Assembly: GCF_022919835.1 (NCBI RefSeq)
Contig: NZ_CP095074.1
Location: forward strand, 248,001-312,000
Origin: Halobacillus shinanisalinarum
Lineage (GTDB): Bacteria; Bacillota; Bacilli; Bacillales; Halobacillaceae
Reading direction: 5' to 3'
Length of the DNA: 64,000 nt
Shown: positions 1 to 64,000 of the stretch, piece by piece
How positions within the stretch are numbered: position 1 is the first letter of the stretch
Layout: each line of letters begins with the position of its first letter
The notes under the pieces: generated by a model
What the model saw: only the letters and a program-made list of their open reading frames with translations
Told to the model about the DNA's origin: nothing
Databases searched by the model: none
Position numbers and translations under genes: made by a program

Positions 1-206
1 CCGATTCCAACACCAGCAATGGCGGATTCAGCTAGCGGGGTATCTAACACACGATCCTCCCCAAATTGATCATACAATCCATCCGTAGCACGGAATACGC
101 CTCCACGCTTCCCGACATCTTCACCTAGGACAAATACTTTCTCATCACGTTGCATCTCCTCTTTCAATGCTTGGGTTACAGCTTGAATATAAGATATGAC
201 TGCCAT
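1..206 (-). CDS. bkdAB: Branched-chain 2-oxoacid dehydrogenase E1 beta subunit (partial, 5' end only)
   Basis: Only the first 68 codons are inside the window; the gene continues past position 1. The product pairs with E1 alpha in the thiamine-diphosphate-dependent decarboxylase of the branched-chain 2-oxoacid dehydrogenase complex. The N-terminus has the family segment VFVLGEDVGKRGGVFRAT followed by DTPLAESAIAG, as in BkdAB/PdhB/AcoB. The ATG at 206-204 follows a strong ribosome binding site (GGAGGGGGAGG, about 211-223). It is the last visible gene of the bkd operon, 18 bp after bkdAA. The adjacent ptb, bcd and buk genes favour Bkd over pyruvate or acetoin dehydrogenase. Confidence 0.93.
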   Translation of the reverse strand, partial: MAVISYIQAVTQALKEEMQRDEKVFVLGEDVGKRGGVFRATDGLYDQFGEDRVLDTPLAESAIAGVGI

Positions 207-224
207 TTTAAAACCTCCCCCTCC

Positions 225-1217
225 TTACTCTTCGTAAACATAGTTCAATGCAGATTCAGCTTCAGCGTACGCAGCATTTTCCGCATAATCTGTCGCCTCA
301 TTGACTAAATTGTTCAGCTCTTCGTTCAATTCTGTTTCTTTTTCTTCTGTTAAAATATTTTGCTCACGCAAATAATTAGCAAATGTAACGATGGAATCTT
401 TCTTCTTCGCTTCATCCACTTCATCACGTTCACGATATGTGCGGTCATCGTCATCACTAGAGTGTGGTGTTAAACGATAGGATACCGCTTCTATGAGTGA
501 TGGGCCTTCCCCTTTACGACCGCGGTCAGCTCCTGCTTTTACAACTTCATACACAGCAAGCGGGTCATTTCCATCAACCGTATGTCCTGGCATGCCGTAG
601 CCAATTGCTCTATCGGATACCTTTTCACAAGCCAGCTGCTTTTGGACAGGAACGGAAATGGCGTATTTGTTGTTTTCCACCATGAAAATAACAGGAAGCT
701 TGTGAACCCCGGCAAAGTTTGCTCCTTCGTGGAAATCCCCCTGGTTAGATGAGCCCTCTCCGAAGGTTACTAGAGAAACGAAATCCTTCTTCTCCATTTT
801 CCCTGCCAAAGCAATGCCTACAGCATGCGGAACTTGGGTAGTTACAGGAGAAGATCCCGTAACAATGCGGTTTTTCTTTTGGCCGAAGTGGCCTGGCATT
901 TGACGGCCACCTGAGTTTGGATCTTCAGCCTTAGCAAAGCCTGAGAGCATTAAGTCTTTTACTGTCATTCCAAAGGAAAGCACCACTCCCATATCACGAT
1001 AGTAAGGCAGTGCATAATCTTTCTCACGATCGAGAGCGTAAGAGGCACCAACTTGAGCTGCCTCTTGACCTTGACAAGAGATTACAAATGGAATTTTACC
1101 TGCTCTGTTTAACAGCCACATACGTTCATCGACTTTTCTTGCTAACAGCATCGTGCGATACATATCCAACACTTGATCATCACTTAATCCTAATGATTTA
1201 TGGCGATTTTTAGCCAC
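225..1217 (-). CDS. bkdAA: Branched-chain 2-oxoacid dehydrogenase E1 alpha subunit
   Basis: This 330-residue protein is the alpha chain of E1, which decarboxylates the 2-oxo acids of Val, Leu and Ile and passes the acyl group to E2 lipoamide. The thiamine diphosphate motif is visible as GEGSSNQGDFHEG with the downstream NN (VENNKYAIS). The phosphorylation-loop region SYRLTPHSSDDD is typical of BkdAA. Translation starts at a GTG, with GGAGGGATTCAC directly upstream. It lies 21 bp after lpdV and 18 bp before bkdAB in a minus-strand operon, so products feed the Ptb/Buk route and iso/anteiso fatty acid synthesis. Confidence 0.96.
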   Translation of the reverse strand: MAKNRHKSLGLSDDQVLDMYRTMLLARKVDERMWLLNRAGKIPFVISCQGQEAAQVGASYALDREKDYALPYYRDMGVVLSFGMTVKDLMLSGFAKAEDPNSGGRQMPGHFGQKKNRIVTGSSPVTTQVPHAVGIALAGKMEKKDFVSLVTFGEGSSNQGDFHEGANFAGVHKLPVIFMVENNKYAISVPVQKQLACEKVSDRAIGYGMPGHTVDGNDPLAVYEVVKAGADRGRKGEGPSLIEAVSYRLTPHSSDDDDRTYRERDEVDEAKKKDSIVTFANYLREQNILTEEKETELNEELNNLVNEATDYAENAAYAEAESALNYVYEE

Positions 1218-1238
1218 GTGAATCCCTCCTTTTATTTC

Positions 1239-2660
1239 TTACCCATGTATTTGATTGCCATCAACGGCCATGGCCGCCTCACCAATAGCTTCAGACAGCG
1301 TTGGATGGGGATGAATGCTTTCAGCGATTTCCCAAGGTGTCGCGTCCAATACTTTAGCAAGCCCAGCCTCAGAAATCATGTCTGTCACATGTGGACCAAT
1401 CATATGGACACCGAGTAAGTCATCATTCTCTTTATTTGCAATGATTTTTACAAAACCATCTGTCTCACCAAAAACAAGGGCTTTTCCAATTGCCTGAAAT
1501 GGAAACTTGCCAACTTTCACTTCGTATCCTTGTTTTTTCGCCTGCTGCTCAGTTAAACCAACACTAGCTACCTCCGGATTTGAATAAATACATGTTGGTA
1601 CTTGATCAGAGTTCATTGGATGTGGATGATTATTCGCCATATGTTCCACTGCAATGATACCTTCATGTGAAGCTACGTGAGCCAGTTGCATTCCACCAAT
1701 GACATCCCCAATTGCGTAAATATGAGATTCTTTTGTTTGATAATTTGCATTCGTTTGAATGAAGCCATTTTCTACTTCAATATCCGTATTTTCAAGACCG
1801 ATATTATTGATATTTGCCGCGCGGCCTACAGACACGAGCATTCGTTCGGCCTCATAGGTAACGGTTTCCCCATCCACTTCTGCTTGAATGGCTACACCGT
1901 TATCTTTTTGCAATGTCTCCGAAAGAACTTTGGCATCTGTAACGATCTCGACACCTTTTTTCTTCATTTGCTTCAACATCTCTTTAGAAATATCCTGATC
2001 CTCCGTTGGGAGAATGTGAGGCAAGTATTCAAGAACTGTCACCTTAATCCCAAAGTCAGCCAACATAGATGCCCACTCAATCCCAATAACACCTCCACCT
2101 ACAATAATGATGGATGAAGGTAATTCCTTCATATTGAGAGCTTCATCTGATGTCATTACTAGGTCTCCATCGACTTTGAGTCCAGGAAGTGATTTCGGAC
2201 TTGAACCTGTTGCGATTAGCACATTTTTTGGTACGATCATTTCATTTTCTTCTCCGTTGTTCATCTCAACAGAAATCGTTCCTGCCGTTGGGGAGAAAAT
2301 AGAAGGTCCAAGGATTCGTCCAAATCCTTCAATGACATCGATTTTCCCTTTTTTCATCAGACCTTGAACGCCTTTATGTAGGGTGTCTACAATCGATTGC
2401 TTTCGCTCTTGGACTTTCGTAAAGTTTAACGTTGGCTCATTTGTTGTTACCCCATAGTCTTCCGCTTCCTTTGTTTGGCGAAAAACCTCCGCACTACGCA
2501 AAAGTGCTTTAGAAGGAATACAACCACGATGAAGGCATGTCCCTCCCAGTTCTTGTTTCTCAACAATCGCCACTTTCAAGCCAAGCTTTGACGCACGTAT
2601 GGCAGCAACATATCCGCCCGTGCCTCCACCTAATACGACTAAATCATACTCTTCTGCCAT
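1239..2660 (-). CDS. lpdV: Dihydrolipoyl dehydrogenase, E3 of the branched-chain complex
   Basis: This 473-residue flavoprotein reoxidises dihydrolipoamide on E2, using FAD and a redox-active disulfide to reduce NAD+. The N-terminal FAD fold has GGGTGGY and the active-site GGTCLHRGCIPSKA with the Cys-X4-Cys pair. The NAD-binding GGGVIGIEWAS is central, the second FAD motif YAIGDV follows, and the C-terminal dimerisation domain ends with the His-Pro-His-Pro-Thr active-site loop. Length is normal for Lpd. Its position between buk and bkdAA marks it as the complex-specific LpdV rather than PdhD. Confidence 0.96.
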   Translation of the reverse strand: MAEEYDLVVLGGGTGGYVAAIRASKLGLKVAIVEKQELGGTCLHRGCIPSKALLRSAEVFRQTKEAEDYGVTTNEPTLNFTKVQERKQSIVDTLHKGVQGLMKKGKIDVIEGFGRILGPSIFSPTAGTISVEMNNGEENEMIVPKNVLIATGSSPKSLPGLKVDGDLVMTSDEALNMKELPSSIIIVGGGVIGIEWASMLADFGIKVTVLEYLPHILPTEDQDISKEMLKQMKKKGVEIVTDAKVLSETLQKDNGVAIQAEVDGETVTYEAERMLVSVGRAANINNIGLENTDIEVENGFIQTNANYQTKESHIYAIGDVIGGMQLAHVASHEGIIAVEHMANNHPHPMNSDQVPTCIYSNPEVASVGLTEQQAKKQGYEVKVGKFPFQAIGKALVFGETDGFVKIIANKENDDLLGVHMIGPHVTDMISEAGLAKVLDATPWEIAESIHPHPTLSEAIGEAAMAVDGNQIHG

Positions 2661-2678
2661 ATTTGTCTCTACTCCCTT

Positions 2679-3764
2679 CTATTCAGCAAAATTTGGGTAG
2701 TGCTTCGGAATCTCTTCATGGTTTAACACACGAAGTGTTCCTTCATTCAATGCTTCCAATTCATTCTCACCCGGATAAACGAGAACATCCGCAATCCAGC
2801 TAATGCGCTTTGAGATTTCAGCTATAAATGCTTTTCCGTAGGCCAGGCCGCCAGTTAAGACAATCGCATCTACTTTCCCTTCAAGAGTAACACTCATACT
2901 TCCAATTTCTTTAGCAATTTGATAGGCCATAGCCTCGTAAACAAGCTTTGCTTTCTTATCTCCATGTTCAACCATTTTCTCTACTTCGATCGCATCATTT
3001 GTATCTAGGTAGGCCATTAAGCCGCCTTGTCCCACAAGCTTCTTCATGACTTCATCACGATAAAACTGTCCTGAATAACAAAGGGAAACAAGGTCTCCAG
3101 CAGGAACCGTTCCTGCTCTTTCAGGTGAAAAGGGCCCATCTCCATGAAGTCCGTTGTTCACGTCGATGACTCGTCCATTCGCGTGGGCGCCGACTGTTAT
3201 CCCTCCACCCATATGTGTGACAATTAATCGAGTATTTCTATAAGGTTTCTCGAGGTCTTTGGCTGCTCTTCTGGCAACAGCCTTTTGGTTTAAAGCATGG
3301 AAAATGCTTTTTCTCGGTATTTCTGGTACACCGGAAATACGGGCCAATTCATCAAGCTCATCTACAACAACTGGATCAACAATATAGGCTCCGATGTTTA
3401 ACCCCTTAGCAATCTCATGAGCAATAATTCCGCCTAAATTTGAGGCGTGCTCTCCATTGTAACCCTCTTTCAAATCCTCAAGCATGGCATCATTCACTTC
3501 ATATGTGCCGCCTTCGATAGGCCGAAGCAAACCTCCGCGCCCGCACACGGCGCTAAGTTTACTTATGTTCATCCCTTCCTCGTCAAGTACAGTTAAAATG
3601 ACTTGTTTTCGAAATTCATACTGATCAATAATTCTTTTATACTGATTCACTTCTTCTGGCTTGTGTCGGATCGTTTTTTCAAATACGACTTGCTCATTGT
3701 CAAAGACACCTATTTTAGTAGATGTAGAACCAGGATTTATAACAAGTATTCGGTGTGATTGCAA
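2679..3764 (-). CDS. buk: Butyrate kinase (branched-chain fatty acid kinase)
   Basis: This 361-residue ASKHA-family kinase makes ATP and a free short-chain acid from butyryl-, isobutyryl- or isovaleryl-phosphate supplied by Ptb. The N-terminal phosphate-binding motif NPGSTSTK and the later [12 protein letters not shown] and LTGGLAYG motifs are the acetate/butyrate kinase signatures. The start is a TTG at 3764 preceded by GGAGGTCAACGATT. It sits 21 bp downstream of bcd, in the ptb-bcd-buk order known from B. subtilis. Confidence 0.96.
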
Positions 3765-3785
3765 AATCGTTGACCTCCATTATCC

Positions 3786-4880
3786 TTATCTTCTGCTTAA
3801 AATATGGTGACCGTTTTGTAGGAATTGGCTACGAGATTTACGCATACGCTCAATCCGCTCTTCAGCCATACGATCAGCAGCTTTATAAGTTGGGATATCA
3901 TCACGGCGGGAAATCTCAAAGACTCGTGTAACATTGTCGTAGATTGTTTCCACACGTTTCATGGCGCGTTCTTCATTGTAGCCATGCAGTTCGTCGGCCA
4001 CATTTATAACTCCTCCCGCATTAATCACATAGTCGGGTGTATAGACAACGCCTTGCTCATGAAGAATATCACCGTGTCTGGTTTCTTTCAATTGGTTGTT
4101 GGCTGCACCGGCAATTACTTTGGCTTTAATTTGTGGAATTGTATCATCGTTGATCGTTGCACCCAACGCACAAGGGGCATAAATGTCGCAGTCAACACTA
4201 TAAATTTCTTCCGTTTCAACCGCTCGCGCCCCGAATTCATCCACTGCACGCTGAACGGCCTCTTTATTGATGTCCGTTACAATTAAATTCGCGCCTTCTT
4301 CGTGAAGGTGGCGACATAGGTTGAAGGCGACATTACCTATACCTTGTACAGCAATCGTTTTACCTTCAAGAGAATCACTGCCAAATCCTTCTTTTGCTGC
4401 CGCTTTCATTCCGCGGTAAACACCATAAGCTGTTACAGGAGACGGATTCCCTGAGGATCCAAATGCTTCAGAGATACCTGTTACATAATTAGTCTCTTCA
4501 TGAATGAGATCCATATCTTGAACTGTTGTTCCGACATCTTCTGCTGTAATGTATCGTCCGTTTAAGCCTTGAATGTAACGACCAAAGGCACGGAACAAAG
4601 CTTCATTTTTCACCGTTTTAGGATCCCCGATGATGACCGTCTTTCCACCGCCGAGGTTAAGGCCAGCTGCAGCATTTTTATACGTCATTCCTTTTGCAAG
4701 ACGAAGGGCATCTTCAATAGCTGCTTCTTCAGTTTCATAATGCCAAATACGCGTGCCGCCTAACGCAGGTCCAAGTGTCGTATCATGAATGGCAATAATC
4801 GCTTTCAAGCCTGATTGCTCATCTTGACAGAAAAGTAGTTGCTCGTAATCATACTCAGTCATATACTTAAAAATTTCCAT
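3786..4880 (-). CDS. bcd: Leucine dehydrogenase
   Basis: This NAD+-dependent enzyme of 364 residues deaminates Leu, Val and Ile to their 2-oxo acids, the substrates of the Bkd complex. The Glu/Leu/Phe/Val dehydrogenase signature LGGGKTVI with catalytic Lys, the TAEDVGT segment and the nucleotide-binding VQGIGNVAF are clear. The C-terminal [11 protein letters not shown] is typical of Bacillus Bcd. An ATG five codons upstream would put the start inside the ribosome binding site GGGGGAAATAACA, so the ATG at 4880 is chosen; it also gives the usual 364 residues. Confidence 0.96.
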
Positions 4881-4895
4881 TGTTATTTCCCCCAA

Positions 4896-5795
4896 TTATT
4901 TGCTTGATTGTAATGCTAATGCTAATGAATACACTTTGCTTTGGGCGGAATCAGCTCTTGATGTTAACACGATCGGAGCTTTAGCCCCGCTGATTACACC
5001 AGCTACCTTCGCACCGGCAAAATATATAAACGACTTATATAATGCATTTGCCACTTCAATCGTTGGTACCATTAATATATCAGCTGCACCAGCTACTTCT
5101 GACTTGATCCCTTTTTGCTTAGCAGCTTGCAAATCAACTGCATTATCAAATGCCAGTGGACCGTCTATGATACAATTTTTGATTTGACCGCGACGATTCA
5201 TTTGCGTCAATATCGCTGCATCTTCAGTAGCAGTCATAGCCGGATTAACTACCTCGACTGCAGCAAGCGGCGCAACCTTAGGCAGGGTCCAGCCCGCCTG
5301 ATTTGCTACCTCAACTACATTTTTAACGATTTGAGCCTTCTCATCTAAAGTTGGAGCAATATTCATCGCCGAATCTGTTAAAAAGACAAGCCGATCCTTG
5401 TTTGGAATCTCAAACAAAGCAACATGAGAAAGGACCCGATTTGACCGTAAGCCATATTGTTTATTTAGGACGGCTTTAAGTAACTGCTTCGTATCGATAT
5501 GACCTTTCATAACTACATGTGCTTCCCCTTCACGAACAGATTTTACTGCTTCATCAGCAGACTGGTCTTCAGCTGAAGACTTAACGCTTACACCGGGCTG
5601 TGATAAATCTAATCCGACTTCTTCAGCAAGATGTTCAATATGGTCTTGATCTCCTACTAAAAGAAATCTTGCAATGTTTATCTCACATGCATGTTTAACC
5701 GCCCTCAGCACCTCATGGTCAGCTGCTTGAGCAACGGCTATGGTTTGAAGATTGTTCCGATCTATTGTTTTAAGCAAATCATCTAATGACTTCAT
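4896..5795 (-). CDS. ptb: Phosphate butyryltransferase
   Basis: This 299-residue enzyme converts butyryl-CoA or branched acyl-CoA and phosphate to acyl-phosphate, which Buk then uses to make ATP. It belongs to the Pta/Ptb family: VAQAADHEVLRAV near the N-terminus, VMKGHIDTKQLL centrally, and the C-terminal block of the PTA fold. The ATG at 5795 follows AGAGGTGAAAAA; the longer reading from 5834 has no such site and begins in the bkdR-ptb gap. First gene of the catabolic block, 47 bp after bkdR and 15 bp before bcd. Confidence 0.95.
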   Translation of the reverse strand: MKSLDDLLKTIDRNNLQTIAVAQAADHEVLRAVKHACEINIARFLLVGDQDHIEHLAEEVGLDLSQPGVSVKSSAEDQSADEAVKSVREGEAHVVMKGHIDTKQLLKAVLNKQYGLRSNRVLSHVALFEIPNKDRLVFLTDSAMNIAPTLDEKAQIVKNVVEVANQAGWTLPKVAPLAAVEVVNPAMTATEDAAILTQMNRRGQIKNCIIDGPLAFDNAVDLQAAKQKGIKSEVAGAADILMVPTIEVANALYKSFIYFAGAKVAGVISGAKAPIVLTSRADSAQSKVYSLALALQSSK

Positions 5796-5842
5796 TTTTT
5801 CACCTCTTTTTAATGACCATGCAATTTTTTGCAAAACAAAAA

Positions 5843-7912
5843 TTATTTTGCCCTATCTTTATCAAGCTGATACTTATCAAGCTTATAATAAAGGTTACGA
5901 ATTGAAATCCCTAAAGCTTTAGCGGTTCTCGTTTTATTAAAATTATGGGAGCGGAATGCGTCTGCCAGCAGATCCTTCTCATATTCATCGACTGCCTCCT
6001 GCAGTGTCCCTCCAAGCCAAATAGATTCCTCACCCTGGATGTCTGAAAAAGCCGTTTCATTCTTTAACAGAGTGGGAATATGTTTTTTTTCAATGATGTC
6101 TTGATGGTTCTCCATATAAATCATTGCTCTGCCAATAATATTCTCAAGCTCTCTTACATTCCCGGGCCAATCATATTCACACAGCTTTTCTAATGCCAAC
6201 CCGTGTATGTGCGTTACATTTCTCCCATAATCCTCATTTAACTTTTGAACTAAATGAGTTGTAAGCGGTTTGAGATCCTCTTTTCGTTCCCGAAGCGGTG
6301 GAATATAAATAGGTAAACGATTAAGACGATAATAGAGATCTTCTCTAAAGCTTTTTTTCATAATGGCTTTCTCTAAATTAATATTTGTAGCGGCAATCAC
6401 CCGTACATCAACATGGATCGGCTTCGTCCCTCCGACTCGAACAATCTCCTTTTCCTGCAAAACACGAAGAAGTTTAGCTTGCATCGTTAAGCTCAGTTCG
6501 CCGATTTCATCCAGAAAGATACTGCCATTATTTGCTTCTTCGAAAAATCCTTTTCTCCCGTTCCGTTTTGCACCGGGAAATGCGCCGTCCTCGTAACCAA
6601 AAAGCTCACTCTCAAGCAGCGTTTCAGCAATAGCTGCACAGTTTACACGAATAAACTTATTGTGCTTCCGCTTACTTTCATTATGAATGGCGTGCGCAAA
6701 TAATTCTTTACCTGTACCTGACTCACCCCGTAGAAGGACAGTCGCTGGTGTTCTTGCCCCCACCTTTGCTTGCTCAAGGGGTAATGTCATTTCCTGTGAA
6801 TCACCGATGATATCATCAAAGGTATATTTCGCCTCGAGACTTCTTATTATTTGTCGTGCCCTCCTCAATTCACTCGTTAAGGATTGAATTTCTGTTACAT
6901 CATGGAGGACACCAACACTTCCCTTTAGTTTTCCATCAACGATAACAGGAGCCACATTGACTAACACATCTTTATCTGAAGGCCCTACCTTCATTCGGAC
7001 ACCTCGGACTGGCCGACGTGTTTTAAGAACCTTCAAGTGCATACTTTCTCCTTCAGAAATGTCAACGGTCGCAGGTCTTCCGATGATTTCCTTTTCGGTA
7101 AGTCCAGTAATTCGAGTGTAGGCAGGGTTTACCATTAAACCGTTTCCATTTTCATCTACTACGGAAATGGCTTCGTCTGAAGACTGTATTATTGCTTCGA
7201 GCATTGTTTTTACTTCTTTCAAATCCGTGATCTCTTCTGCTAAATCCACGACTTCTGTAATATCTTTAAACACCGCATAAGCACCGATTACCTTCTTATT
7301 GCCTCCTACAATAGGAATCCTTGTAGTGATCACTTTATTCCCATTTTTGAGCTGAAGTTTTTGGTTTACCTCTTTACGCTGTGTTGATAATAAACGCGGC
7401 AGCCTTGAATCTGGAATTACTTTATTTACGTGTTCTCCAATAACCTCACGCCTGTTTTTCCTAAGAATCCGCTCACCGCTCTTATTCATAAAAGAAACAT
7501 GCTCATTTGCGTCAATGACGATCATACCATCATGAATACTATTTAAAATCAATGTTTGATTATCTGTTTGCTGTTTCAGCTCTGTAAGTAGGGATTCCTT
7601 CTCCTCCAATAACTCTGATGTAATATAGGCGACGTCCCCGGGAATCAATACCGTTTTGCTCGAACGTTCAGCACGAATAGCCTCAAAAACTTGCTCACTT
7701 CCTGTTGCCTCGATGACAATATCTATATTGTTATGTATAAAGTCACGCCAGTTTTCACCAGTAGCAATTCCAAGTGATACAGCCTGCCTAAGCCCTTCAG
7801 CTTCAGGATTGATATCCGTAACAGCGACGACAGTCATACGATCTGTCTCTTTTAATAACTGCATCAAGGCCATACCGCCTTTGCCAGCTCCGACAATGAG
7901 CACACGTTTCAT
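5843..7912 (-). CDS. bkdR: Sigma-54 (SigL)-dependent enhancer-binding regulator of branched-chain catabolism
   Basis: This 689-residue activator contains, in order: a Rossmann-like N-terminal domain ([10 protein letters not shown], residues 4-13), two PAS domains (about 115-215 and 235-345), an AAA+ domain with Walker A GESGTGKE (396-403) and Walker B FLDEIG (466-471), and a Fis-type helix-turn-helix (about 640-685). Adjacency to ptb-bcd-buk-lpdV-bkd identifies it as BkdR. The sigma-54 contact loop, usually GAFTGA, reads GAFPGA at 443-448. No canonical -24/-12 element could be read in the 47-bp gap before ptb. Confidence 0.94.
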
Positions 7913-8051
7913 ATATCATCACATCCTGCAATATTTTGCGCAATTCAATCGTATCTTATTATGCATATTTTAGCAAGGGATGGTTCTATTTTCAGTTCAA
8001 CCTCCTTTTGATATACTAGGTAATGATTGATTGACAAAGGAGAACAGTTTC

Positions 8052-8285
8052 ATGCGAATTATTGCTTTACTATTACTAGTTACACCTGGGGTTATTGCTG
8101 TTATTGGAATAAAATTAATCCGGGATGCCTTATTTAATGTATTTCACCCGATGTTTTTTCACGTAGCCATTCAAGGAAGTATAGGGGTACTTTTTGTTAT
8201 AGGAGGGATTGCGTTTATTGGTGGTTTTATCCTTCATCGTGACCGTAAAAGAAACCTTACCAAGGGACGCTTTAAAAAGAAGTAG
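8052..8285 (+). CDS. yqzF: DUF2627 family small membrane protein (YqzF-like)
   Basis: A 77-residue protein with two hydrophobic segments (about 2-20 and 35-58) and a strongly basic C-terminal tail (HRDRKRNLTKGRFKKK), consistent with a two-helix membrane protein with a cytoplasmic tail. Its position divergent from bkdR and its sequence resemble B. subtilis YqzF, whose function is unknown. The ATG at 8052 follows AAAGGAG with good spacing. A longer TTG reading from 8031 would overlap that ribosome binding site and is not preferred. Confidence 0.85.
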   Translation: MRIIALLLLVTPGVIAVIGIKLIRDALFNVFHPMFFHVAIQGSIGVLFVIGGIAFIGGFILHRDRKRNLTKGRFKKK

Positions 8286-8308
8286 AGCTGTTGGCTCTAC
8301 TTCTTTTT
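8274..8308 (+). terminator. Rho-independent terminator after yqzF
   Basis: Perfect inverted repeat AAGAAGTAGAGC / GCTCTACTTCTT with loop TGTTG followed by TTTTT. It overlaps the yqzF stop codon. Confidence 0.9.
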
Positions 8309-8355
8309 AAGAAAACGAAAAGGGATCATTAAAAGGGATTCGACCAAAAGCAAAA

Positions 8356-8399
8356 CGTCCTATTTCAATAGTGGACGATCCTGCTACCCGTGAGGGGTA
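8356..8399 (+). other. Two short hairpins in the leader of the CBS/DUF294 gene
   Basis: An imperfect palindrome CGTCCTATT...AATAGTGGACG (8356-8377) is followed by TACCC-GTGAG-GGGTA (8385-8399). They lie 80-120 bp upstream of the GTG start at 8476 in an otherwise gene-free 167-bp stretch. They could be operators or mRNA leader structure; the sequence alone does not decide. Confidence 0.4.
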
Positions 8400-8475
8400 A
8401 ACTCGTATTTTCTCTTGCGTACTAAACATCAGAACAATTATACGCTCTTATTTAATGTAAAAGGAGTGCTGCTAT

Positions 8476-10383
8476 GTGAGCCACCCATTTGAATTCTACC
8501 GAAATCAATATCCATTTGAATTATTAACAAATAAAGAATTTGAAGAGATATTTGGTCATGCTGTTGTTAAAGAATATAGTACAAATGAATTTATTATCCA
8601 TGAAGATGAAAACAATGACATGATTGATATTCATTTTCTCGTTTCGGGTTTAGCCCAAAATATTATGCACCGATCTAACGGACGACAGCTTTCCGTCCGC
8701 TTTTACTACCCAGGGGATTTAGTCGGAGTCATGATTCTTCTAACAAGCGGAGAGATGAGGTTCTCTGTTCAAGCCCTCGAACCTGTGAAAACACTTTGTT
8801 TTGACCAAGCCTCTTTTCTTAAGATCATGTCGAACAATACCCAATTTTCCAAAGTAGTCTTGGACGGAATCAGCCACCTTATGAAAAGCCTTTACGATGA
8901 AATTAAGTATAAAAGTTCAACAGATGAACAGGATGACCGTGAACTTTATAAAAAAAGAGCCGGCGCTTATATGGAACCCCCTACTTTCATCCATCCGACA
9001 GAATCAGTGGAAAAAGCCGCGAGAATGTTGCAACAGCAGAAGGTTGAAGCGCTGATTGTTAGTGAAGATCGTGAAAGCCTGCTCGGAATGATCGGTTATG
9101 GAGATCTTTTAAAGGCCTATTTTGAAAACAACCACCAAGATTCCGTCAACGATCATATGTCAGAAGAGTCGTATTCAATAAGTGATCAGGAATTCATTTA
9201 TGATGCTTTAAGTTACTTAAAGCATCATCCAACAGAAATCATCCCTGTTCACCATAAGGACAAAATTGTTGGAATACTAAGGCAATCCTCCTTTTTTACG
9301 ATCAAAAACTCTGTGTATTTCGATATGACGTACCGCATCTCTAATGCAACGAGTGTTGACGAAATTAAAGCCCTTTCTCCAGTTTATAACCAAGGTTTCC
9401 AGCAGTTTGTTGCAAGCTTGATTGATGAGCAAATGTTCGCCTACGACATTGCTGAACTAATGACAAACTACAATGATCGAATCCACAAGCAAATCGTCCA
9501 AATTGCAGAAGATGAAATGATTGCAGAAGGTTACGGAACTCCTCCTATCAACTATTGTTTCCTGGTAATGGGCAGCGAAGGTCGCAAGGAACAAGCCTTT
9601 TCAACAGATCAAGATAATGGGATGATTCTCTCAGATTATAACCATTCAAGGAATAAGCAGCATATCGAACAATACTTTCTCTATTTCTCACAGAAAATTA
9701 ATGCCATGTTAAATGAGTGTGGCTATCCTTACTGCACGGGAGGGATCATGGCGAAAGAAGACAAATGGAGACAGCAAATGAGTGAGTGGCACAACAGCAT
9801 CAACGACTGGATTAAAAAAATGGATGCCGAAGAAATAAGAGATTTCACAATTTTCATGGACTTTCGCCCTATTTCTGGGGATTTTTCACTCGCCTATGAT
9901 TTAAAAAAATATGTAACACAGCTCGTGCAGCGATCCTTAGGATTACACCAATTACTCATGAAAGACACGTTGCGATTCCGCGTCCCTGTCCAACCATTTG
10001 GAAGAATTTCCGGAGTCGGGAAGAAACGCACCTTAAACCTTAAAAAATCAGCCATTATGCAAATTGTCAATGCAATACGGATTTATAGCATGAAGTATGG
10101 GGTTGAATCAATTAATACAATCAATCGATTAGATGCGTTAGCTGAACAAGAACGATTTCACCCTAGAGATGTAGAAAACACCAAGCTTGCCTTACACCGG
10201 CTTATGTTATTTCGTTTGAAAGAAAATTTAAACCAGCTGCAGAATCAGGAACCTCTTTCTAATGATTTACGACTCATTCAACTTAACAAAGTCGAACGAC
10301 GTTCCTTAAAGGATGCGTTACTGATAGCTAAACGTCTTCAACAAGTGCTTGAACTTAGCTATAATAGGAATCGGGTGAAGTAA
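8476..10383 (+). CDS. Cyclic-nucleotide-binding-like / CBS / DUF294 nucleotidyltransferase-like protein
   Basis: A 635-residue cytoplasmic protein with no membrane segment. Residues about 15-130 resemble a cNMP-binding domain, about 165-275 a pair of CBS domains, and about 310-450 the DUF294 putative nucleotidyltransferase domain with MGSEGRKEQ (365-373) and DQDNG (378-382), as in GlnD-type enzymes. The C-terminal 150 residues fit the DUF294 helical domain. The start is a GTG at 8476, 9 nt after AAGGAG; the ATG two bases earlier runs straight into TGA. Its stop overlaps the start of the exonuclease gene. Similar pairs occur near acetate uptake and acetyl-CoA synthetase genes in proteobacteria. 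Substrate and role are unknown; a sensory or regulatory function is inferred. Confidence 0.85.
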   Translation: MSHPFEFYRNQYPFELLTNKEFEEIFGHAVVKEYSTNEFIIHEDENNDMIDIHFLVSGLAQNIMHRSNGRQLSVRFYYPGDLVGVMILLTSGEMRFSVQALEPVKTLCFDQASFLKIMSNNTQFSKVVLDGISHLMKSLYDEIKYKSSTDEQDDRELYKKRAGAYMEPPTFIHPTESVEKAARMLQQQKVEALIVSEDRESLLGMIGYGDLLKAYFENNHQDSVNDHMSEESYSISDQEFIYDALSYLKHHPTEIIPVHHKDKIVGILRQSSFFTIKNSVYFDMTYRISNATSVDEIKALSPVYNQGFQQFVASLIDEQMFAYDIAELMTNYNDRIHKQIVQIAEDEMIAEGYGTPPINYCFLVMGSEGRKEQAFSTDQDNGMILSDYNHSRNKQHIEQYFLYFSQKINAMLNECGYPYCTGGIMAKEDKWRQQMSEWHNSINDWIKKMDAEEIRDFTIFMDFRPISGDFSLAYDLKKYVTQLVQRSLGLHQLLMKDTLRFRVPVQPFGRISGVGKKRTLNLKKSAIMQIVNAIRIYSMKYGVESINTINRLDALAEQERFHPRDVENTKLALHRLMLFRLKENLNQLQNQEPLSNDLRLIQLNKVERRSLKDALLIAKRLQQVLELSYNRNRVK

Positions 10384-11129
10384 TGCTTCCTATTGACTTG
10401 CAAATTTTAAAGTATATTTTTTTTGAAAAACCGATTTATACGTACAAAATTCGTCCTCAATTCAATTGGGCGGCTTATCAAGAACTAACTGAAATATTAC
10501 ATTTGGATAATGAGGAACCAAACTTAGAGCTAACAAATTTGCAGAATATTGATTATACCATCTTTGATTTAGAAACGACTGGTTTTATTCCTGAAATCGG
10601 CCATGAGATTATATCAATCGGCGCTGTTCGAATCCATGGTCTTGAGGCCTGTCATATTGATACGTTTCACCATATTATCAAGCCTATTAGACCCGTCTCT
10701 AAAGCGACATTAAAATTGACAGGACTAACCCGTGAACAGCTTGCTGATGGACACTCTTTTGTTGAAAGCTTTAAGCATTTCATCGAATTTAGTAAAGGTT
10801 CGATTCTTGTTGCTCACCCAGCTAAGTTTGACATGCGGTTTCTACAATCTATGCTTAAGCGTTGGAAGCTGCCTCATTATGATCAAGCCGTAATTGATTC
10901 ACAAACCATGGCTCAATGGCTTTTCCCTACAAAGAGACATCAGCTTGATCCGTTATTAAAACAATTTCATATCGAAAAAAGAGAACGTCATCACGCTTTA
11001 AATGATGCGATGATGACCTCTGAATTATTTTTTAAATTGCTCGAGCACTCTGTACAAAACGGCATTCAAACATATGGAGAGCTAAAGAACAGGCTGGAAA
11101 ACACAAAAAAAGCGAGAAAGTCTAAGTAA
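10383..11129 (+). CDS. DEDDh-family 3'-5' exonuclease (DnaQ/PolC epsilon-like)
   Basis: A 248-residue protein. After about 55 family-specific residues comes the exonuclease fold: Exo I FDLETTG (61-67, with Asp62 and Glu64), Exo II AHPAKFDMRF and Exo III HHALNDAMM, the DEDDh pattern of magnesium-dependent proofreading-type nucleases. The ATG at 10383 uses the last base of the preceding TAA, so translation is coupled to the CBS/DUF294 gene. The two proteins probably act together. It is too short and lacks the polymerase parts to be PolC or DinG. Confidence 0.88.
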   Translation: MLPIDLQILKYIFFEKPIYTYKIRPQFNWAAYQELTEILHLDNEEPNLELTNLQNIDYTIFDLETTGFIPEIGHEIISIGAVRIHGLEACHIDTFHHIIKPIRPVSKATLKLTGLTREQLADGHSFVESFKHFIEFSKGSILVAHPAKFDMRFLQSMLKRWKLPHYDQAVIDSQTMAQWLFPTKRHQLDPLLKQFHIEKRERHHALNDAMMTSELFFKLLEHSVQNGIQTYGELKNRLENTKKARKSK

Positions 11130-11146
11130 AAGACCTTCTCGCTTCT
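11110..11146. terminator. Bidirectional terminator between the exonuclease gene and aspartokinase
   Basis: Inverted repeat AAGCGAGAAAGTCT / AGACCTTCTCGCTT with one mismatch and a 7-nt loop. T- and A-rich flanks on both sides let it serve both convergent genes. It overlaps the 3' end of the exonuclease reading frame. Confidence 0.8.
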
Positions 11147-11148
11147 TA

Positions 11149-12498
11149 TTAGCTGAAAAATGTCCGATAAAGTGATTGAACAGCTGATGCTAATCCATCT
11201 GACTTAATCCCGAACATCATAGATACTTCAGACGAACCCTGGTTGATCATTTCAATGTTTACGTTCGCATGTCTAAAAGCAGTAGCTGCTTGGCTAGCAA
11301 TACCTATCGTTTGGTTCATCCCTTCACCGACGAGCATGACCATGGCCATATCCTTTTCCACCGTTATGGTATCCACATGCAACTCTTCCGCAATCCGCCT
11401 CGTTACAACAGCCTCTTTCTCCTTAGGCAATTGGTGTTCACGAATAATAACTGACATGTCATCAATCCCTGAAGGAGCATGTTCAAACGAAATCCCTTCA
11501 TCTTCTAATATTTGCAGCAGTTTACGCCCAAAGCCGAGCTCACGGTTCATCAGGTACTTACTTACATATAGGTTTAAAAAGCCTTTATCACTCGCAATTC
11601 CAATGACATGGCCGTCTTTTTCTTCACGCTTATTAACAATCATCGTGCCTTGTCCAGCTGGATTATTTGTATTTTTAATGCATACAGGAATCTTTTCCTT
11701 AAAAGCGGGAATTAAAGCTTCATCATGAAATACAGAAAAACCAGCGTAAGAAAGTTCCCGCATTTCCTTGTATGTTAATGTCGTTAACTTTTTAGGATTG
11801 TCTACGATTGTTGGGTTAACACAAAAAACAGAATCTACATCAGTGAAGTTTTCATATAACTCTGCTTTGACCCCTGCTGCGACGATTGACCCTGTAATAT
11901 CTGAGCCCCCTCGAGAAAACGTTACCAGCTTTCCTTCTGGTGTATATCCAAAGAATCCTGGAATGACCAAAATTTCGTCACGTTTTCTGAGTTCATATAA
12001 TTGATCAAAGCTTTCATCGAGTACCAATGCTCCGCCTGGCTCATCACTAACAAGGATTCCTGCCTCTTTCGGGTTAACATAAGATGATTCCAGTCCACTT
12101 GATTGTAAATAAGCACTTAAAAGTAAGGCCGTACCATCTTCTCCACAAGACTTAAGAGCATTCATACCAGCTATATAATCAAGAGAGGTGGCTTCACATG
12201 CTTCTTTAATTCTTTGTTCAATACTTTCCAGAACCTCGTTAGAAATATTCAAGTCCTTACCAATATCAGCGAAACGATCCATCACCTTGTTGTAAATCTG
12301 TTCGTCTTTATTTCCATTGTTTATGGATTCACCTAAGGATATTAATAAATCTGTTGTTTTTGTATCATTCGCGCTCCTTTTACCTGGAGCTGAGACGACA
12401 ATTACTTTTCTGCTATCATCACTCTTGATAATATTTGTCACTTTTTTCAACTGACTTGCATCAGCTACTGAGCTTCCCCCAAACTTTACTACTTTCAT
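11149..12498 (-). CDS. thrD: Aspartate kinase (class III-like)
   Basis: A 449-residue enzyme that phosphorylates aspartate, the first step toward Lys, Thr, Met and diaminopimelate. The N-terminus KVVKFGGSSVAD is the aspartokinase signature; the kinase domain runs to about residue 290, with FSRGGSDITG. The remainder holds two ACT-type segments, the last including QAATAFRHANVNIEMINQG. Length and the single-polypeptide layout fit B. subtilis YclM/ThrD better than DapG or LysC. It stands alone between a convergent exonuclease gene and spo0A. Which amino acid inhibits it cannot be read from sequence. Confidence 0.92.
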   Translation of the reverse strand: MKVVKFGGSSVADASQLKKVTNIIKSDDSRKVIVVSAPGKRSANDTKTTDLLISLGESINNGNKDEQIYNKVMDRFADIGKDLNISNEVLESIEQRIKEACEATSLDYIAGMNALKSCGEDGTALLLSAYLQSSGLESSYVNPKEAGILVSDEPGGALVLDESFDQLYELRKRDEILVIPGFFGYTPEGKLVTFSRGGSDITGSIVAAGVKAELYENFTDVDSVFCVNPTIVDNPKKLTTLTYKEMRELSYAGFSVFHDEALIPAFKEKIPVCIKNTNNPAGQGTMIVNKREEKDGHVIGIASDKGFLNLYVSKYLMNRELGFGRKLLQILEDEGISFEHAPSGIDDMSVIIREHQLPKEKEAVVTRRIAEELHVDTITVEKDMAMVMLVGEGMNQTIGIASQAATAFRHANVNIEMINQGSSEVSMMFGIKSDGLASAVQSLYRTFFS

Positions 12499-12576
12499 AT
12501 GTACAACTCCTCAATTCATGAACTAAAGTAATTAATAATTAAGAATTGTATCATAAACGCTTTCTATTTGAAAATT

Positions 12577-12607
12577 AAAAATCCCTCTCCATGAAGAGAG
12601 GGATTTT
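12577..12607 (-). terminator. Terminator after spo0A
   Basis: Perfect stem AAAATCCCTCTC / GAGAGGGATTTT with a 6-nt loop, directly downstream of the spo0A stop and followed on the minus strand by T-rich sequence. Confidence 0.9.
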
Positions 12608-12613
12608 AAATGA

Positions 12614-13387
12614 CTAGCTGGCTTTATGCTCGAGTCGCAGGCGATCAGCGACCATCGCGATAAATTCACTATTAGTCGGTTTAGCTTTCGTGGAAGAAAT
12701 TGTATAACCAAATAATGACGAGATAGCATCAATATTGCCGCGATTCCAGGCTACTTCGATCGCATGCCTGATTGCACGCTCAACACGAGAAGCTGTCGTA
12801 TTATATTTTGTTGCAATGTCTGGATAAAGTACTTTTGTAATGGAGCCTAGAAGTTCAAGATCATTGTAAACCATTGTGATTGCTTCTCGTAAATACAAGT
12901 ATCCTTTTATATGTGCCGGTACTCCCACTTCATGGATAATGTGGGTAATGCTCGTATCAAGATCTGGCTTTTTCGGTTTCGTATAGCTACTTCCAACAGC
13001 ACGATTAATCGGATCACCAGCGTGTCTAATCTGTCTTACCTGTTCACTTAAGTGCTCTAAATCGAATGGTTTCATCATAAAGTACGCCGCGCCTAATTCA
13101 ACTGCTTTTTTTGTAACTTCTTCTTGTCCAAACGCTGTAAGCATGATGACCTCTGGCGGTTTTTCGAACTCTTTTACCTTTTGAAGGACAGCAAGACCGT
13201 CAATATGCGGCATAATAATGTCTAATATAAGTACATCAGGCTTTTTGCTAGCTAGCATGTCCAAACAATCTTTCCCATTATATGCTGCACCAATCACTTC
13301 AATATCTTGAGTTTCTGAAAAATTCTCCTCAAGAAGATTTACTAATTCACGATTATCATCTGCCAAACAAACTCGAATTTTTTCCAT
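12614..13387 (-). CDS. spo0A: Master regulator of sporulation, phosphorelay response regulator
   Basis: A 257-residue DNA-binding response regulator, phosphorylated by the phosphorelay, that activates sporulation genes and represses abrB. The receiver domain shows Asp10-Asp11, the phospho-acceptor Asp56 in LILDIIMP, and the conserved Thr/Lys (MLTAFGQ, MMKPFD). After a variable linker, the C-terminal Spo0A domain contains [15 protein letters not shown] and the recognition region [17 protein letters not shown]. It ends with a terminator and has sigma-H and 0A elements upstream. It follows spoIVB, as in B. subtilis. Confidence 0.98.
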
Positions 13388-13432
13388 TATACTTCCTCCT
13401 CACAAGAAATTCCTAAGTTTCCACTAAACTAT

Positions 13433-13439
13433 TTCGACA
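13433..13439 (-). promoter_or_regulatory. Spo0A box near the spo0A start
   Basis: TGTCGAA (minus strand) exactly matches the 0A-box core. It lies downstream of the putative vegetative -10, in a position suited to repression or a promoter switch. Confidence 0.65.
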
Positions 13440-13460
13440 TCAGGAAAAATAACCCTCTTT

Positions 13461-13489
13461 ATTATAACAAATAAATTCGAGTTATTTAA
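13461..13489 (-). promoter_or_regulatory. Candidate sigma-A (vegetative) promoter of spo0A
   Basis: On the minus strand a perfect -10 TATAAT (13461-13466) lies about 75 bp upstream of the spo0A start. The best -35 at 17 bp is only TTAAAT, so recognition would rest mainly on the -10. Confidence 0.5.
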
Positions 13490-13532
13490 CATTATCTTTA
13501 AAATGCTTCTAATTGCTCTTATTTTCACTAAA

Positions 13533-13561
13533 ATTCGATAAATACTTACACGAACAACCTT
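13533..13561 (-). promoter_or_regulatory. Candidate sigma-H promoter of spo0A
   Basis: Minus strand: AAGGTTGTT (13553-13561), 13-bp spacer, ATCGAAT (13533-13539). The -10 fits the sigma-H RnnGAAT consensus fully and the -35 partly. The location matches the sporulation promoter of B. subtilis spo0A. Confidence 0.7.
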
Positions 13562-13566
13562 CGTTT

Positions 13567-13585
13567 TGTCGAATTTTGTCGATTA
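13567..13585. promoter_or_regulatory. Tandem Spo0A boxes upstream of the sigma-H promoter
   Basis: Plus strand TTGTCGAA (13567-13574) and TTGTCGAT (13577-13584) lie in the same orientation, 10 bp apart. The first is a perfect 0A box. They sit just upstream of the -35, where Spo0A~P autoregulates spo0A in B. subtilis. Confidence 0.75.
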
Positions 13586-13586
13586 T

Positions 13587-13618
13587 AAAAAGAGTGCCTC
13601 TCTCATGAGACACTCTCT
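13587..13618 (-). terminator. Terminator after spoIVB
   Basis: Stem AGAGTGTCTC / GAGGCACTCT followed by TTTTTAT on the minus strand, between the spoIVB stop and the spo0A promoter region. Confidence 0.85.
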
Positions 13619-13622
13619 TTAA

Positions 13623-14891
13623 TTATCCAGCTTTATTTAATTTTTCTTCTTTTTTATAAATATCGATGCCTGCTTCTTTCAGCATCCATTCAATGTGAAC
13701 ACCATATCCTGAGGTGGGATCATTAACAAATACATGAGTAACAGCACCGATAATCTTTCCATCCTGTATAATCGGGCTTCCACTCATTCCTTGAACAATT
13801 CCTCCCGTTTTCTCCAAAAGCTCTGGATCGGTAACTTTCACAACCATTCCTTTAGTTACTGGTTCGTCCTTAGGCATGTTACTGACAATTTCCACATCAA
13901 ATTCTTGGAGTTTCTCACCTTCAAGAACCGTTAAAATTTTTGCAGGTCCCTCTTTGACTTCCTCGGAATATCCAACAGGTAACCCATTAGAGTACTTCTC
14001 GTTCTCCATATCCTCATCCAACTTACCAAATATTCCAAATGAACTGTTCTTCGTGATCGTACCTATCCGATCGTCTCTTAGAGAGAACTCTGCTTTTTTC
14101 TCCCCAGGTACTCCCTGATTTCCCTTTTCAATTGAGGTTACATTTGATTCAACTATTGTGCCTTCATTAATCTCGATCGGCTGTCTTGTATCCATATCAG
14201 CAATAACATGACCTAGCGCACCATATTTACCTGATTCAGGATGATAAAAACTCATCGTCCCTATCCCAGCGGCTGAATCGCGAACATAAAGTCCAATTTG
14301 ATATTGGCCATCCTGTTTATTTAAGGAAGGGGTTAAAGAAGCTTCAAACGTTTCTTCTCCTCTTTTAACTTTAAATTTCACCGATTCGTTTTGATCTCCG
14401 GAGCTTTTTACAATGTCAGAAAGCTCTTCCATGCTGTTTAATTCTTTTCCATTCCCCTTTAAGAGAATATCTCCAACTTGAATATCTGATTGCTCTCCCG
14501 GTGACGTTGACTCTTCCTTATTTTCATTAACAAGATGATGTCCGACTACTAGAACTCCCTTAGTTTGAAGTTGTACTCCAACCGAGTGACCGCCAGGAAT
14601 TAAATGGATGTCTTTCATTTCTCTAACATCCGTTTTCTTTAAAGGAATTCCGGCAAATTCATGATATACATCACTCGTTGTTGGATCCACGTTCTCTGAC
14701 GAAAAGGCTGTTCTTGTTTCATCCGATTGACTCCACACTTGAGAAGTCTCAGGTGATGATTGGGAAGTACTAATACGAAGTTCTGTCGGGATGGATATAT
14801 ATTCTTGAAATGGGCTAAATAAAGGTAAAGCGAGCATCAACAACAGGAGAACGGAGCCACATATATATTTTATTTTAAATTGACGAAACAA
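13623..14891 (-). CDS. spoIVB: SpoIVB peptidase (S55 family), sigma-K checkpoint protease
   Basis: A serine peptidase made in the forespore, exported to the intermembrane space, that cleaves SpoIVFA (and SpoIIQ) to release pro-sigma-K processing. After one N-terminal membrane segment come a PDZ domain and the S55 domain, with the catalytic His in YGALGHVI and Ser in VQGMSGSPII. The end, GVHIEWMLKEAGIDIY, is family-typical. The TTG at 14891 is chosen because AAGGAG stands 9 nt upstream and it gives 422 residues, near the normal length. The frame stays open another 65 codons, but a sigma-G-like promoter lies inside that stretch. Confidence 0.94.
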   Translation of the reverse strand: MFRQFKIKYICGSVLLLLMLALPLFSPFQEYISIPTELRISTSQSSPETSQVWSQSDETRTAFSSENVDPTTSDVYHEFAGIPLKKTDVREMKDIHLIPGGHSVGVQLQTKGVLVVGHHLVNENKEESTSPGEQSDIQVGDILLKGNGKELNSMEELSDIVKSSGDQNESVKFKVKRGEETFEASLTPSLNKQDGQYQIGLYVRDSAAGIGTMSFYHPESGKYGALGHVIADMDTRQPIEINEGTIVESNVTSIEKGNQGVPGEKKAEFSLRDDRIGTITKNSSFGIFGKLDEDMENEKYSNGLPVGYSEEVKEGPAKILTVLEGEKLQEFDVEIVSNMPKDEPVTKGMVVKVTDPELLEKTGGIVQGMSGSPIIQDGKIIGAVTHVFVNDPTSGYGVHIEWMLKEAGIDIYKKEEKLNKAG

Positions 14892-14988
14892 TGCTGACCA
14901 CTCCTTCTCACTCCTGTGCCAATGAATTGGCTTACTTATAATGTGGTCTTCAAGTGCTCTTTTTAAACGAGCATAATCACAGAAATTA

Positions 14989-15018
14989 TAGGATGCATTG
15001 CCTCTGAAAGAAACATTC
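14989..15018 (-). promoter_or_regulatory. Candidate sigma-G promoter of spoIVB
   Basis: Minus strand GAATG (15014-15018), 18-bp spacer, CATCCTA (14989-14995). This fits sigma-G GnATR-N18-CATnnTA. It lies about 95 bp upstream of the preferred spoIVB start; spoIVB is a known sigma-G gene. Confidence 0.7.
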
Positions 15019-15097
15019 ACCAAGAAAAAAAATGAATAGTACCGTATAGACGTACGCCGAAGATATATAGTCGTAATTTGTAACAAATTGTTAATTA

Positions 15098-15136
15098 AGA
15101 AAAAAAGTGCATGGGATAAGATTCCCCATACACTTA
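15098..15136 (-). terminator. Terminator after recN
   Basis: Stem AAGTGTATGGG / CCCATGCACTT followed by seven T residues on the minus strand, overlapping the recN stop codon. Confidence 0.88.
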
Positions 15137-16858
15137 AGCCTTTTGTTTATGTTTCGATGCCAACTTCAGCAACTCTCTTGCATGTTCAAGTGTTGTATTA
15201 GTTAATTCTGCACCAGTTATCATTCGAGATAGCTCATCTGCTTTATCCTCTTCAGATAGTTCAGTAACAACTGTTGAGGTACGCTGATTATTGATATTCT
15301 TCTCAATTCTTACATGTGTATCCGCCATTGCTGCAACCTGTGGTAAATGTGAAATGCAAAGCACTTGCGAACCGACTGAAATACCATGGATCTTTTCTGC
15401 AATTGCCTGTGCTACTCTTCCACTTACGCCCGTGTCCACCTCATCAAAGATGACACTTGTGACACCTTGATGTCGTGAAAAAATACGTTTTAGCGCTAGC
15501 ATAATGCGCGACATCTCGCCTCCAGAAGCTACTTTGTGTATTTCCTTTAGAGGCTCACCTGGATTCGTTGTAATTAGAAAGGTAATGGTGTTGAACCCAT
15601 TAGGGAGCAGCCGTACTTGTTTTCCTTCAAATTCGGGACCCTGACTTCCTTCCTTTATTGAGATATCCGCTTGAAATGAGGCTTTTTCTAAGTAAAGGTC
15701 TGTTAACTCCGAATGAACAAGTTCGGATAACTGTTTTGATGTTTCGATTCGTATATCATGGATATTCTTAGCTTCTAAGACAGCATCCTCACCAAGTTCC
15801 TTTATTTGCTGTTCTAATTTGTGAAGATGGGAATCTTTATGTTTAATTTCATCGATTTCTTCTTCTATTTCTGAGGCATATTCCATCATGTTTTCTACTG
15901 TGTGACCATATTTCTTTTTTAATCGATTAAGTTCGTTTAAGCGTGATTCTATCTCATTTAAACGCTCGGGGTCAAATTCAAGCTCAGACATCTGGCTGCT
16001 TAATTGAAAAGTCAATTCTTCAATAACATAATAGCTGTTTGACATATCTTCAGAGAGCTTAGTCAAATGGTTATCATAATCTGAGGTACTTTCTAATGAA
16101 TTCATTGCAAGACTTAACCAATCTAAGCCTTTTTGTTCTCCATATAAAGCATAATAAGCATCGTGAATTCCTTGATACACTTTCTCATAATTCATAAGCT
16201 TTTTACGTTCTTCCTCAAGCTCCTCATCCTCATACGGACGCAATTCAGCTTCCTGAAGTTCCCTAAGCTGAAATTCAAGTAAGTCTAAACGTTGAGCCAT
16301 TTCCTGTTCATTCTCACTAAGCTCCCTATAGCGTTTTTTTACCGTTTGGTATTTTGAATACAATTGTTTGTATTCATCTAAGGAAGTGCGAAGCTGATCT
16401 TTAGCAAACATATCGAGTAATTCAATATGGTAGTCGGGATCCATTAACGATTGTGTTTCATGTTGGCTGTGGATATCAATTAAGGTATAGCCGAACTCTT
16501 TTAGGATGCCTAGGGTCACAAGTTTTCCATTAACCCGGCAAATACTTTTCCCTTGATGGGTTATTGTCCGTTGCAGCACAACCATTCCATCTTCACCAAT
16601 CTTCACACCAAACTGCTCACCCTTTTGATAAACAGGATGCCCCGTTTGCACGGTAAATAACCCCTCAATTTCTGCTTTAGCTGCACCGTGCCGGACAAAC
16701 TCTATAGAGCCGCGCCCGCCGGATAGCAGTTGAATGGCATCGATAATGATGGATTTTCCTGCTCCTGTCTCACCAGTTAGAACCGTGAGTCCTTCTTTAA
16801 AAGTAATGGAAACTTGATCAATAATGGCAAAATCTTTTATGGATAATTCCGTCAACAT
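15134..16858 (-). CDS. recN: DNA repair protein RecN
   Basis: A 574-residue SMC-like ATPase that gathers at double-strand breaks early in recombinational repair. Walker A GETGAGKS lies near residues 30-37. A long central region of charged heptads gives the expected coiled coils. The C-terminal head holds the ABC signature KVASGGEMSRIMLALK and Walker B VIFDEVDTGVSG. An upstream GTG at 16870 lies within the Shine-Dalgarno stretch GAGGTG, so the ATG at 16858 is taken. It is 18 bp downstream of argR, the usual Bacillus neighbour. Confidence 0.96.
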   Translation of the reverse strand: MLTELSIKDFAIIDQVSITFKEGLTVLTGETGAGKSIIIDAIQLLSGGRGSIEFVRHGAAKAEIEGLFTVQTGHPVYQKGEQFGVKIGEDGMVVLQRTITHQGKSICRVNGKLVTLGILKEFGYTLIDIHSQHETQSLMDPDYHIELLDMFAKDQLRTSLDEYKQLYSKYQTVKKRYRELSENEQEMAQRLDLLEFQLRELQEAELRPYEDEELEEERKKLMNYEKVYQGIHDAYYALYGEQKGLDWLSLAMNSLESTSDYDNHLTKLSEDMSNSYYVIEELTFQLSSQMSELEFDPERLNEIESRLNELNRLKKKYGHTVENMMEYASEIEEEIDEIKHKDSHLHKLEQQIKELGEDAVLEAKNIHDIRIETSKQLSELVHSELTDLYLEKASFQADISIKEGSQGPEFEGKQVRLLPNGFNTITFLITTNPGEPLKEIHKVASGGEMSRIMLALKRIFSRHQGVTSVIFDEVDTGVSGRVAQAIAEKIHGISVGSQVLCISHLPQVAAMADTHVRIEKNINNQRTSTVVTELSEEDKADELSRMITGAELTNTTLEHARELLKLASKHKQKA

Positions 16859-16876
16859 AAAACGAGTCACCTCAGT

Positions 16877-17326
16877 TTATAGCATATTTAACAATTCTTC
16901 ACTGATGCTCTCGGTTTGCTCCTTGCTCCTGCATATAATTAAACAAGTATCGTCGCCACATATCGTACCCATGATTGCTTCCCAGTCCAGGTTATCAATA
17001 AGAGCTCCCACAGCATTGGCATTGCCTGGCAGTGTTTTTAATATAATAAAATGTCCAGCCTGATCGATACTAACGAAAGCATCCATCATTAGGCGCTTCA
17101 GTTTTTCAAACGGATTAAAACGCTGATCAGCAGGTAAACTGTACTTATAACGCCCATCTAGCATCGGTACTTTTACAAGATGCAGCTCTTTAATATCACG
17201 AGAGATTGTTGCCTGTGTTACGTTATAGTCCATCGCTTTTAAACGGTCCACCAATTCATCCTGAGTTTCAATGTCATCATTAGTGATCAGTTCCCGAATT
17301 TTAATATGTCGTTGGCCTTTATTCAT
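16877..17326 (-). CDS. argR: Arginine repressor/activator ArgR (AhrC)
   Basis: A 149-residue hexameric regulator that with L-arginine represses biosynthetic and activates catabolic arginine genes. The N-terminal winged helix covers about residues 1-70 ([25 protein letters not shown]). The C-terminal arginine-binding and oligomerisation domain contains [13 protein letters not shown] and [16 protein letters not shown] start with GGGAGG upstream. Length is exactly that of B. subtilis AhrC. Confidence 0.97.
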
Positions 17327-17347
17327 ATAGAAAAACTACCTCCCATA

Positions 17348-17376
17348 ACAAAAGGGCTAGAAGTTAGCCCTTAAAT
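17348..17376 (-). terminator. Terminator-like hairpin between tlyA and argR
   Basis: Perfect 8-bp stem AAGGGCTA / TAGCCCTT with loop ACTTC followed by TTGTT on the minus strand. It may partly separate the dxs-tlyA segment from argR-recN. Confidence 0.65.
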
Positions 17377-17388
17377 GTTAACCAAGTA

Positions 17389-18210
17389 TTACCCTTTACG
17401 ATGTGCTTCATGTGCTTGATGCACGATTGTATTTACTTCGACATCAGATTCTCTTTTTCCTTCTTTTTCGCCAGACCAATATAGGTGGACCAGAAATTCA
17501 ATATTTCCATCTCCCCCTGTGATTGGAGAATAAGTTAAATTCCTAACAATAAAACCAACATCTGTAGAGAAAGTAAGGATTTGTTCGATCACTTGTTTAT
17601 GGATAGTAGGATCCTTTACAATCCCCTTTTTCCCCACCTGTTCCCGGCCAGCTTCAAATTGTGGTTTAATCAAGGCAACGACGTCACTTTTTGCAGCTAG
17701 TAATGTAGCTAAAACCGGAAGAATTATCCTCAATGAAATAAAAGAAACATCAATGGATGCGAAATGTGGTTTCCCGTCTGTAAGGTCATCCAGTGTAACA
17801 TAGCGAAAATTTGTCCGCTCCATAACGACCACCTGAGAATGGTTTCTAAGCCGCCAGTCAAGCTGATTATAACCGACGTCAATGGCATAACTTAGACCTA
17901 TACCATTTTGCAGACCACAGTCAGTGAAACCTCCTGTAGACGATCCAACATCAATCATCGTCTTATCCTTTAAATCTAAGCTAAAGGTCCGGAGGGCTTT
18001 TTCAAGTTTTAAACCGCCTCTGCTGACATAAGGAATTGCTTTTCCTTTCACTGTTATGTCAATGTCTTCATCCACTTTTTGTCCAGGTTTGTCCAGACGT
18101 ACATTTTGTTCATAAACGAGTCCTGCCATAATGGTCCGCTTCGCTTTTTCTCTCGTCTCTATAAGTCCTCGCTCGACTAACAATAAATCTAAACGTACTT
18201 TTTTGCTCAT
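17389..18210 (-). CDS. tlyA: TlyA family rRNA 2'-O-methyltransferase / hemolysin-like protein
   Basis: A 273-residue protein with an N-terminal S4 RNA-binding domain (RLDLLLVERGLIETREKAKR) and a C-terminal FtsJ-like methyltransferase domain with the SAM motif IDVGSSTGGFTDC. TlyA proteins methylate ribosomal RNA in mycobacteria; the Bacillus homologue YqxC is uncharacterised. It starts 4 bp after dxs, with GAGGGCCTGACATT upstream of the ATG. Confidence 0.93.
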   Translation of the reverse strand: MSKKVRLDLLLVERGLIETREKAKRTIMAGLVYEQNVRLDKPGQKVDEDIDITVKGKAIPYVSRGGLKLEKALRTFSLDLKDKTMIDVGSSTGGFTDCGLQNGIGLSYAIDVGYNQLDWRLRNHSQVVVMERTNFRYVTLDDLTDGKPHFASIDVSFISLRIILPVLATLLAAKSDVVALIKPQFEAGREQVGKKGIVKDPTIHKQVIEQILTFSTDVGFIVRNLTYSPITGGDGNIEFLVHLYWSGEKEGKRESDVEVNTIVHQAHEAHRKG

Positions 18211-18214
18211 AATG

Positions 18215-20104
18215 TCAGGCCCTCAGCTTTTTATTTGGAATGATCGCTTTAACCTGTTTTTTCACATTGTCTTCAGTTAATCCAATTTCTTCCCACAACT
18301 TCGGTACACTGCCATGTTCAATAAACCGATCAGGAACACCAAGGCGGTTTATCCAAGAAAGATAGTTATGCTCTTCTTTAAATTCAAGCACACCGGAACC
18401 AAAGCCACCCTTAAGGACAGCCTCTTCGATTGTTAAAATAGGCAGCTTAGCCGTCATCATATCATGGAGCATGGCTTCATCCATCGGTTTAATAAAGCGG
18501 GCGTTGACAACCCGAACGGAGATCCCTTCTTTACTAAGCTGTTCACTAGCAGCCAAAGCCATTGGAATGGTTGTACCAAATGTAAGAATAACCGCATCTG
18601 TGCCTTCCTTCAGGACCTCCCAGCTGCCGATTGGGACCGTCTTTAAGGAGTCATCCATCTTGACGCCAAGTCCGTTCCCCCGTGGATAACGAATGGCAAT
18701 CGGGCCATCATCATAAGACACTGCTGTATGAACAAGGTGTTGCCCTTCATTTTCATCCTTTGGCATCATAACAGCCATATTAGGAACTGAGCGAAGGAAA
18801 GCCACATCAAATACACCTTGGTGGGTTTCCCCATCGGCGCCAACTAAACCTGCACGGTCAATTCCGAACGTAACATTAAGATTTTGTCTGGCCACATCAT
18901 GAATCAGCTGATCATATCCACGTTGTAAAAATGTAGAATAAATCGCTAAGAATGGTTTCATCCCCTGTGTAGCTAAACCTGCTGATAAGGTCGTGGCATG
19001 CTGTTCTGCGATTCCGACATCAAATAATCGATCCGGAAACTCTTCCCCAAACTTCTCAAGCTTAGAACCAAGTACCATGGCAGGAGTGACAGCTACAATC
19101 CTCTTATCACCTCTTGCTTCTTTTCTTAATGTTTCACTGATTACTTCACTCCATGCTGGTGGTGCATCAGTAGGTTTAATTTTTTCTCCTGATTCAATTT
19201 TATAAGGCCCTACTCCGTGCCACTTATCTTTATTATCATTTTCCGCTGGGTGATACCCTTTGCCTTTTTGAGTAATAACATGAACGATAACCGGACCACT
19301 AGTTTTTTTAGCATAGGTTAAATTTTCGAATAGGTCATGATAGTCATGACCGTCTACTGGACCGTAATACGTAAATCCTAACTCTTCAAAGAACATCCCA
19401 GGAACAACAAAATATTTCATGCTATCCTTTAATCTTTCAGCGGCTTGGGCAAGCTTTCCGCCTACAGCAGGAATTCTCTTTAACAACCACTCAAGATCAT
19501 CCTTTGCCCGATTATATTTACCTGCGCTTCTCATCCGTGCTAGTGCCCCATGTAAAGCACCCACATTTCTTGCAATTGACATTTCATTATCATTTAAGAT
19601 AACGGTTACATCCTTTTTCTCATCCCCAATATGGTTGAGAGCTTCTAAGGACATCCCGCCGGTTAGGGCGCCATCTCCTATGATTGGTACAATGGAATGT
19701 GATTCATTATTTAAATCTCGGGCAATTGCCATCCCCATGGCAGCTGATAATGATGTAGAACTGTGCCCCGTTTCCCAAACATCATGTTTACTTTCATTTC
19801 TTTTAGGAAAGCCACAAAGACCTTTATATTGTCTTAATGTATCAAATTGACCGGCCCGCCCTGTCAATATTTTATGAATATAAGACTGATGTCCGACGTC
19901 AAACAATAAACGGTCTTTCGGGCTTTCAAATACTTTGTGCAGTGCTAAAGTAAGCTCTACTACACCTAAGTTAGCACCCAAATGACCGCCTGTAGCCGAC
20001 AAATTCTCAATAAGAAATTTGCGAACATCTAGTGATAGTGCTTCTAATTGACCAATTGACATTTCCTTCAGAACTGAAGGCTCTTTAATTTTATACAGAT
20101 CCAT
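18215..20104 (-). CDS. dxs: 1-deoxy-D-xylulose-5-phosphate synthase
   Basis: A 629-residue thiamine-diphosphate enzyme that condenses pyruvate and glyceraldehyde-3-phosphate, the entry step of the MEP isoprenoid pathway. Motifs seen: [13 protein letters not shown], the ThDP motif [15 protein letters not shown] with downstream NDNEMSI, and the transketolase pyrimidine region [15 protein letters not shown]. Length is normal. It lies 11 bp after oapA and shares a cluster with ispA, so both ends of isoprenoid precursor synthesis are side by side around the OLE locus. Confidence 0.98.
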
Positions 20105-20115
20105 TAAAGGACCCC

Positions 20116-20715
20116 CTAACGTGATTTTCTAGCTTGATTCGACGCACCAGGAAGAATGTTGATTTTAGTTTTATCCTCCACCAAAGCGATAAACCGCGCA
20201 GCAGCAAATATGACCCTGGTAGATGAATGGATGGCAAAATACTTCCCAAGCGCCTTTCCACCAACTGTAATAGCAGCAACTATGCTGGTTACAACAACGG
20301 AAAGAACAAGCTGAAAGGTTGATCCATCGTTATACCCGAGAACATTAACAATTTGGAGCACTACTACAGTTGAGGCCGTCCCACTGACTATACCAGATAT
20401 ATCCCCTATAACGTCATTACAAAAACTCGCAAAGCGGTCAGCATTTCTAACGATAATAATCGCTTCTTTAGCCCCTCGTATTTTCTCAGAAGCCATTGAA
20501 TGAAAGGGTGTTTCTTGTGCAGCCGTTGCAGCTATCCCTAGCATATCAAAAACCACCCCTATAAATACAATAACTAGTACAATAAAAATCCCAGCTATCC
20601 ATACAACGCCGCTTAATGCTGAAGAAGAGATAACTGAAAAAATAGCCGCTAACACAAATGTGATAACGGCAATACTTAAGCTGAATTTTAGTGATTTTTT
20701 AAATTTATTATCCAT
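20116..20715 (-). CDS. oapA: OLE-associated membrane protein OapA
   Basis: A 199-residue protein (about 21 kDa) with four likely membrane segments (about 10-32, 35-58, 100-122 and 130-152). A polar loop between the second and third contains [21 protein letters not shown], distantly reminiscent of the DUF21/CNNM domain of magnesium transport proteins. Size, topology and location between dxs and the structured RNA upstream match OapA, which binds OLE RNA at the membrane in Bacillus halodurans. The ATG at 20715 has TTGAGG 6-10 nt upstream; a TTG four codons earlier overlaps that site. It is identified by context and general features, not by alignment. Confidence 0.82.
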
Positions 20716-20744
20716 TTTAAACCTCAATATTTTAAATATAGTAT

Positions 20745-21367
20745 GTAGAAAGGAATGGTCATGAAAAAGGTAAAAATTACGGCTTAGGTCTAGTAGGTTT
20801 TCCCAATCAGATACCGAGTGTCACCACTCTGGCGGTTCCCCATTAAATCCGATTCAGCCTCGTCTCCGATGACTGGACTAGATTACCACTGAGTCCGTAC
20901 TATAATTCCCTTCTCATGTCCATTGCTAGAACAGCCTAGGGGATTTCCCCGACAGCCTTTAACCGCTCCTTAGCCTCTTTTGCAGTTCTGATTTCATCCA
21001 GTGCAAACATCCAATCTTCAGTGGCCATCCGAAGATAATGGACATTTTTAATGACTGTAATCCCCTCAGCAACCACTCAAGGCAGGCTACGCTGCTTATA
21101 CAGGTATTAATCCATATAAAGCAGGTTCATACCCCATTTCATAAGAATCTCCGGCTAGAATCCTCTTACAAAGATAGGCCTCCGCGGAAGCAGGGTCAAC
21201 GCCCACATGCCTTTGTGGATCGCCCTGCGACCTTAACTCCCAGCACCGACCCAAAGCTGGGCGCCTCAAGCCAGCACAAGGAACTTCATCGATGTGCCCT
21301 TTGGCGGATTTTTAGGCCCGCCTTCAGGAACGGAGGACCGACTAGAATACTGCACCATCCCTTTAAT
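20745..21367 (-). ncRNA. ole: OLE RNA (ornate, large, extremophilic RNA)
   Basis: About 600 nt between ispA and oapA hold no credible reading frame but many nested hairpins. Examples: CTGCTTATA / TATAAAGCAG (21092-21124), GCAGGG / CCCTGC enclosing CCACA / TGTGG (21190-21228), and GGGG / CCCC around AAAT (20938-20950). Local G+C is higher than the flanks. The locus is the classic OLE position, upstream of oapA in the folD-xseA-xseB-ispA-ole-oapA-dxs cluster of extremophilic Firmicutes. OLE RNA with OapA forms a membrane ribonucleoprotein linked to stress tolerance and magnesium homeostasis. The 5' end is inferred from the promoter at 21374-21402; the 3' end is approximate. Confidence 0.87.
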
Positions 21368-21373
21368 AATTTA

Positions 21374-21402
21374 AATATACCATATTCGACTTATTTGCTC
21401 AA
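21374..21402 (-). promoter_or_regulatory. Sigma-A promoter of OLE RNA/oapA
   Basis: Minus strand TTGAGC (21397-21402), 17-bp spacer, TATATT (21374-21379), directly after the ispA stop. Predicted start about 21367, so the RNA can be made independently of read-through from ispA. Confidence 0.8.
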
Positions 21403-21416
21403 TAAATTTCCCTCAC

Positions 21417-22298
21417 TCAGCGGTCACGTGAGCTGAGGTAACCAATTAATCTGGACAATGATGTAGCATTCACACCTGCCTTATCAAGTGACTGTAAAGC
21501 AATGTCTACATACTGTTCTTTTTCTTTAATTGCTCCTTCCATGCCTAATATTTTAGGATAGGTGCTTTTCGAATTGACTTCATCACTACCGACTGGTTTT
21601 CCAATAGCACCAGCATCCCCAGCAACGTCTAAGATATCGTCCTGTATTTGAAAGATGAGCCCAAGAACATTTGCTATTTTTGTTAGCTCCCCAAGTGACT
21701 GATCAGATGGATGACTCAAATAGGCACCAGCTGTAATCGCGAAAGACAGCAATCTCCCTGTTTTATTAACATGGATGGATTTTAGTACATCAATTGAGAT
21801 CTGTTTGTTCTCACTTAACATATCCTCCATTTGCCCTGCTACCATCCCGGTACCGCCACTAGCTTTCGACAGCTCACGAACTAAATAAACTTTTTCTTCA
21901 CTAGTAAGATTTACATCCTCAGTAATTACTTGAAAACTCAAGGTAAGGAGCGCATCACCAGCGAGAATGGCTGTTGCTTCGTCAAAAGCCTGATGGTTCG
22001 TAGCTTGTCCACGTCTAATATCGTCATCATCCATCGCTGGGAGGTCATCATGGATGAGTGAATAGGTATGAATCATTTCCAAAGCACAAGCTACAGAATA
22101 ACCACGAGTATGTTGAGCTCCAAGTGCTTCCATAGTGGAAAGAAGAAGTACCGGCCGTATTCGTTTCCCACCCGCTTCGATAGAATACAGCATAGCTTCT
22201 TGGAGTCTTCCAGGATATGTATAGTCCCTCACGTAGGAAAACAGCATCTCATTTATGATTTGCTGATAATCAGTTAAATACTTCTTGAAAGAGTCCAC
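21417..22298 (-). CDS. ispA: Farnesyl diphosphate synthase
   Basis: A 293-residue prenyltransferase that builds geranyl- and farnesyl-PP from IPP and DMAPP for undecaprenyl-PP, quinones and heme side chains. The first Asp-rich motif is DDLPAMDDDD, the second is FQIQDDILD, and GGKRIRP marks the substrate pocket. The start is a GTG immediately after the xseB stop, so translation is probably coupled. Standard length for Bacillus IspA. Confidence 0.96.
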   Translation of the reverse strand: MDSFKKYLTDYQQIINEMLFSYVRDYTYPGRLQEAMLYSIEAGGKRIRPVLLLSTMEALGAQHTRGYSVACALEMIHTYSLIHDDLPAMDDDDIRRGQATNHQAFDEATAILAGDALLTLSFQVITEDVNLTSEEKVYLVRELSKASGGTGMVAGQMEDMLSENKQISIDVLKSIHVNKTGRLLSFAITAGAYLSHPSDQSLGELTKIANVLGLIFQIQDDILDVAGDAGAIGKPVGSDEVNSKSTYPKILGMEGAIKEKEQYVDIALQSLDKAGVNATSLSRLIGYLSSRDR

Positions 22299-22535
22299 TT
22301 ACTCATCCTCCTGAACTTCGTACGGAACAAATTCACCGTGTTCATTCAACACTTGCTGCATTTGTTCTTCAACACGGCCAAGCTTTTCATTACAGAGTTT
22401 AGACAGCTTCATCCCATCCTGATAATACTGAATCGCTTTTTCTAAAGGAACATCTCCTGCTTCCAGCTTCTCTACAAGCTCTTCCAATTGTTCCATTGCT
22501 TGTTCAAAAGTAAGTTCACTCTCTTGATTCGTCAT
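22299..22535 (-). CDS. xseB: Exodeoxyribonuclease VII small subunit
   Basis: A 78-residue acidic, helical protein that binds XseA to form exonuclease VII, which degrades single-stranded DNA from both ends. The family core [25 protein letters not shown] is recognisable in shortened form ([15 protein letters not shown]). Its ATG overlaps the xseA stop (ATGA), so the subunits are translationally coupled. Confidence 0.96.
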
Positions 22536-23878
22536 GATTCATCCTCCTCAATTTCATTGACAGTACAGTAAAGCTGACCATCCTGCACTTTTACTGTCAA
22601 TAGACCACCGGTTTTCGTTTGATTAACACTTTTCAGCACATTTCCTCCTTGTGTATAAGGAATAGCATAGCCTCTTTTCATAATGTCTAAAGGATTTACT
22701 AGTGTAAGCTTGTCCAATACAGTATGAAATTGATCCTTTTTAATCCGGAATTGCATATTAAAGTTACCTGTCAGCTGTTTCGTTAGTTTACTCAATTGCT
22801 TTCGGCTCACTTGAACATCTGAAGCAGTATGCTGCTGATTGAGACGTTTGTTAATGTGTGTTAACCAATCATTTTTTTGCTTTTGGAGATCGTGTATGCT
22901 TTTAGAGAGCTGCTCAAGAACCCGGTCAAGATCTTGCTCTTTTTGCTTCATTAGCTGCTCAGGATACTTAAATGCATAGGATTTTCTTAAGCGTGTAAGT
23001 CGTTCATTTGCCTCGGCCCGCTTTACTGTTACAGCACGTGTAAGTCGCTGTGTCGTCAATTTAAGCTGTTCTGAAAGTTCCTTCAATGATGGAACAGCAA
23101 CTTCGGCCGCACCCGTGGGTGTTGCAGCCCTTACATCTGCAACAAAATCACTTATCGTTGTATCGGTTTCATGCCCGACCGCGGAAATTATCGGAATAAG
23201 GGACGAATGAATGGCACGTGCCACAAGTTCTTCGTTAAAAGACCACAAATCCTCTATTGATCCACCACCACGACCTACAATTAACACATCACAATCCAAC
23301 TGCTCATTAGCATATCGAATCGCTTTATCTACGGAGGCGGCAGCTGAATTTCCCTGAACGAGCACAGGAATAATGGATACTTTTACAATTGGATATCGCC
23401 GCTTAATAGTCGTCAATATATCCCGAACTGCAGCGCCGGTTTGTGAAGTTATTACGCCTATGTGTTCTGGATAACTCGGCAGTTCTTTTTTAGATGAATC
23501 GTCAAACAGCCCTTCCCTTTGAAGTTTTTCCTTCAGTTGCTCGAAGGCCAGGTATAGCGCCCCAATCCCATCTGGCTGCATGTCCTGAATGTACAACTGA
23601 TAATTCCCCATTGGCTCATATACATTGATTTCACCACGTATTAACACATTCATACCATTCTCTGGAGCAAATTTCAGTTTGCGGTTATTTCCTGCAAACA
23701 TAACTGCTTGAATACGAGACTTTTCATCCTTGATCGATAAATACATGTGACCACGACTATGGAGCTTGAAATTAGAAATTTCCCCTCTTAGCCATACTTC
23801 CTTTAGGTGAGGATCGTGCGAAAGTTTTCGTTTGATATATTTAGTTAAGGCTGAAACCGTTAAATATCGACCGTTCAC
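22532..23878 (-). CDS. xseA: Exodeoxyribonuclease VII large subunit
   Basis: The 448-residue catalytic subunit. The N-terminal OB fold ([20 protein letters not shown]) binds single-stranded DNA. The nuclease core contains [27 protein letters not shown] and [18 protein letters not shown] long C-terminal helical arm binds XseB. Starts at a GTG 13 bp after folD and overlaps xseB by 4 bp. Confidence 0.97.
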
Positions 23879-23890
23879 AAAAATGTCCCC

Positions 23891-24742
23891 TTACTTTTGG
23901 TGAATCCACTTTGCTGCTTTAATAGTGTTATGAAGCAACATGGTGATTGTCATCGGACCTACCCCTTTAGGAACGGGCGTTATATGTGAGGATTTCTCTT
24001 TAGCAGACTCAAAATCCACATCCCCTGTCAGCTTACCATCCACACGGTTCACACCAACATCAATGACCACAGCACCTTCAGATATATCTTCACCGGTAAT
24101 TAAATCAGCTTTTCCAGCTGCTACAATAAGAATATCTGCCTGTTTTGTATGCTCACGCAAATTTTTCGTTCGAGAATGACAGTGTGTTACGGTTGCATGT
24201 TCATTTAAGAGTAGTTGCCCGACCGGCTTCCCGACTAGATTACTTCTTCCAATTATAACTACATGTTTGCCTTCTATATCAATATTTGCACGTTTCAGCA
24301 TGACTAATATTCCATAGGGGGTGCAAGGATAGAATGTTTCCTGTCCTGTCATCATTCGTCCTACATTACTAGGGTGAAAGCCATCCACATCTTTACTAGG
24401 CGCTATCGCTTCAATCACTTTTTGCTCGTCAATTTGCTTAGGTAATGGCAATTGCACAAGAATTCCATGTACCGTTTCATCATTATTTAATTGGTTGATG
24501 ATCTTTAATAACTCTAACTCAGGAGTTTCTTCAGAGAGCTCCATCAGTTCAGAGTCCATACCTATCTTTTCTGAAGCCCGCTGCTTTCCTTTTACATAAG
24601 ACATGGAAGCCGGGTCCTCACCAAGAATTACGACAACCAACTTGGGATGAACACCTTGCTTAGATAATTCTGTAACCTCTTCTTTCATCTCCTGACGAAG
24701 TTCTTCTGCTAACTGCTTTCCGTAGATGATTTCAGCTGACAT
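23891..24742 (-). CDS. folD: Bifunctional methylene-THF dehydrogenase / methenyl-THF cyclohydrolase
   Basis: A 283-residue enzyme interconverting 5,10-methylene- and 10-formyl-tetrahydrofolate with NADP+. Visible motifs are SYVKGKQRASEKIG (catalytic Lys), VQLPLPKQID, the nucleotide-binding VIIGRSNLVGKPVGQLL and the C-terminal PKGVGPMTI. ATG with GAGGAGGGC upstream; first gene after nusB. It supplies one-carbon units, as does the gcv operon further along the window. Confidence 0.97.
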   Translation of the reverse strand: MSAEIIYGKQLAEELRQEMKEEVTELSKQGVHPKLVVVILGEDPASMSYVKGKQRASEKIGMDSELMELSEETPELELLKIINQLNNDETVHGILVQLPLPKQIDEQKVIEAIAPSKDVDGFHPSNVGRMMTGQETFYPCTPYGILVMLKRANIDIEGKHVVIIGRSNLVGKPVGQLLLNEHATVTHCHSRTKNLREHTKQADILIVAAGKADLITGEDISEGAVVIDVGVNRVDGKLTGDVDFESAKEKSSHITPVPKGVGPMTITMLLHNTIKAAKWIHQK

Positions 24743-24766
24743 GTAATTGCCCTCCTCTATAATTGA

Positions 24767-25144
24767 CTAAACCATTTTCGATAAAACACCATTAATAAAC
24801 TTACCAGACTGCTCCTCTCCAAAAACTTTTGCCAACTCAATCGCTTCATTGATGGCTACTTGTTGTGGAACATCTTGACTGTATCTCATTTCATAGGCCG
24901 CGATACGAAGCAATGTTTTTTCAACACGGGCCAGTCGAGAAAATGACCAATTCTCAAGATGATTTCCTATCCACTGATCAATGTCTGTTTTGTGTGTCAC
25001 AACCCCGTGGACTAGTTGATTTAAAAAAGCATCGTGAATGTGCTCGTCTACCACATGTTCAATCGCTTCATCTGCATTTATTTCACTTGAATCTATTTGA
25101 AAAAGAGCCTGAAAAGCTTTTTCCCTAGCCATACGTCGTTTCAT
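24767..25144 (-). CDS. nusB: Transcription antitermination protein NusB
   Basis: A 125-residue all-helical factor that with NusE binds boxA and promotes rRNA antitermination. The N-terminus RRMAREKAFQALFQID and the C-terminal PQQVAINEAIELAKVFGEEQSGKFINGVL are NusB hallmarks (the latter given in parts: PQQVAINEAIELAK, SGKFINGVL). Small, with a normal length for Bacillus. It heads the nusB-folD-xse-ispA run. Confidence 0.96.
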   Translation of the reverse strand: MKRRMAREKAFQALFQIDSSEINADEAIEHVVDEHIHDAFLNQLVHGVVTHKTDIDQWIGNHLENWSFSRLARVEKTLLRIAAYEMRYSQDVPQQVAINEAIELAKVFGEEQSGKFINGVLSKMV

Positions 25145-25195
25145 ATAAATTCTCCTTTAATGTCATATCCGTTAGAATAATAACATTTTACTATG

Positions 25196-25345
25196 TGAAA
25201 AGCTATAACAAGAAAAGCGGGAAAGGTATTCAGACCTGAAACGCATAAGCGAATTGCTTACGTTGTGAAGGTCTCCCCCTTGCAGCTAGACAACGAAGAA
25301 AAGCAGAGGTGACCTGGGAGACATGACAGTCATAAGCAAGCGAAC
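25196..25345. repeat. Degenerate Bacillaceae intergenic repeat, and remaining nusB-yqhY gap
   Basis: The 333-bp gap between nusB and yqhY has no credible gene. It contains AAGAAAAGCGGGAAAG, CAGCTAGACAACGAAGAAAAGC and CATAAGCGAATTGCTTACG. Read on the minus strand these resemble the CGCTTGCGCTTTTCTTA...GTCTAGCTGCAGCGCC element at 27952-28101, so it is probably a diverged copy. Confidence 0.5.
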
Positions 25346-25430
25346 CAATGGGGTTCAGCCTAGGTATGAAACTTGAAATGATTAATGAAGCCTACGCTAA
25401 ACGTCAAAACCGCTTATATTTCCGCCTAAC

Positions 25431-25471
25431 AAAAGAAAGACCAGCCGGGGTAGACAACCCCCTCACTGGCC
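25431..25471 (-). terminator. Terminator after yqhY
   Basis: Minus-strand stem GGCCAGTGAGGGG / CCCCGGCTGGTC followed by TTTCTTTTGTT, 6 bp downstream of the yqhY stop. Confidence 0.82.
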
Positions 25472-25477
25472 TCTGTA

Positions 25478-25879
25478 TTAAACTTCTTCTACTTCAAGTT
25501 CTTCTTCTTTACCTTCCATTTGAACTCCAACAATATGGACATTAATTTCCTTAATTTCGAGTGCCGTCATATTTTTTAATGCCTGCCTCGTGTTGTCTTG
25601 AATCTTCTTGGCTGTATCAGGAATGGAAATCCCATAATCCATTACAACAAAAGCTTCAATTAATATCCCATCTTCTGTGAGCTCTACTTTCACACCCTTA
25701 CCGTGGTTCTTTTTACCAAGCCGCTCGACCACACCTGAAGCAAAATTGCCTCGCATGGAAGCTACACCTGCAACTTCTGAAACAGCGATACCAGCTATAA
25801 CTTCAATGACTTCTGGAGCAATCTCTACATTACCAAGCGTGGATCCTTCTGTAACGTTTAGCAGTTGTTTCTCGCTCAC
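25478..25879 (-). CDS. yqhY: Asp23/Gls24 family protein YqhY
   Basis: A 133-residue protein of the Asp23/Gls24 (alkaline shock) family: LGNVEIAPEVIEVIAGIAVSEV near the N-terminus (shown in part: EIAPEVIEVIAGIA), a central KGVKVEL segment and an acidic tail. The gene is fixed next to accB-accC in many Firmicutes; in B. subtilis, YqhY loss disturbs acetyl-CoA carboxylase activity, so a role in fatty acid synthesis control is likely. The GTG start shares one base with the accC stop codon. Confidence 0.92.
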   Translation of the reverse strand: MSEKQLLNVTEGSTLGNVEIAPEVIEVIAGIAVSEVAGVASMRGNFASGVVERLGKKNHGKGVKVELTEDGILIEAFVVMDYGISIPDTAKKIQDNTRQALKNMTALEIKEINVHIVGVQMEGKEEELEVEEV

Positions 25880-27252
25880 TACTGGCCACTCCCCTTTTTG
25901 TCGTCTTCCATTATAGTATAGTTTTCTAGAAACTTGGTGTTAAAGTCTCCTCCGACAAATACTTCATGTTCCATCATACGACTGTGGAATGGAATGGTTG
26001 TTTGAACCCCCTCAATCACGAATTCATCCAACGCTCTTCTCATTTTCTGAATCGCTTCGTCTCGATCACGACCGTAGGTGATCAGTTTTGCCACCATGGA
26101 ATCATAATATGGCGGGATCATATATCCTGGATAAGCCGCAGAATCCACCCGCACACCTAATCCACCAGGAGCTAAGTACATATCAATCCTTCCTGCAGAT
26201 GGCATGAAGTTTTTGTGAGGGTCTTCTGCGTTAATTCTGCATTCCATTGCCCAGCCTTCAAAAGTGATCTCTTCCTGTGTAAAGGACAGGGATTCATTGT
26301 CAGCCACTTTCAACTGCTCTTTTATTAAATCGATTCCTGTCACCATCTCAGTAACAGGATGCTCAACTTGAATACGTGTGTTCATCTCCATGAAGTAGAA
26401 CGAGTTCTCCGTCTTATCAAAAATGAATTCAACCGTCCCCGCACCCGAGTACTCAACGGCCAAAGCAGCTTTAACAGCTGCATCACCCATTTTTTCCCGA
26501 ATATTTGGTGTGACGGCAGGCGATGGAGTTTCCTCAATAAGCTTTTGTAACCGTCGTTGAATTGTACAATCACGCTCACCTAGATGTACGGCATTACCAT
26601 GATTGTCAGCTAACACTTGGATTTCTACATGTCTGAAATCTTCTATAAATTTTTCGATGTATACGCCAGGGTTACCAAAAGCAGTTTCTGCTTCTTGTTG
26701 AGTCACATTGATGCCTTTTACAAGATCTTCTTCTGTACGTGCGACACGGATCCCTTTCCCGCCACCGCCAGCTGTTGCTTTAATAATCACAGGATAGCCA
26801 ATTTCATTGGCTACCTGCTTCCCTTCCTCAACATCAGCAATAATTCCTTCTGATCCTGGAACTACCGGGACCCCTGCTGCTCTCATCGTTTCTCTTGCTA
26901 CATCTTTCGTCCCCATTTTTTGAATAGCATAAGAGGAAGGACCAACAAACGTAATATTGCACTCTTCACACATTTCGGCAAATTCAGCATTCTCAGCTAA
27001 AAAACCATAGCCAGGGTGGATGGCATCTGATTCGGTTAGTGTAGCTAAACTCAGTATGTTTGTATAATTTAAGTAGCTATCTTTGCTTAAGGTCGGACCA
27101 ACACAGTACGCCTCATCAGCGATTTGCACATGCAACGCTTCTTTATCGGCTTCTGAATACACTGCTACAGTTTCGATACCCATTTCTTTACATGCACGAA
27201 CAATACGAACGGCTATTTCCCCTCGGTTCGCAATCAACACTTTTTTTACCAT
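25879..27252 (-). CDS. accC: Acetyl-CoA carboxylase, biotin carboxylase subunit
   Basis: A 457-residue ATP-grasp enzyme that carboxylates biotin on AccB, the committed step of fatty acid synthesis. The N-terminal IANRGEIAVRIVRACKEMG, the glycine-rich ATP loop KATAGGGGKGIRVA and the active-site EMNTRIQVEHPVTEM are present. It is 15 bp downstream of accB and overlaps yqhY by one base. Confidence 0.98.
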   Translation of the reverse strand: MVKKVLIANRGEIAVRIVRACKEMGIETVAVYSEADKEALHVQIADEAYCVGPTLSKDSYLNYTNILSLATLTESDAIHPGYGFLAENAEFAEMCEECNITFVGPSSYAIQKMGTKDVARETMRAAGVPVVPGSEGIIADVEEGKQVANEIGYPVIIKATAGGGGKGIRVARTEEDLVKGINVTQQEAETAFGNPGVYIEKFIEDFRHVEIQVLADNHGNAVHLGERDCTIQRRLQKLIEETPSPAVTPNIREKMGDAAVKAALAVEYSGAGTVEFIFDKTENSFYFMEMNTRIQVEHPVTEMVTGIDLIKEQLKVADNESLSFTQEEITFEGWAMECRINAEDPHKNFMPSAGRIDMYLAPGGLGVRVDSAAYPGYMIPPYYDSMVAKLITYGRDRDEAIQKMRRALDEFVIEGVQTTIPFHSRMMEHEVFVGGDFNTKFLENYTIMEDDKKGSGQ

Positions 27253-27267
27253 GATTTAACCCCCGAT

Positions 27268-27762
27268 TTATACAGTTTTCACGCGGAACATCGGCTGGCC
27301 ATATTCTACAAGCTCGCCGTCTTTTACAAGGATTTCTACAACTTCTCCTGAAACTTCCGCTTCAATTTCATTGAATAATTTCATCGCCTCTACAATGCAG
27401 ACGACTGAATCTTGTTTCACCTGGTCGCCCACTTGTACAAATGCACCCTGGTCAGGGGAGGGTGATTGGTAGAAGGTCCCGACCATCGGGGACGTGATCT
27501 CTTGATCATAATTAGAACTTTGCTCAGTTGCTGTCTCCTGCTCTTTCTTTTCAACAACTTCTTCCTGCTGCTTCGGCTCCTCCTGAATGGGCTGTGTTTT
27601 TTGAGGAGCTGCTGGCTTAGTTTCAATTGGCATTTCCGTAATAACTTGACCACCGTTCTTCTTCATACATACTTTCGTTCCATTCGTCTCGTAGCTGAAT
27701 TCATCAATATGGGATTCATCAATTAGCTTAATAAGCTCACGTATTTCTTGCACCTTTAACAT
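27268..27762 (-). CDS. accB: Acetyl-CoA carboxylase, biotin carboxyl carrier protein
   Basis: A 164-residue carrier. The N-terminal helix ([14 protein letters not shown]) is followed by a Pro/Gln/Glu-rich linker (about 48-88) and the biotinyl domain from SPMVGTFY, with the biotinylated Lys128 in [10 protein letters not shown]. First gene of accB-accC-yqhY; the promoter must lie in the 120 bp after the hairpin at 27879. Confidence 0.97.
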
Positions 27763-27878
27763 AATATTGGCACTCCTTTTATGTAGTCTACTTTTTATCT
27801 GGTACTATAATTCCCCTTAACATTTTACGCTACATGTCCAATACCTGCAACTAGGTTAAAACGTTACACCTTCTAACA

Positions 27879-27915
27879 GTAACAGCCCCTGACTACAATG
27901 GTCAGGGGCTGTTAC
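27879..27915 (-). terminator. Strong hairpin between spoIIIAH and accB
   Basis: Perfect 15-bp inverted repeat GTAACAGCCCCTGAC / GTCAGGGGCTGTTAC with a 7-nt loop. The T tract on the minus strand is poor (TGTTAG). It probably ends the spoIIIA operon ahead of accB. Confidence 0.65.
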
Positions 27916-27951
27916 TTTAAATGATATAATTTTTCACTCAATCTACCTTGC

Positions 27952-28101
27952 CTATCAGGACGCTTGCGCTTTTCTTATTGTCTAGCTGCAGCGCCCAGAC
28001 ACTCGAGACATAGGCCGTTCACTTCAGGGAAGAAAGATCACTTCCCTGCAGCGCTCTGCCTATGCTTGTCGTATCTATCAGGACGCTTGCGCTTTTCTTA
28101 T
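27952..28101. repeat. Intergenic repeat element bounded by 26-bp direct repeats
   Basis: CTATCAGGACGCTTGCGCTTTTCTTA occurs at 27952-27977 and again at 28075-28100, enclosing about 97 bp with TGTCTAGCTGCAGCGCC and the palindrome AGGGAAG...CTTCCCT. This looks like the non-coding repeats common between Bacillaceae genes. The right-hand copy contains the spoIIIAH stop codon. A related fragment (GGCGCTTACGCTTTCCTCA) abuts the gcvPB stop at about 41828-41846. Confidence 0.7.
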
Positions 28102-28640
28102 TTCGTTGGTTGGAATTTGACGTCTACAGGGATGTCTCCAAATTCATCTGAAACCATCTGCATGATCTCACGTGTCTGGGATTTTGATAATTCGTTTGCT
28201 TTTACTGTAACGTGAACTGTATTTTCTTCAGCTCTTACCAGTACATCTTCATAAGGTACGCTTGCACTAATCGTCTTTTCAAGTATCGATTCTTTCGACC
28301 TTCTATCTTGTAATGAATCTAACTTTTCTGTTGCCTCAGCCTTTTCTTCACCCGTCGCCGTTGTAGACGCCATCACGGCGGATAGCTGTTCTTCCAATTT
28401 ATCTCGTTCATTTTGCATTTCTAGGCGAATAGCTGCAAAAAGTTCGTCAGTTGACATCTGCGAAATCACTGTATCATCAGCATTTTCACCTGTCATTTCC
28501 CCTTCACTTGTTGCTTGTTCTAATTCAGTATCTTGTATAAAAGCCATCTCTCCATTGTCAGGAGACGTCATGTAATACACACTTAGAACAATTAGCAAGC
28601 TTAACATCGTTAACAACCAAACTGTTTGTTTTTTAACCAA
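28098..28640 (-). CDS. spoIIIAH: Stage III sporulation protein AH
   Basis: A 180-residue protein with one N-terminal membrane segment (about 6-24) and an extracytoplasmic YscJ/FliF-like ring-forming domain. In the mother cell membrane it binds forespore SpoIIQ to form the channel that feeds the forespore and sustains sigma-G. Last gene of the spoIIIAA-AH operon; the stop codon lies inside a repeat. Somewhat shorter than the B. subtilis protein, mainly in the linker. Confidence 0.93.
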   Translation of the reverse strand: MVKKQTVWLLTMLSLLIVLSVYYMTSPDNGEMAFIQDTELEQATSEGEMTGENADDTVISQMSTDELFAAIRLEMQNERDKLEEQLSAVMASTTATGEEKAEATEKLDSLQDRRSKESILEKTISASVPYEDVLVRAEENTVHVTVKANELSKSQTREIMQMVSDEFGDIPVDVKFQPTK

Positions 28641-28652
28641 AATAATCCCTCC

Positions 28653-29264
28653 CTATGATTTAGGCAAAACGGAAACTCTATGACTAGGTACATCCAACAC
28701 TCTTGAAACGGCTTCAACCACCCATCCCTTCACTTTCATCTGGTCTACGCCTTTCGCTGTTACAAAAACTCCTCTTACCTCAGGTTTCTCCGTTTTAATT
28801 AGAAGCGGAACCTCTCGATCACCTTGACGTACAAGAACTAGCTGCTGTTCCTTAGAATAATCCTCAATTTCTCTCTCTCCTCCATTCGTATCCGTCTCCT
28901 GTGTTGTCTGTTTAGATATAATTAAATTTTTGTCATATACTTTTTCTTTAGTGGCAGCTAAATTAATCATGAGCTCTACTTCACTGACTCCACTTATATT
29001 CTCAAGAAGGGGGGCGAGTTGTTTTTCATATTCAACCTCCAGTTGACCAATGGAAACCTCAGAGGTATCTTGTTTTTTATTCGTTGGCTCTTGGACTGTC
29101 TCTTGTTGCGGAGGAGCCTCATTGCTTGGTGTTTGAAAGAAGTTACTCATTACAAGGAATAGTACACCTATTAAACCAACGATAATAAAATATTTCGGCT
29201 TATTTATTTTTGGACCGTCTTTTGAAGAAAAGGGCTTGAAGAGCTTATCCCACCATTTACTCAT
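28653..29264 (-). CDS. spoIIIAG: Stage III sporulation protein AG
   Basis: A 203-residue protein with one membrane segment (KYFIIVGLIGVLFLVMS, about 22-40), a Gln/Glu-rich linker and a C-terminal ring-building domain that forms a large channel ring in the intermembrane space. The ATG at 29264 follows GGGAGGAAGACT and overlaps spoIIIAF by 8 bp; a TTG eight codons earlier overlaps that binding site. Seventh gene of the operon. Confidence 0.93.
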   Translation of the reverse strand: MSKWWDKLFKPFSSKDGPKINKPKYFIIVGLIGVLFLVMSNFFQTPSNEAPPQQETVQEPTNKKQDTSEVSIGQLEVEYEKQLAPLLENISGVSEVELMINLAATKEKVYDKNLIISKQTTQETDTNGGEREIEDYSKEQQLVLVRQGDREVPLLIKTEKPEVRGVFVTAKGVDQMKVKGWVVEAVSRVLDVPSHRVSVLPKS

Positions 29265-29862
29265 AGTCTTCCTCCCAGCGGATTTCAATTTGATCTTTTT
29301 TCAGTGCTAACAAATCGGCTGCCATTTCTTGAACCTCCCCTGTAAGCTTTCGGGTCGATACCTTTTCCTCTTCAGCAACTGAAATGGTTATCTCGTCTAC
29401 TGCCCCTTCTCCGGGTTTAGAAGCAACAGAGAGAACAAGCTTGTCCAATGAATCCAACTGATGCGGTGTCCCGGAAAACTCCATATCCACATTCTCAAGG
29501 GATAGATCGAATTGTTCTTGAAGAGGCTCCTCCACTTTGTTCGTAATGGTTTCTGTAACTTGTTGTAATGTATATGCATCTTGTCCACGCATTATTTCAT
29601 TTTTCTTTGATTCAATTTTCTCTGTTAATTGTTCCGAATTCACACGGTTTCCGAGTTGATTTTCTGCTGATTGTAATAAAGTGTTCGGGTCGACTTGGAG
29701 AACTCTTAACAACGGCCCGAGCAAGACTAAGAGCAACAGAATGGACATCACTAACCTTGCATATTTTTTCATTGATCCTGAAGGTAATAGGGCATCTGCC
29801 ACCATTGCTAGCAGCAAAAATAATACAATTTGTGTAATCCATTGCGTAAATGCTGACATCAT
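29257..29862 (-). CDS. spoIIIAF: Stage III sporulation protein AF
   Basis: A 201-residue protein with two N-terminal membrane helices (about 7-26 and 36-55) and a soluble ring-like domain exposed between the membranes. The tail ALKKDQIEIRWEEDYE is typical of SpoIIIAF. Placed between spoIIIAE and spoIIIAG with a 9-bp gap upstream. Confidence 0.92.
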   Translation of the reverse strand: MMSAFTQWITQIVLFLLLAMVADALLPSGSMKKYARLVMSILLLLVLLGPLLRVLQVDPNTLLQSAENQLGNRVNSEQLTEKIESKKNEIMRGQDAYTLQQVTETITNKVEEPLQEQFDLSLENVDMEFSGTPHQLDSLDKLVLSVASKPGEGAVDEITISVAEEEKVSTRKLTGEVQEMAADLLALKKDQIEIRWEEDYE

Positions 29863-29871
29863 TTATCACCC

Positions 29872-31035
29872 TTATCGAACCATCATGGTTATATTGCTGG
29901 CAGCGACCATAATGACAATGACAAGAAAAAACATCATTGAAACCATAAGTAACGCTGCGAAAATGTACATGATATGACGACTAACGATGGCCATCGCTGT
30001 TATAACAGGTCCATCACCTAAAGGCTGTAGTAGAGCGGCCGCCAATTTATAAATCAAGGCAATCGCAAAAACTTTCAGTGCCGGGAATACTGCAATGCCG
30101 AGAAGAATAATAACCCCAGCAAGACCTAAAGTGTTTTTCAACACTAGAGAAGCACCAAGGATGGTGTCTGTAGCATCCGTGAACAAGCGTCCGACCACAG
30201 GTACGAAATTTCCTGTGACAAACCGGGCTGTCTTCATCGTTACACCATCCTGAACGGCTGTTACTGTACCTTGTACAGATATAACCCCAAGGAATATCGT
30301 TAAATACGCACCCATGATCGCCATTCCTGTTTTCCTTAATAATTCAGCCAATTGATCCACCTTATAGGTATCATTTAAAGTACCGACAATTAAGAGTAAG
30401 GCTGAAGAGGAAAAAAGCGGGACCAGTAAGAATTTAACTAACAACCCACTCGATTGCACAAGAACGACAATGATGGGGTGAAAAAAAGAGAAAGACATAA
30501 GGTGGCTGAATGATGCCATAATGCCAAGGAGCAAAGGAAGTAGTCCAATCATGAAACTACTCATTTGATTAATCGCTCCGATCGTGTAATCAATAACTAG
30601 TCCAAAACTTTCCAATGCAAGTGCAATCAGTACGAGATAAATCACCATATAGGCAATCCGGCTGACAACTGTATTTTCAAACGAAGACTGCATAGCTTGA
30701 AGCAGCGTACTAAATAAAGTCAGAAACAGCAGAGATGCTAACAGCTTTCCATTCACCAACAATTCATGAAAAAGAAAAGACAGAATGCCAGCCACCCATC
30801 CTTTTGGGTTACTAGCTCCTTTTTCTTCCACCAAGCTTCGAAAATCATCTATCGAGATATCCGGTAAATAGTCGCCGTATTGTTGATTGAGCTGTTGCAA
30901 ACTCTCTTCAAGCTCCTCTGTAGAAACATGCTCCATTAAGGAAGGTACAGCATCTTGTGGTGCGGAAGCAGAGACCACAACAGGAAAACAGATCGCCCCC
31001 ATCAGCACGCAGCTTATGAAGAATAAACGTTTCAT
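29872..31035 (-). CDS. spoIIIAE: Stage III sporulation protein AE
   Basis: A 387-residue polytopic membrane protein with a cleavable signal peptide (MKRLFFISCVLMGAICFPVV...) and about seven further helices. Conserved blocks include GVISVQGTVTAV, ARFVTGNFVPVVGR and KNTLGLAGVIIL. It is a membrane component of the A-Q feeding channel. The ATG at 31035 follows GAGAGGTACAAA and matches the B. subtilis N-terminus MKRF; an alternative ATG at 31056 overlaps the spoIIIAD stop. Confidence 0.95.
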   Translation of the reverse strand: MKRLFFISCVLMGAICFPVVVSASAPQDAVPSLMEHVSTEELEESLQQLNQQYGDYLPDISIDDFRSLVEEKGASNPKGWVAGILSFLFHELLVNGKLLASLLFLTLFSTLLQAMQSSFENTVVSRIAYMVIYLVLIALALESFGLVIDYTIGAINQMSSFMIGLLPLLLGIMASFSHLMSFSFFHPIIVVLVQSSGLLVKFLLVPLFSSSALLLIVGTLNDTYKVDQLAELLRKTGMAIMGAYLTIFLGVISVQGTVTAVQDGVTMKTARFVTGNFVPVVGRLFTDATDTILGASLVLKNTLGLAGVIILLGIAVFPALKVFAIALIYKLAAALLQPLGDGPVITAMAIVSRHIMYIFAALLMVSMMFFLVIVIMVAASNITMMVR

Positions 31036-31052
31036 TTTGTACCTCTCAATTC

Positions 31053-31451
31053 TCATCCTGTTGCTCCAGGAATAAATTCCAATATCGTTCTAATGACGGC
31101 TGTAATAATCGGGATAGCTAGCATCAGAATGAATAACTTACCAACCAGTTCAACTTTAGAAGCTAAGGCATTCAAACCAGCATCCCTTATCAGTTGAGCC
31201 CCGAATTCAGTTATATAAGCAATTCCGATTATTTTCAGTATGGTTTTAAAGTAAACGGACTCTACTTGGGCTTGGTCCGCCATGTACTGGAGCAAGGAAA
31301 AAATGTATCTGATCTGATCGAGAACAGTTGTAAAGATAATGATCACGGTAATCAATAGGAGTAAAAATGCGATAGATGTCTTTTGTTCCTTCAATAAAAC
31401 GATTAATAGTGTTGCCACCAATCCTAGAGAAACGATTTGTACTATCCCCAT
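31053..31451 (-). CDS. spoIIIAD: Stage III sporulation protein AD
   Basis: A 132-residue, almost wholly hydrophobic protein with four predicted helices and the conserved FKTILKIIGIAYITEFG segment. Membrane component of the spoIIIA apparatus. ATG start 5 bp after spoIIIAC. Confidence 0.95.
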   Translation of the reverse strand: MGIVQIVSLGLVATLLIVLLKEQKTSIAFLLLLITVIIIFTTVLDQIRYIFSLLQYMADQAQVESVYFKTILKIIGIAYITEFGAQLIRDAGLNALASKVELVGKLFILMLAIPIITAVIRTILEFIPGATG

Positions 31452-31456
31452 GTTCT

Positions 31457-31663
31457 CTACCCCTGATATAAAAAGACTGATTTAATTTGTTGAAACAATT
31501 CCGCTAGTCGGTGAATAACGATAAACAGAACAATGATAAATCCTGTTAATGTAACAACTTGGGCAATTTCTTCTTTGCCCATTTGTTTTAAAATACTGTG
31601 GATCATAGCTACGATAATACCGACTCCAGCAATCTGAAACAGGATGGATGCATCTTGAAGCAC
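31457..31663 (-). CDS. spoIIIAC: Stage III sporulation protein AC
   Basis: A 68-residue protein with two membrane helices (IAGVGIIVAMIHSILKQMG and TLTGFIIVLFIVIHRL). Smallest member of the operon and of normal length. Confidence 0.95.
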   Translation of the reverse strand: MLQDASILFQIAGVGIIVAMIHSILKQMGKEEIAQVVTLTGFIIVLFIVIHRLAELFQQIKSVFLYQG

Positions 31664-31681
31664 AATGTCCCTTCCTCCTTA

Positions 31682-32191
31682 TCAAATGAGTAATATAATG
31701 ACTAACAGTCCACTCAAGACCCCCATCCCTCGAGCTACCTTCTGGTGTTTCCCTGATGATTCGATTGCATCGTTAAGTTGCAGATCGAGATGATGAAGAG
31801 TTAACTTTATTTGCTTCTGCTGCTGAACGAGATCGTGCTGTCCTAAAGTGCTTCCAAACTGAGCGACTATATCTAAATCCGTTTTCGTTAAGGCATTCCC
31901 ATGACCATGCTCTTGAAGCCTCGTTTCCCATAGTTCTGCAAAATTACTACACGTTTCCTTCTCAGATAGTAGGTTGGAAAAAAACTCACAAATGGGAGTG
32001 GGAAGCTGGTTTGAGATTCGCTCGCATACTTCCCAAAGAGAAGACTGTCCATAAACCATTTCTGCTTCAATCATTTGTAAAGCGCTCTTCCATTGCCTAA
32101 TTTGACCAGGGCGTTTTTTAAATTTGCCAGCTACATCAAATCCAACCCATGTACTAACCGTTAGTACGATTAAGGCGCCGATCCAACCCAT
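31682..32191 (-). CDS. spoIIIAB: Stage III sporulation protein AB
   Basis: A 169-residue protein related to GspF-like secretion platform proteins, with N- and C-terminal membrane segments (WIGALIVLTVSTWVGF, VARGMGVLSGLLVIILLI). The ATG at 32191 follows GGGGGAGTCGATA and overlaps the spoIIIAA 3' end by 38 bp. It is thought to work with the ATPase SpoIIIAA. Confidence 0.94.
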   Translation of the reverse strand: MGWIGALIVLTVSTWVGFDVAGKFKKRPGQIRQWKSALQMIEAEMVYGQSSLWEVCERISNQLPTPICEFFSNLLSEKETCSNFAELWETRLQEHGHGNALTKTDLDIVAQFGSTLGQHDLVQQQKQIKLTLHHLDLQLNDAIESSGKHQKVARGMGVLSGLLVIILLI

Positions 32192-33113
32192 TATCGACTC
32201 CCCCTTCAAAGGAAGTAATTTGTGCTCCTTGTGAGTTAAGGATACGGATAGAGCTTGGCCTATGAGGGGTTAATCGATCAAGCACGATATAGCGATCAAA
32301 TATCTGATCCGCAATTAACCCATTTGCAGCTTTCCGCTTCATGACTGTCTCAAAACTGCTCCCATGAATGCTACAAATGACTTTCACTCCTGTGAATGTT
32401 GCCTCCCTAACTGCCTCAGCATCCTTTTCTCCACCTAATTCATCTACTAAAATAAGATCGGGAGACATGGAGCGGATCATCATCATCACTCCTTCAGCCT
32501 TAGGACAAGCATCCATCACATCTGTTCGTTCCCCTACATCCAGCTGTGGAATACCTTGATGGCAGGCTGCAAGCTCTGAACGTTCATCAATTAAAGCGAC
32601 CTTTGATGCCCGTTTTAATGTTGTTCCTGAGCCAATGGATTTAGAAAGCTCACGGAGCAATGTTGTCTTCCCTGAATGAGGAGGGCCGATAATTAATGTA
32701 TTCATCCACTCCCCACGCATGAGCAGATGTGGCAAGAACTGTTCCGCTCTACTCACAGAAGGACGTGCTATACGAATATTCATAAACGAAATATGCTTTA
32801 ATGTGTCAATATCATGGTTGATGGTGTTTGCCTTTCCTGCTAATCCAACTCGATGTCCACCTTCAATAGTTATAAATCCCTCTCTTATTTCATCCTGTAA
32901 TCGATATAGAGAAAATTGACTAATCTGATTTAATACATGAGTTAAATCGACCTGCGACAGCTGTACATTTGTTAATGTATGAACGTCTGTTGAATCTAGC
33001 ACCTCCAGTCGTTGATGAACCCGCAATCGAATTTCCTGTACACTAGTCCAATCAACATCATTTAATAGGAGAGGTTGATAATGTTCTGGAAACAACCGAA
33101 TAATCTCTTTCAT
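32154..33113 (-). CDS. spoIIIAA: Stage III sporulation protein AA (AAA+ ATPase)
   Basis: A 319-residue secretion-type ATPase that energises the mother-cell side of the A-Q channel. Walker A GPPHSGKTTLLRELS and Walker B LILVDELGGEKDAEAV are clear. First gene of the eight-gene operon. ATG with AAAAGGAG 11 nt upstream. The protein is slightly longer than the B. subtilis one because of a C-terminal extension overlapping spoIIIAB. Confidence 0.95.
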   Translation of the reverse strand: MKEIIRLFPEHYQPLLLNDVDWTSVQEIRLRVHQRLEVLDSTDVHTLTNVQLSQVDLTHVLNQISQFSLYRLQDEIREGFITIEGGHRVGLAGKANTINHDIDTLKHISFMNIRIARPSVSRAEQFLPHLLMRGEWMNTLIIGPPHSGKTTLLRELSKSIGSGTTLKRASKVALIDERSELAACHQGIPQLDVGERTDVMDACPKAEGVMMMIRSMSPDLILVDELGGEKDAEAVREATFTGVKVICSIHGSSFETVMKRKAANGLIADQIFDRYIVLDRLTPHRPSSIRILNSQGAQITSFEGGVDNGLDRRLNRTNG

Positions 33114-33146
33114 TCAACCAAAAACTCCTTTTATTGATTTACTTTA

Positions 33147-33174
33147 TATCTATGTACAAGTACATGAGTTATGA
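33147..33174 (-). promoter_or_regulatory. Candidate sigma-E promoter of the spoIIIA operon
   Basis: Minus strand TCATAAC (33168-33174), 13-bp spacer, CATAGATA (33147-33154). This resembles sigma-E KMATATT-N13-15-CATACAnT. The operon is known to be transcribed by sigma-E. Confidence 0.6.
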
Positions 33175-33230
33175 CAGTTCTCTCATGAAAAACACACCTA
33201 AATCTAGCAAAACCACCTCTATTAACGAAC

Positions 33231-33262
33231 AAAAAAAGAGCTACCCTGTAAGAGGATAGCTC
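33231..33262 (-). terminator. Terminator after efp
   Basis: Stem GAGCTATCC / GGGTAGCTC with a 7-nt loop followed by TTTTTTT on the minus strand. It insulates the sporulation operon from efp. Confidence 0.9.
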
Positions 33263-33279
33263 ATGCATTCTAGTACTGC

Positions 33280-33837
33280 TTATGCCCGTGATACATATTT
33301 TCCGTCACTTGTATTAATGAGCAGCACTTCACCTTCATTAATGAAGAACGGAACTTGTACAATGAGGCCTGTCTCTAAAGTGGCAGGCTTTGTTCCACCG
33401 CTCGCCGTATCTCCTTTAATACCCGGCTCCGTTTCTGTCACTTTAAGCTCGACATTATTTGGCAGTTCCACACCGATCGTTTCTGCTTGATAGGATTGGA
33501 TCTGCACTTCCATGTTCTCTTTTAAATAGTTGAGTTGGTCAGAAATTTGTGCAGTTGGCAACTCTACCTGATCAAAGGTTTCAGAATCCATAAAGGCGTG
33601 CATATCACCAGATGCATATAAATATTGCATTTTACGGTTCTCAATATGTGCCCGTTCTACCTTTTCTCCACCTCTGAAGGTTTTTTCCTGGATGTTGCCG
33701 TTCCTAAGATTGCGAAGTTTGGAGCGAACAAATGCTGCCCCTTTTCCCGGCTTAACATGCTGGAAATCCATCACTTGCCAAATATTACCGTCTACTTCAA
33801 TAGTTAGTCCTGTCCGAAAGTCGTTTACAGAAATCAT
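33280..33837 (-). CDS. efp: Translation elongation factor P
   Basis: A 185-residue, three-domain tRNA mimic that rescues ribosomes stalled at polyproline. The modification site Lys32 lies in [10 protein letters not shown]; in B. subtilis this lysine carries 5-aminopentanol. The C-terminal signature [16 protein letters not shown] is intact. ATG start; 30 bp after the Xaa-Pro peptidase gene. Confidence 0.98.
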
Positions 33838-33867
33838 TCTATTCCTCCTCTATAATTGTTTAGCCTT

Positions 33868-34935
33868 CTATAATCTAATTAATTCTTTTCGTGACTGGCT
33901 TAGAGGTTCATTACCCGTCTCAGTAACAACGGTATCATCCTCAATCCTGCAACCGCCTACGTTAGGTACATAGATCCCTGGTTCTACCGTCACAACCATA
34001 CCTGCCTCAAGCGTCTGATCTGTTCTAGACGATAACCCTGGGCCCTCGTGTACATCTAAGCCAATACCATGACCGGTAGAATGCCCGAAGTATTCACCAT
34101 ACCCTTTTTCATTAATATAATCACGGGTAAGCGCATCTGCTTCTCTTCCGGTGATGCCGGATTTAATTCCTTCCATACCTCTAATTTGAGCTTGTAATAC
34201 CGTATCATAAATTTCCTTTAACTCATCACTAATTTCACCTACAGCAATGGTACGTGTAATATCAGAGCAATAACCTTTATACAGGGCTCCGAAATCTAGT
34301 GTCACAAGTTCGCCTGATTGGATTTCTTTTTGTGAAGCTACCCCATGCGGAAGGGCGGAGCGATAACCTGATGCAACAATAATATCAAAGCTTGAAGAGG
34401 TGGCACCTTGTTTCCTCATGAAAAATTCTAGCTCATTAGACACATCAATTTCCTTCACTCCAGGCTTAATATAGCTTAGAATATGTTCGAATGCATCATC
34501 AGCAATCTTTACAGCATCCTTCAAGACAGTAAGCTCCTCATCTGTCTTAATCAAGCGTAACTTTTCAACTAACCCAGAAGTTGGTATAAGTTCTACGTCT
34601 AGCTGCTGACGGTAAATATCATATTGTGTGTATGTAACATGGTCTTGCTCAAACCCTAGATTTGTTAAGCCTAACCTTTTAACTTGTGACGCAACTTCTT
34701 CGTGCATCGGTCCCTTATGCTCCACCATAGTAAAGCCTTTCGCTTGCTCTGCTGCCTGTTCAGTATATCTGAAATCAGTAATGAACACAGCATCCCTTGC
34801 TGTAATTAATACAGCACCTGATGAACCGGTGAAGTTCGTTACATAACGGCGGTTTTTGCTGCTCATAATAAGTAAACCATCCAACTCCTTATCCATGATG
34901 GCTTGGCGCAAATTATCTAACTTAATCATACTCAT
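33868..34935 (-). CDS. yqhT: Xaa-Pro aminopeptidase/dipeptidase family metallopeptidase (M24B, YqhT-like)
   Basis: A 355-residue enzyme removing residues next to proline. After the creatinase-type N-domain, the pita-bread domain shows the metal ligands: LDFGALYKGYCSDITRT (two Asp), HSTGHGIGLDVHEGP (His), and VTVEPGIY and CRIEDDTVVT (Glu). The ATG at 34935 follows GGAGGGGGAA. Gene order yqhT-efp is conserved. PepQ or PapA are other names for the family; the precise substrate is not predictable. Confidence 0.93.
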   Translation of the reverse strand: MSMIKLDNLRQAIMDKELDGLLIMSSKNRRYVTNFTGSSGAVLITARDAVFITDFRYTEQAAEQAKGFTMVEHKGPMHEEVASQVKRLGLTNLGFEQDHVTYTQYDIYRQQLDVELIPTSGLVEKLRLIKTDEELTVLKDAVKIADDAFEHILSYIKPGVKEIDVSNELEFFMRKQGATSSSFDIIVASGYRSALPHGVASQKEIQSGELVTLDFGALYKGYCSDITRTIAVGEISDELKEIYDTVLQAQIRGMEGIKSGITGREADALTRDYINEKGYGEYFGHSTGHGIGLDVHEGPGLSSRTDQTLEAGMVVTVEPGIYVPNVGGCRIEDDTVVTETGNEPLSQSRKELIRL

Positions 34936-34964
34936 TTCCCCCTCCAAATTGTAAGCTGATGAAA

Positions 34965-35022
34965 CCCACGGATAATAGGCGGCAAGCCCAAATTGTTCCC
35001 CTTAGTGCCTGCCACCTGTGGG
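34965..35022 (-). other. Long hairpin in the leader of the Xaa-Pro peptidase gene
   Basis: On the minus strand CCCAC / GTGGG closes a stem containing GGTGGCA / TGCCGCC and GGC / GCT with one asymmetric bulge (TATTATCC), about 15 bp in total. No T tract follows, so it is not an obvious terminator. It could be an mRNA leader structure or a decayed repeat. Confidence 0.45.
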
Positions 35023-35130
35023 ATACACAATGGATAAACCTAACATAGTCGACCATTTCAATCTAAACTGGCTACTGTATCAACTAAAGCACTTCCACTT
35101 TTCTAATTTTATCATACTCTTTGAATATCA

Positions 35131-35649
35131 TCATTCTGCCGGCTGATTATATTCCTTAAACTCATATGATATCGAATACCCTATAAACACCCCATATAAA
35201 ACAAATAAGCATATCGTAGTTACGAGAGAGTCAATTGTAAGCTGGGTAAAGTCAGGGACGGCTTGAAATATTGGATTCATCACATAAAATAGAAGACCAA
35301 ATAGAATGATCCCGTAAATAAAACCTGGCCATATTCCATTTTTTCCTTTCAAAGCAACATAATAAGCGAACGCCACGAGTATGGATAATACGGCAACGAT
35401 TCCGACAGCCAGAATTTCTGCAAGCAGCGTACTTGTCCATTCTGTTTGCCAGAAGGAACGAAAGATAAACGTAGCTGCGGAAACTTGTGAGAAGTTGAAA
35501 TAATACGATATTGCGCCAAGTCCGCTCCATAATATTCCTGCAATGAAACCAATTAGTAATGTTTTAGATAGTACACTATGCGGGGGTTCCTGCTTACTTT
35601 GTTCTTTATGTTCTTTTGGTTGATCCTGGTCTTTTGGTTTGTCAGCCAT
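35131..35649 (-). CDS. yqhR: YqhR-family membrane protein
   Basis: A 172-residue protein with an N-terminal charged tail (DKPKDQDQPKEHKEQSKQ) and about four hydrophobic helices. The C-terminal FVLYGVFIGYSISYEF closely resembles the conserved end of B. subtilis YqhR. Function unknown. ATG at 35649 with GAGGTGATGACA upstream. Gene position between yqhT and yqhP fits; yqhS (aroQ) and yqhQ are missing here. Confidence 0.8.
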   Translation of the reverse strand: MADKPKDQDQPKEHKEQSKQEPPHSVLSKTLLIGFIAGILWSGLGAISYYFNFSQVSAATFIFRSFWQTEWTSTLLAEILAVGIVAVLSILVAFAYYVALKGKNGIWPGFIYGIILFGLLFYVMNPIFQAVPDFTQLTIDSLVTTICLFVLYGVFIGYSISYEFKEYNQPAE

Positions 35650-35658
35650 TGTCATCAC

Positions 35659-36110
35659 CTCATTTTTATTTTCTCCATTAAGAGCTATTTCATGCCCAAG
35701 AGTTTATCTTTTAAAAAGGTAGTGAATCATCAGTTTTTACTGTAAAATAGAAGCAGAAACCTATGACTGGTGTAGAGTGTTCACGACAAATAGTAAACAA
35801 CCAGTCTATGGTGGGCAACAGGTATTAAGATAAAAAAGGTGATAGTATTGAATATTTTCAGCTTGAAAGGAAACAATTTAAAGTAGCAAGGCATCTTAAC
35901 ATTATCTTATCTTAGAGGATTTTCGCCTGAATAAGGACAAACACAAATAACTTAACAAATCTAAATAGTAAAATGTCTAAGAAACTAGGAACGTTTAAAT
36001 CAAATATTCCTTCAAAAGATGCTAGAACATGATAAAAACAAAGGCATAAGTGGTATACACAATAGTAAGGTGTTTCCTATCAAAAATCTAATGCGAAGGA
36101 GGAAACTTAA
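35659..36110. other. Gene-free 450-bp region between yqhR and yqhP
   Basis: No reading frame with a credible start and ribosome binding site, no strong hairpin and no known element was recognised. The end carries the yqhP ribosome binding site (AAGGAGGAAACTT). Composition is A+T-rich. Confidence 0.6.
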
Positions 36111-36112
36111 AA

Positions 36113-36514
36113 ATGTCAAGAAACTGGGGTACTCTTGTTATGTACACGCTTATTACCCTGGCAATTTTTTATGTAGGGTATCAAATGGTGACGAATCCTT
36201 CATCCTTTCTTTCATCGATCATTATGATGATTGGAATAGCTGTACTAGTATATGGTGCCATTTACTTCCTATTTCTCCGTAATCGTGTCAGAGCGGGTGC
36301 AGGCAGAAATAGTAACGAAATGAAAAAGTATAAACAAGCGGTCAAACAATCGAAGCAAAAGTATAAATCCCCGGCTCCTGTTAAAAGTAAAGCCAAACCC
36401 GCGCCTAAATTTTCATCTAACACGAAACAGACAAAAGCAAAACGCAAAAACGCCCCTAATCTACGTGTCATAGAAGGCAATAAAAGCAAAGGAAAAAATC
36501 GAGCCTCCTTTTAA
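36113..36514 (+). CDS. yqhP: SA1362-family small membrane protein YqhP
   Basis: A 133-residue protein with two membrane helices (about 8-25 and 32-56) and a long, very basic Lys/Pro-rich cytoplasmic tail (about 60-133). Architecture and position opposite yqhO match B. subtilis YqhP and staphylococcal SA1362; function unknown. ATG with AAGGAGG upstream. The stop codon falls in the loop of its terminator. Confidence 0.85.
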   Translation: MSRNWGTLVMYTLITLAIFYVGYQMVTNPSSFLSSIIMMIGIAVLVYGAIYFLFLRNRVRAGAGRNSNEMKKYKQAVKQSKQKYKSPAPVKSKAKPAPKFSSNTKQTKAKRKNAPNLRVIEGNKSKGKNRASF

Positions 36515-36529
36515 GCGGCTCGATTTTTT
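36493..36529. terminator. Bidirectional terminator between yqhP and yqhO
   Basis: Stem AAAAAATCGAGCC / GGCTCGATTTTTT, flanked by A and T runs, at the end of two convergent genes. Confidence 0.92.
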
Positions 36530-37415
36530 ATCTTTTCCAACGAACTAGAAATTGTTCGGCTTTCTCTTGCCCGATACTTATTAATTTTTTCTTTTGTTCT
36601 TCATTCATAAAGAAGTCAGTTGTCTCAATACCCTTTACTGGAATAAAGATGACATCCCTACTAGTTTCTTCTGATATATATCTAGCATCATGCGCTTTTT
36701 TCATAGTTCGAAATAAGGCATGAAACATTTGTATAGCGTTCTTAATTTTTTGTTCTGGAAGCTGGTCGGGCGGATCGCTTAACTGCATCCCAAGTATTGG
36801 TCGCTTTCGCTTACCATGCTCATTTTCAAACAACCATATGGGGAAATTACTGAGAACACCCCCATCTACTAGCAGCGACTTCCCCTTCTTTCCATGGAGC
36901 TTAACAGGCATAAAAAAATAGGGCAGGCCTGCACTTATTCGCGCTGCTTTGGCGACCGAAAACGTACTTGGGTCAATGCCATACAATTCTTTCAGATCAT
37001 CTGGGATGACAACCATTTTTCCTAAAGTCAAGTCAGAGCAGATGACTTTCAAGCTTCCAGTGGGTAGATCTGCGAAAGTACGAACCCCTTTTTGTTCAAG
37101 CCATTTCTCTAGTATATTCTCTAAACGGTTACCCTTATATAATCCCATACGGAAGTAAAGCAAAAGCCATTTTGAAAACGGGAAAAACCGTTCAGGAATC
37201 GGTTCATCCGTTAGTTTCTCTAATGATAGATCAAACAAGATCTTCTTTAGATCTTTAGCTTGATACCCTGAAGCAATTAGGCAAGCTATAATTGCCCCGG
37301 CAGATGTCCCCGCAACTCTCCTGAAATGGTAGTCATTCTCATCCAACACTTCAAGAGCTCCAATAAAAGCTAATGCTTTCACCCCACCGCCGGAAAACAC
37401 CCCGTCTATATTTAT
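36528..37415 (-). CDS. yqhO: Patatin-like phospholipase family protein YqhO
   Basis: A 295-residue patatin-fold acyl hydrolase. The oxyanion motif SGGGVK, nucleophile elbow AGTSAGAI (Ser) and the catalytic DGGVLSNFPIW (Asp) are present. The first conventional start is a GTG at 37400 with no ribosome binding site and would truncate the first strand. Aligning with the B. subtilis N-terminus (MHVDGVFSGGG) puts the start at an ATA at 37415 (NIDGVFSGGG follows), 7 nt after GGGG of TGGGGTGATC. ATA initiation, or an ATG-to-ATA error, is therefore likely. Coordinates use the ATA. Confidence 0.85.
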   Translation of the reverse strand: MNIDGVFSGGGVKALAFIGALEVLDENDYHFRRVAGTSAGAIIACLIASGYQAKDLKKILFDLSLEKLTDEPIPERFFPFSKWLLLYFRMGLYKGNRLENILEKWLEQKGVRTFADLPTGSLKVICSDLTLGKMVVIPDDLKELYGIDPSTFSVAKAARISAGLPYFFMPVKLHGKKGKSLLVDGGVLSNFPIWLFENEHGKRKRPILGMQLSDPPDQLPEQKIKNAIQMFHALFRTMKKAHDARYISEETSRDVIFIPVKGIETTDFFMNEEQKKKLISIGQEKAEQFLVRWKR

Positions 37416-37478
37416 ACGATCACCCCATTTATTACATATATAAACGGGAAGAGTGCTGGATAGAACAAAATAATGAAC

Positions 37479-37502
37479 AAAAAAGACGCAGTCATCTGCG
37501 TC
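37479..37502 (-). terminator. Terminator after mntR
   Basis: Stem GACGCAG / CTGCGTC with a 4-nt loop followed by TTTTTT on the minus strand, adjoining the mntR stop. Confidence 0.88.
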
Positions 37503-37940
37503 TCATTTTTGTTCATTATTTTGTTCTTCATTTTTCTGCTGCACAGTTCGAAGATCCTCCACTCGCGAATCGTTCTCTTCAAAATACTGCACCAAATCTC
37601 CAATGCGGTCAATAGAATCCCAACTTAAATGATGTTCGATCCCCTCCACATCATCATAAATCTTATCACCATCCACCCCAATGATTTCTAGAAACTGTTC
37701 GAGAAGATCGTGACGGTAGACTAACCGTTTCCCCACTTTCTTTCCCTTTGGAGTTAAAATAAGACCACGATATTTTTCGTAGTTTAAGTATTGATCCCGA
37801 TCTAATTTTTGAACCATTTTAGTAACTGAGGATGGATGCACTTGAAGGTTTTCGGCAATGTCAGACACTCGTGCATATCCTTTATCTTCGATTAAGATAT
37901 AAATTTGTTCAATATAATCTTCCATGCTTGGTGTTGGCAT
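37503..37940 (-). CDS. mntR: Manganese-dependent transcriptional regulator MntR
   Basis: A 145-residue DtxR-family repressor of manganese uptake and activator of efflux genes. N-terminal winged helix with EDYIEQIY, and a C-terminal dimerisation domain. All B. subtilis metal ligands are at the same numbers: Asp8, Glu11, His77, Glu99, Glu102 and His103. ATG with TGGGGG upstream. Confidence 0.96.
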
Positions 37941-38111
37941 GTTAAACCCCCAATATTGCCTCTGTTATGTAGGTTGCTTCATAAAAATGATACACTAGTT
38001 TGTTTTCTCTGACAAGCAGCCTACTCAACAAAAAACAGACGACCAGTATCCGCTGATCGCCTGTTGCTCTTTATAAATCCTGTCCAAGTAGTCAGGACAT
38101 TTACTTTCGCT

Positions 38112-40950
38112 TTATAACCCACACTTCAACTGTGCATTACAATTTGTACAAGTGTTACAGCCGCCGATATCCTCAACGGTTCCTTTTCGGCAAACTGGAC
38201 AGGTGTCACCAACTTCTGATCCAATGGTTACCTTCGTTTTTTCTAATTCATGGACTGTATCCATTAGAACAACACGTGGTTTTCTATCCTCATCAAATTC
38301 AAATTCGGTCTGTTCTCCGTCAAAATCATTTTCTTCTGCTTTAAGCGTCAGAACTTGACTATCACGGCTTCCGTCTACATACACGGTTCCGCCTTTGGCA
38401 CCGCCATGGTATAGTCGCTGATACACTTGTTCCACTTGCTCAACGGTGTACCCTTTTGGTGCGTTCACCGTTTTTGAAATCGAACTGTCTACCCAGCGCT
38501 GGATCACACACTGTGTATCCGCATGGGCTTCGGGAGCCATCGTCATAGCTGTTATGAACCAGTCCGGGAGATTGTCCGGGTCTTGGTCAGGATGCTTGTC
38601 CAAATACTCTTGAACTATATCAGCTTTAACCTCGATAAACTTACCAAGACGACCGCTTCTGTAATAAGAGAACGAGAAGTATGGCTCAAGCCCGGTACTT
38701 ACCCCTACCATCGTTCCTGTACTTCCTGTAGGAGCTACAGTTAACAAGTGAGAGTTACGAATTCCGTATTTGAGTACATCTTCACGAATATCTTCAGGCA
38801 TATCCTGCATATAACCGGTTTCAACAAATCTTTGTCTCAGCTGTTGCGTTTCCTCATCGGTCTCCCCGTGTAAAAATGGGAAGCTTCCTTTCTCTTTCGC
38901 CAAATTGATGGATTCACGATAAGCCGTTGTTGCAATCACTTCAAAGATTTCATCAACGAGTTTATTTCCTTCTTTAGAGCCATACTCTGTTTCACAATAA
39001 ATAAGCAAATCGTGAAGCCCCATTACACCTAAACCAACACGGCGCTCACCTAAAGCCTGCCTCTTGTTTTCTTCTAGGAAGTAAGGTGTCGCATCGATAA
39101 CATTATCCTGCATGCGTACGCCTGTCGCAACTGTTTTTCTCAACTTGTCAAAATTAACTTTCTTCGCTTCTTTGTCTGCAACAGAAGCTAAGTTTACTGC
39201 TGCTAAATTACAGACAGAAAAAGGCGCTAACGGTTGTTCCAATTTTGTTACCCATAAGGCTTTTTATCCTTATGTTCTAACAGTTGAATTTCTGTTAGTT
39301 CAGCATATCTTTTAACAACGTTCTAATAAATAAACATGTTGTTTTGCGGCCTCGTGGATGGATTATATTCTAGTTATCCACTAGTTTCACCATCTATGCG
39401 TTGCCCCTGACCGAGCTGTTAAACAAGGCCTTCGGTTCGGGTTCCCGTCTCAGGGTCCCTGCTTCATTCCGCAATGATTTACATGAGGCAAACTATGCAA
39501 CTTTACCACATGGGTTGGTAGCCACAACCTTTTGACCATAAGCACTCGCGTTTGTTTTCTCGTTAGCATTGTCGATAAAGAAAATACCTGGTTCAGCAGA
39601 GTAAGTTGCACAAATATTGATTAACTTCCAAAGCTCTGCCGCCTTAACAGTGCGATACGTTTTCACGCCGAATCCTTTGGCTTCCCATTCACGGACATCT
39701 CCACTCTCTTGCCATTCTGCATTGTAAGTGGCCATTTCCTCTTTTGAGTAGGCTTCTACATCTGGAAAACGCAGGTGATACTCCTGGTCGTTTTCTGCTG
39801 CTTCCATAAATTCTTTTGTAATACAAACAGATATGTTCGCCCCTGTTAAGAATTCAGGGTTATGAACGGTGTATGTGCCGCCGGTTTGCAGTTTTTCCTC
39901 TGCTTCGCGCAGGCTGCTTTCTGTGAATCCACCTTGACCCGGCATGGTTTTATAATTAACCACGCTCTGATACAGGTCTTTCTCCGTTTCCGTTAAGGGG
40001 GTGAATTTAAGTTTTTCTTCTGCCAGTTCCTTAATTTGTTCATCTTCGGTATTTTCAATTAAAAATCTTAAAATGCGTGGATTCTGCATTTTCGAAATGA
40101 TGAATTCAACGATGTCAGGATGCCAATCTGATAACATAATCATTTGTGCCCCACGTCTTGATCCACCTTGCTCAACTAAATGAGTTAACTTAGCAATATC
40201 ATCTAACCAGGATACAGAACCTGACGACTTGCCATTAACCCCTCTAGCCAGCGTATTACGGGGCCTTAGGGTTGAACCGTTTGTGCCGACACCACCACCG
40301 CGCGACATGATTTCCATCACCTGCTTACGATGATCAGATATCCCTTCGCGAGAGTCTTGGATATAAGGCATTACGTAACAGTTAAAATAGGTCACATCCG
40401 TATTTGAGCCTGCCCCATAGAGAACTCGTCCTGCTGGAATAAAGTTGAGATTTGAGAGTTCTTCATAAAAGGCTTTAAAGCTCTGTTCCCTTTGCGCATC
40501 ATCCACTTCAACTGCTGATAATCCAGTTGCATTCCTTAAGGCAATCTGTTCATAAAAGACTTCTAGTGGTTTATCAATGGTATCAAGATTTCTTGTGATC
40601 ACACCTGTTTCGCGCTCTTCCTCTTTATCGAGCACATTGATGAACTCTTCTTCTACTTTAACTTTTGCCTTGTGATGTTCCCAATCGATCGATTCAATAA
40701 ATCCAAAACCTCGTGCGGGGAATTTCGGGTCATCCTTAACAGTAAGAACAACGAAATCTCCTTCTGACAACGTCAGCCTTTCTGTATCTTTGAATGCGTA
40801 GCGGTCTAACATTACTAACCGCGATACTCCGCTATGTGTTAAGTGCATATCTGATGTTATTTCGTGCACTTGATCAAATTGGCGGATATCCGCATTCAGC
40901 CGATCCACATTTAACCTTGCTGGCGTACTGCCTGTGGTTGTTGTCTGCAT
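38112..40950 (-). CDS. nrdJ: Adenosylcobalamin-dependent (class II) ribonucleotide reductase, split by an intron
   Basis: Two exons, 40950-39505 (482 codons) and 39239-38112 (375 codons plus stop), join to an 857-residue enzyme. Exon 1 ends ...ATNPCG and exon 2 begins EQPLAPFSVCNL, so together they restore the NPCGEQ active-site motif with catalytic Asn, Cys and Glu. Unspliced, exon 1 would stop after KVA. Exon 2 holds the PTGSTGTM loop, and the C-terminus has the paired-Cys tail CPVCRKG / CNTCTNC. It makes deoxynucleotides using B12 and no oxygen. B. subtilis has no nrdJ here; it sits between mntR and yqhL, where B. subtilis has yqhM. The promoter is overlapped by NrdR boxes. Confidence 0.93.
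39240..39504 (-). ncRNA. Group I self-splicing intron (ORF-less, about 265 nt)
   Basis: The insert divides the NPCG/EQ codons of nrdJ and has a stop in frame. P1: exon end CATGTGGT (39512-39505) pairs with the guide GCCTCATG (39489-39482), with a U.G wobble at the splice site. P10: GAAC of exon 2 pairs with GTTT just before the guide. P4: CCCTGA / TCAGGG. P7: GCATA (39399-39395, in the R element CAACGCATAGA) pairs with TATGC (39307-39303, in the S element AAGATATGC). P8-like GTGGAT / ATCCAC and P9-type hairpins CTAACAG / CTGTTAG and CATAAGG / CCTTATG follow. The last base is the omega G at 39240. No endonuclease gene is present. Confidence 0.93.
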
Positions 40951-41016
40951 TTGTACCTCTCCTTTTCGATTTGCCTGTGTAAAGCTATTAGAATGGTTAA
41001 GTTATTATCTATAGGT

Positions 41017-41046
41017 AACATACCACATTTTCAAAATGTTAATCAA
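41017..41046 (-). promoter_or_regulatory. Candidate sigma-A promoter of nrdJ
   Basis: Minus strand TTGATT (41041-41046), 18-bp spacer ending TGG, TATGTT (41017-41022). The -35 lies inside an NrdR box. Confidence 0.6.
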
Positions 41047-41088
41047 TATATTGTACTCATTTTAAAGTTCCCTACCCATATATTGTGT
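41041..41088. promoter_or_regulatory. Pair of NrdR boxes upstream of nrdJ
   Basis: AATCAATATATTGTAC (41041-41056) and TACCCATATATTGTGT (41073-41088) both fit the 16-bp NrdR palindrome ACACWATATATWGTGT, with 16 bp between them (32 bp centre to centre, three helical turns). NrdR binds such pairs to repress ribonucleotide reductase genes when ATP/dATP is high. Confidence 0.8.
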
Positions 41089-41303
41089 TTCGATCAACTT
41101 AGAACGATTTTGTCAATCTAATAATACTGCAAAAATAAAAGAAAAATCTAGATAATAAGAGAAAGTTCCCGATTTTTTATAACTCATTAACTTTTTTATC
41201 TGTTGCATCATCAATCATGTATAAAATGCCTAAACAATGGCTTTGAATCCGATAACAAAATCAATACATTTTTCATTTTCATCTTAAGTGCTATAAAAAT
41301 ACT

Positions 41304-41332
41304 TTGAAAACCTCCGCATTCCCTCATATAAT
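41304..41332 (+). promoter_or_regulatory. Sigma-A promoter of yqhL
   Basis: TTGAAA (41304-41309), 17-bp spacer, TATAAT (41327-41332), 28 bp ahead of the yqhL ATG. Confidence 0.88.
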
Positions 41333-41360
41333 AGATAGGGGAAGAGGGGGTATGTAGAGA

Positions 41361-41741
41361 ATGGAACTATGGATTTTATTAGGTGCCGTTGCGTTTTTAA
41401 TTGCATTCGGCGTGTTCCGATTTATGAAGGCAAACAAAGTACTGACTACATTAACAGAGGATGAATTCCGTCAAGGATATAGAAAGGCACAATTGATTGA
41501 TATACGTGAACCTAAGGAATTCGATGGCGGTCATATTTTAGGCGCACGAAATATTCCTTTATCACAATTAAGAAATCGGCTTGTTGAAATTCGTAAAGAC
41601 AAGCCTGTGTATCTTTATTGTCAAAATGGATCACGTTCCTCGAGAGCTGCGCTTATGTTGAATAAAAAAGGGTACACAGATCTTAATCAATTAAAAGGCG
41701 GCTTTAAAAAATGGACAGGCAAAATCAAGGTGAAAAAATAA
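41361..41741 (+). CDS. yqhL: Membrane-anchored rhodanese-like protein YqhL
   Basis: A 126-residue protein with one N-terminal membrane helix (WILLGAVAFLIAFGVF) and a rhodanese domain with active-site Cys in LYCQNGSRSSRAA. It probably transfers sulfane sulfur at the cytoplasmic membrane face; the substrate is unknown. ATG with GAGGGGGT upstream, a strong promoter and its own terminator, so it is monocistronic. Confidence 0.92.
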   Translation: MELWILLGAVAFLIAFGVFRFMKANKVLTTLTEDEFRQGYRKAQLIDIREPKEFDGGHILGARNIPLSQLRNRLVEIRKDKPVYLYCQNGSRSSRAALMLNKKGYTDLNQLKGGFKKWTGKIKVKK

Positions 41742-41742
41742 G

Positions 41743-41774
41743 AAAAGACGCTGCTTAAAGGCAGCGTCTTTTCT
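41743..41774. terminator. Terminator after yqhL
   Basis: Perfect 12-bp stem AAAAGACGCTGC / GCAGCGTCTTTT with a 6-nt loop. It may also serve the convergent gcv operon. Confidence 0.92.
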
Positions 41775-41845
41775 CTATCTATAGGACTGCCTTAGGTCCC
41801 AACTGTCACAAGATGAAGTTCTTCAAGGCGCTTACGCTTTCCTCA

Positions 41846-43309
41846 TTAATTTTCTTTGATATAACGTAAGATCGGTTTTCTTGCTGCTGTTGTTTCGTCC
41901 ATACGACTGACAATCGTTGTATGAGGGGCCTCCTGAACCTTCTCAGGGTCCTCCTCAGCCTCACGCGAAATCTGAATCATCGCATCAACGAATGCATCAA
42001 GCGTCTCTTTTGATTCGGTTTCTGTTGGTTCAACCATGAGAGCTTCTTCTACGTTTATTGGGAAGTAGATGGTTGGTGGATGATACCCAAAGTCAAGCAA
42101 TCGTTTAGCAATATCAAGTGTACGGACCCCAAGTTTTTTCTGTCGTTTACCTGACAACACAAATTCATGTTTGCAATGCTGATCAAATGGTACTTCGTAT
42201 TCTTCTTGAAGTCTGCGCATCATATAATTTGCATTTAGCACTGCATATTCACTTACTTTCCTTAAACCTTCAGCCCCCATTGTACGGATATACGTGTAAG
42301 CACGTACGTTGATACCGAAGTTTCCATAATAAGGCTTCACTCGTCCAATTGATTGTGGCCGTTCCCCATCAAATACAAACAAGTCATCCCGTTTTGTTAA
42401 GATCGGTTTAGGTAGGAAGGGTTCAAACTCTGCCGTTACGCCAACTGGGCCTGATCCCGGTCCTCCCCCGCCGTGAGGACCAGTAAATGTTTTATGAAGA
42501 TTAAGGTGAACGACATCAAAGCCCATATCTCCCGGACGAGCGTAGCTCATAATAGCATTTAGATTCGCTCCATCATAGTACAGTTTCCCGCCTGCTTCAT
42601 GAATGATCGCCGCCATATCCTCAATGTCTTCTTCAAATAAGCCAAGTGTATTTGGGTTAGTAAGCATAAGAGCCGCAGTTTTTTCATCGACTACTCGCTT
42701 CAAGTCGTCTAGGTCAACGAGGCCTCGTTCATTCGTTTTAACTGTAACAGCTTCAAACCCAGCTACTGTTGCTGAAGCCGGGTTGGTCCCGTGAGCGGAA
42801 TCCGGCACAATGACCTTAGTTCGTTGATAATCGCCATTTCCTTCATGAAATGCGCGGATCATCATTAACCCGGTCCATTCCCCATGTGCACCTGCAGCTG
42901 GCTGAAGGGTTACTGTATCCATTCCAGTAATCTCTGCCAATGTTGTTTGCAAATCATACAATAGGCCAAGAGCTCCCTGAACAGTCTCAGGTGCTTGGTA
43001 TGGATGAATGTGGCTGAAGCCAGCTAATCTAGCAACATCTTCATTCATTTTTGGATTATATTTCATCGTACATGAACCAAGTGGATAAAACCCAGAATCG
43101 ACCCCGTGATTTCGCTTAGATAACGCTGTGTAGTGACGCATAATCTGTAATTCACTTACCTCGGGTAGATCGGGTTCATTTCTTCTAATGTATGTCTCCC
43201 CTAACTGCTCATCCACATCCGTTTCAGGCACATCTAACTCAGGTAAACTGAAGCCTGTACGACTCTCTTGACTCAATTCAAATATTAGTGGAAAGTCTTG
43301 ATTAGCCAT
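41846..43309 (-). CDS. gcvPB: Glycine dehydrogenase (decarboxylating) subunit 2, P-protein beta
   Basis: A 487-residue subunit of the P-protein, which decarboxylates glycine and loads aminomethyl onto lipoyl-GcvH. The pyridoxal-phosphate lysine lies in [18 protein letters not shown], and SDSAHG-type [11 protein letters not shown] is present. The ATG at 43309 follows GGGGGATATTC and overlaps gcvPA by 8 bp. A 57-codon open extension upstream lies inside gcvPA in another frame and is not translated. The 3' end abuts a repeat fragment. Confidence 0.96.
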
Positions 43310-44651
43310 GAATATCCCCCAATTCTTTAACGAAAAGATCGATTTCTTCCTTCGTACGAATTTCTGTAATCGCAACAAGCATGTGCCCCGCAAGGTCGTT
43401 GAAATTTCCTCCAAGGTCGTAGCCGCCAATGAATCCTTTTTGTAAAAGCTTTTTATTAACATCTTCAAGTTGATCACCAATGTTTACGACAAGCTCGTTA
43501 AAGAAGGCTCCTTGGTAAGCAATGGAAAACCCAGCAGACTCTAGCTGTTGCTTCATGTACGCTGCCTTTTGCATGTTCATCCAGGCCATTTTTCTTAACC
43601 CTTGTTTACCAAGGGATGACATAGCTACTGAGGAAGCTAACGCATTTAACGCCTGGTTTGAACAGATATTTGAGGTCGCTTTGTCACGACGAATGTGCTG
43701 TTCACGTGCTTGCAGGGTTAGAACAAATCCTCTTTTGCCCTCTTCATCCTTGGTTTGACCAACTAAACGCCCTGGTACTTTACGCATAAGTTTTTTTGTT
43801 GTTGCAAAATAACCACAATGTGGTCCCCCGTATTGGGCGGGGATTCCAAATACTTGAGCGTCCCCGACAACGATATCTGCCCCGAATTCACCTGGTGGCG
43901 TGAGATATCCTAGTGATAATGGGTTGCTTGAAGTGATCAGCATTGCTTTCTTTTGCGTATCAACAATAGATCGCACCTGCTGAAGTGGTTCTACTTGTCC
44001 GAAAAAGTTAGGGTATTGTACGACCACACTAGCTGTATCCTCATCCAACTCTTTTTCTAACTGATCTAGATCCGTTACACCATCTTTATGATCGATTTCA
44101 ACAACTTCTACTCCAGGTCCTTTGACGTATGAATGAATAACTGCCATCGACTCCGGATGGATAGCTTTTGAGACAAGCACTTTCTTCTTTTTCGTTTGTC
44201 CAGCTGAAAGATTAACCGCTTCAGCAAGAGCCGTCCCCCCGTCATACATGGATGAGTTAGCGACATCCATTCCTGTAAGCTCACAAATCATTGTTTGAAA
44301 TTCAAATATAGCCTGAAGTTCCCCCTGGGAGATCTCTGGCTGATAAGGCGTATAGGCCGTATAAAATTCAGATCTTGAAATGACATGATCGACTATAGAA
44401 GGAATATAATGATCGTACACTCCAGCCCCTAGAAAAGAGGTATGTGATTTCAGATTAACATTTTGCCCAGCAAGCTGTGTGAGTTCCTTCATAAGTGCAA
44501 ATTCATTTTTGGGATCTTTTATATTTAGATCACCTTTATAGCGTACATTTTCAGGTATATCTGCAAACAGCTCGTCTGTTGACTTGACTCCAACTGTTTC
44601 CATCATCTGTTGCTTATCGCGTTCAGTCATCGGTAAATAACGGAATTCCAT
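43302..44651 (-). CDS. gcvPA: Glycine dehydrogenase (decarboxylating) subunit 1, P-protein alpha
   Basis: A 449-residue partner of GcvPB. The N-terminus [14 protein letters not shown], the block [14 protein letters not shown] and the [12 protein letters not shown] motif are family-typical. Length equals that of B. subtilis GcvPA. ATG with GGGGGAAGAG upstream; 12 bp after gcvT in the original gene order. Confidence 0.97.
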
Positions 44652-44670
44652 AACTCTTCCCCCTCATTCT

Positions 44671-45770
44671 TTATCGTTTATAAAAAGGTGTTTTGACAAC
44701 CTTTGCTTGTAATTTTCGTTTGCGTACTGCAACCGTAACTTCTGTTCCTTCATCTGTGTATTCACTATCCAACAGAGCAAGACCGACATTCTTTCCAAGT
44801 GTCGGAGATTGTGTGCCTGTCGTGACAAATCCAATCGACTTCCCCCGTCTAATACCTCATAATGGGTGCGCGGAATGCCTTTATCGATCATTTCAATACC
44901 AACTAGCTTACGTGCTGGCCCTTCTTGCTTTTGCTTTTTCAGTACTTCTTTACCAATAAAGTCTGCATCCTTCTTCACTCGTACAGCAAAGGAAAGCCCC
45001 GCTTCAATTGGCGTAATTTCAGGACTGAGTTCTTGTCCGTATAATGCCAAGTTAGCCTCAAAACGCAGTGTATCGCGGGCTCCAAGCCCAATTGGCTGCA
45101 CATTAAAAGTTTCGCCTTCGGATAAAATTGCCTGCCATAAGGCCGGACCTGATGCAGCAGGAAGATAAATTTCAAAGCCGTCTTCACCTGTATAGCCAGT
45201 GCGTGAAACGATTGCTTTATCCTTTACATCCTTGAACGAAACATCTTGCAAGAAACGGAAAAATTTAATGGAAGATAGATCTGCAGAGGTCAGTTGCTGC
45301 AGTGCCTCTTCTGCTTTTGGCCCTTGAAGTGCAAGCTGAACGTAATCATCAGAGACGTCTGTGATGGTGACTTCCCCCTCTTTATGATCCTTAAGCCACT
45401 GCACATCCTTCTCACGATTTGCTGCATTAATGACAAGAAGATAGTGGTCTGTCGCTAACATGTAAACAATTAGATCGTCCACTGTGCCTCCATCTTCATA
45501 GCACATAATCGTATATTGTGCTTTTCCCGGTTCAAGCTTTGACAAGTCGTTAGTTAACATCCCTTGTAAGTAATCAAGACTGTCTTTTCCCTTTATAATG
45601 ACCTCTCCCATATGGGAAACATCAAAAAGCCCTGCATTTGTTCGGGTCGCTTCGTGCTCGTCCTTAATGCTGGTAAATTGGACGGGCAAATCCCATCCTC
45701 CAAAGTCAATCGTTTTAGCTCCTAACCTCTTATACTCAGAAAAAAGGGGTGTGCGCTTCAATTCAGTCAT
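44671..45770 (-). pseudogene. gcvT: Aminomethyltransferase GcvT (T-protein), frameshifted near the 3' end
   Basis: The T-protein releases ammonia and passes the methylene group from GcvH to tetrahydrofolate. The first 308 or so codons are intact ([21 protein letters not shown], shown in part: [28 protein letters not shown]). At the five-C run 44842-44846 (GGGGG in the coding strand) the frame is lost and would read on to a spurious 368-residue product. Adding one G restores [12 protein letters not shown] and the C-terminal [11 protein letters not shown], ending at TAA 44671 for a normal 366 residues. Either a sequencing undercall or a real slippage mutation. First gene behind the glycine riboswitch. 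Confidence 0.93.
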
Positions 45771-45802
45771 CCTATCACTCCTATAAGATCTAATTAAGCA
45801 TT

Positions 45803-45838
45803 AAAAAAAGAGACTCTACCGCTTTACCGGGAGTCTCT
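45803..45838 (-). terminator. Riboswitch expression-platform terminator upstream of gcvT
   Basis: Stem AGAGACTC / GAGTCTCT with a 14-nt interior followed by seven T residues on the minus strand, immediately after the second glycine aptamer. The 5' arm overlaps the aptamer end (GGACAGAGACTC), so ligand binding can disrupt it. Confidence 0.88.
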
Positions 45839-46030
45839 GTCCGTTTCACCAGAAAGTTTGGCGTTTTTAAAAACGTACGAAGACGTCTTCAATCCGCTTG
45901 CTTCTTGGGTGGTTTACCTATCGTAAACACTCTCCAGAGGTGCGTCCTACAAAGGTCTTTTTGCCTGAGAGATTCGCAATCATTTCGATTACTTGCTCCT
46001 TCGGCGCCACAAAAGTAGTCTCTCCCTTTG
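45831..46030 (-). promoter_or_regulatory. Tandem glycine riboswitch
   Basis: Minus strand: aptamer 1 has GGGAGAGACTAC, GCGCCGAAGGAGCAAG, AATCTCTCAGGCAAAAAGAC and CTCTGGAGAGTG. Aptamer 2 has AACCACC, GACGTCTTCG, AAACTTTCTGGTG and GGACAGAGA, as in B. subtilis gcvT. It switches on the glycine cleavage operon when glycine is abundant by preventing the terminator at 45803-45838. Confidence 0.95.
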
Positions 46031-46118
46031 CAATCATCCGCTACTAGTATTTTCTTAGATTAATTTGGGCATACTAACCTGTAAAGCTATGCGACAAACT
46101 CTCTTAAATTTCTGCTTC

Positions 46119-46147
46119 ATTATACCATAGCGTACCATAAGAGCGAA
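46119..46147 (-). promoter_or_regulatory. Candidate sigma-A promoter of the gcv operon
   Basis: Minus strand extended -10 TGGTATAAT (TATAAT 46119-46124) with a weak -35 TTCGCT 17 bp upstream. It lies about 80 bp before the riboswitch. Confidence 0.55.
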
Positions 46148-46204
46148 TGCCGATTTCAAATTTATATGAATTCTTTTTTATTATTACGTACAGGAGTTGA
46201 TCAG

Positions 46205-47847
46205 ATGGTTGAGACACATTACGATCGAGACTATATACAATCTTTATCAGAGAACCTTGCTCAACCCGATTCCCTTTGTTCATGGAACGAGTTTAAACTT
46301 GGCTACAAAGCTTTAGAAAACCGGTCGATCCCAGAGTTTAATGGATTGCTATCAACTAAACACCTCCCCCATGTTGATTTTCTGAATCATCAGATCGATG
46401 CATGTGAGAAGGTCGTCCACGAAATGAATGGACGGGCTATCCTTGCTGACGAGGTCGGTCTTGGAAAAACATTGGAGGCAGGCCTTATTTTAAAGGAATA
46501 TATGATTCGGGTATGGCAAAGAAGGTCCTCATTTTAACTCCCGCCTCCCTCGTGAACCAATGGATCCAGGAATTGCAAGATAAATTCTATATTCAGGCCT
46601 ATTCTCCTCGAAAAAAACTTGCAGCCTGGCAGGACTGGGATATTACAGTAACATCGATCGATATGGCGAAAAGAGAAGCTCACAAGGAAGAAATTTTGTC
46701 GATCCCTTATGACTTGATTATTATTGACGAGGCCCACAAATTAAAAAATCACCAAACTAAAAATTATCAATTTGTCAAGCAATTAAAAAAAACGTACTGT
46801 TTATTACTAACAGCTACACCTATCCAAAATAATTTGAGTGATTTATTTAATCTAGTTTCAATCTTAAAACCCGGTTACCTTGGTGATTTAACCACTTTTA
46901 AAAAGAAATACCGTAAAACGTCCCTTGAACATTCCGAGACACATGAGCATATCCACTCCTTACTGAGTAAACTGATGATCCGTAACCGCAGGAAGGACAC
47001 CGGGCTTGATTCATCAAAACGTCACGTCACAAATATCCGTCTTACTTTTACCGATGAAGAGAAAGAAATGTACGAAGAGCTCGCAGCGTTAAAATCCAAT
47101 TCTCCTTCTTTTACATGGTTGACGTTAGCAAAAGAACTTTGTTCAACAAGAGAAGCTTGTTATATGTCATTACAATCCATGCAAAATAAACAAGACGGCA
47201 AATCTACCATGTTGGCAGAACTGATCGACCGTTTAGGAACACTTCCCCACCATGTTAAAGCAAAGCGAGTCGTTGAAATCATGGATAAGTCTAATGAAAA
47301 ATTCATTATTTTCACAGAATATCGGGCCAGCCAATTTTATTTGCAATGGTATCTGCAACAGCACGGAATTACTTCCGTTCCTTTTAGTGGAAAGTTTAAT
47401 AAGAGTAAACGTGACTGGATGAAACATCTTTTTAAAACAAAGGCACAAGTTATGGTAGCAACTGAAGCCGGTGCTGAAGGCATTAACCTGCAGTTTTGCA
47501 ACAATATGATCAACTATGACTTACCCTGGAATCCAATGCGTCTCGAACAGCGGATCGGCAGAATACATCGATTCGGTCAGGAGAAAGATGTCCATATTTA
47601 TAATTTTGCGATTGAAAACACAATTGAAGATCAAATATTGAATCTTCTATATGAAAAAATTGAGATGTTTAAACATGCTGTTGGCGATTTGGACCATATT
47701 TTAGAACACATTCCCGGCGGCAGCTTCGACGACCAAATTCAGATGATTATGAAGCAGTCAGATAGTCAAGGGGAAATGAATATTAAATTAAATAACCTTG
47801 TCAGCTATGTGGAATATACCGTAAATGAGCGGAGGGAATTAAGTTGA
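46205..47847 (+). pseudogene. yqhH: SNF2-family DEAD/DEAH helicase YqhH, frameshifted
   Basis: Two overlapping frames encode a single RapA/SNF2-like helicase. The first (to 46537) contains Walker A ADEVGLGKTLEAG. The second begins KKVLILTPASLVNQW and has the DEAH box IIIDEAHKLKN, motif III TATPIQNN and the C-terminal motifs AGAEGINLQ and QRIGRIHRFGQ. The break is at CGGG (46508-46511): one more G gives IRGMAKKVL, as in B. subtilis, and an unbroken 547 residues. Start ATG 46205 follows CAGGAGTTGATCAG. It is divergent from gcvT and followed by yqhG with overlapping stop and start. Role unknown. Confidence 0.92.
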
Positions 47848-48644
47848 CGACTAGTATGTATTATCAGTTTGCTAAGGACTTTTTCACAACCCATGGGTGT
47901 ATCATTACCGAAGAAGGCAACCAGTCCATGCATGTAAAACTCACAAATGACATGGATGAAGCGCTTATGAATCGCCCATTTTATTGGCATTATATGAAAA
48001 AGATGGACCGGGTAGGAGAAGCAATGAGCCTAACTTTCACAGACGGAATTATGGAGGAAGATAGTGGGATACATCTACACGCAGGAACACCAAAGCTCCA
48101 CCAAATGTACCAATTAGCTATTGAACGTTCCTACTCTACGAGGCTTTATGAATATCTTCCTTCCCTGACAGTAAATAAAGCCCTGCATCCGTGGTTGATA
48201 CTAAATATAAAAGTGACCTACCGAGGGAAGCAAACGCGTGACGAGGTTCTCTCTATTGGGTTAAATCTAATTAACGGAGCTCTGATTACAAAAATGATGG
48301 ACAAAATTTGGGAATTTGATTTTCGCTCCACGGTATCGGATTTTAGTTTCCCAATGACACCTATCGTACGCACCGAAAGCGGCTACCATCGCATTATTCG
48401 TTATGTAAATGAACGCCTTGATTCTTTAGACGATCAATGGGAAGTGCAATCTTTACATCAGCTAAAAGATGAAAAAGATTTACTACATCGTTTTTTCACA
48501 TCTGATGACGTCGACGAAGAATATTATGAAAAAGAACTGGAGCAGATTGATGTTAGATATAAACCACGAATTTCAATCCAAATTGCAAATGGCGGATTAT
48601 TTTATTTATCACAGGAAACTAGTCAACAATTATTTTTGCAATGA
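47844..48644 (+). CDS. yqhG: YqhG family protein
   Basis: A 266-residue soluble protein of unknown function (COG/Pfam YqhG), always next to yqhH in Bacillaceae. No membrane segment or catalytic motif was recognised. It starts at a TTG at 47844 overlapping the yqhH stop (TTGA), 7 nt after GGAGGG, so translation is coupled. Followed by about 200 bp with no gene; sinI/sinR, which follow in B. subtilis, are absent. Confidence 0.85.
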   Translation: MTTSMYYQFAKDFFTTHGCIITEEGNQSMHVKLTNDMDEALMNRPFYWHYMKKMDRVGEAMSLTFTDGIMEEDSGIHLHAGTPKLHQMYQLAIERSYSTRLYEYLPSLTVNKALHPWLILNIKVTYRGKQTRDEVLSIGLNLINGALITKMMDKIWEFDFRSTVSDFSFPMTPIVRTESGYHRIIRYVNERLDSLDDQWEVQSLHQLKDEKDLLHRFFTSDDVDEEYYEKELEQIDVRYKPRISIQIANGGLFYLSQETSQQLFLQ

Positions 48645-48814
48645 AAAAAGGGCAGGTGCCTTGTCATCATGGGATGTTTGACTTGGAACGAAATCAAGGG
48701 AGTTCGATAAAAAAGACACCTCCTGTTCCAACATCGAACTGACTTTCTGGAGAGAGAAATAAACTACAGGTTGACCTAGACTTGAAATCGTATTTGACGA
48801 GTTCGTATACCAAA

Positions 48815-48846
48815 ATAAAAGAGACCCATGCCCTGAGTCTCTTTTT
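48815..48846 (-). terminator. Terminator after yqzE
   Basis: Stem AAAAGAGACTC / GGGTCTCTTTT (one mismatch) with loop AGGGCAT, adjoining the yqzE stop. Confidence 0.82.
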
Positions 48847-49027
48847 AACTATGTTTCTGCCACTTCCGTTTCATTACTTTCAAAGCGAAAGGTAGGATTC
48901 CAAACCAATATGAGGAACTTCTTTTAGAGGGCCTCTCCACCCTTCTATCAAGCTTTTCTTGTTTAGACATATGCATATACTTAAGCGTTTCTTCGGTAAG
49001 AAACTGAACATACTCATTTTTCTTCAT
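48845..49027 (-). CDS. yqzE: YqzE family small protein
   Basis: A 60-residue basic protein beginning MKKNEYVQFLTEETLKYM and containing SYWFGILPFALKVMKRK, the pattern of B. subtilis YqzE, which is also encoded near comG. Function unknown. ATG with AAGGGATCCC upstream; 25 bp downstream of aroK. Confidence 0.85.
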   Translation of the reverse strand: MKKNEYVQFLTEETLKYMHMSKQEKLDRRVERPSKRSSSYWFGILPFALKVMKRKWQKHS

Positions 49028-49052
49028 AAAGGGATCCCTTCTTTACGATTGA

Positions 49053-49562
49053 TTACCTATTAGTATGTCCAAAATCGTTTTTCTTTAGACAAAGAAGAAT
49101 CTCCTCTACAATCATTGCAGGATCCTTATCGTCAACCAGTATCCTTCCTATGGCGACTTTTTCATATAAGGGTTTGCGCTCATTAAATCGCTTTTGTTTT
49201 TCATTTGAATCGCCGCTCCAAAGCGGACGGTTTCCACTTTGGGCTAGCCTGTCTTGAATCGTTTTGAAAGAAGCCTCTAGGTAAATAACAAAATGGTCAG
49301 TTAAAGCTTGTCGATTCTCAGCTGATAAAACAACACCTCCTCCTGTCGATACAATTAATTCACCTTCCAACTCCTTAAGTAACTGGGATTCTTTTGCACG
49401 AAAAAATGTCTCTCCATGGTTTGTAAATACTTCTGGGATCGTCATCCCCTCACGTCTTTCAATCTCTTCATCCATCTCTATATATGTACACTGCAAAACT
49501 TCACTCAAACGTTTCGCTATTGTTGACTTACCGCTCCCCATATAGCCAATTAAAAAAATCAT
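49053..49562 (-). CDS. aroK: Shikimate kinase
   Basis: A 169-residue P-loop kinase that phosphorylates shikimate in aromatic amino acid synthesis. Walker A IGYMGSGKSTIAKRL, the shikimate-binding FRAKESQLL and the GGGVVL loop are present, plus the lid region SGNRPLW. Divergent from comGA. Standard length. Confidence 0.95.
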   Translation of the reverse strand: MIFLIGYMGSGKSTIAKRLSEVLQCTYIEMDEEIERREGMTIPEVFTNHGETFFRAKESQLLKELEGELIVSTGGGVVLSAENRQALTDHFVIYLEASFKTIQDRLAQSGNRPLWSGDSNEKQKRFNERKPLYEKVAIGRILVDDKDPAMIVEEILLCLKKNDFGHTNR

Positions 49563-49658
49563 GTCATGCCCCTAATTTTTTTCAGAAAAAAGAAGGATTT
49601 ACAGAGAAAGTGTCGAAAGGTATAAAGGCTGATATTTGAAATGAGGTGATAATATAAC

Positions 49659-50645
49659 GTGAGCCAGATTGCTAAGTATGCCCAAGACCTTTTAGTTTCT
49701 GCGATTCAACAAACAGCGTCCGACATCCACTTTTCTCCCTACACTGAAAAGACCGATATCCACTTCCGTATTCATGGACAACGGATCTTCCATTCCTCTT
49801 TACCCATTCCATCATACCAAAAACTACTTGCTTATTTTAAGTTTATTTCCGGCATGGATATCGGTGAAGTGACGAAACCGCAAAACGGTACCATTGAACA
49901 TCGTCTGAATCAATCCCTGTTTAACCTTCGCTTGTCCACTCTCCCCATTATTGGCTGTGAGAGCCTAGCGATCCGTATTCTTTCTCCTGACGACCAACTA
50001 CAGCTAGAACGACTCTTTCTTTTTCCAAACCAACTGAAACAAATTGAAAGATGCCTTACCTATTCAAGCGGAATGATCCTATTCACCGGAGCGACCGGAA
50101 GCGGGAAGACCACCACCCTTTATGCGTTACTCCAATCCCTGCTTAAGAAACATTCCTTTCAAGCGATCACGCTCGAAGATCCTATCGAGAAAAACTTGAA
50201 TAATATTATTCAAGTACAAGTTAACGAGCGTGCTGGGATCACCTATGATGCTGGATTAAAGGCTGCCTTGCGTCACGACCCAGACTTACTCATGGTTGGC
50301 GAAATCCGTGATAAAGAAACAGCCCACTTCGCCTTTCGAGCTGCTCTAAGCGGCCATTTGGTAATCAGCACGATCCATGCTAAGGACGCTTATGGGACAA
50401 TCAGAAGGTTAGAGGAGATGAAAATTAAATCTTCAGATCTTGAACAAACTTTAATCGCCATTGCCGCACAGCAGCTCCTCCCTCTAAAAAGCCATGAATC
50501 ACTTCCTAGAAGAGCCGCAATAGTTGAGCTTCTGAACGGAGAAACCCTCTATCAAGCGATACAAGGTCACCCCCCTGACTATCAAACCCAATTTCAGTCA
50601 TTCGCATCCTTAAGGAGAAAAGCCTATGCTCTTGGCTACATTTAA
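49659..50645 (+). CDS. comGA: Competence pseudopilus ATPase ComGA
   Basis: A 328-residue GspE/PilB-type secretion ATPase that powers assembly of the transformation pseudopilus. It lacks the long N-domain of GspE, as expected. Walker A FTGATGSGKTTTLYAL, the Asp box TLEDPIEK and Walker B LLMVGEIRDKETA are present. It starts at a GTG (49659) with GAGGTGAT upstream and overlaps comGB. Also linked to growth arrest in competent B. subtilis. No clear ComK box was found upstream. Confidence 0.95.
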   Translation: MSQIAKYAQDLLVSAIQQTASDIHFSPYTEKTDIHFRIHGQRIFHSSLPIPSYQKLLAYFKFISGMDIGEVTKPQNGTIEHRLNQSLFNLRLSTLPIIGCESLAIRILSPDDQLQLERLFLFPNQLKQIERCLTYSSGMILFTGATGSGKTTTLYALLQSLLKKHSFQAITLEDPIEKNLNNIIQVQVNERAGITYDAGLKAALRHDPDLLMVGEIRDKETAHFAFRAALSGHLVISTIHAKDAYGTIRRLEEMKIKSSDLEQTLIAIAAQQLLPLKSHESLPRRAAIVELLNGETLYQAIQGHPPDYQTQFQSFASLRRKAYALGYI

Positions 50646-51681
50646 AACCTTTCACCTCCATCACCGACAGCAAGTCCTTCCGCTGGCAAAACAAATATTG
50701 TTTTTACGACGTCTCTGCCATTTGCTAGACAAAGGGTTCCCATTACTCGAGTCCCTTAAGATGACTAGCTGGGACCCAATTCTTGCCCTAATCGCAAGCA
50801 CAATTACTGAACAGCTTAAGGTAGGGCAGCCTATGGATGCAGCTTTTCAACAAGCAAATTTTTCAAAAAGTGTAATATCATTTTTGTATTTTTCACGCAT
50901 TCATCAAGACCTCCCATCCATGTTCAGGCAATGCGCTGAGCTGTTGCACATTCAAAACGAATACACAAAAAAATTAAAACAGGTAATGAGATACCCTATA
51001 TTTTTGCTACTCTTTGTGTTCATTGCTTTTGGGGTTATCAAGCGGACCATCTTGCCTAGCTTTCAGTCACTATTTGAAAATGATAGCTCAAAGCCGCTGA
51101 GTTTACTCATTTTAAAAGGTGTTGATTATGGCATAACTGGTTTTGGTTACGTGTCCCTTATACTAATTATTCTGCTGTTCGCCTTCAGGCTTTATTTACC
51201 TAAGCTTTCCATTGAACAAACGTTATCCATCTACGAAAGAACCCCCGTCATCAAAGGGTATCAAACATTTACCATCAGTTTCCTATTCGCTACCCATTTA
51301 AGTTCTCTCCTTCGAGCTGGTCTTTCCCTTAAACAGGCCCTAGAAATGATGGCCGAACAAACAAAATATAATGTTCTTACCCACTACGCAAAAACAATTT
51401 TAGAAAAGCTTAATGAAGGGGCCCTGCTTGGTCAATCTCTTCATTCATGTACCCTGCTCAGAGGGGAACTGACAGCCATATTTCATCACACCAATGACCT
51501 TGACACATTAAGCCTTGAGCTGCATGTTCTGTCTGAATTACTCATTGATCAATTGAAAGAAAAATTAACACGTGCGATCCAACTTATACAACCGATATTT
51601 TTTATAGGGATCGCGGGTGTTGTCGTTCTGATTTATGCTTCCATCATGCTGCCGATGTATCAGTGGATGGATCAAATATGA
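50626..51681 (+). CDS. comGB: Competence pseudopilus platform protein ComGB
   Basis: A 351-residue GspF/PilC-like inner membrane protein. Two GspF-type domains each carry hydrophobic helices (YPIFLLLFVFIAFGVI; FIGIAGVVVLIYASIML), and HLSSLLRAGLSLKQALEMM is the family repeat motif. The ATG overlaps comGA by 20 bp, 8 nt after AAGGAG. Confidence 0.94.
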   Translation: MLLATFKTFHLHHRQQVLPLAKQILFLRRLCHLLDKGFPLLESLKMTSWDPILALIASTITEQLKVGQPMDAAFQQANFSKSVISFLYFSRIHQDLPSMFRQCAELLHIQNEYTKKLKQVMRYPIFLLLFVFIAFGVIKRTILPSFQSLFENDSSKPLSLLILKGVDYGITGFGYVSLILIILLFAFRLYLPKLSIEQTLSIYERTPVIKGYQTFTISFLFATHLSSLLRAGLSLKQALEMMAEQTKYNVLTHYAKTILEKLNEGALLGQSLHSCTLLRGELTAIFHHTNDLDTLSLELHVLSELLIDQLKEKLTRAIQLIQPIFFIGIAGVVVLIYASIMLPMYQWMDQI

Positions 51682-51694
51682 AAGGAGCAAGCCA

Positions 51695-52003
51695 TTGAAC
51701 AATCAAAAAGGGTTCACACTCATTGAAATGCTAATCGTGCTTTTAATCATTTCCGTATTACTAATTATAACAATACCCAATCTAACCGAGAATAATGAAA
51801 CCATCCGCTCTAAAGGTTGTGAGGCACTTACCTTAACAGCCGAAGCGCAAGTAGAAGCTTATAAAATTGAAAATGGAACATTCCCTGCTTCACTCGATGC
51901 CCTGGTAGCCGGAAACTTTTTAAAACAAACCAAATGCCCGAATGGAAAAGAGCTTGAGTATAATGCTGCTACGGGTGTGGTCACGGGCCCACCTTCTGAA
52001 TAA
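51695..52003 (+). CDS. comGC: Major competence pseudopilin ComGC
   Basis: A 102-residue prepilin. After a short leader the cleavage motif KG^FTLIEMLIVLLIISVLL shows the Glu5 and the hydrophobic spine. Two Cys residues (about 40 and 80) can form the known intramolecular disulfide. The TTG at 51695 is preferred over the longer frame because AAGGAGCAAGCCA precedes it and the leader then has normal length. Confidence 0.94.
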   Translation: MNNQKGFTLIEMLIVLLIISVLLIITIPNLTENNETIRSKGCEALTLTAEAQVEAYKIENGTFPASLDALVAGNFLKQTKCPNGKELEYNAATGVVTGPPSE

Positions 52004-52004
52004 A

Positions 52005-52445
52005 ATGAATAAGAAGCAAGGAGGCTACACCTTTAGTGAGGTAATCATTGTGCTCGTTGCATTATCTGTGCTATTAGCGATAGCTGCTCCATTGAATAGT
52101 GAGGTAGTTAGCTCTGTTAAAATTACCCACTATATCGAACAACTTGAGAATGACATTCTGCTAGCACAGCAACTATCCATGCAGCACGAAAGTCACTACT
52201 GGATTATGATACGTCCAGAAAACAATGACTACTATCTATACGACTATTCAAGCAGAAAAAGTGTGTTTCACCGTAAACTGCCAGAGAAGTGGTCGATTCG
52301 TCTCACCACACTTCAATCACCTATTCGCTTTAATACGAGCGGTACGATTCAAAATCCTGGAACAATGGTCTTGAAAACCCCAGAATCCAGCTATAAGATA
52401 ACCTTTCCATTTGGAAAAAGCAGGGTGACGATTCATGAACAATAA
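52005..52445 (+). CDS. comGD: Competence minor pseudopilin ComGD
   Basis: A 146-residue minor pilin with the prepilin motif GG^YTFSEVIIVLVALSVLL. ATG 1 bp after the comGC stop, without a strong ribosome binding site of its own, so coupling to comGC is likely. The upstream part of the open frame lies in comGC. Confidence 0.9.
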   Translation: MNKKQGGYTFSEVIIVLVALSVLLAIAAPLNSEVVSSVKITHYIEQLENDILLAQQLSMQHESHYWIMIRPENNDYYLYDYSSRKSVFHRKLPEKWSIRLTTLQSPIRFNTSGTIQNPGTMVLKTPESSYKITFPFGKSRVTIHEQ

Positions 52446-52758
52446 AGGATTTACTATAGTTGAAGTCATATGTGCCTTCGGATTATTAATAATGATTTCA
52501 ACAGCTATACTTCCACTGTTAACCGAATTAAGAACTTCCCAAAAGGCACTGGCAGATGAACGTATCATAACTACTCAGTTACAAAGCGAGCTGCTTCAGT
52601 ATAAAAATGAGACTCCTGACAAGTTTCCATTTATAAATAAATATGAATTGATGACGATCACCTTCAATCAACTAGATACTTACGTTGAAGCTTGCGCTAC
52701 GTGGGAGACTCGTCATAACAACAAGGAGCTATGCTTATATGCTAGCTATAAACAGTAA
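52435..52758 (+). CDS. comGE: Competence minor pseudopilin ComGE
   Basis: A 107-residue minor pilin with KG^FTIVEVICAFGLLIM at the N-terminus, the Glu5 and one helix. Overlaps comGD by 11 bp and comGF by 20 bp. Assigned mainly by order within the operon. Confidence 0.88.
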   Translation: MNNKGFTIVEVICAFGLLIMISTAILPLLTELRTSQKALADERIITTQLQSELLQYKNETPDKFPFINKYELMTITFNQLDTYVEACATWETRHNNKELCLYASYKQ

Positions 52759-53158
52759 AGGCTTCACCTTAGTTGAAACGTTATTCTGTCTAACCTTACT
52801 TTCTATAATGTTAACGATAAGCATCCCTTTACTAAAGCTTATTGAAAGCCCCGCTTACTCTCATGAGCTGTCAGCCATTCAATTTTTCACCTTCGTCGAA
52901 GAAGAAATAAATACATCTACAAAGGTGAAGCTCCTCCAGAATGAGTTATTTATCACGGATACAATGGGACGTATTATACGCATTTCAAAATATGGAGATT
53001 CAGTAAGAAGACAGGTAAATGATACCGGTCACGAACTGCTTATTACAAACATTCAAGCGATCACATTCAATCTGAAAGAGGGTAATGATATTCTTACTGT
53101 TCATCTTACCCTTAAGGAAGGCACAGCCTATGATAAAACGATTTATATCCCCTCTTAA
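52739..53158 (+). CDS. comGF: Competence minor pseudopilin ComGF
   Basis: A 139-residue minor pilin with KG^FTLVETLFCLTLLSIM. The ATG at 52739 is 10 nt after AAGGAG; an ATG closer to that site (52731) stops after four codons. The body contains the IQFFTFVEEEI segment usual in ComGF. Confidence 0.9.
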   Translation: MLAINSKGFTLVETLFCLTLLSIMLTISIPLLKLIESPAYSHELSAIQFFTFVEEEINTSTKVKLLQNELFITDTMGRIIRISKYGDSVRRQVNDTGHELLITNIQAITFNLKEGNDILTVHLTLKEGTAYDKTIYIPS

Positions 53159-53519
53159 CAACGAAAAAGGTATCATCTTTCCGTGGGTTTATACAATGGG
53201 TAGTTTACTTATTCTTACATGTCTGTTCACTGCTCAAGAATATAAAAATCAACTCATATCAACAAAAGTTGTAACTGAATACCATCAACTTCAAAGCCTT
53301 TTCCACTACAGTCATGATCAACTCCTATTAAAACTGAATGAACACACTGCGGCGAATGAAATAGTCAATGATCATTTCACTCTTCCACTAGGAGAAGCCT
53401 TCGTACAATGTAATCCAGAAGGGGATGGTTACTCATGTACATGGCAATTATCCCTGAATGGAGGTGCTGTTAAACATATCACCCGTTCTTATCGTATAGA
53501 TGCACATAAAACACGATGA
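53130..53519 (+). CDS. comGG: Competence protein ComGG
   Basis: A 129-residue atypical pilin-like protein. The leader ends NNEKG and is followed by a hydrophobic stretch (WVYTMGSLLILTCLFTAQE) without the usual Glu5. ATG at 53130 with AAGGAAGG upstream; overlaps comGF by 29 bp. Assigned by position as the last comG gene before a strong terminator. Confidence 0.85.
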   Translation: MIKRFISPLNNEKGIIFPWVYTMGSLLILTCLFTAQEYKNQLISTKVVTEYHQLQSLFHYSHDQLLLKLNEHTAANEIVNDHFTLPLGEAFVQCNPEGDGYSCTWQLSLNGGAVKHITRSYRIDAHKTR

Positions 53520-53557
53520 AAAAGTGCGGCTGCCATCCAAGCAGCCGCACTTTTTTT
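53519..53557 (+). terminator. Terminator of the comG operon
   Basis: Perfect 15-bp stem (AAAGTGCGGCTGC / GCAGCCGCACTTT core) with a 7-nt loop followed by TTTT. Confidence 0.95.
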
Positions 53558-53962
53558 ACTGCATTCATGTATATTCTTCTTGGATTCTCCACAAAACTAA
53601 TAACGATATCTGTTCATCATATTTCAATCAAGTTTACGAAGGTCTTCAACATTGTAACCCAATGATTAACCTTTCACCGTTTCTTTCTTACTAGTGGTCG
53701 GCGTAATTACTTTGGTCTTTTATAAACTAAATCTAAGGGCTCATTTACAGTTAACCTTTTACATCCATCACTGGACTTTGTCAGGAGATCATCACACCTA
53801 TTTGAGTAAACGATAAAATATGTGTGCAGTGACGAAATCTATGTTGTTCATCAAATTCAATACCCGATTTTTAGTCATGTTTTTGTTTGACGAAAGCCTG
53901 GGTAGCTATGGAACTTTAATGAGTACACCTTATGATGAGTGTTCTGCTGTTGACAAGATTCA
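53558..53962. other. Gene-free region between comG and the DUF2626 gene
   Basis: About 400 bp, A+T-rich, without a credible reading frame or recognised element up to the promoter at 53963. Confidence 0.6.
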
Positions 53963-53991
53963 TTTACAATCTTAGATAGGTCGTTTATAAT
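53963..53991 (+). promoter_or_regulatory. Sigma-A promoter of the DUF2626 gene
   Basis: TTTACA (53963-53968), 17-bp spacer, TATAAT (53986-53991), 47 bp before the start codon. Confidence 0.82.
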
Positions 53992-54038
53992 ATTAATGAT
54001 AGTTTAACGATGAAGATGAAAAAGGAGGGGGAAGAAGC

Positions 54039-54284
54039 ATGGATCGCATGTTTCGAGTGATGGCGTTTTGGACTGGGATTTTCACTGTCATGTTTTATAC
54101 TGGCGACATGATGGAAGCTGCACTATTATCTCTTGTTCAAACTGCCTTTTTCCTTGCAATTGGCTACCTTAAACTGTCTGAGCGTATGTATATTTACATA
54201 TTTTTCTCATACTTGACAGTGTTTATGATTGGATTTACTTATTATTCATCATTCATTCTTGTACCATCTTTCGGTGGTCACTAA
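54039..54284 (+). CDS. yqgY: DUF2626 family membrane protein YqgY
   Basis: An 81-residue protein with three likely membrane helices; the start MDRMFRVMAFWTGIF and the block KLSERMYIYIF closely resemble B. subtilis YqgY. Function unknown. ATG with AAAGGAGGGGG upstream, its own promoter and terminator. Confidence 0.88.
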   Translation: MDRMFRVMAFWTGIFTVMFYTGDMMEAALLSLVQTAFFLAIGYLKLSERMYIYIFFSYLTVFMIGFTYYSSFILVPSFGGH

Positions 54285-54326
54285 AAAAGTCCTGTTATCC
54301 TAATTGGATAACAGGACTTTTTTTTC
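54283..54326. terminator. Bidirectional terminator between yqgY and yqgX
   Basis: Perfect 17-bp stem (AAGTCCTGTTATCC / GGATAACAGGACTT core) with loop TAATT and long A/T runs on both sides. Confidence 0.95.
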
Positions 54327-54332
54327 CTGGAG

Positions 54333-54956
54333 TTAATTGAAAAACGGATTATTCGCTTTTTCCTCCCCAATTGTCGTCGGTAAACCATGACCAGGATAAA
54401 TTCTCATGTCATTTCTTAAACTAAACAACTGTTCTTGAATGCTTTTGGTCAGCTGATGTCTGTTACCCCCTGGTAGGTCTGTTCTTCCCATTCCTTGCTG
54501 AAACAATGTGTCTCCACCGATTGTAAAGCGCTGGTTCCGAAAGACAAATGACATGCTACCCGGGGAATGGCCGGGTGTATGTCGAACTTCAAATGTGAAA
54601 GGACCGATTTCTTTTATTCCGGGTTCTAGGATAAAATCAGCGGGGGTTGCCTTTATTTCCTCGATTTGAAATAATGCAGAACCATTCAGTGACGGGTCAC
54701 TGAGCCAATTGGATTCAGCTTCATGCAAATATACAGGGGCTTGGTAGGCTTTCCTTGTCTCCTCTACTGCACCGATATGATCAAAATGAGCATGGGTCAA
54801 TAAAATGGCATTCACATTTAAATCACGTTCTAAAATGAATTCCTGAAGTTTATCAAAATCCCCACCAGGGTCAATGATTAGCGCCTGATGATTTTCGTAA
54901 ATAATATAAGCGTTAGTCGCTAAGGGTCCTAGTGGTAATCGTGTAATTTTCAGCAT
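54333..54956 (-). CDS. yqgX: Metallo-beta-lactamase-fold hydrolase YqgX (glyoxalase II-like)
   Basis: A 207-residue binuclear zinc hydrolase. The motif THAHFDHIG supplies the HxHxDH ligands, with further ligands in RHTPGHSPGSM, GGDTLF and YPGHG. YqgX is linked to bacillithiol-dependent methylglyoxal detoxification in Bacillus. The ATG at 54956 follows GAGGTGATATCA; a GTG three codons earlier overlaps that site. Confidence 0.9.
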   Translation of the reverse strand: MLKITRLPLGPLATNAYIIYENHQALIIDPGGDFDKLQEFILERDLNVNAILLTHAHFDHIGAVEETRKAYQAPVYLHEAESNWLSDPSLNGSALFQIEEIKATPADFILEPGIKEIGPFTFEVRHTPGHSPGSMSFVFRNQRFTIGGDTLFQQGMGRTDLPGGNRHQLTKSIQEQLFSLRNDMRIYPGHGLPTTIGEEKANNPFFN

Positions 54957-55107
54957 TGATATCACCTCGTAAAAAAAGTTTGAGAAGGACTCGACAAATC
55001 GAATTAGATACTATAGAATGAGTGAGTAATGAAATGAGCTACATATAGTATAACATCTATAAAATGTAGAATGATAATAATGATAAGGGATATAGGAGGG
55101 CTTATTT

Positions 55108-55272
55108 GTGGTAACAGCTATTATTCTTTTACTCGTAACAATCCTTTGCGTATGTGCCGTATTCCGTGAAATCAAAACAAAGAATTTCTTCGCAGTACTA
55201 TTTGCGGCAGCATCAGCGCTAGTCTTTGGCTGGTTCTCTGTTATGACAATTTACGCAAACTTATTTGGATAA
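55108..55272 (+). CDS. yqgW: DUF2759 family small membrane protein (YqgW-like)
   Basis: A 54-residue protein with two hydrophobic segments separated by FREIKTKNFF, and AAASALVFGWFSVMT near the end. It resembles B. subtilis YqgW, found at the same place next to yqgX. The start is a GTG (55108) 7 nt after AGGAGGG. Function unknown. Confidence 0.78.
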   Translation: MVTAIILLLVTILCVCAVFREIKTKNFFAVLFAAASALVFGWFSVMTIYANLFG

Positions 55273-55277
55273 TTGAT

Positions 55278-55309
55278 AAAACCGAGCTGATTATGCAGCT
55301 CGGTTTTTT
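55278..55309 (+). terminator. Terminator after yqgW
   Basis: Stem AAACCGAGCTG / CAGCTCGGTTT with loop ATTATG, followed by TTT. Confidence 0.92.
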
Positions 55310-55318
55310 AATGTTGCT

Positions 55319-55352
55319 ATAAAAAGAGCCTTCCAATTAAGGAAAGCTCTTC
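55319..55352 (-). terminator. Terminator after the LtaS-family gene
   Basis: Stem AAGAGCTTTCC / GGAAGGCTCTT (one mismatch) followed by TTT on the minus strand. Confidence 0.82.
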
Positions 55353-55357
55353 CTTTC

Positions 55358-57226
55358 TTACCCTTCATCAGTGAAATCATAAAATCTAAACAAATCGCCG
55401 TAAATAATATTATCTGAATAACTTAGTTCCTTTTCTACTTTCTCCTTCGTTGGTTGACAAGCCTGATTCTCAGATTCAAGTGGTTCCCCTGTTTCACGAT
55501 CATAGCACGTACCTTCCGTATAAACGTATTTCTCTTTTATGAAACTTCCATCTCTTAAAGCAGTAAATTTCTGCTGATCTTCAACAAACATGTCTGTCCC
55601 AAACGATAAGTCATTTTCTGCCTCAATACCGAGAAGACTTAATAATGTCGGTTTGACATCGATTTGTCCAACAACTTCTTCGCGAATTTCCCCATTTTCA
55701 TAGCCTGGAATGTGAATCATGAATGGAACACGTTGCAACTGGATGTGTTCATAAGGAGTAATTTCCTTATTTAGAAATTCTCCCATCGCATTGTTATGAA
55801 ATTCACTAATCCCATAGTGATCCCCCATAAGAACGATAATGGAATCCTCATAAATTCCTGATTTTTTCAACTGTTGGAAGAATTGCTCAAGAGCCTCGTC
55901 CGTGTAGCGAGCCGTTTGGAAATAATTATTTAATGTTTCCGAACCTGAATCGTACTTATCGATATTTGCTTTTTCTTCAGGTATCTCAAACGGAAAGTGA
56001 TGGGTAAGGGTAATAAATTTACTATAAAAAGGTTCTTCCTGTTGTTTCAACTTGTCGACCGATTGTGAGAAAAACGCCTTATCTTCAAGTCCCCAACCGA
56101 AAGAATTCTCTTCAGTTACGTCATACGATTGTTGCCCATAAAACTCATCATAGCCAACATTTTCATACATAACATCCCGATTCCAGAAGCTCTTATTGTT
56201 AGCGTGGAAAACGGATGACGTATACCCATTGTTGTCTAATATTTCAGGCAAAGCATGGTATTCATTTTGTGCATTTGTAAAGTAGACGGCCCCTCTTCCA
56301 AGTGGATAGAGTGAATTTTCCACAATAAATTCTGAATCTGACGTCTTCCCTTGAGCTGTTTGATGATAAAAGTTCTTAAACCATATTGTGTCTTGCCTTT
56401 CTTTTAAATCGTTAAGGAAAGGCGTGGTCTCTTTTCCATTAATCTCCGAGTCCAAGAGGAAGTTTTGAAATGATTCTATACTTACAAAAATCACATTTTT
56501 GTTTTCTGCAATGCCAAATAGCTCTGACTTTTTATCTGTATCCGCATTTTCTTGAATATAATTTTCAATTTTACTAATTTCACTGCTATCAGCAAATACG
56601 CGCTGGGCCTTTGTCTTCGTTTGCATCATAGCATCATAAACATGGTAATTATAGACTCCGATATTTTTCACTAAATATTCACGATCAAATGCACGTACAA
56701 AGAGCATTGGACGCTCTAGCTCTGCTAATGCAACATTCCCTGATAACAATAAGAAAGTAACAGCTGTAGCGGCAATCTTTCCACTCTTTGAAAAGTCAAC
56801 AGACAAATCAAACATCTTTTTACTAAGAAACCAAATGATGACAACATCTATAATTAACAATAAATCCTCCACGTGAATGAGTGTAAAGATACTTGATGTT
56901 AAGTCAGCAGCATTGTTACCCTGAAACAATACAGGTATGGTAATGAAATCCGTAAAGTTTCGATAAAAGACTAAATTAATATAAAGTACTAAAGAACCGA
57001 TTAATGCGGTCCATCTTATATATTTCATTTGATTCTTACGCTTCAACCAAACACTGATAGCGAAAACCAAATACGCACTAGCTATTGGATTGAAGAACAA
57101 AATAAATTCTTGCAGTGCATTTTCTATAGAAAGGTCAAACATGAACCTATATACAATATAAGTTTTTACCCCAAATAGAATAGAGGCAATAACGAATAAA
57201 GGTATTCGCAATTTGTTCAATTGCAT
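55358..57226 (-). CDS. yqgS: LtaS-family lipoteichoic acid synthase / polyglycerolphosphate transferase (YqgS-like)
   Basis: A 622-residue protein with five N-terminal membrane helices (to about residue 190) and an extracellular sulfatase-fold domain. The nucleophile Thr lies in AQGKTSDSEF; metal and glycerolphosphate-binding residues include VSIESFQNF, VFHANNKSFWNR and MGDHYG. It polymerises glycerolphosphate from phosphatidylglycerol on the outer face. Context next to yqgX and glcK matches B. subtilis YqgS rather than LtaS itself. ATG at 57226 with AAGGAGGAAACCTG upstream. Confidence 0.9.
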   Translation of the reverse strand: MQLNKLRIPLFVIASILFGVKTYIVYRFMFDLSIENALQEFILFFNPIASAYLVFAISVWLKRKNQMKYIRWTALIGSLVLYINLVFYRNFTDFITIPVLFQGNNAADLTSSIFTLIHVEDLLLIIDVVIIWFLSKKMFDLSVDFSKSGKIAATAVTFLLLSGNVALAELERPMLFVRAFDREYLVKNIGVYNYHVYDAMMQTKTKAQRVFADSSEISKIENYIQENADTDKKSELFGIAENKNVIFVSIESFQNFLLDSEINGKETTPFLNDLKERQDTIWFKNFYHQTAQGKTSDSEFIVENSLYPLGRGAVYFTNAQNEYHALPEILDNNGYTSSVFHANNKSFWNRDVMYENVGYDEFYGQQSYDVTEENSFGWGLEDKAFFSQSVDKLKQQEEPFYSKFITLTHHFPFEIPEEKANIDKYDSGSETLNNYFQTARYTDEALEQFFQQLKKSGIYEDSIIVLMGDHYGISEFHNNAMGEFLNKEITPYEHIQLQRVPFMIHIPGYENGEIREEVVGQIDVKPTLLSLLGIEAENDLSFGTDMFVEDQQKFTALRDGSFIKEKYVYTEGTCYDRETGEPLESENQACQPTKEKVEKELSYSDNIIYGDLFRFYDFTDEG

Positions 57227-57450
57227 CAGGTTTCCTCCTTCATCCAGTGCATTCATAAAAATTACGAATAATTTACTTGGACACACTTTCTTTTTAATAA
57301 ATTCCACGTATCATAATTATTAAACTGTTTCCTCTTATATGACGAATATGGACCCCTAAAAGTTTCACATTTCTTTATACATAAGTTGTTCATTTCCAGT
57401 ACCCACCTATTTTAATAGACGTCTGTAAAAAAAGAAACCCTACATAAAAA

Positions 57451-57480
57451 GAAAAGAAGCCCAATCTTTGGCTCCTTTTC
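57451..57480 (-). terminator. Terminator after glcK
   Basis: Imperfect stem AAAAGGAGCC / GGGCTTCTTTT with loop AAAGATT, directly after the glcK stop. Confidence 0.7.
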
Positions 57481-57483
57481 CAT

Positions 57484-58433
57484 CTATAGATTCTCTTTTA
57501 CCAAATAAGCCCCACCTATTACACCTGCATCATTTCCAAGCTCAGCTATTTCAAATGTGCAAGCTTCAGCTGTGCGTGGCAGTGCGTAAGTTTTAAACGC
57601 TTCTTTGAGCGGCTGTAGAAGCTGTAATCCTGCCTTAGATACCCCTCCACCAATCACGATCTTGTTCGGATTAATAGCAATGGCTAAATTTGCTATAGTT
57701 AATCCAAGCGTGTCTGTGATCGATGCTATGACCTTGCTAGCGGCTTCATCATGATCCGCTGCCGCCTGAAAGACATCTTTAGCTGTCATCGAAGGAAACG
57801 AACTTAGAGAAGAATTTGGATATTCTGCTAACACTTCTTTTGCCTTCCTTACAATTCCGGTAGCAGAAGTTTCCGTTTCAAGACACCCCGATTTGCCACA
57901 GTTGCAAGGGGCTCCGCCACTCTTGATGACTGTCATATGACCAATTTCAGCTGCCATGCCATTTGCACCGCTGATAATTTGACCGTTGGCGATAATCCCC
58001 CGCCAACTCCAGTCCCGAGCGTTACAGCAATTAGGTTTTCAACTCCACCGCCAGCGCCTAACCAATTTTCCCCGAGTGCGGCTAAGTTGGCATCATTATC
58101 AACCCAAACAGGGTAGCCTGACAAATCTGCAAGCTGTTTACCAAAATCAAAGTTCCTCCAGCCAATATTTACAGCTTCATAAATATAACCAGTCTTCGTA
58201 TCAACAAAACCCGGTGCTCCCACACCAATTCCTAGAATGTTCGACTTATGTAATGATAATTCAGTTTGCGCCGAATCAATTGCCTGGTAAATATCCCGAG
58301 GTATATATCCGCCTTGTTCTTTTTTATCAGTGAGGATTTCCCACTTTTTTAAAATGTCTCCCTTTGTAGACAATACCGCAAGCTTTATCGTTGTTCCCCC
58401 AACGTCCACACCAAAACAGTAGTTTTCGCTCAT
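57484..58433 (-). pseudogene. glcK: ROK-family glucokinase, frameshifted
   Basis: Two overlapping frames make one glucokinase. The N-terminal part has the ATP motif GVDVGGTTIKLAV and VDNDANLAALGE; the C-terminal part has EIGHMTV and the zinc-type motif CNCGKSGCLE, then GGGVSKAG. The break is at the five-C run 57997-58001 (GGGGG on the coding strand): one more G restores TGVGGGIIANGQ and an unbroken 316-residue enzyme, close to B. subtilis GlcK. The ATG overlaps the yqgQ stop. Either an undercalled homopolymer or a genuine lesion in glucose phosphorylation. Confidence 0.93.
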
Positions 58434-58648
58434 GGACTTATCTCCCCTTTTCTTTCGTCCCTCATTCTGGCAATTTCTGTACGTAACAGTAAAATAGCCA
58501 TCTGGTAGTCCTCTTTTGTTATAAATTGCGCTTGATTAAGCTCCTGTATTTCTTGTTCCATTAATTCTAGTTCAGCCAGACGATCCCCAACATAAATAAA
58601 AGTTCCGAATTGTTTTAAAAGCTGCTGAATGTCATAGATTGTTCTCAT
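58430..58648 (-). CDS. yqgQ: YqgQ family (DUF910) small protein
   Basis: A 72-residue helical protein containing TIYDIQQLLKQFGTFIY (shown as DIQQLLKQFGTFIY) and RLAELELMEQEI, the DUF910 pattern. It may bind nucleic acid; function is unproven. Overlaps glcK by 4 bp (ATGA), the conserved yqgQ-glcK arrangement. Confidence 0.9.
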   Translation of the reverse strand: MRTIYDIQQLLKQFGTFIYVGDRLAELELMEQEIQELNQAQFITKEDYQMAILLLRTEIARMRDERKGEISP

Positions 58649-58695
58649 TTACATCACCGTTCCCATTATACCATGGACTCATGAAATGAAAACGC

Positions 58696-58723
58696 AAAAA
58701 CCCTGACTTTTACTTGTCAGGGT
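58696..58723 (-). terminator. Terminator after the SpoVAF-like gene
   Basis: Stem ACCCTGAC / GTCAGGGT followed by TTTTTG on the minus strand; the stop codon of the gene lies in its loop. Confidence 0.85.
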
Positions 58724-60167
58724 CTTTAGGGTGTAGGAAAGCAGGTCGACGATTTTTAAGGGGGATCGGTGCGCGTATAAAGATATCACGGAAAGCTTTA
58801 AACGAAAACGGCATGAACGGCCAAAGGAAGGGCGTTTTAAATGTTTGCATATTCGTGAGGTAAAGAATCCAAAACGTAATTCCAATCACATATCCTGGCA
58901 AACCAAACAATCCCGTACTAATAAGCAATCCCATTCGGGTGATACGATTAGCCAGGCTTAACTCGTAACTAGGAGTTGCGTACGTTCCAATTGCCGCTAT
59001 GGCAAGGTAAAGAACAACCTCGCTTGAAAACAATCCGACTTCAACAGCTACTTGTCCCATGATAATAGCTGCTACCAGTCCAAGTGCGGTAGCCAGAGCG
59101 CTTGGTGTGTGGATAGCCGCCATCCTGAGCATGTCAATGCCTATTTCTGCAACTAAAAATTGAGCAAACAGTGGGACGGCCCCGGTGTCCTTAGGACCGA
59201 GATAGGCTAACCCTTGGGGGAGTAGTTCAGGATTCATAGAGAATAAAAAGTATAGTGGTAAAGCAAAGATTGAAATCATGATTCCAATAAAGCGCACCCA
59301 CCTAAGATAAGCACCGACAGAAGGCTTTTGACGATATTCTTCAGCATGCTGTAAATGATGCCAGAACGTAGCCGGCGTAATCATAACACTGGGAGAGCCA
59401 TCTATAATGACCAAAATATGTCCTTCGTATAAATGAGCGGCTGCCACATCCGGACGCTCCGTGTAACGGATAACAGGATAGGGGTTCCAATGCCGGCCGC
59501 TAATATATTCTTCAATTGTCTTTTCAGCCATCGGAAGAGCATCTGTGTCTATCTCTCTCAGCACACGCTGTAAATGTTTGACGCGCCCAGGATCGGCAAT
59601 ATCCTTTAAGTAGCACAAGCAGATATCTGTCTGTGAACGGCGGCCAATTTGTGTGTATTCCATCCGAAGCGAGCGATCGCGGATACGCCTTCTTGTTAGG
59701 GCTGTATTAAAAACAATCGTTTCAACAAATCCATCACGGGAGCCGCGTACAACTTTTTCTAGATCAGGCTCCTTGGGGCTCCTAACGGGGTAGGTACGAG
59801 CATCAATCATTATAATCTCATCTAAGCCTTCAACGACGAGAGCGGTCGGTCCTCCTAATACTAAGTCCGAAGCTTTTATTAAATCCTTTTCCTTCCCTAA
59901 TTCCATATAAGGAAGATGAGTCTTAAGCAGTTTCTCAAGCGGATCTGGTTCAAGCTCTTCAGGGTCGAGGCGTGACAGAAGTTTCATAATGTAATGTAAA
60001 ATTTCGTCTTTTACAAATCCATCCACCATAAAAAATGACATTTTTCTTCCTGCATACACAAGATCCAGGTGAATCATATCAAAGCTCTCATCCACACCTA
60101 ACCTATCTTTTATATAGTCGACATTTTCCTCGTAGGTATCAAATAGAGGCTTTGTCTCTTTTTCCAT
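58710..60167 (-). CDS. spoVAF: GerA/SpoVAF family spore germination protein
   Basis: A 485-residue inner-spore-membrane protein. The soluble N-domain (to about 285) includes KVVRGSRDGFVETIVFNTALTRRRIRD in part (VVRGSRDGFVE, TALTRRRIRD); the C-domain has five or six membrane helices and IGTYATPSYELSLANRI. Similarity to SpoVAF is stronger than to GerAA/GerBA (HLQHAEEYRQ, TDICLCY). It stands alone, not in a spoVA operon, so it may be a paralogue. In Bacillus, SpoVAF and YqhR-like 5AF/FigP proteins amplify potassium release in germination. ATG with GGGGGGG upstream. Confidence 0.85.
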   Translation of the reverse strand: MEKETKPLFDTYEENVDYIKDRLGVDESFDMIHLDLVYAGRKMSFFMVDGFVKDEILHYIMKLLSRLDPEELEPDPLEKLLKTHLPYMELGKEKDLIKASDLVLGGPTALVVEGLDEIIMIDARTYPVRSPKEPDLEKVVRGSRDGFVETIVFNTALTRRRIRDRSLRMEYTQIGRRSQTDICLCYLKDIADPGRVKHLQRVLREIDTDALPMAEKTIEEYISGRHWNPYPVIRYTERPDVAAAHLYEGHILVIIDGSPSVMITPATFWHHLQHAEEYRQKPSVGAYLRWVRFIGIMISIFALPLYFLFSMNPELLPQGLAYLGPKDTGAVPLFAQFLVAEIGIDMLRMAAIHTPSALATALGLVAAIIMGQVAVEVGLFSSEVVLYLAIAAIGTYATPSYELSLANRITRMGLLISTGLFGLPGYVIGITFWILYLTNMQTFKTPFLWPFMPFSFKAFRDIFIRAPIPLKNRRPAFLHPKDPDK

Positions 60168-60228
60168 GTAACCCCCCCTTTTGATGCTTATAGGGGTTAG
60201 CTTTTACTAAACATACAAAATCATACAA

Positions 60229-61269
60229 CTAGATCATCTCAGCCTGGATGTAGCTCATAAGCAAATGAAAGGTATGGATTAGGGAATCGGTATGTGTACG
60301 TTCATAAGAATGAGAGGGATCGATCCCTGGGCCAACCAACCCATGTTTAAAATCAAACCCAGCACGAATAGCTGCTGAAGCATCTGAACCATAAAAAGGA
60401 TAGATATCTACTTTATAACCTATTTGATTTTCTTCAGCTAAGTGTACCATTTGATTCTTAAGTTCTAAGTGATAGGGACCCGATGAATCCTTAGCACAAA
60501 TTGACACATCGTGTTCTGTCGATGCTTGTCCGTCGCCTATTGCTCCCATATCCACCGCTACATATTCTTCAACTGCATCTGGAATCGACGCATTTGCACC
60601 ATAGCCAATTTCTTCATTATTGGAAAAGAAAAAATGTGTTGTATAAGGAAGCTGGATTTGTTCATCAATGATGTCCTCAAGCATATGTAGAAGTATAGCG
60701 GCACTTGCTTTATCATCTAAATGGCGTGACTTAATATATCCACTATCTAACTGTTCAAAGCGTGGAGCAAAGGAAACAAAATCTCCTACCTCAATCCCCA
60801 GACCCAGAACATCTTCCCGGTTTTTCACTTGTTCATCTACTCTTACCTCAATATTTGTATCGTCACGCTTTTCTTCCGTTGCATTTCTATAAACATGAAC
60901 AGATGCTTGTTCCATCAATATTGTCCCACTATAGTCCGCGTTATTTGAATGAACGATGCAATACTCGCCTTCTACACTGTTCCACATAAATCCGCCAATC
61001 ATGGATAGTTTCAGTTTACCGTCAGACTTTATTTCCTTCACCATAGCGCCTAATGTATCAAGGTGGGCTGTGAGCATACGCTGCTTCTCCTCGTCGGCTC
61101 CTTTTATTGTTGCAATAAGCGCACCTTTATTTGTCATATACGTGTTTACACCTTTCACACGCAAGACGTTCTCACAATACTTCATTATTTCCTTTGTGTA
61201 TCCCGATGGACTCGGTATAGAAGTGAGTTGTTTTAAATGATCGATGATATAATTGTTATTTTTTTGCAT
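60229..61269 (-). CDS. M42 family glutamyl/leucyl aminopeptidase (YsdC/FrvX-like)
   Basis: A 346-residue cobalt- or zinc-dependent aminopeptidase of the tetrahedral M42 type. Metal ligands are visible: TAHLDTLG (His, Asp), HLDDKASAA (Asp), NNEEIGYG (Glu-Glu) and the C-terminal GPGIDPSHSYERTH. The ATG at 61269 follows GGAGGAATTTAC; the longer frame from 61332 is not supported. It lies between the SpoVAF-like gene and the divergent exported protein, not a position known from B. subtilis. Confidence 0.9.
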   Translation of the reverse strand: MQKNNNYIIDHLKQLTSIPSPSGYTKEIMKYCENVLRVKGVNTYMTNKGALIATIKGADEEKQRMLTAHLDTLGAMVKEIKSDGKLKLSMIGGFMWNSVEGEYCIVHSNNADYSGTILMEQASVHVYRNATEEKRDDTNIEVRVDEQVKNREDVLGLGIEVGDFVSFAPRFEQLDSGYIKSRHLDDKASAAILLHMLEDIIDEQIQLPYTTHFFFSNNEEIGYGANASIPDAVEEYVAVDMGAIGDGQASTEHDVSICAKDSSGPYHLELKNQMVHLAEENQIGYKVDIYPFYGSDASAAIRAGFDFKHGLVGPGIDPSHSYERTHTDSLIHTFHLLMSYIQAEMI

Positions 61270-61356
61270 GTAAATTCCTCCAGTATCATAAGTTTTTATA
61301 CAACCTTCTTTCAAGAAAAGCGTTAGCACCATCTATTATAAAGGAGATGCTCGGGA

Positions 61357-62208
61357 ATGAAACATGTTTGGATGTTCGTATTTATAGGGTTTGTAGCAAT
61401 CGTTTTCACGTATTTATTCATATCTTCAAGAGACCAAGCGGTTATTAAATACTTTCCAATTGACGATAGCCATTACTTTACCGAGGCAGCCACAACCCTG
61501 ACTACTTCAGATGACGAGGATAATGATGAAATAAAATGGGAGATCGCCTCCTCCAGCAATGACTCGATGTATTTACGTCAAGATGTATCATTGCTATATG
61601 TAAATGGACGTTTAAAAGGTGTAGTCAACAAATGGAAAGAAAATGCGCAACACATTGAAAAACAAACAATATTGCAGGGAGAAGACAGTAAAAAGTATGA
61701 AGCCATCTCCTTCCATCATGGCGAAATACACGGAAAGAATGATGAGATAAAAAGCATACAAACCACAACCACCGACACGCTTTATATCATTGATTCTCCA
61801 CACTCGAAAAAAACTGCTTTTCATAAGGCACAATCAACGGAAGAAAAAGAATGGACAGGAAAGTTGGATCATGCCATCGATCAACAATTGGAAGCACAGT
61901 GGGACGAGCTTATTCATCACTATCAAATACCTAGGGAGAAATATATACACATCCCATTAACTGAACTTACTGATTTTAGTAAAGAAGATCCTTTTCCAGG
62001 CACTACTGGGGCAGAGTTTGAGCGAATTTTAGGACAACTTTGGGAAGGGTTATATAAAAACTATGTGCTCGGCATTGAAGATTCGCAATCCAAACACCCT
62101 ATCCAGAGCTATATCCCACTTATTCTTCTTGACAAAAACGGGAAGCATTTAATAGTCCTTTATGAGGATGATGCGGGAGAGAAACACCAGCTTATTCAAT
62201 ATTATTAA
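61357..62208 (+). CDS. Exported or membrane-anchored protein of unknown function
   Basis: A 283-residue protein not recognised. Residues about 4-22 are a single hydrophobic segment (VWMFVFIGFVAIVFTYLF), either a signal anchor or an uncleaved signal; no lipobox Cys was seen. The rest is hydrophilic and acidic, with Thr/Asp-rich TTLTTSDDEDNDE early on and no catalytic motif. ATG with AAAGGAGATG upstream. Convergent with gluP, overlapping by 4 bp. Probably faces the outside of the membrane. Confidence 0.75.
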   Translation: MKHVWMFVFIGFVAIVFTYLFISSRDQAVIKYFPIDDSHYFTEAATTLTTSDDEDNDEIKWEIASSSNDSMYLRQDVSLLYVNGRLKGVVNKWKENAQHIEKQTILQGEDSKKYEAISFHHGEIHGKNDEIKSIQTTTTDTLYIIDSPHSKKTAFHKAQSTEEKEWTGKLDHAIDQQLEAQWDELIHHYQIPREKYIHIPLTELTDFSKEDPFPGTTGAEFERILGQLWEGLYKNYVLGIEDSQSKHPIQSYIPLILLDKNGKHLIVLYEDDAGEKHQLIQYY

Positions 62209-63734
62209 TTGAGTTTTTGACTAAGCTCTTGAAACTGTTCATTGTCAGGTTTAAGCTTTGTCGCTTCACTTGCATGTTTGCTTGCCTTATCAACCTCTCC
62301 CATCTGCCTGTATATAAGTGCTAAATTAAAATATGCCTCGGCAAATTCTGGATCTATTTCAATGACTTGTTCTAGATCCTTTTGGGCTTCGCTAAGCTGC
62401 CCTGTCTGCGTATAAGCATAAGATCGATTGAAAAGTAGTTCCGCCTCAAAGTTACCAGGTCTATCCAGAGCTTTGTTTGTCAGAGCAATGGCTTCTTGAA
62501 ATTGTTGCTGTTCATTTAACTGTTGGGATTGTTTAACCTGTATAAGAGCATATGTTTCGTCATCCGTCTGTTGAATTCCAAGAATAATCATCAGCACAAT
62601 AGCTAAAGTATAAGCCACAGCTGCAAAGCTTTGAAAGACCCATTGCTTCTTCTTTGGAAGGTTGCACACAGCGGACGCAATAAAACCACCTAGTAAGCCA
62701 CCCATATGAGCTCCATTGTCAACTTGAGGGACAAGGATCCCAAAAGCAAGGTTAATTCCTATAACGAAAATTAAGTTATACCCCATTGTACGAAAGAAAA
62801 GCCGCTTATAATGGACCCCAAAATATAAGAGAGCACCGAACAATCCGAAAATCGCTCCTGAGGCACCAGCTGCCACTTGTGGATTCAACATAAAGCTTGC
62901 TAGTCCGCCAAAAATACCTGCTAAGAAGTAAATAAATGTAAAGCGAAGAGTCCCGTATATCCTTTCTACTGCTGCTCCTAAATAGTATAAGGCGAGCATA
63001 TTCATTAATAAATGTAGTGTACCGATATGAAGAAACATTGAGCTCAGGATGCGCCACCACTCCCCGTCAACAATCGCCGGGTTGTACTTGGCACCATATT
63101 CAATCAATGTTGTAATAGAGGTAGTGCTCCCTTTATACTCGATAAACAAATAAGCAAGTATATTTAACGCGAGTAGTACATACGTAAGCATTGGTTTTCC
63201 AAAAGTGAACAATGCCTCACTCTCTCGCTTTTTCTCACATTGACTTGTGGCAATAAGCTGTTTTAAATAATGGACTTGCCCTTCTGCCTCCTGCTCATCG
63301 ATCTCAAGGGATAGATCTGGCACGCGCATTCCTAACTCTTCATAAAGGGCTTTAACGCGCTCCATTTTGTGAACATCATCTAGATAATGAATAGTCGTTT
63401 GTTCATGATTCGTAAGTTCGCTTTGGTTCATCTCTTCCCATTCATCAACCGGAGGATATTCTGAAATATAAAGGCAATATAAGGATAAGCGTTTGCCGCG
63501 AAACAAACGCTTATTTTGTTTCATCTGTAATTTAATCCTTTCTAAATCGCGAATCAATTCGTTTCGCCAGTTGAACTGACCGTGAAATAAGCGAATAACT
63601 TGAACCTTGCCTCTCTTATCTCTTTCAAGCCATATTTCACTGTTATCAACATTCACATGTAACATTTCAAAGCCTTGCTGATTAACGAGGTCATGGGCAA
63701 GCTTCCATAAAAAGTATTCTTGCTTAACAAACAA
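62205..63734 (-). CDS. gluP: Rhomboid intramembrane serine protease GluP (YqgP) with TPR repeats
   Basis: A 509-residue protein: a cytoplasmic N-domain (to about 175), a rhomboid core of six or seven helices with catalytic Ser in GASGAIFG and His in HMGGLLGG, and C-terminal tetratricopeptide repeats (about 430-509). In B. subtilis it works with FtsH to cleave the magnesium transporter MgtE under low magnesium and high manganese. The start is a TTG (63734), giving the family N-terminus MF; GGGGGAGCGGA precedes it. Confidence 0.93.
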   Translation of the reverse strand: MFVKQEYFLWKLAHDLVNQQGFEMLHVNVDNSEIWLERDKRGKVQVIRLFHGQFNWRNELIRDLERIKLQMKQNKRLFRGKRLSLYCLYISEYPPVDEWEEMNQSELTNHEQTTIHYLDDVHKMERVKALYEELGMRVPDLSLEIDEQEAEGQVHYLKQLIATSQCEKKRESEALFTFGKPMLTYVLLALNILAYLFIEYKGSTTSITTLIEYGAKYNPAIVDGEWWRILSSMFLHIGTLHLLMNMLALYYLGAAVERIYGTLRFTFIYFLAGIFGGLASFMLNPQVAAGASGAIFGLFGALLYFGVHYKRLFFRTMGYNLIFVIGINLAFGILVPQVDNGAHMGGLLGGFIASAVCNLPKKKQWVFQSFAAVAYTLAIVLMIILGIQQTDDETYALIQVKQSQQLNEQQQFQEAIALTNKALDRPGNFEAELLFNRSYAYTQTGQLSEAQKDLEQVIEIDPEFAEAYFNLALIYRQMGEVDKASKHASEATKLKPDNEQFQELSQKLN

Positions 63735-63880
63735 ATCCGCTCCCCCTCTCTTCTACACATTCATCATAGCATGCCTGGCTTAAATGAAGCGAAGCACTTG
63801 CTTTATCAGGAAAAACTAACGGACCTAATGGTTTAAAAACTAAACATCCTAAAATCGAACCACACGCTGTTTTTCTAAAA

Positions 63881-63909
63881 AGAAAAGACTGTCAGTACTC
63901 CTGACAGCC
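63881..63909 (-). terminator. Terminator at the right edge
   Basis: Stem CTGTCAG / CTGACAG with a short loop followed by TCTTTTCTTTTT on the minus strand, directly after the partial gene at 63914-64000. Confidence 0.85.
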
Positions 63910-63913
63910 TAGC

Positions 63914-64000
63914 CTATTTAAACATATTAGAAACTAATTTTCTTCTCACATAGGGCACACTCATTGTTTGCTGGATAAGCCATCGCCTTAAATAGGGAAC
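63914..64000 (-). CDS. 3' end of an unidentified gene (partial)
   Basis: The last 28 codons of a minus-strand frame that enters from beyond 64000, ending RRKLVSNMFK and a TAG at 63914-63916. It is basic and followed at once by a terminator, as a real gene end would be. Too short to identify. Confidence 0.5.
   Translation of the reverse strand, partial: VPYLRRWLIQQTMSVPYVRRKLVSNMFK

Follow-up and report, generated by a model that had tools for sequence, protein, structure and literature searches.

A probable ORF-less, IA-like group I intron, most likely self-removing, in nrdJ of Halobacillus shinanisalinarum and its mobile family

Phages T4, SPbeta and Twort have self-splicing group I introns of subgroup IA2, and RF00028 is a common search model for group I introns. 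A bacterial ribonucleotide reductase (RNR) group I intron that carries an IS element has reportedly been described (by Meng, in 2007); the nrdJ intron considered here differs from it in that respect. The T4, SPbeta and Twort introns are described as lying, likewise, in conserved motifs of nucleotide-metabolism genes. Chromosomal group I introns of Bacillus are reported from recA, nrdE, nrdF and flagellin genes (PMC3984707), that is, also from Bacillales protein genes; the present family also occurs in recA (loci L061 and L062), whereas the host gene here is nrdJ. The introns described for Bastillevirinae phages are also mostly IA-like and most have a loop-coded nuclease, but they were found by RF00028 or GISSD and their nucleases fall mostly in PHROG HNH clusters (PMC11878797). 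The RNR entries of RNRdb are stated to include more than 100 curated group I introns, some of them possibly in nrdJ (PMC2795772). Among the matches listed in a literature search on nrdJ, RNR and recA group I introns, the scope of which left out most subscription papers, no title or abstract opening describes the present nrdJ intron.

The window, the whole stretch of DNA analysed, comprises 64,000 nt of H. shinanisalinarum (GCF_022919835.1, contig NZ_CP095074.1, positions 248,001-312,000). In its ORF list the minus-strand nrdJ frame starts at 40950 and stays open as far as NPCG; a stop follows inside an insert, and the frame reopens at EQPL. A first-pass annotation had placed an ORF-less group I intron of 265 nt between these two motifs, and the interruption was confirmed: 40950-39505 and 39239-38112 join in frame to give 857 residues with no internal stop (Table 1). 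The insert begins after a U (GGU/) and closes with a G (..UUG/GAA, the slash marking the junction). The exons match consecutive stretches of NCBIfam NF005991 (vitamin B12-dependent ribonucleotide reductase), so that the exon junction neither lacks nor repeats any part of the protein. Both exons are intact, with 89% identity to NrdJ of the same genus, and the intron-minus alleles that the annotation had proposed to seek in relatives were found, for example in four same-genus genomes with an uninterrupted nrdJ. The best explanation, given a probability of roughly 95%, is an ORF-less IA-like group I intron between the Gly and Glu codons of NPCG-EQPL, which belongs to a mobile family and most likely removes itself from the transcript. 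That the insert is a group I intron is, judged from comparison of sequences, almost certain.

Two other RNA elements were observed in the window: an OLE RNA at 20739-21374 (minus strand, 500.7 bits) and, at 45835-46037 (minus strand), a tandem pair of glycine riboswitch aptamers (68.8 and 36.4 bits) upstream of apparent glycine-cleavage genes, named by reading their translations.

Table 1. Positions in the window of the nrdJ exons, the predicted intron and its proposed structural elements.
Feature	Positions	Strand	Basis or remark
nrdJ exon 1	39505..40950	-	482 codons, the last of ..NPCG (GGU); NF005991 positions 5-480
nrdJ exon 2	38112..39239	-	EQPL.. to stop, 375 residues; NF005991 positions 481-858
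Group I intron (almost certain), 265 nt, ORF-less	39240..39504	-	frame break, shared boundaries, covariation
P1 exon strand CAUGUGGU, splice-site U at 39505	39505..39512	-	exon CCA/CCG covaries with intron CAU/CAC
P1 internal guide strand GCCUCAUG	39482..39489	-	placed by comparison of copies
P10 guide GUUU, partner exon-2 GAAC 39239-39236	39490..39493	-	4/4 pairs in 20/22 copies
P3 5' strand UUGCGG	39469..39474	-	comparison of copies
P3 3' strand CCGCAA	39344..39349	-	comparison of copies
P4 39461-39458/39441-39438, P5 39455-39453/39446-39444	39438..39461	-	P4: one A.C mismatch in window copy
P6 39435-39434/39407-39406, P6a 39430-39426/39413-39409	39404..39435	-	P6 invariant; P6a: one U.C mismatch in window copy
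J6/7 CAAC	39400..39403	-	same letters in T4 and SPbeta introns
P7 5' strand GCAUA	39395..39399	-	invariant in 22 copies; GCGUA/UACGC compensated in 5 other loci
P7.1 39394-39390/39361-39357, P7.2 39384-39382/39372-39370	39357..39394	-	comparison of copies
P8 39343-39338/39319-39314; loop is the nuclease-ORF site in long relatives	39314..39343	-	comparison of copies
J8/7 AAAAGA and P7 3' strand UAUGC (39307-39303)	39303..39313	-	sequence, comparison
P9 39298-39292/39283-39277, P9.1 39274-39269/39258-39253	39253..39298	-	comparison of copies

The fold was drawn on a structure alignment of 22 ORF-less nrdJ intron copies with twelve helices (P1, P3, P4, P5, P6, P6a, P7, P7.1, P7.2, P8, P9 and P9.1). 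Of its 1289 cells 99.2% are paired, 30 of the 59 pairs have changed on both sides, and none of 500 shuffles equalled the alignment in any of the five measures used; when partners were slid by 1-3 columns, just 32-40% were paired. Compensatory changes occur in 10 of the 12 helices, among them P3, P4, P5, P6a and P8. P1 varies at one pair only, and the 2-bp P6 and P7 are constant across the 22 copies, the covariation of P7 deriving from five loci outside this alignment and P6 showing none. RNAalifold, run unaided on the same alignment, recovered the same helices with P6 shifted by 1-2 columns, extra P1 pairs and no P7, which is absent from its drawing because P7 is a pseudoknot that RNAalifold cannot draw. 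Folded as a single sequence, the insert was better than all but one of 200 dinucleotide shuffles (z -3.1); that fold lacks a group I core and the helices were not based on it.

The structural features by which group I introns are recognised are in place: a U.G pair of P1 at the 5' splice site (22/22 copies, with one exon position covarying with the guide), a pseudoknotted P3-P7 core with P4-P6 and P8, a terminal intron G (46 of 46 copies with readable ends) and P10, of which all four pairs form in 20 of the 22 aligned copies, one more (L018) having a compensated form and two others keeping 2/4 (L032) and 3/4 (L037). P7.1, all five pairs of which show changes on both sides, and P7.2, missing in one of the 22 copies, lie between P7 and the P3 3' strand, as in subgroup IA. 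The annotation's P7 of GCAUA/UAUGC, its P8, P9 and terminal G are present as claimed, the P1 with U.G and the P10 that it had named without letters were placed by comparison of copies, and its ORF-less group I intron finds support in the conserved fold and the compensatory changes in the 22 copies. A pairing of the P1 exon strand with GUUGCAU, the nearer complement in the window, was dismissed: relatives vary in this stretch or lack it, whereas GCCUCAYG changes with the exon. Over all loci, 355 cores (300 distinct) were collected, with a P7 5' strand of GCAUA in 350, a biased count because most were fetched with patterns demanding GCAUA, and GCGUA in five. A script located UAUGC for 321 of the 350, with 11 of the remaining 29 at cut-off ends, and the compensated UACGC for four of the five GCGUA cores; the fifth was found by eye in the printed letters.

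The window copy keeps 57 of the 59 consensus pairs, the broken ones being the P4 and P6a mismatches of Table 1; its P1 carries a single U.U mismatch in addition to the splice-site U.G. Its splicing may be less efficient, because two pairs are broken and its branch in the intron tree is long (0.22 against a median of 0.084). The same two observations suit a decayed intron, that is, a copy that no longer splices in a strain where nrdJ is dead and a class I RNR has taken its place. Adjacent class I RNR alpha and beta genes (NCBIfam NF006665 and NF007184, over the cut-off) are indeed present in the organism's own genome, where no match to class III NrdD was found. Decay is nevertheless very unlikely, as the exons are intact and 89% identical to same-genus NrdJ and the letters of P1 and P10 are preserved. 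The class I genes bear on a further claim, that dNTP synthesis depends on splicing: with them present it need not depend on the nrdJ intron.

An Rfam group I covariance search had been set beforehand as the test that could refute the intron, and in it the insert went unmatched: RF00028 found nothing at E <= 10 in the insert or in the element in the organism's own genome. Neither did it match any of 20 nrdJ loci, the window included (E <= 10), or of nine further loci (E <= 1). Since every relative tested is missed too, the result is put down to the limited reach of the Rfam model; a match to it is a detection test and no structural definition of a group I intron. With the best introns of T4, Twort and SPbeta, RF00028 reaches 92-105 bits, over the cut-off, while its sole match in SPO1, at 25.6 bits, is below it. 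It also detects, at 91 bits, a group I intron elsewhere in the organism's own genome (L001, C1:1030053-1030403); this one lies beside a flagellin-like ORF, at its 3' end, the ORF being named by reading its translation; flagellin genes are among the intron hosts reported from Bacillus.

A difference from the detected introns concerns P7. Of 11 RF00028 matches over the cut-off, nine contain both GACUA and UAGUC, and the T4 and SPbeta core reads CAACGACUA and AAGAUAUAGUC, whereas the nrdJ intron core reads CAACGCAUA and AAAAGAUAUGC. Conversely, the core model of the present family, R1, gave no match to T4, Twort, SPbeta or SPO1. The P7 exchange may be the cause of the RF00028 miss. It is conceivable, at odds slightly below even, that these introns form an undescribed IA-like subgroup in which the second and third pairs of P7 are exchanged (GCAUA/UAUGC), which is present in hundreds of Bacillota genes and phages, is missed by RF00028 and has been spread by PD-(D/E)XK homing nucleases of its own. 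Nearly half of the weight goes to a plainer account, namely an ordinary phage-type (IA2/IA3) intron missed by one Rfam model, which subgroup models would place and whose ribozyme would not be distinct. A P7.1/P7.2-type insertion between P7 and P3 is also found in the T4, SPbeta and Twort introns, J6/7 CAAC and the UGAAC after P7 recur in T4, with SPbeta resembling them in these letters, and SPO1 exemplifies phage matches that also fall below the cut-off. Moreover, RF00028 and GISSD have been called incomplete (PMC11878797), and archaeal introns are reported to have been found by subgroup models and none of them by RF00028 (PMC6125680). This plainer account is opposed by the P7 letters, and by the gap between the 92-105 bits of T4, Twort and SPbeta and the complete silence of the model at E <= 10 on the nrdJ intron.

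Matches to the insert (blastn, E <= 0.01) were found in 62 of the 397 genomes of the order, its own genome counted. Fifty-seven loci were examined in two batches (30 and 27), seven of the 62 genomes being left out for weak short matches (E 0.002-0.01). The family was found in nrdJ at 47 loci from 47 of the 397 genomes, 347 of which have a NrdJ match (E <= 1e-60); with 91 of the at least 119 stretches of the pattern scan given below also in nrdJ, the element is not uncommon there, contrary to the first-pass annotation. All 46 nrdJ copies with both ends readable share one codon boundary, GGU/...UG/GAR, in a search that anchored the ends on the NPCG and EQPL codons and left the third base of Gly and the last intron letters free; one locus (L063), whose ends were not located, was excluded from the boundary and codon counts. 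The tblastn breaks at NrdJ residues 482/483 agree with this boundary. Five copies were found outside nrdJ, one in a terminase gene (L057), two in recA (L061 and L062) and two in tape-measure-like phage genes (L065 and L066), all named by reading translations; the reading frame of recA in L061 is also broken at a further place upstream. Four loci (L067-L070) have matches of 21-38 nt only, and L071 is an intact nrdJ.

A core-pattern scan of a species-wide genome collection, which overlaps with the genomes of the blastn search, returned at least 119 stretches (91 in nrdJ, 5 in recA, 1 in a terminase gene and 22 unassigned), and the same scan of viral contigs at least 120, with no nrdJ assignment among those listed. 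At other loci, the 3'-exon proteins of five of eight representatives have a Pfam match (gyrase A, DNA polymerase III alpha, a capsid protein, a helicase and an AAA protein).

Several side observations were made on these loci. In three phage stretches (L097, L098 and L099), intron-like sequence lies between or beside annotated pieces of RNA polymerase, terminase and gyrase A. A record titled Arthrobacter beigongshangensis, an actinobacterium (L104), has an intron-bearing nrdJ with 68-77% identity to the window NrdJ over three pieces, representing either a transfer or a contaminated assembly. A second intron, over the RF00028 cut-off, lies about 0.7-1 kb upstream in nrdJ at 5 of 20 loci (L010, L012, L021, L025 and L035), a weak RF00028 match was seen in nrdJ of L020, and a tblastn break starting at NrdJ residue 231-276 occurs in 17 of 46 carrier genes (L029 could not be judged). 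The window nrdJ is without this second, upstream intron.

The codons around the junction were compared between the 46 carriers and 44 intron-free nrdJ genes, a non-random set of four same-genus genes, 39 hand-picked for spread and L071. Of 60 codons, two were invariant and 58 testable. The Gly codon is GGU in 46/46 carriers and 13/44 intron-free genes (p=4e-14, Fisher), the Pro codon CCG in 40/46 (the others CCA) and 14/44 (p=1e-7) and the Cys codon UGU in 46/46 and 35/44 (p=1e-3); among the other 55 testable codons the minimum p is 9e-3, at the Asn codon directly upstream. These p-values are optimistic, because the rows are related while Fisher's test assumes independence and because the intron-free set was hand-picked, although the kinship problem is limited since the carriers are scattered on the tree. 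The signal is confined to P1, which argues for selection on guide pairing rather than co-converted flanks, and the P1 guide pairing accordingly appears, from the codons compared, to be under selection.

The NrdJ tree has 86 rows (42 carriers and 44 intron-free genes), five loci (L017, L029, L050, L059 and L060) having been dropped for gaps. Intron presence and absence require 26 changes on it, compared with a shuffled mean of 29, and 76 of 500 shuffles were as low; its well-supported branches force at least 14 changes. In the intron tree, the window intron pairs with one from another bacterial family (f47; support 80) and that of a family-mate (L028) with one from a third family (support 91). 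The distribution is scattered and horizontally mixed at one site, as sought for a homing element. It could also be asked whether the intron is a regulatory element of benefit to the host that ties NrdJ output to GTP, magnesium or translation, as its place in a gene of dNTP synthesis and the lack of room for a nuclease in the 27 of 46 copies under 300 nt might suggest; this is highly improbable, the near-random scatter on the NrdJ tree favouring gain and loss over retention.

The homing family is further suggested by the lengths of the nrdJ introns (n=46), of which 27 are below 300 nt, two intermediate and 17 of at least 900 nt. The added length of the long copies lies between the 3' strands of P3 and P7, i.e. 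in the P8 loop, and an ORF of more than 300 codons (310 to 345) is present in 12 of the 17, those of the other five being short or broken (164 to 254). Six aligned P8 ORFs have YKPDFF..KIVE(I/V)KSR in common, and some of their relatives are named by NCBI as 'PDDEXK family nuclease' or 'restriction endonuclease'. The protein gave no match over the cut-off in Pfam, weak matches in PHROGs that include HNH-endonuclease and unknown families (best 9.8e-7) and nothing significant among sequences of solved structures. Its structure model (pLDDT 78, pTM 0.43) had no match to PDB folds at E <= 0.001; T7 endonuclease I, TnsA and restriction-endonuclease-like folds were among the weak ones. The ORF of the long copies is probably a PD-(D/E)XK-like nuclease with a putative homing function. 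The window copy, being ORF-less, encodes no homing endonuclease. The scattered presence, the single site and the nuclease-like ORF of the long copies support the mobile kind of intron that the first-pass annotation had proposed. An IStron (a group I intron with an IS605-type transposase) or another insertion element is scarcely credible: introns of that kind are described as IA2-like with P7.1/P7.2 (PMC4227781), but the ORF of the long copies is PD-(D/E)XK-like, the insertion point in nrdJ is constant and the ORF list shows no transposase ORF in the window copy.

As a group I intron, the insert would excise itself from the nrdJ mRNA in two transesterification steps initiated by guanosine. P1, formed by the exon CRUGUGGU and the guide GCCUCAYG, would fix the 5' site at the U.G pair, P7 would bind the guanosine, and P10 and the terminal G would fix the 3' site. 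The family would probably home into the nrdJ site by means of the PD-(D/E)XK-like nuclease encoded in the P8 loop, which would cleave the empty, intron-free site, and the window copy may have lost its ORF rather than primarily lacked one.

A gap in models and classification has been named as a limit of present surveys (PMC11878797). Because the family (at least 119 genome and 120 viral stretches) was unseen by RF00028 in all 29 loci searched, group I introns may be undercounted in Bacillota and their phages; this is tempered by a 2025 group I database stated to have been built from RF00028 at the very lax threshold of E 1000 (PMC11835236). Intron-interrupted nrdJ genes may also be misread as frameshifted. 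The codon footprint of P1 offers a simple, RNA-free comparative test of the use of guide pairing, and the altered P7 may serve as a natural variant for probing how far the guanosine site tolerates base-pair exchange.
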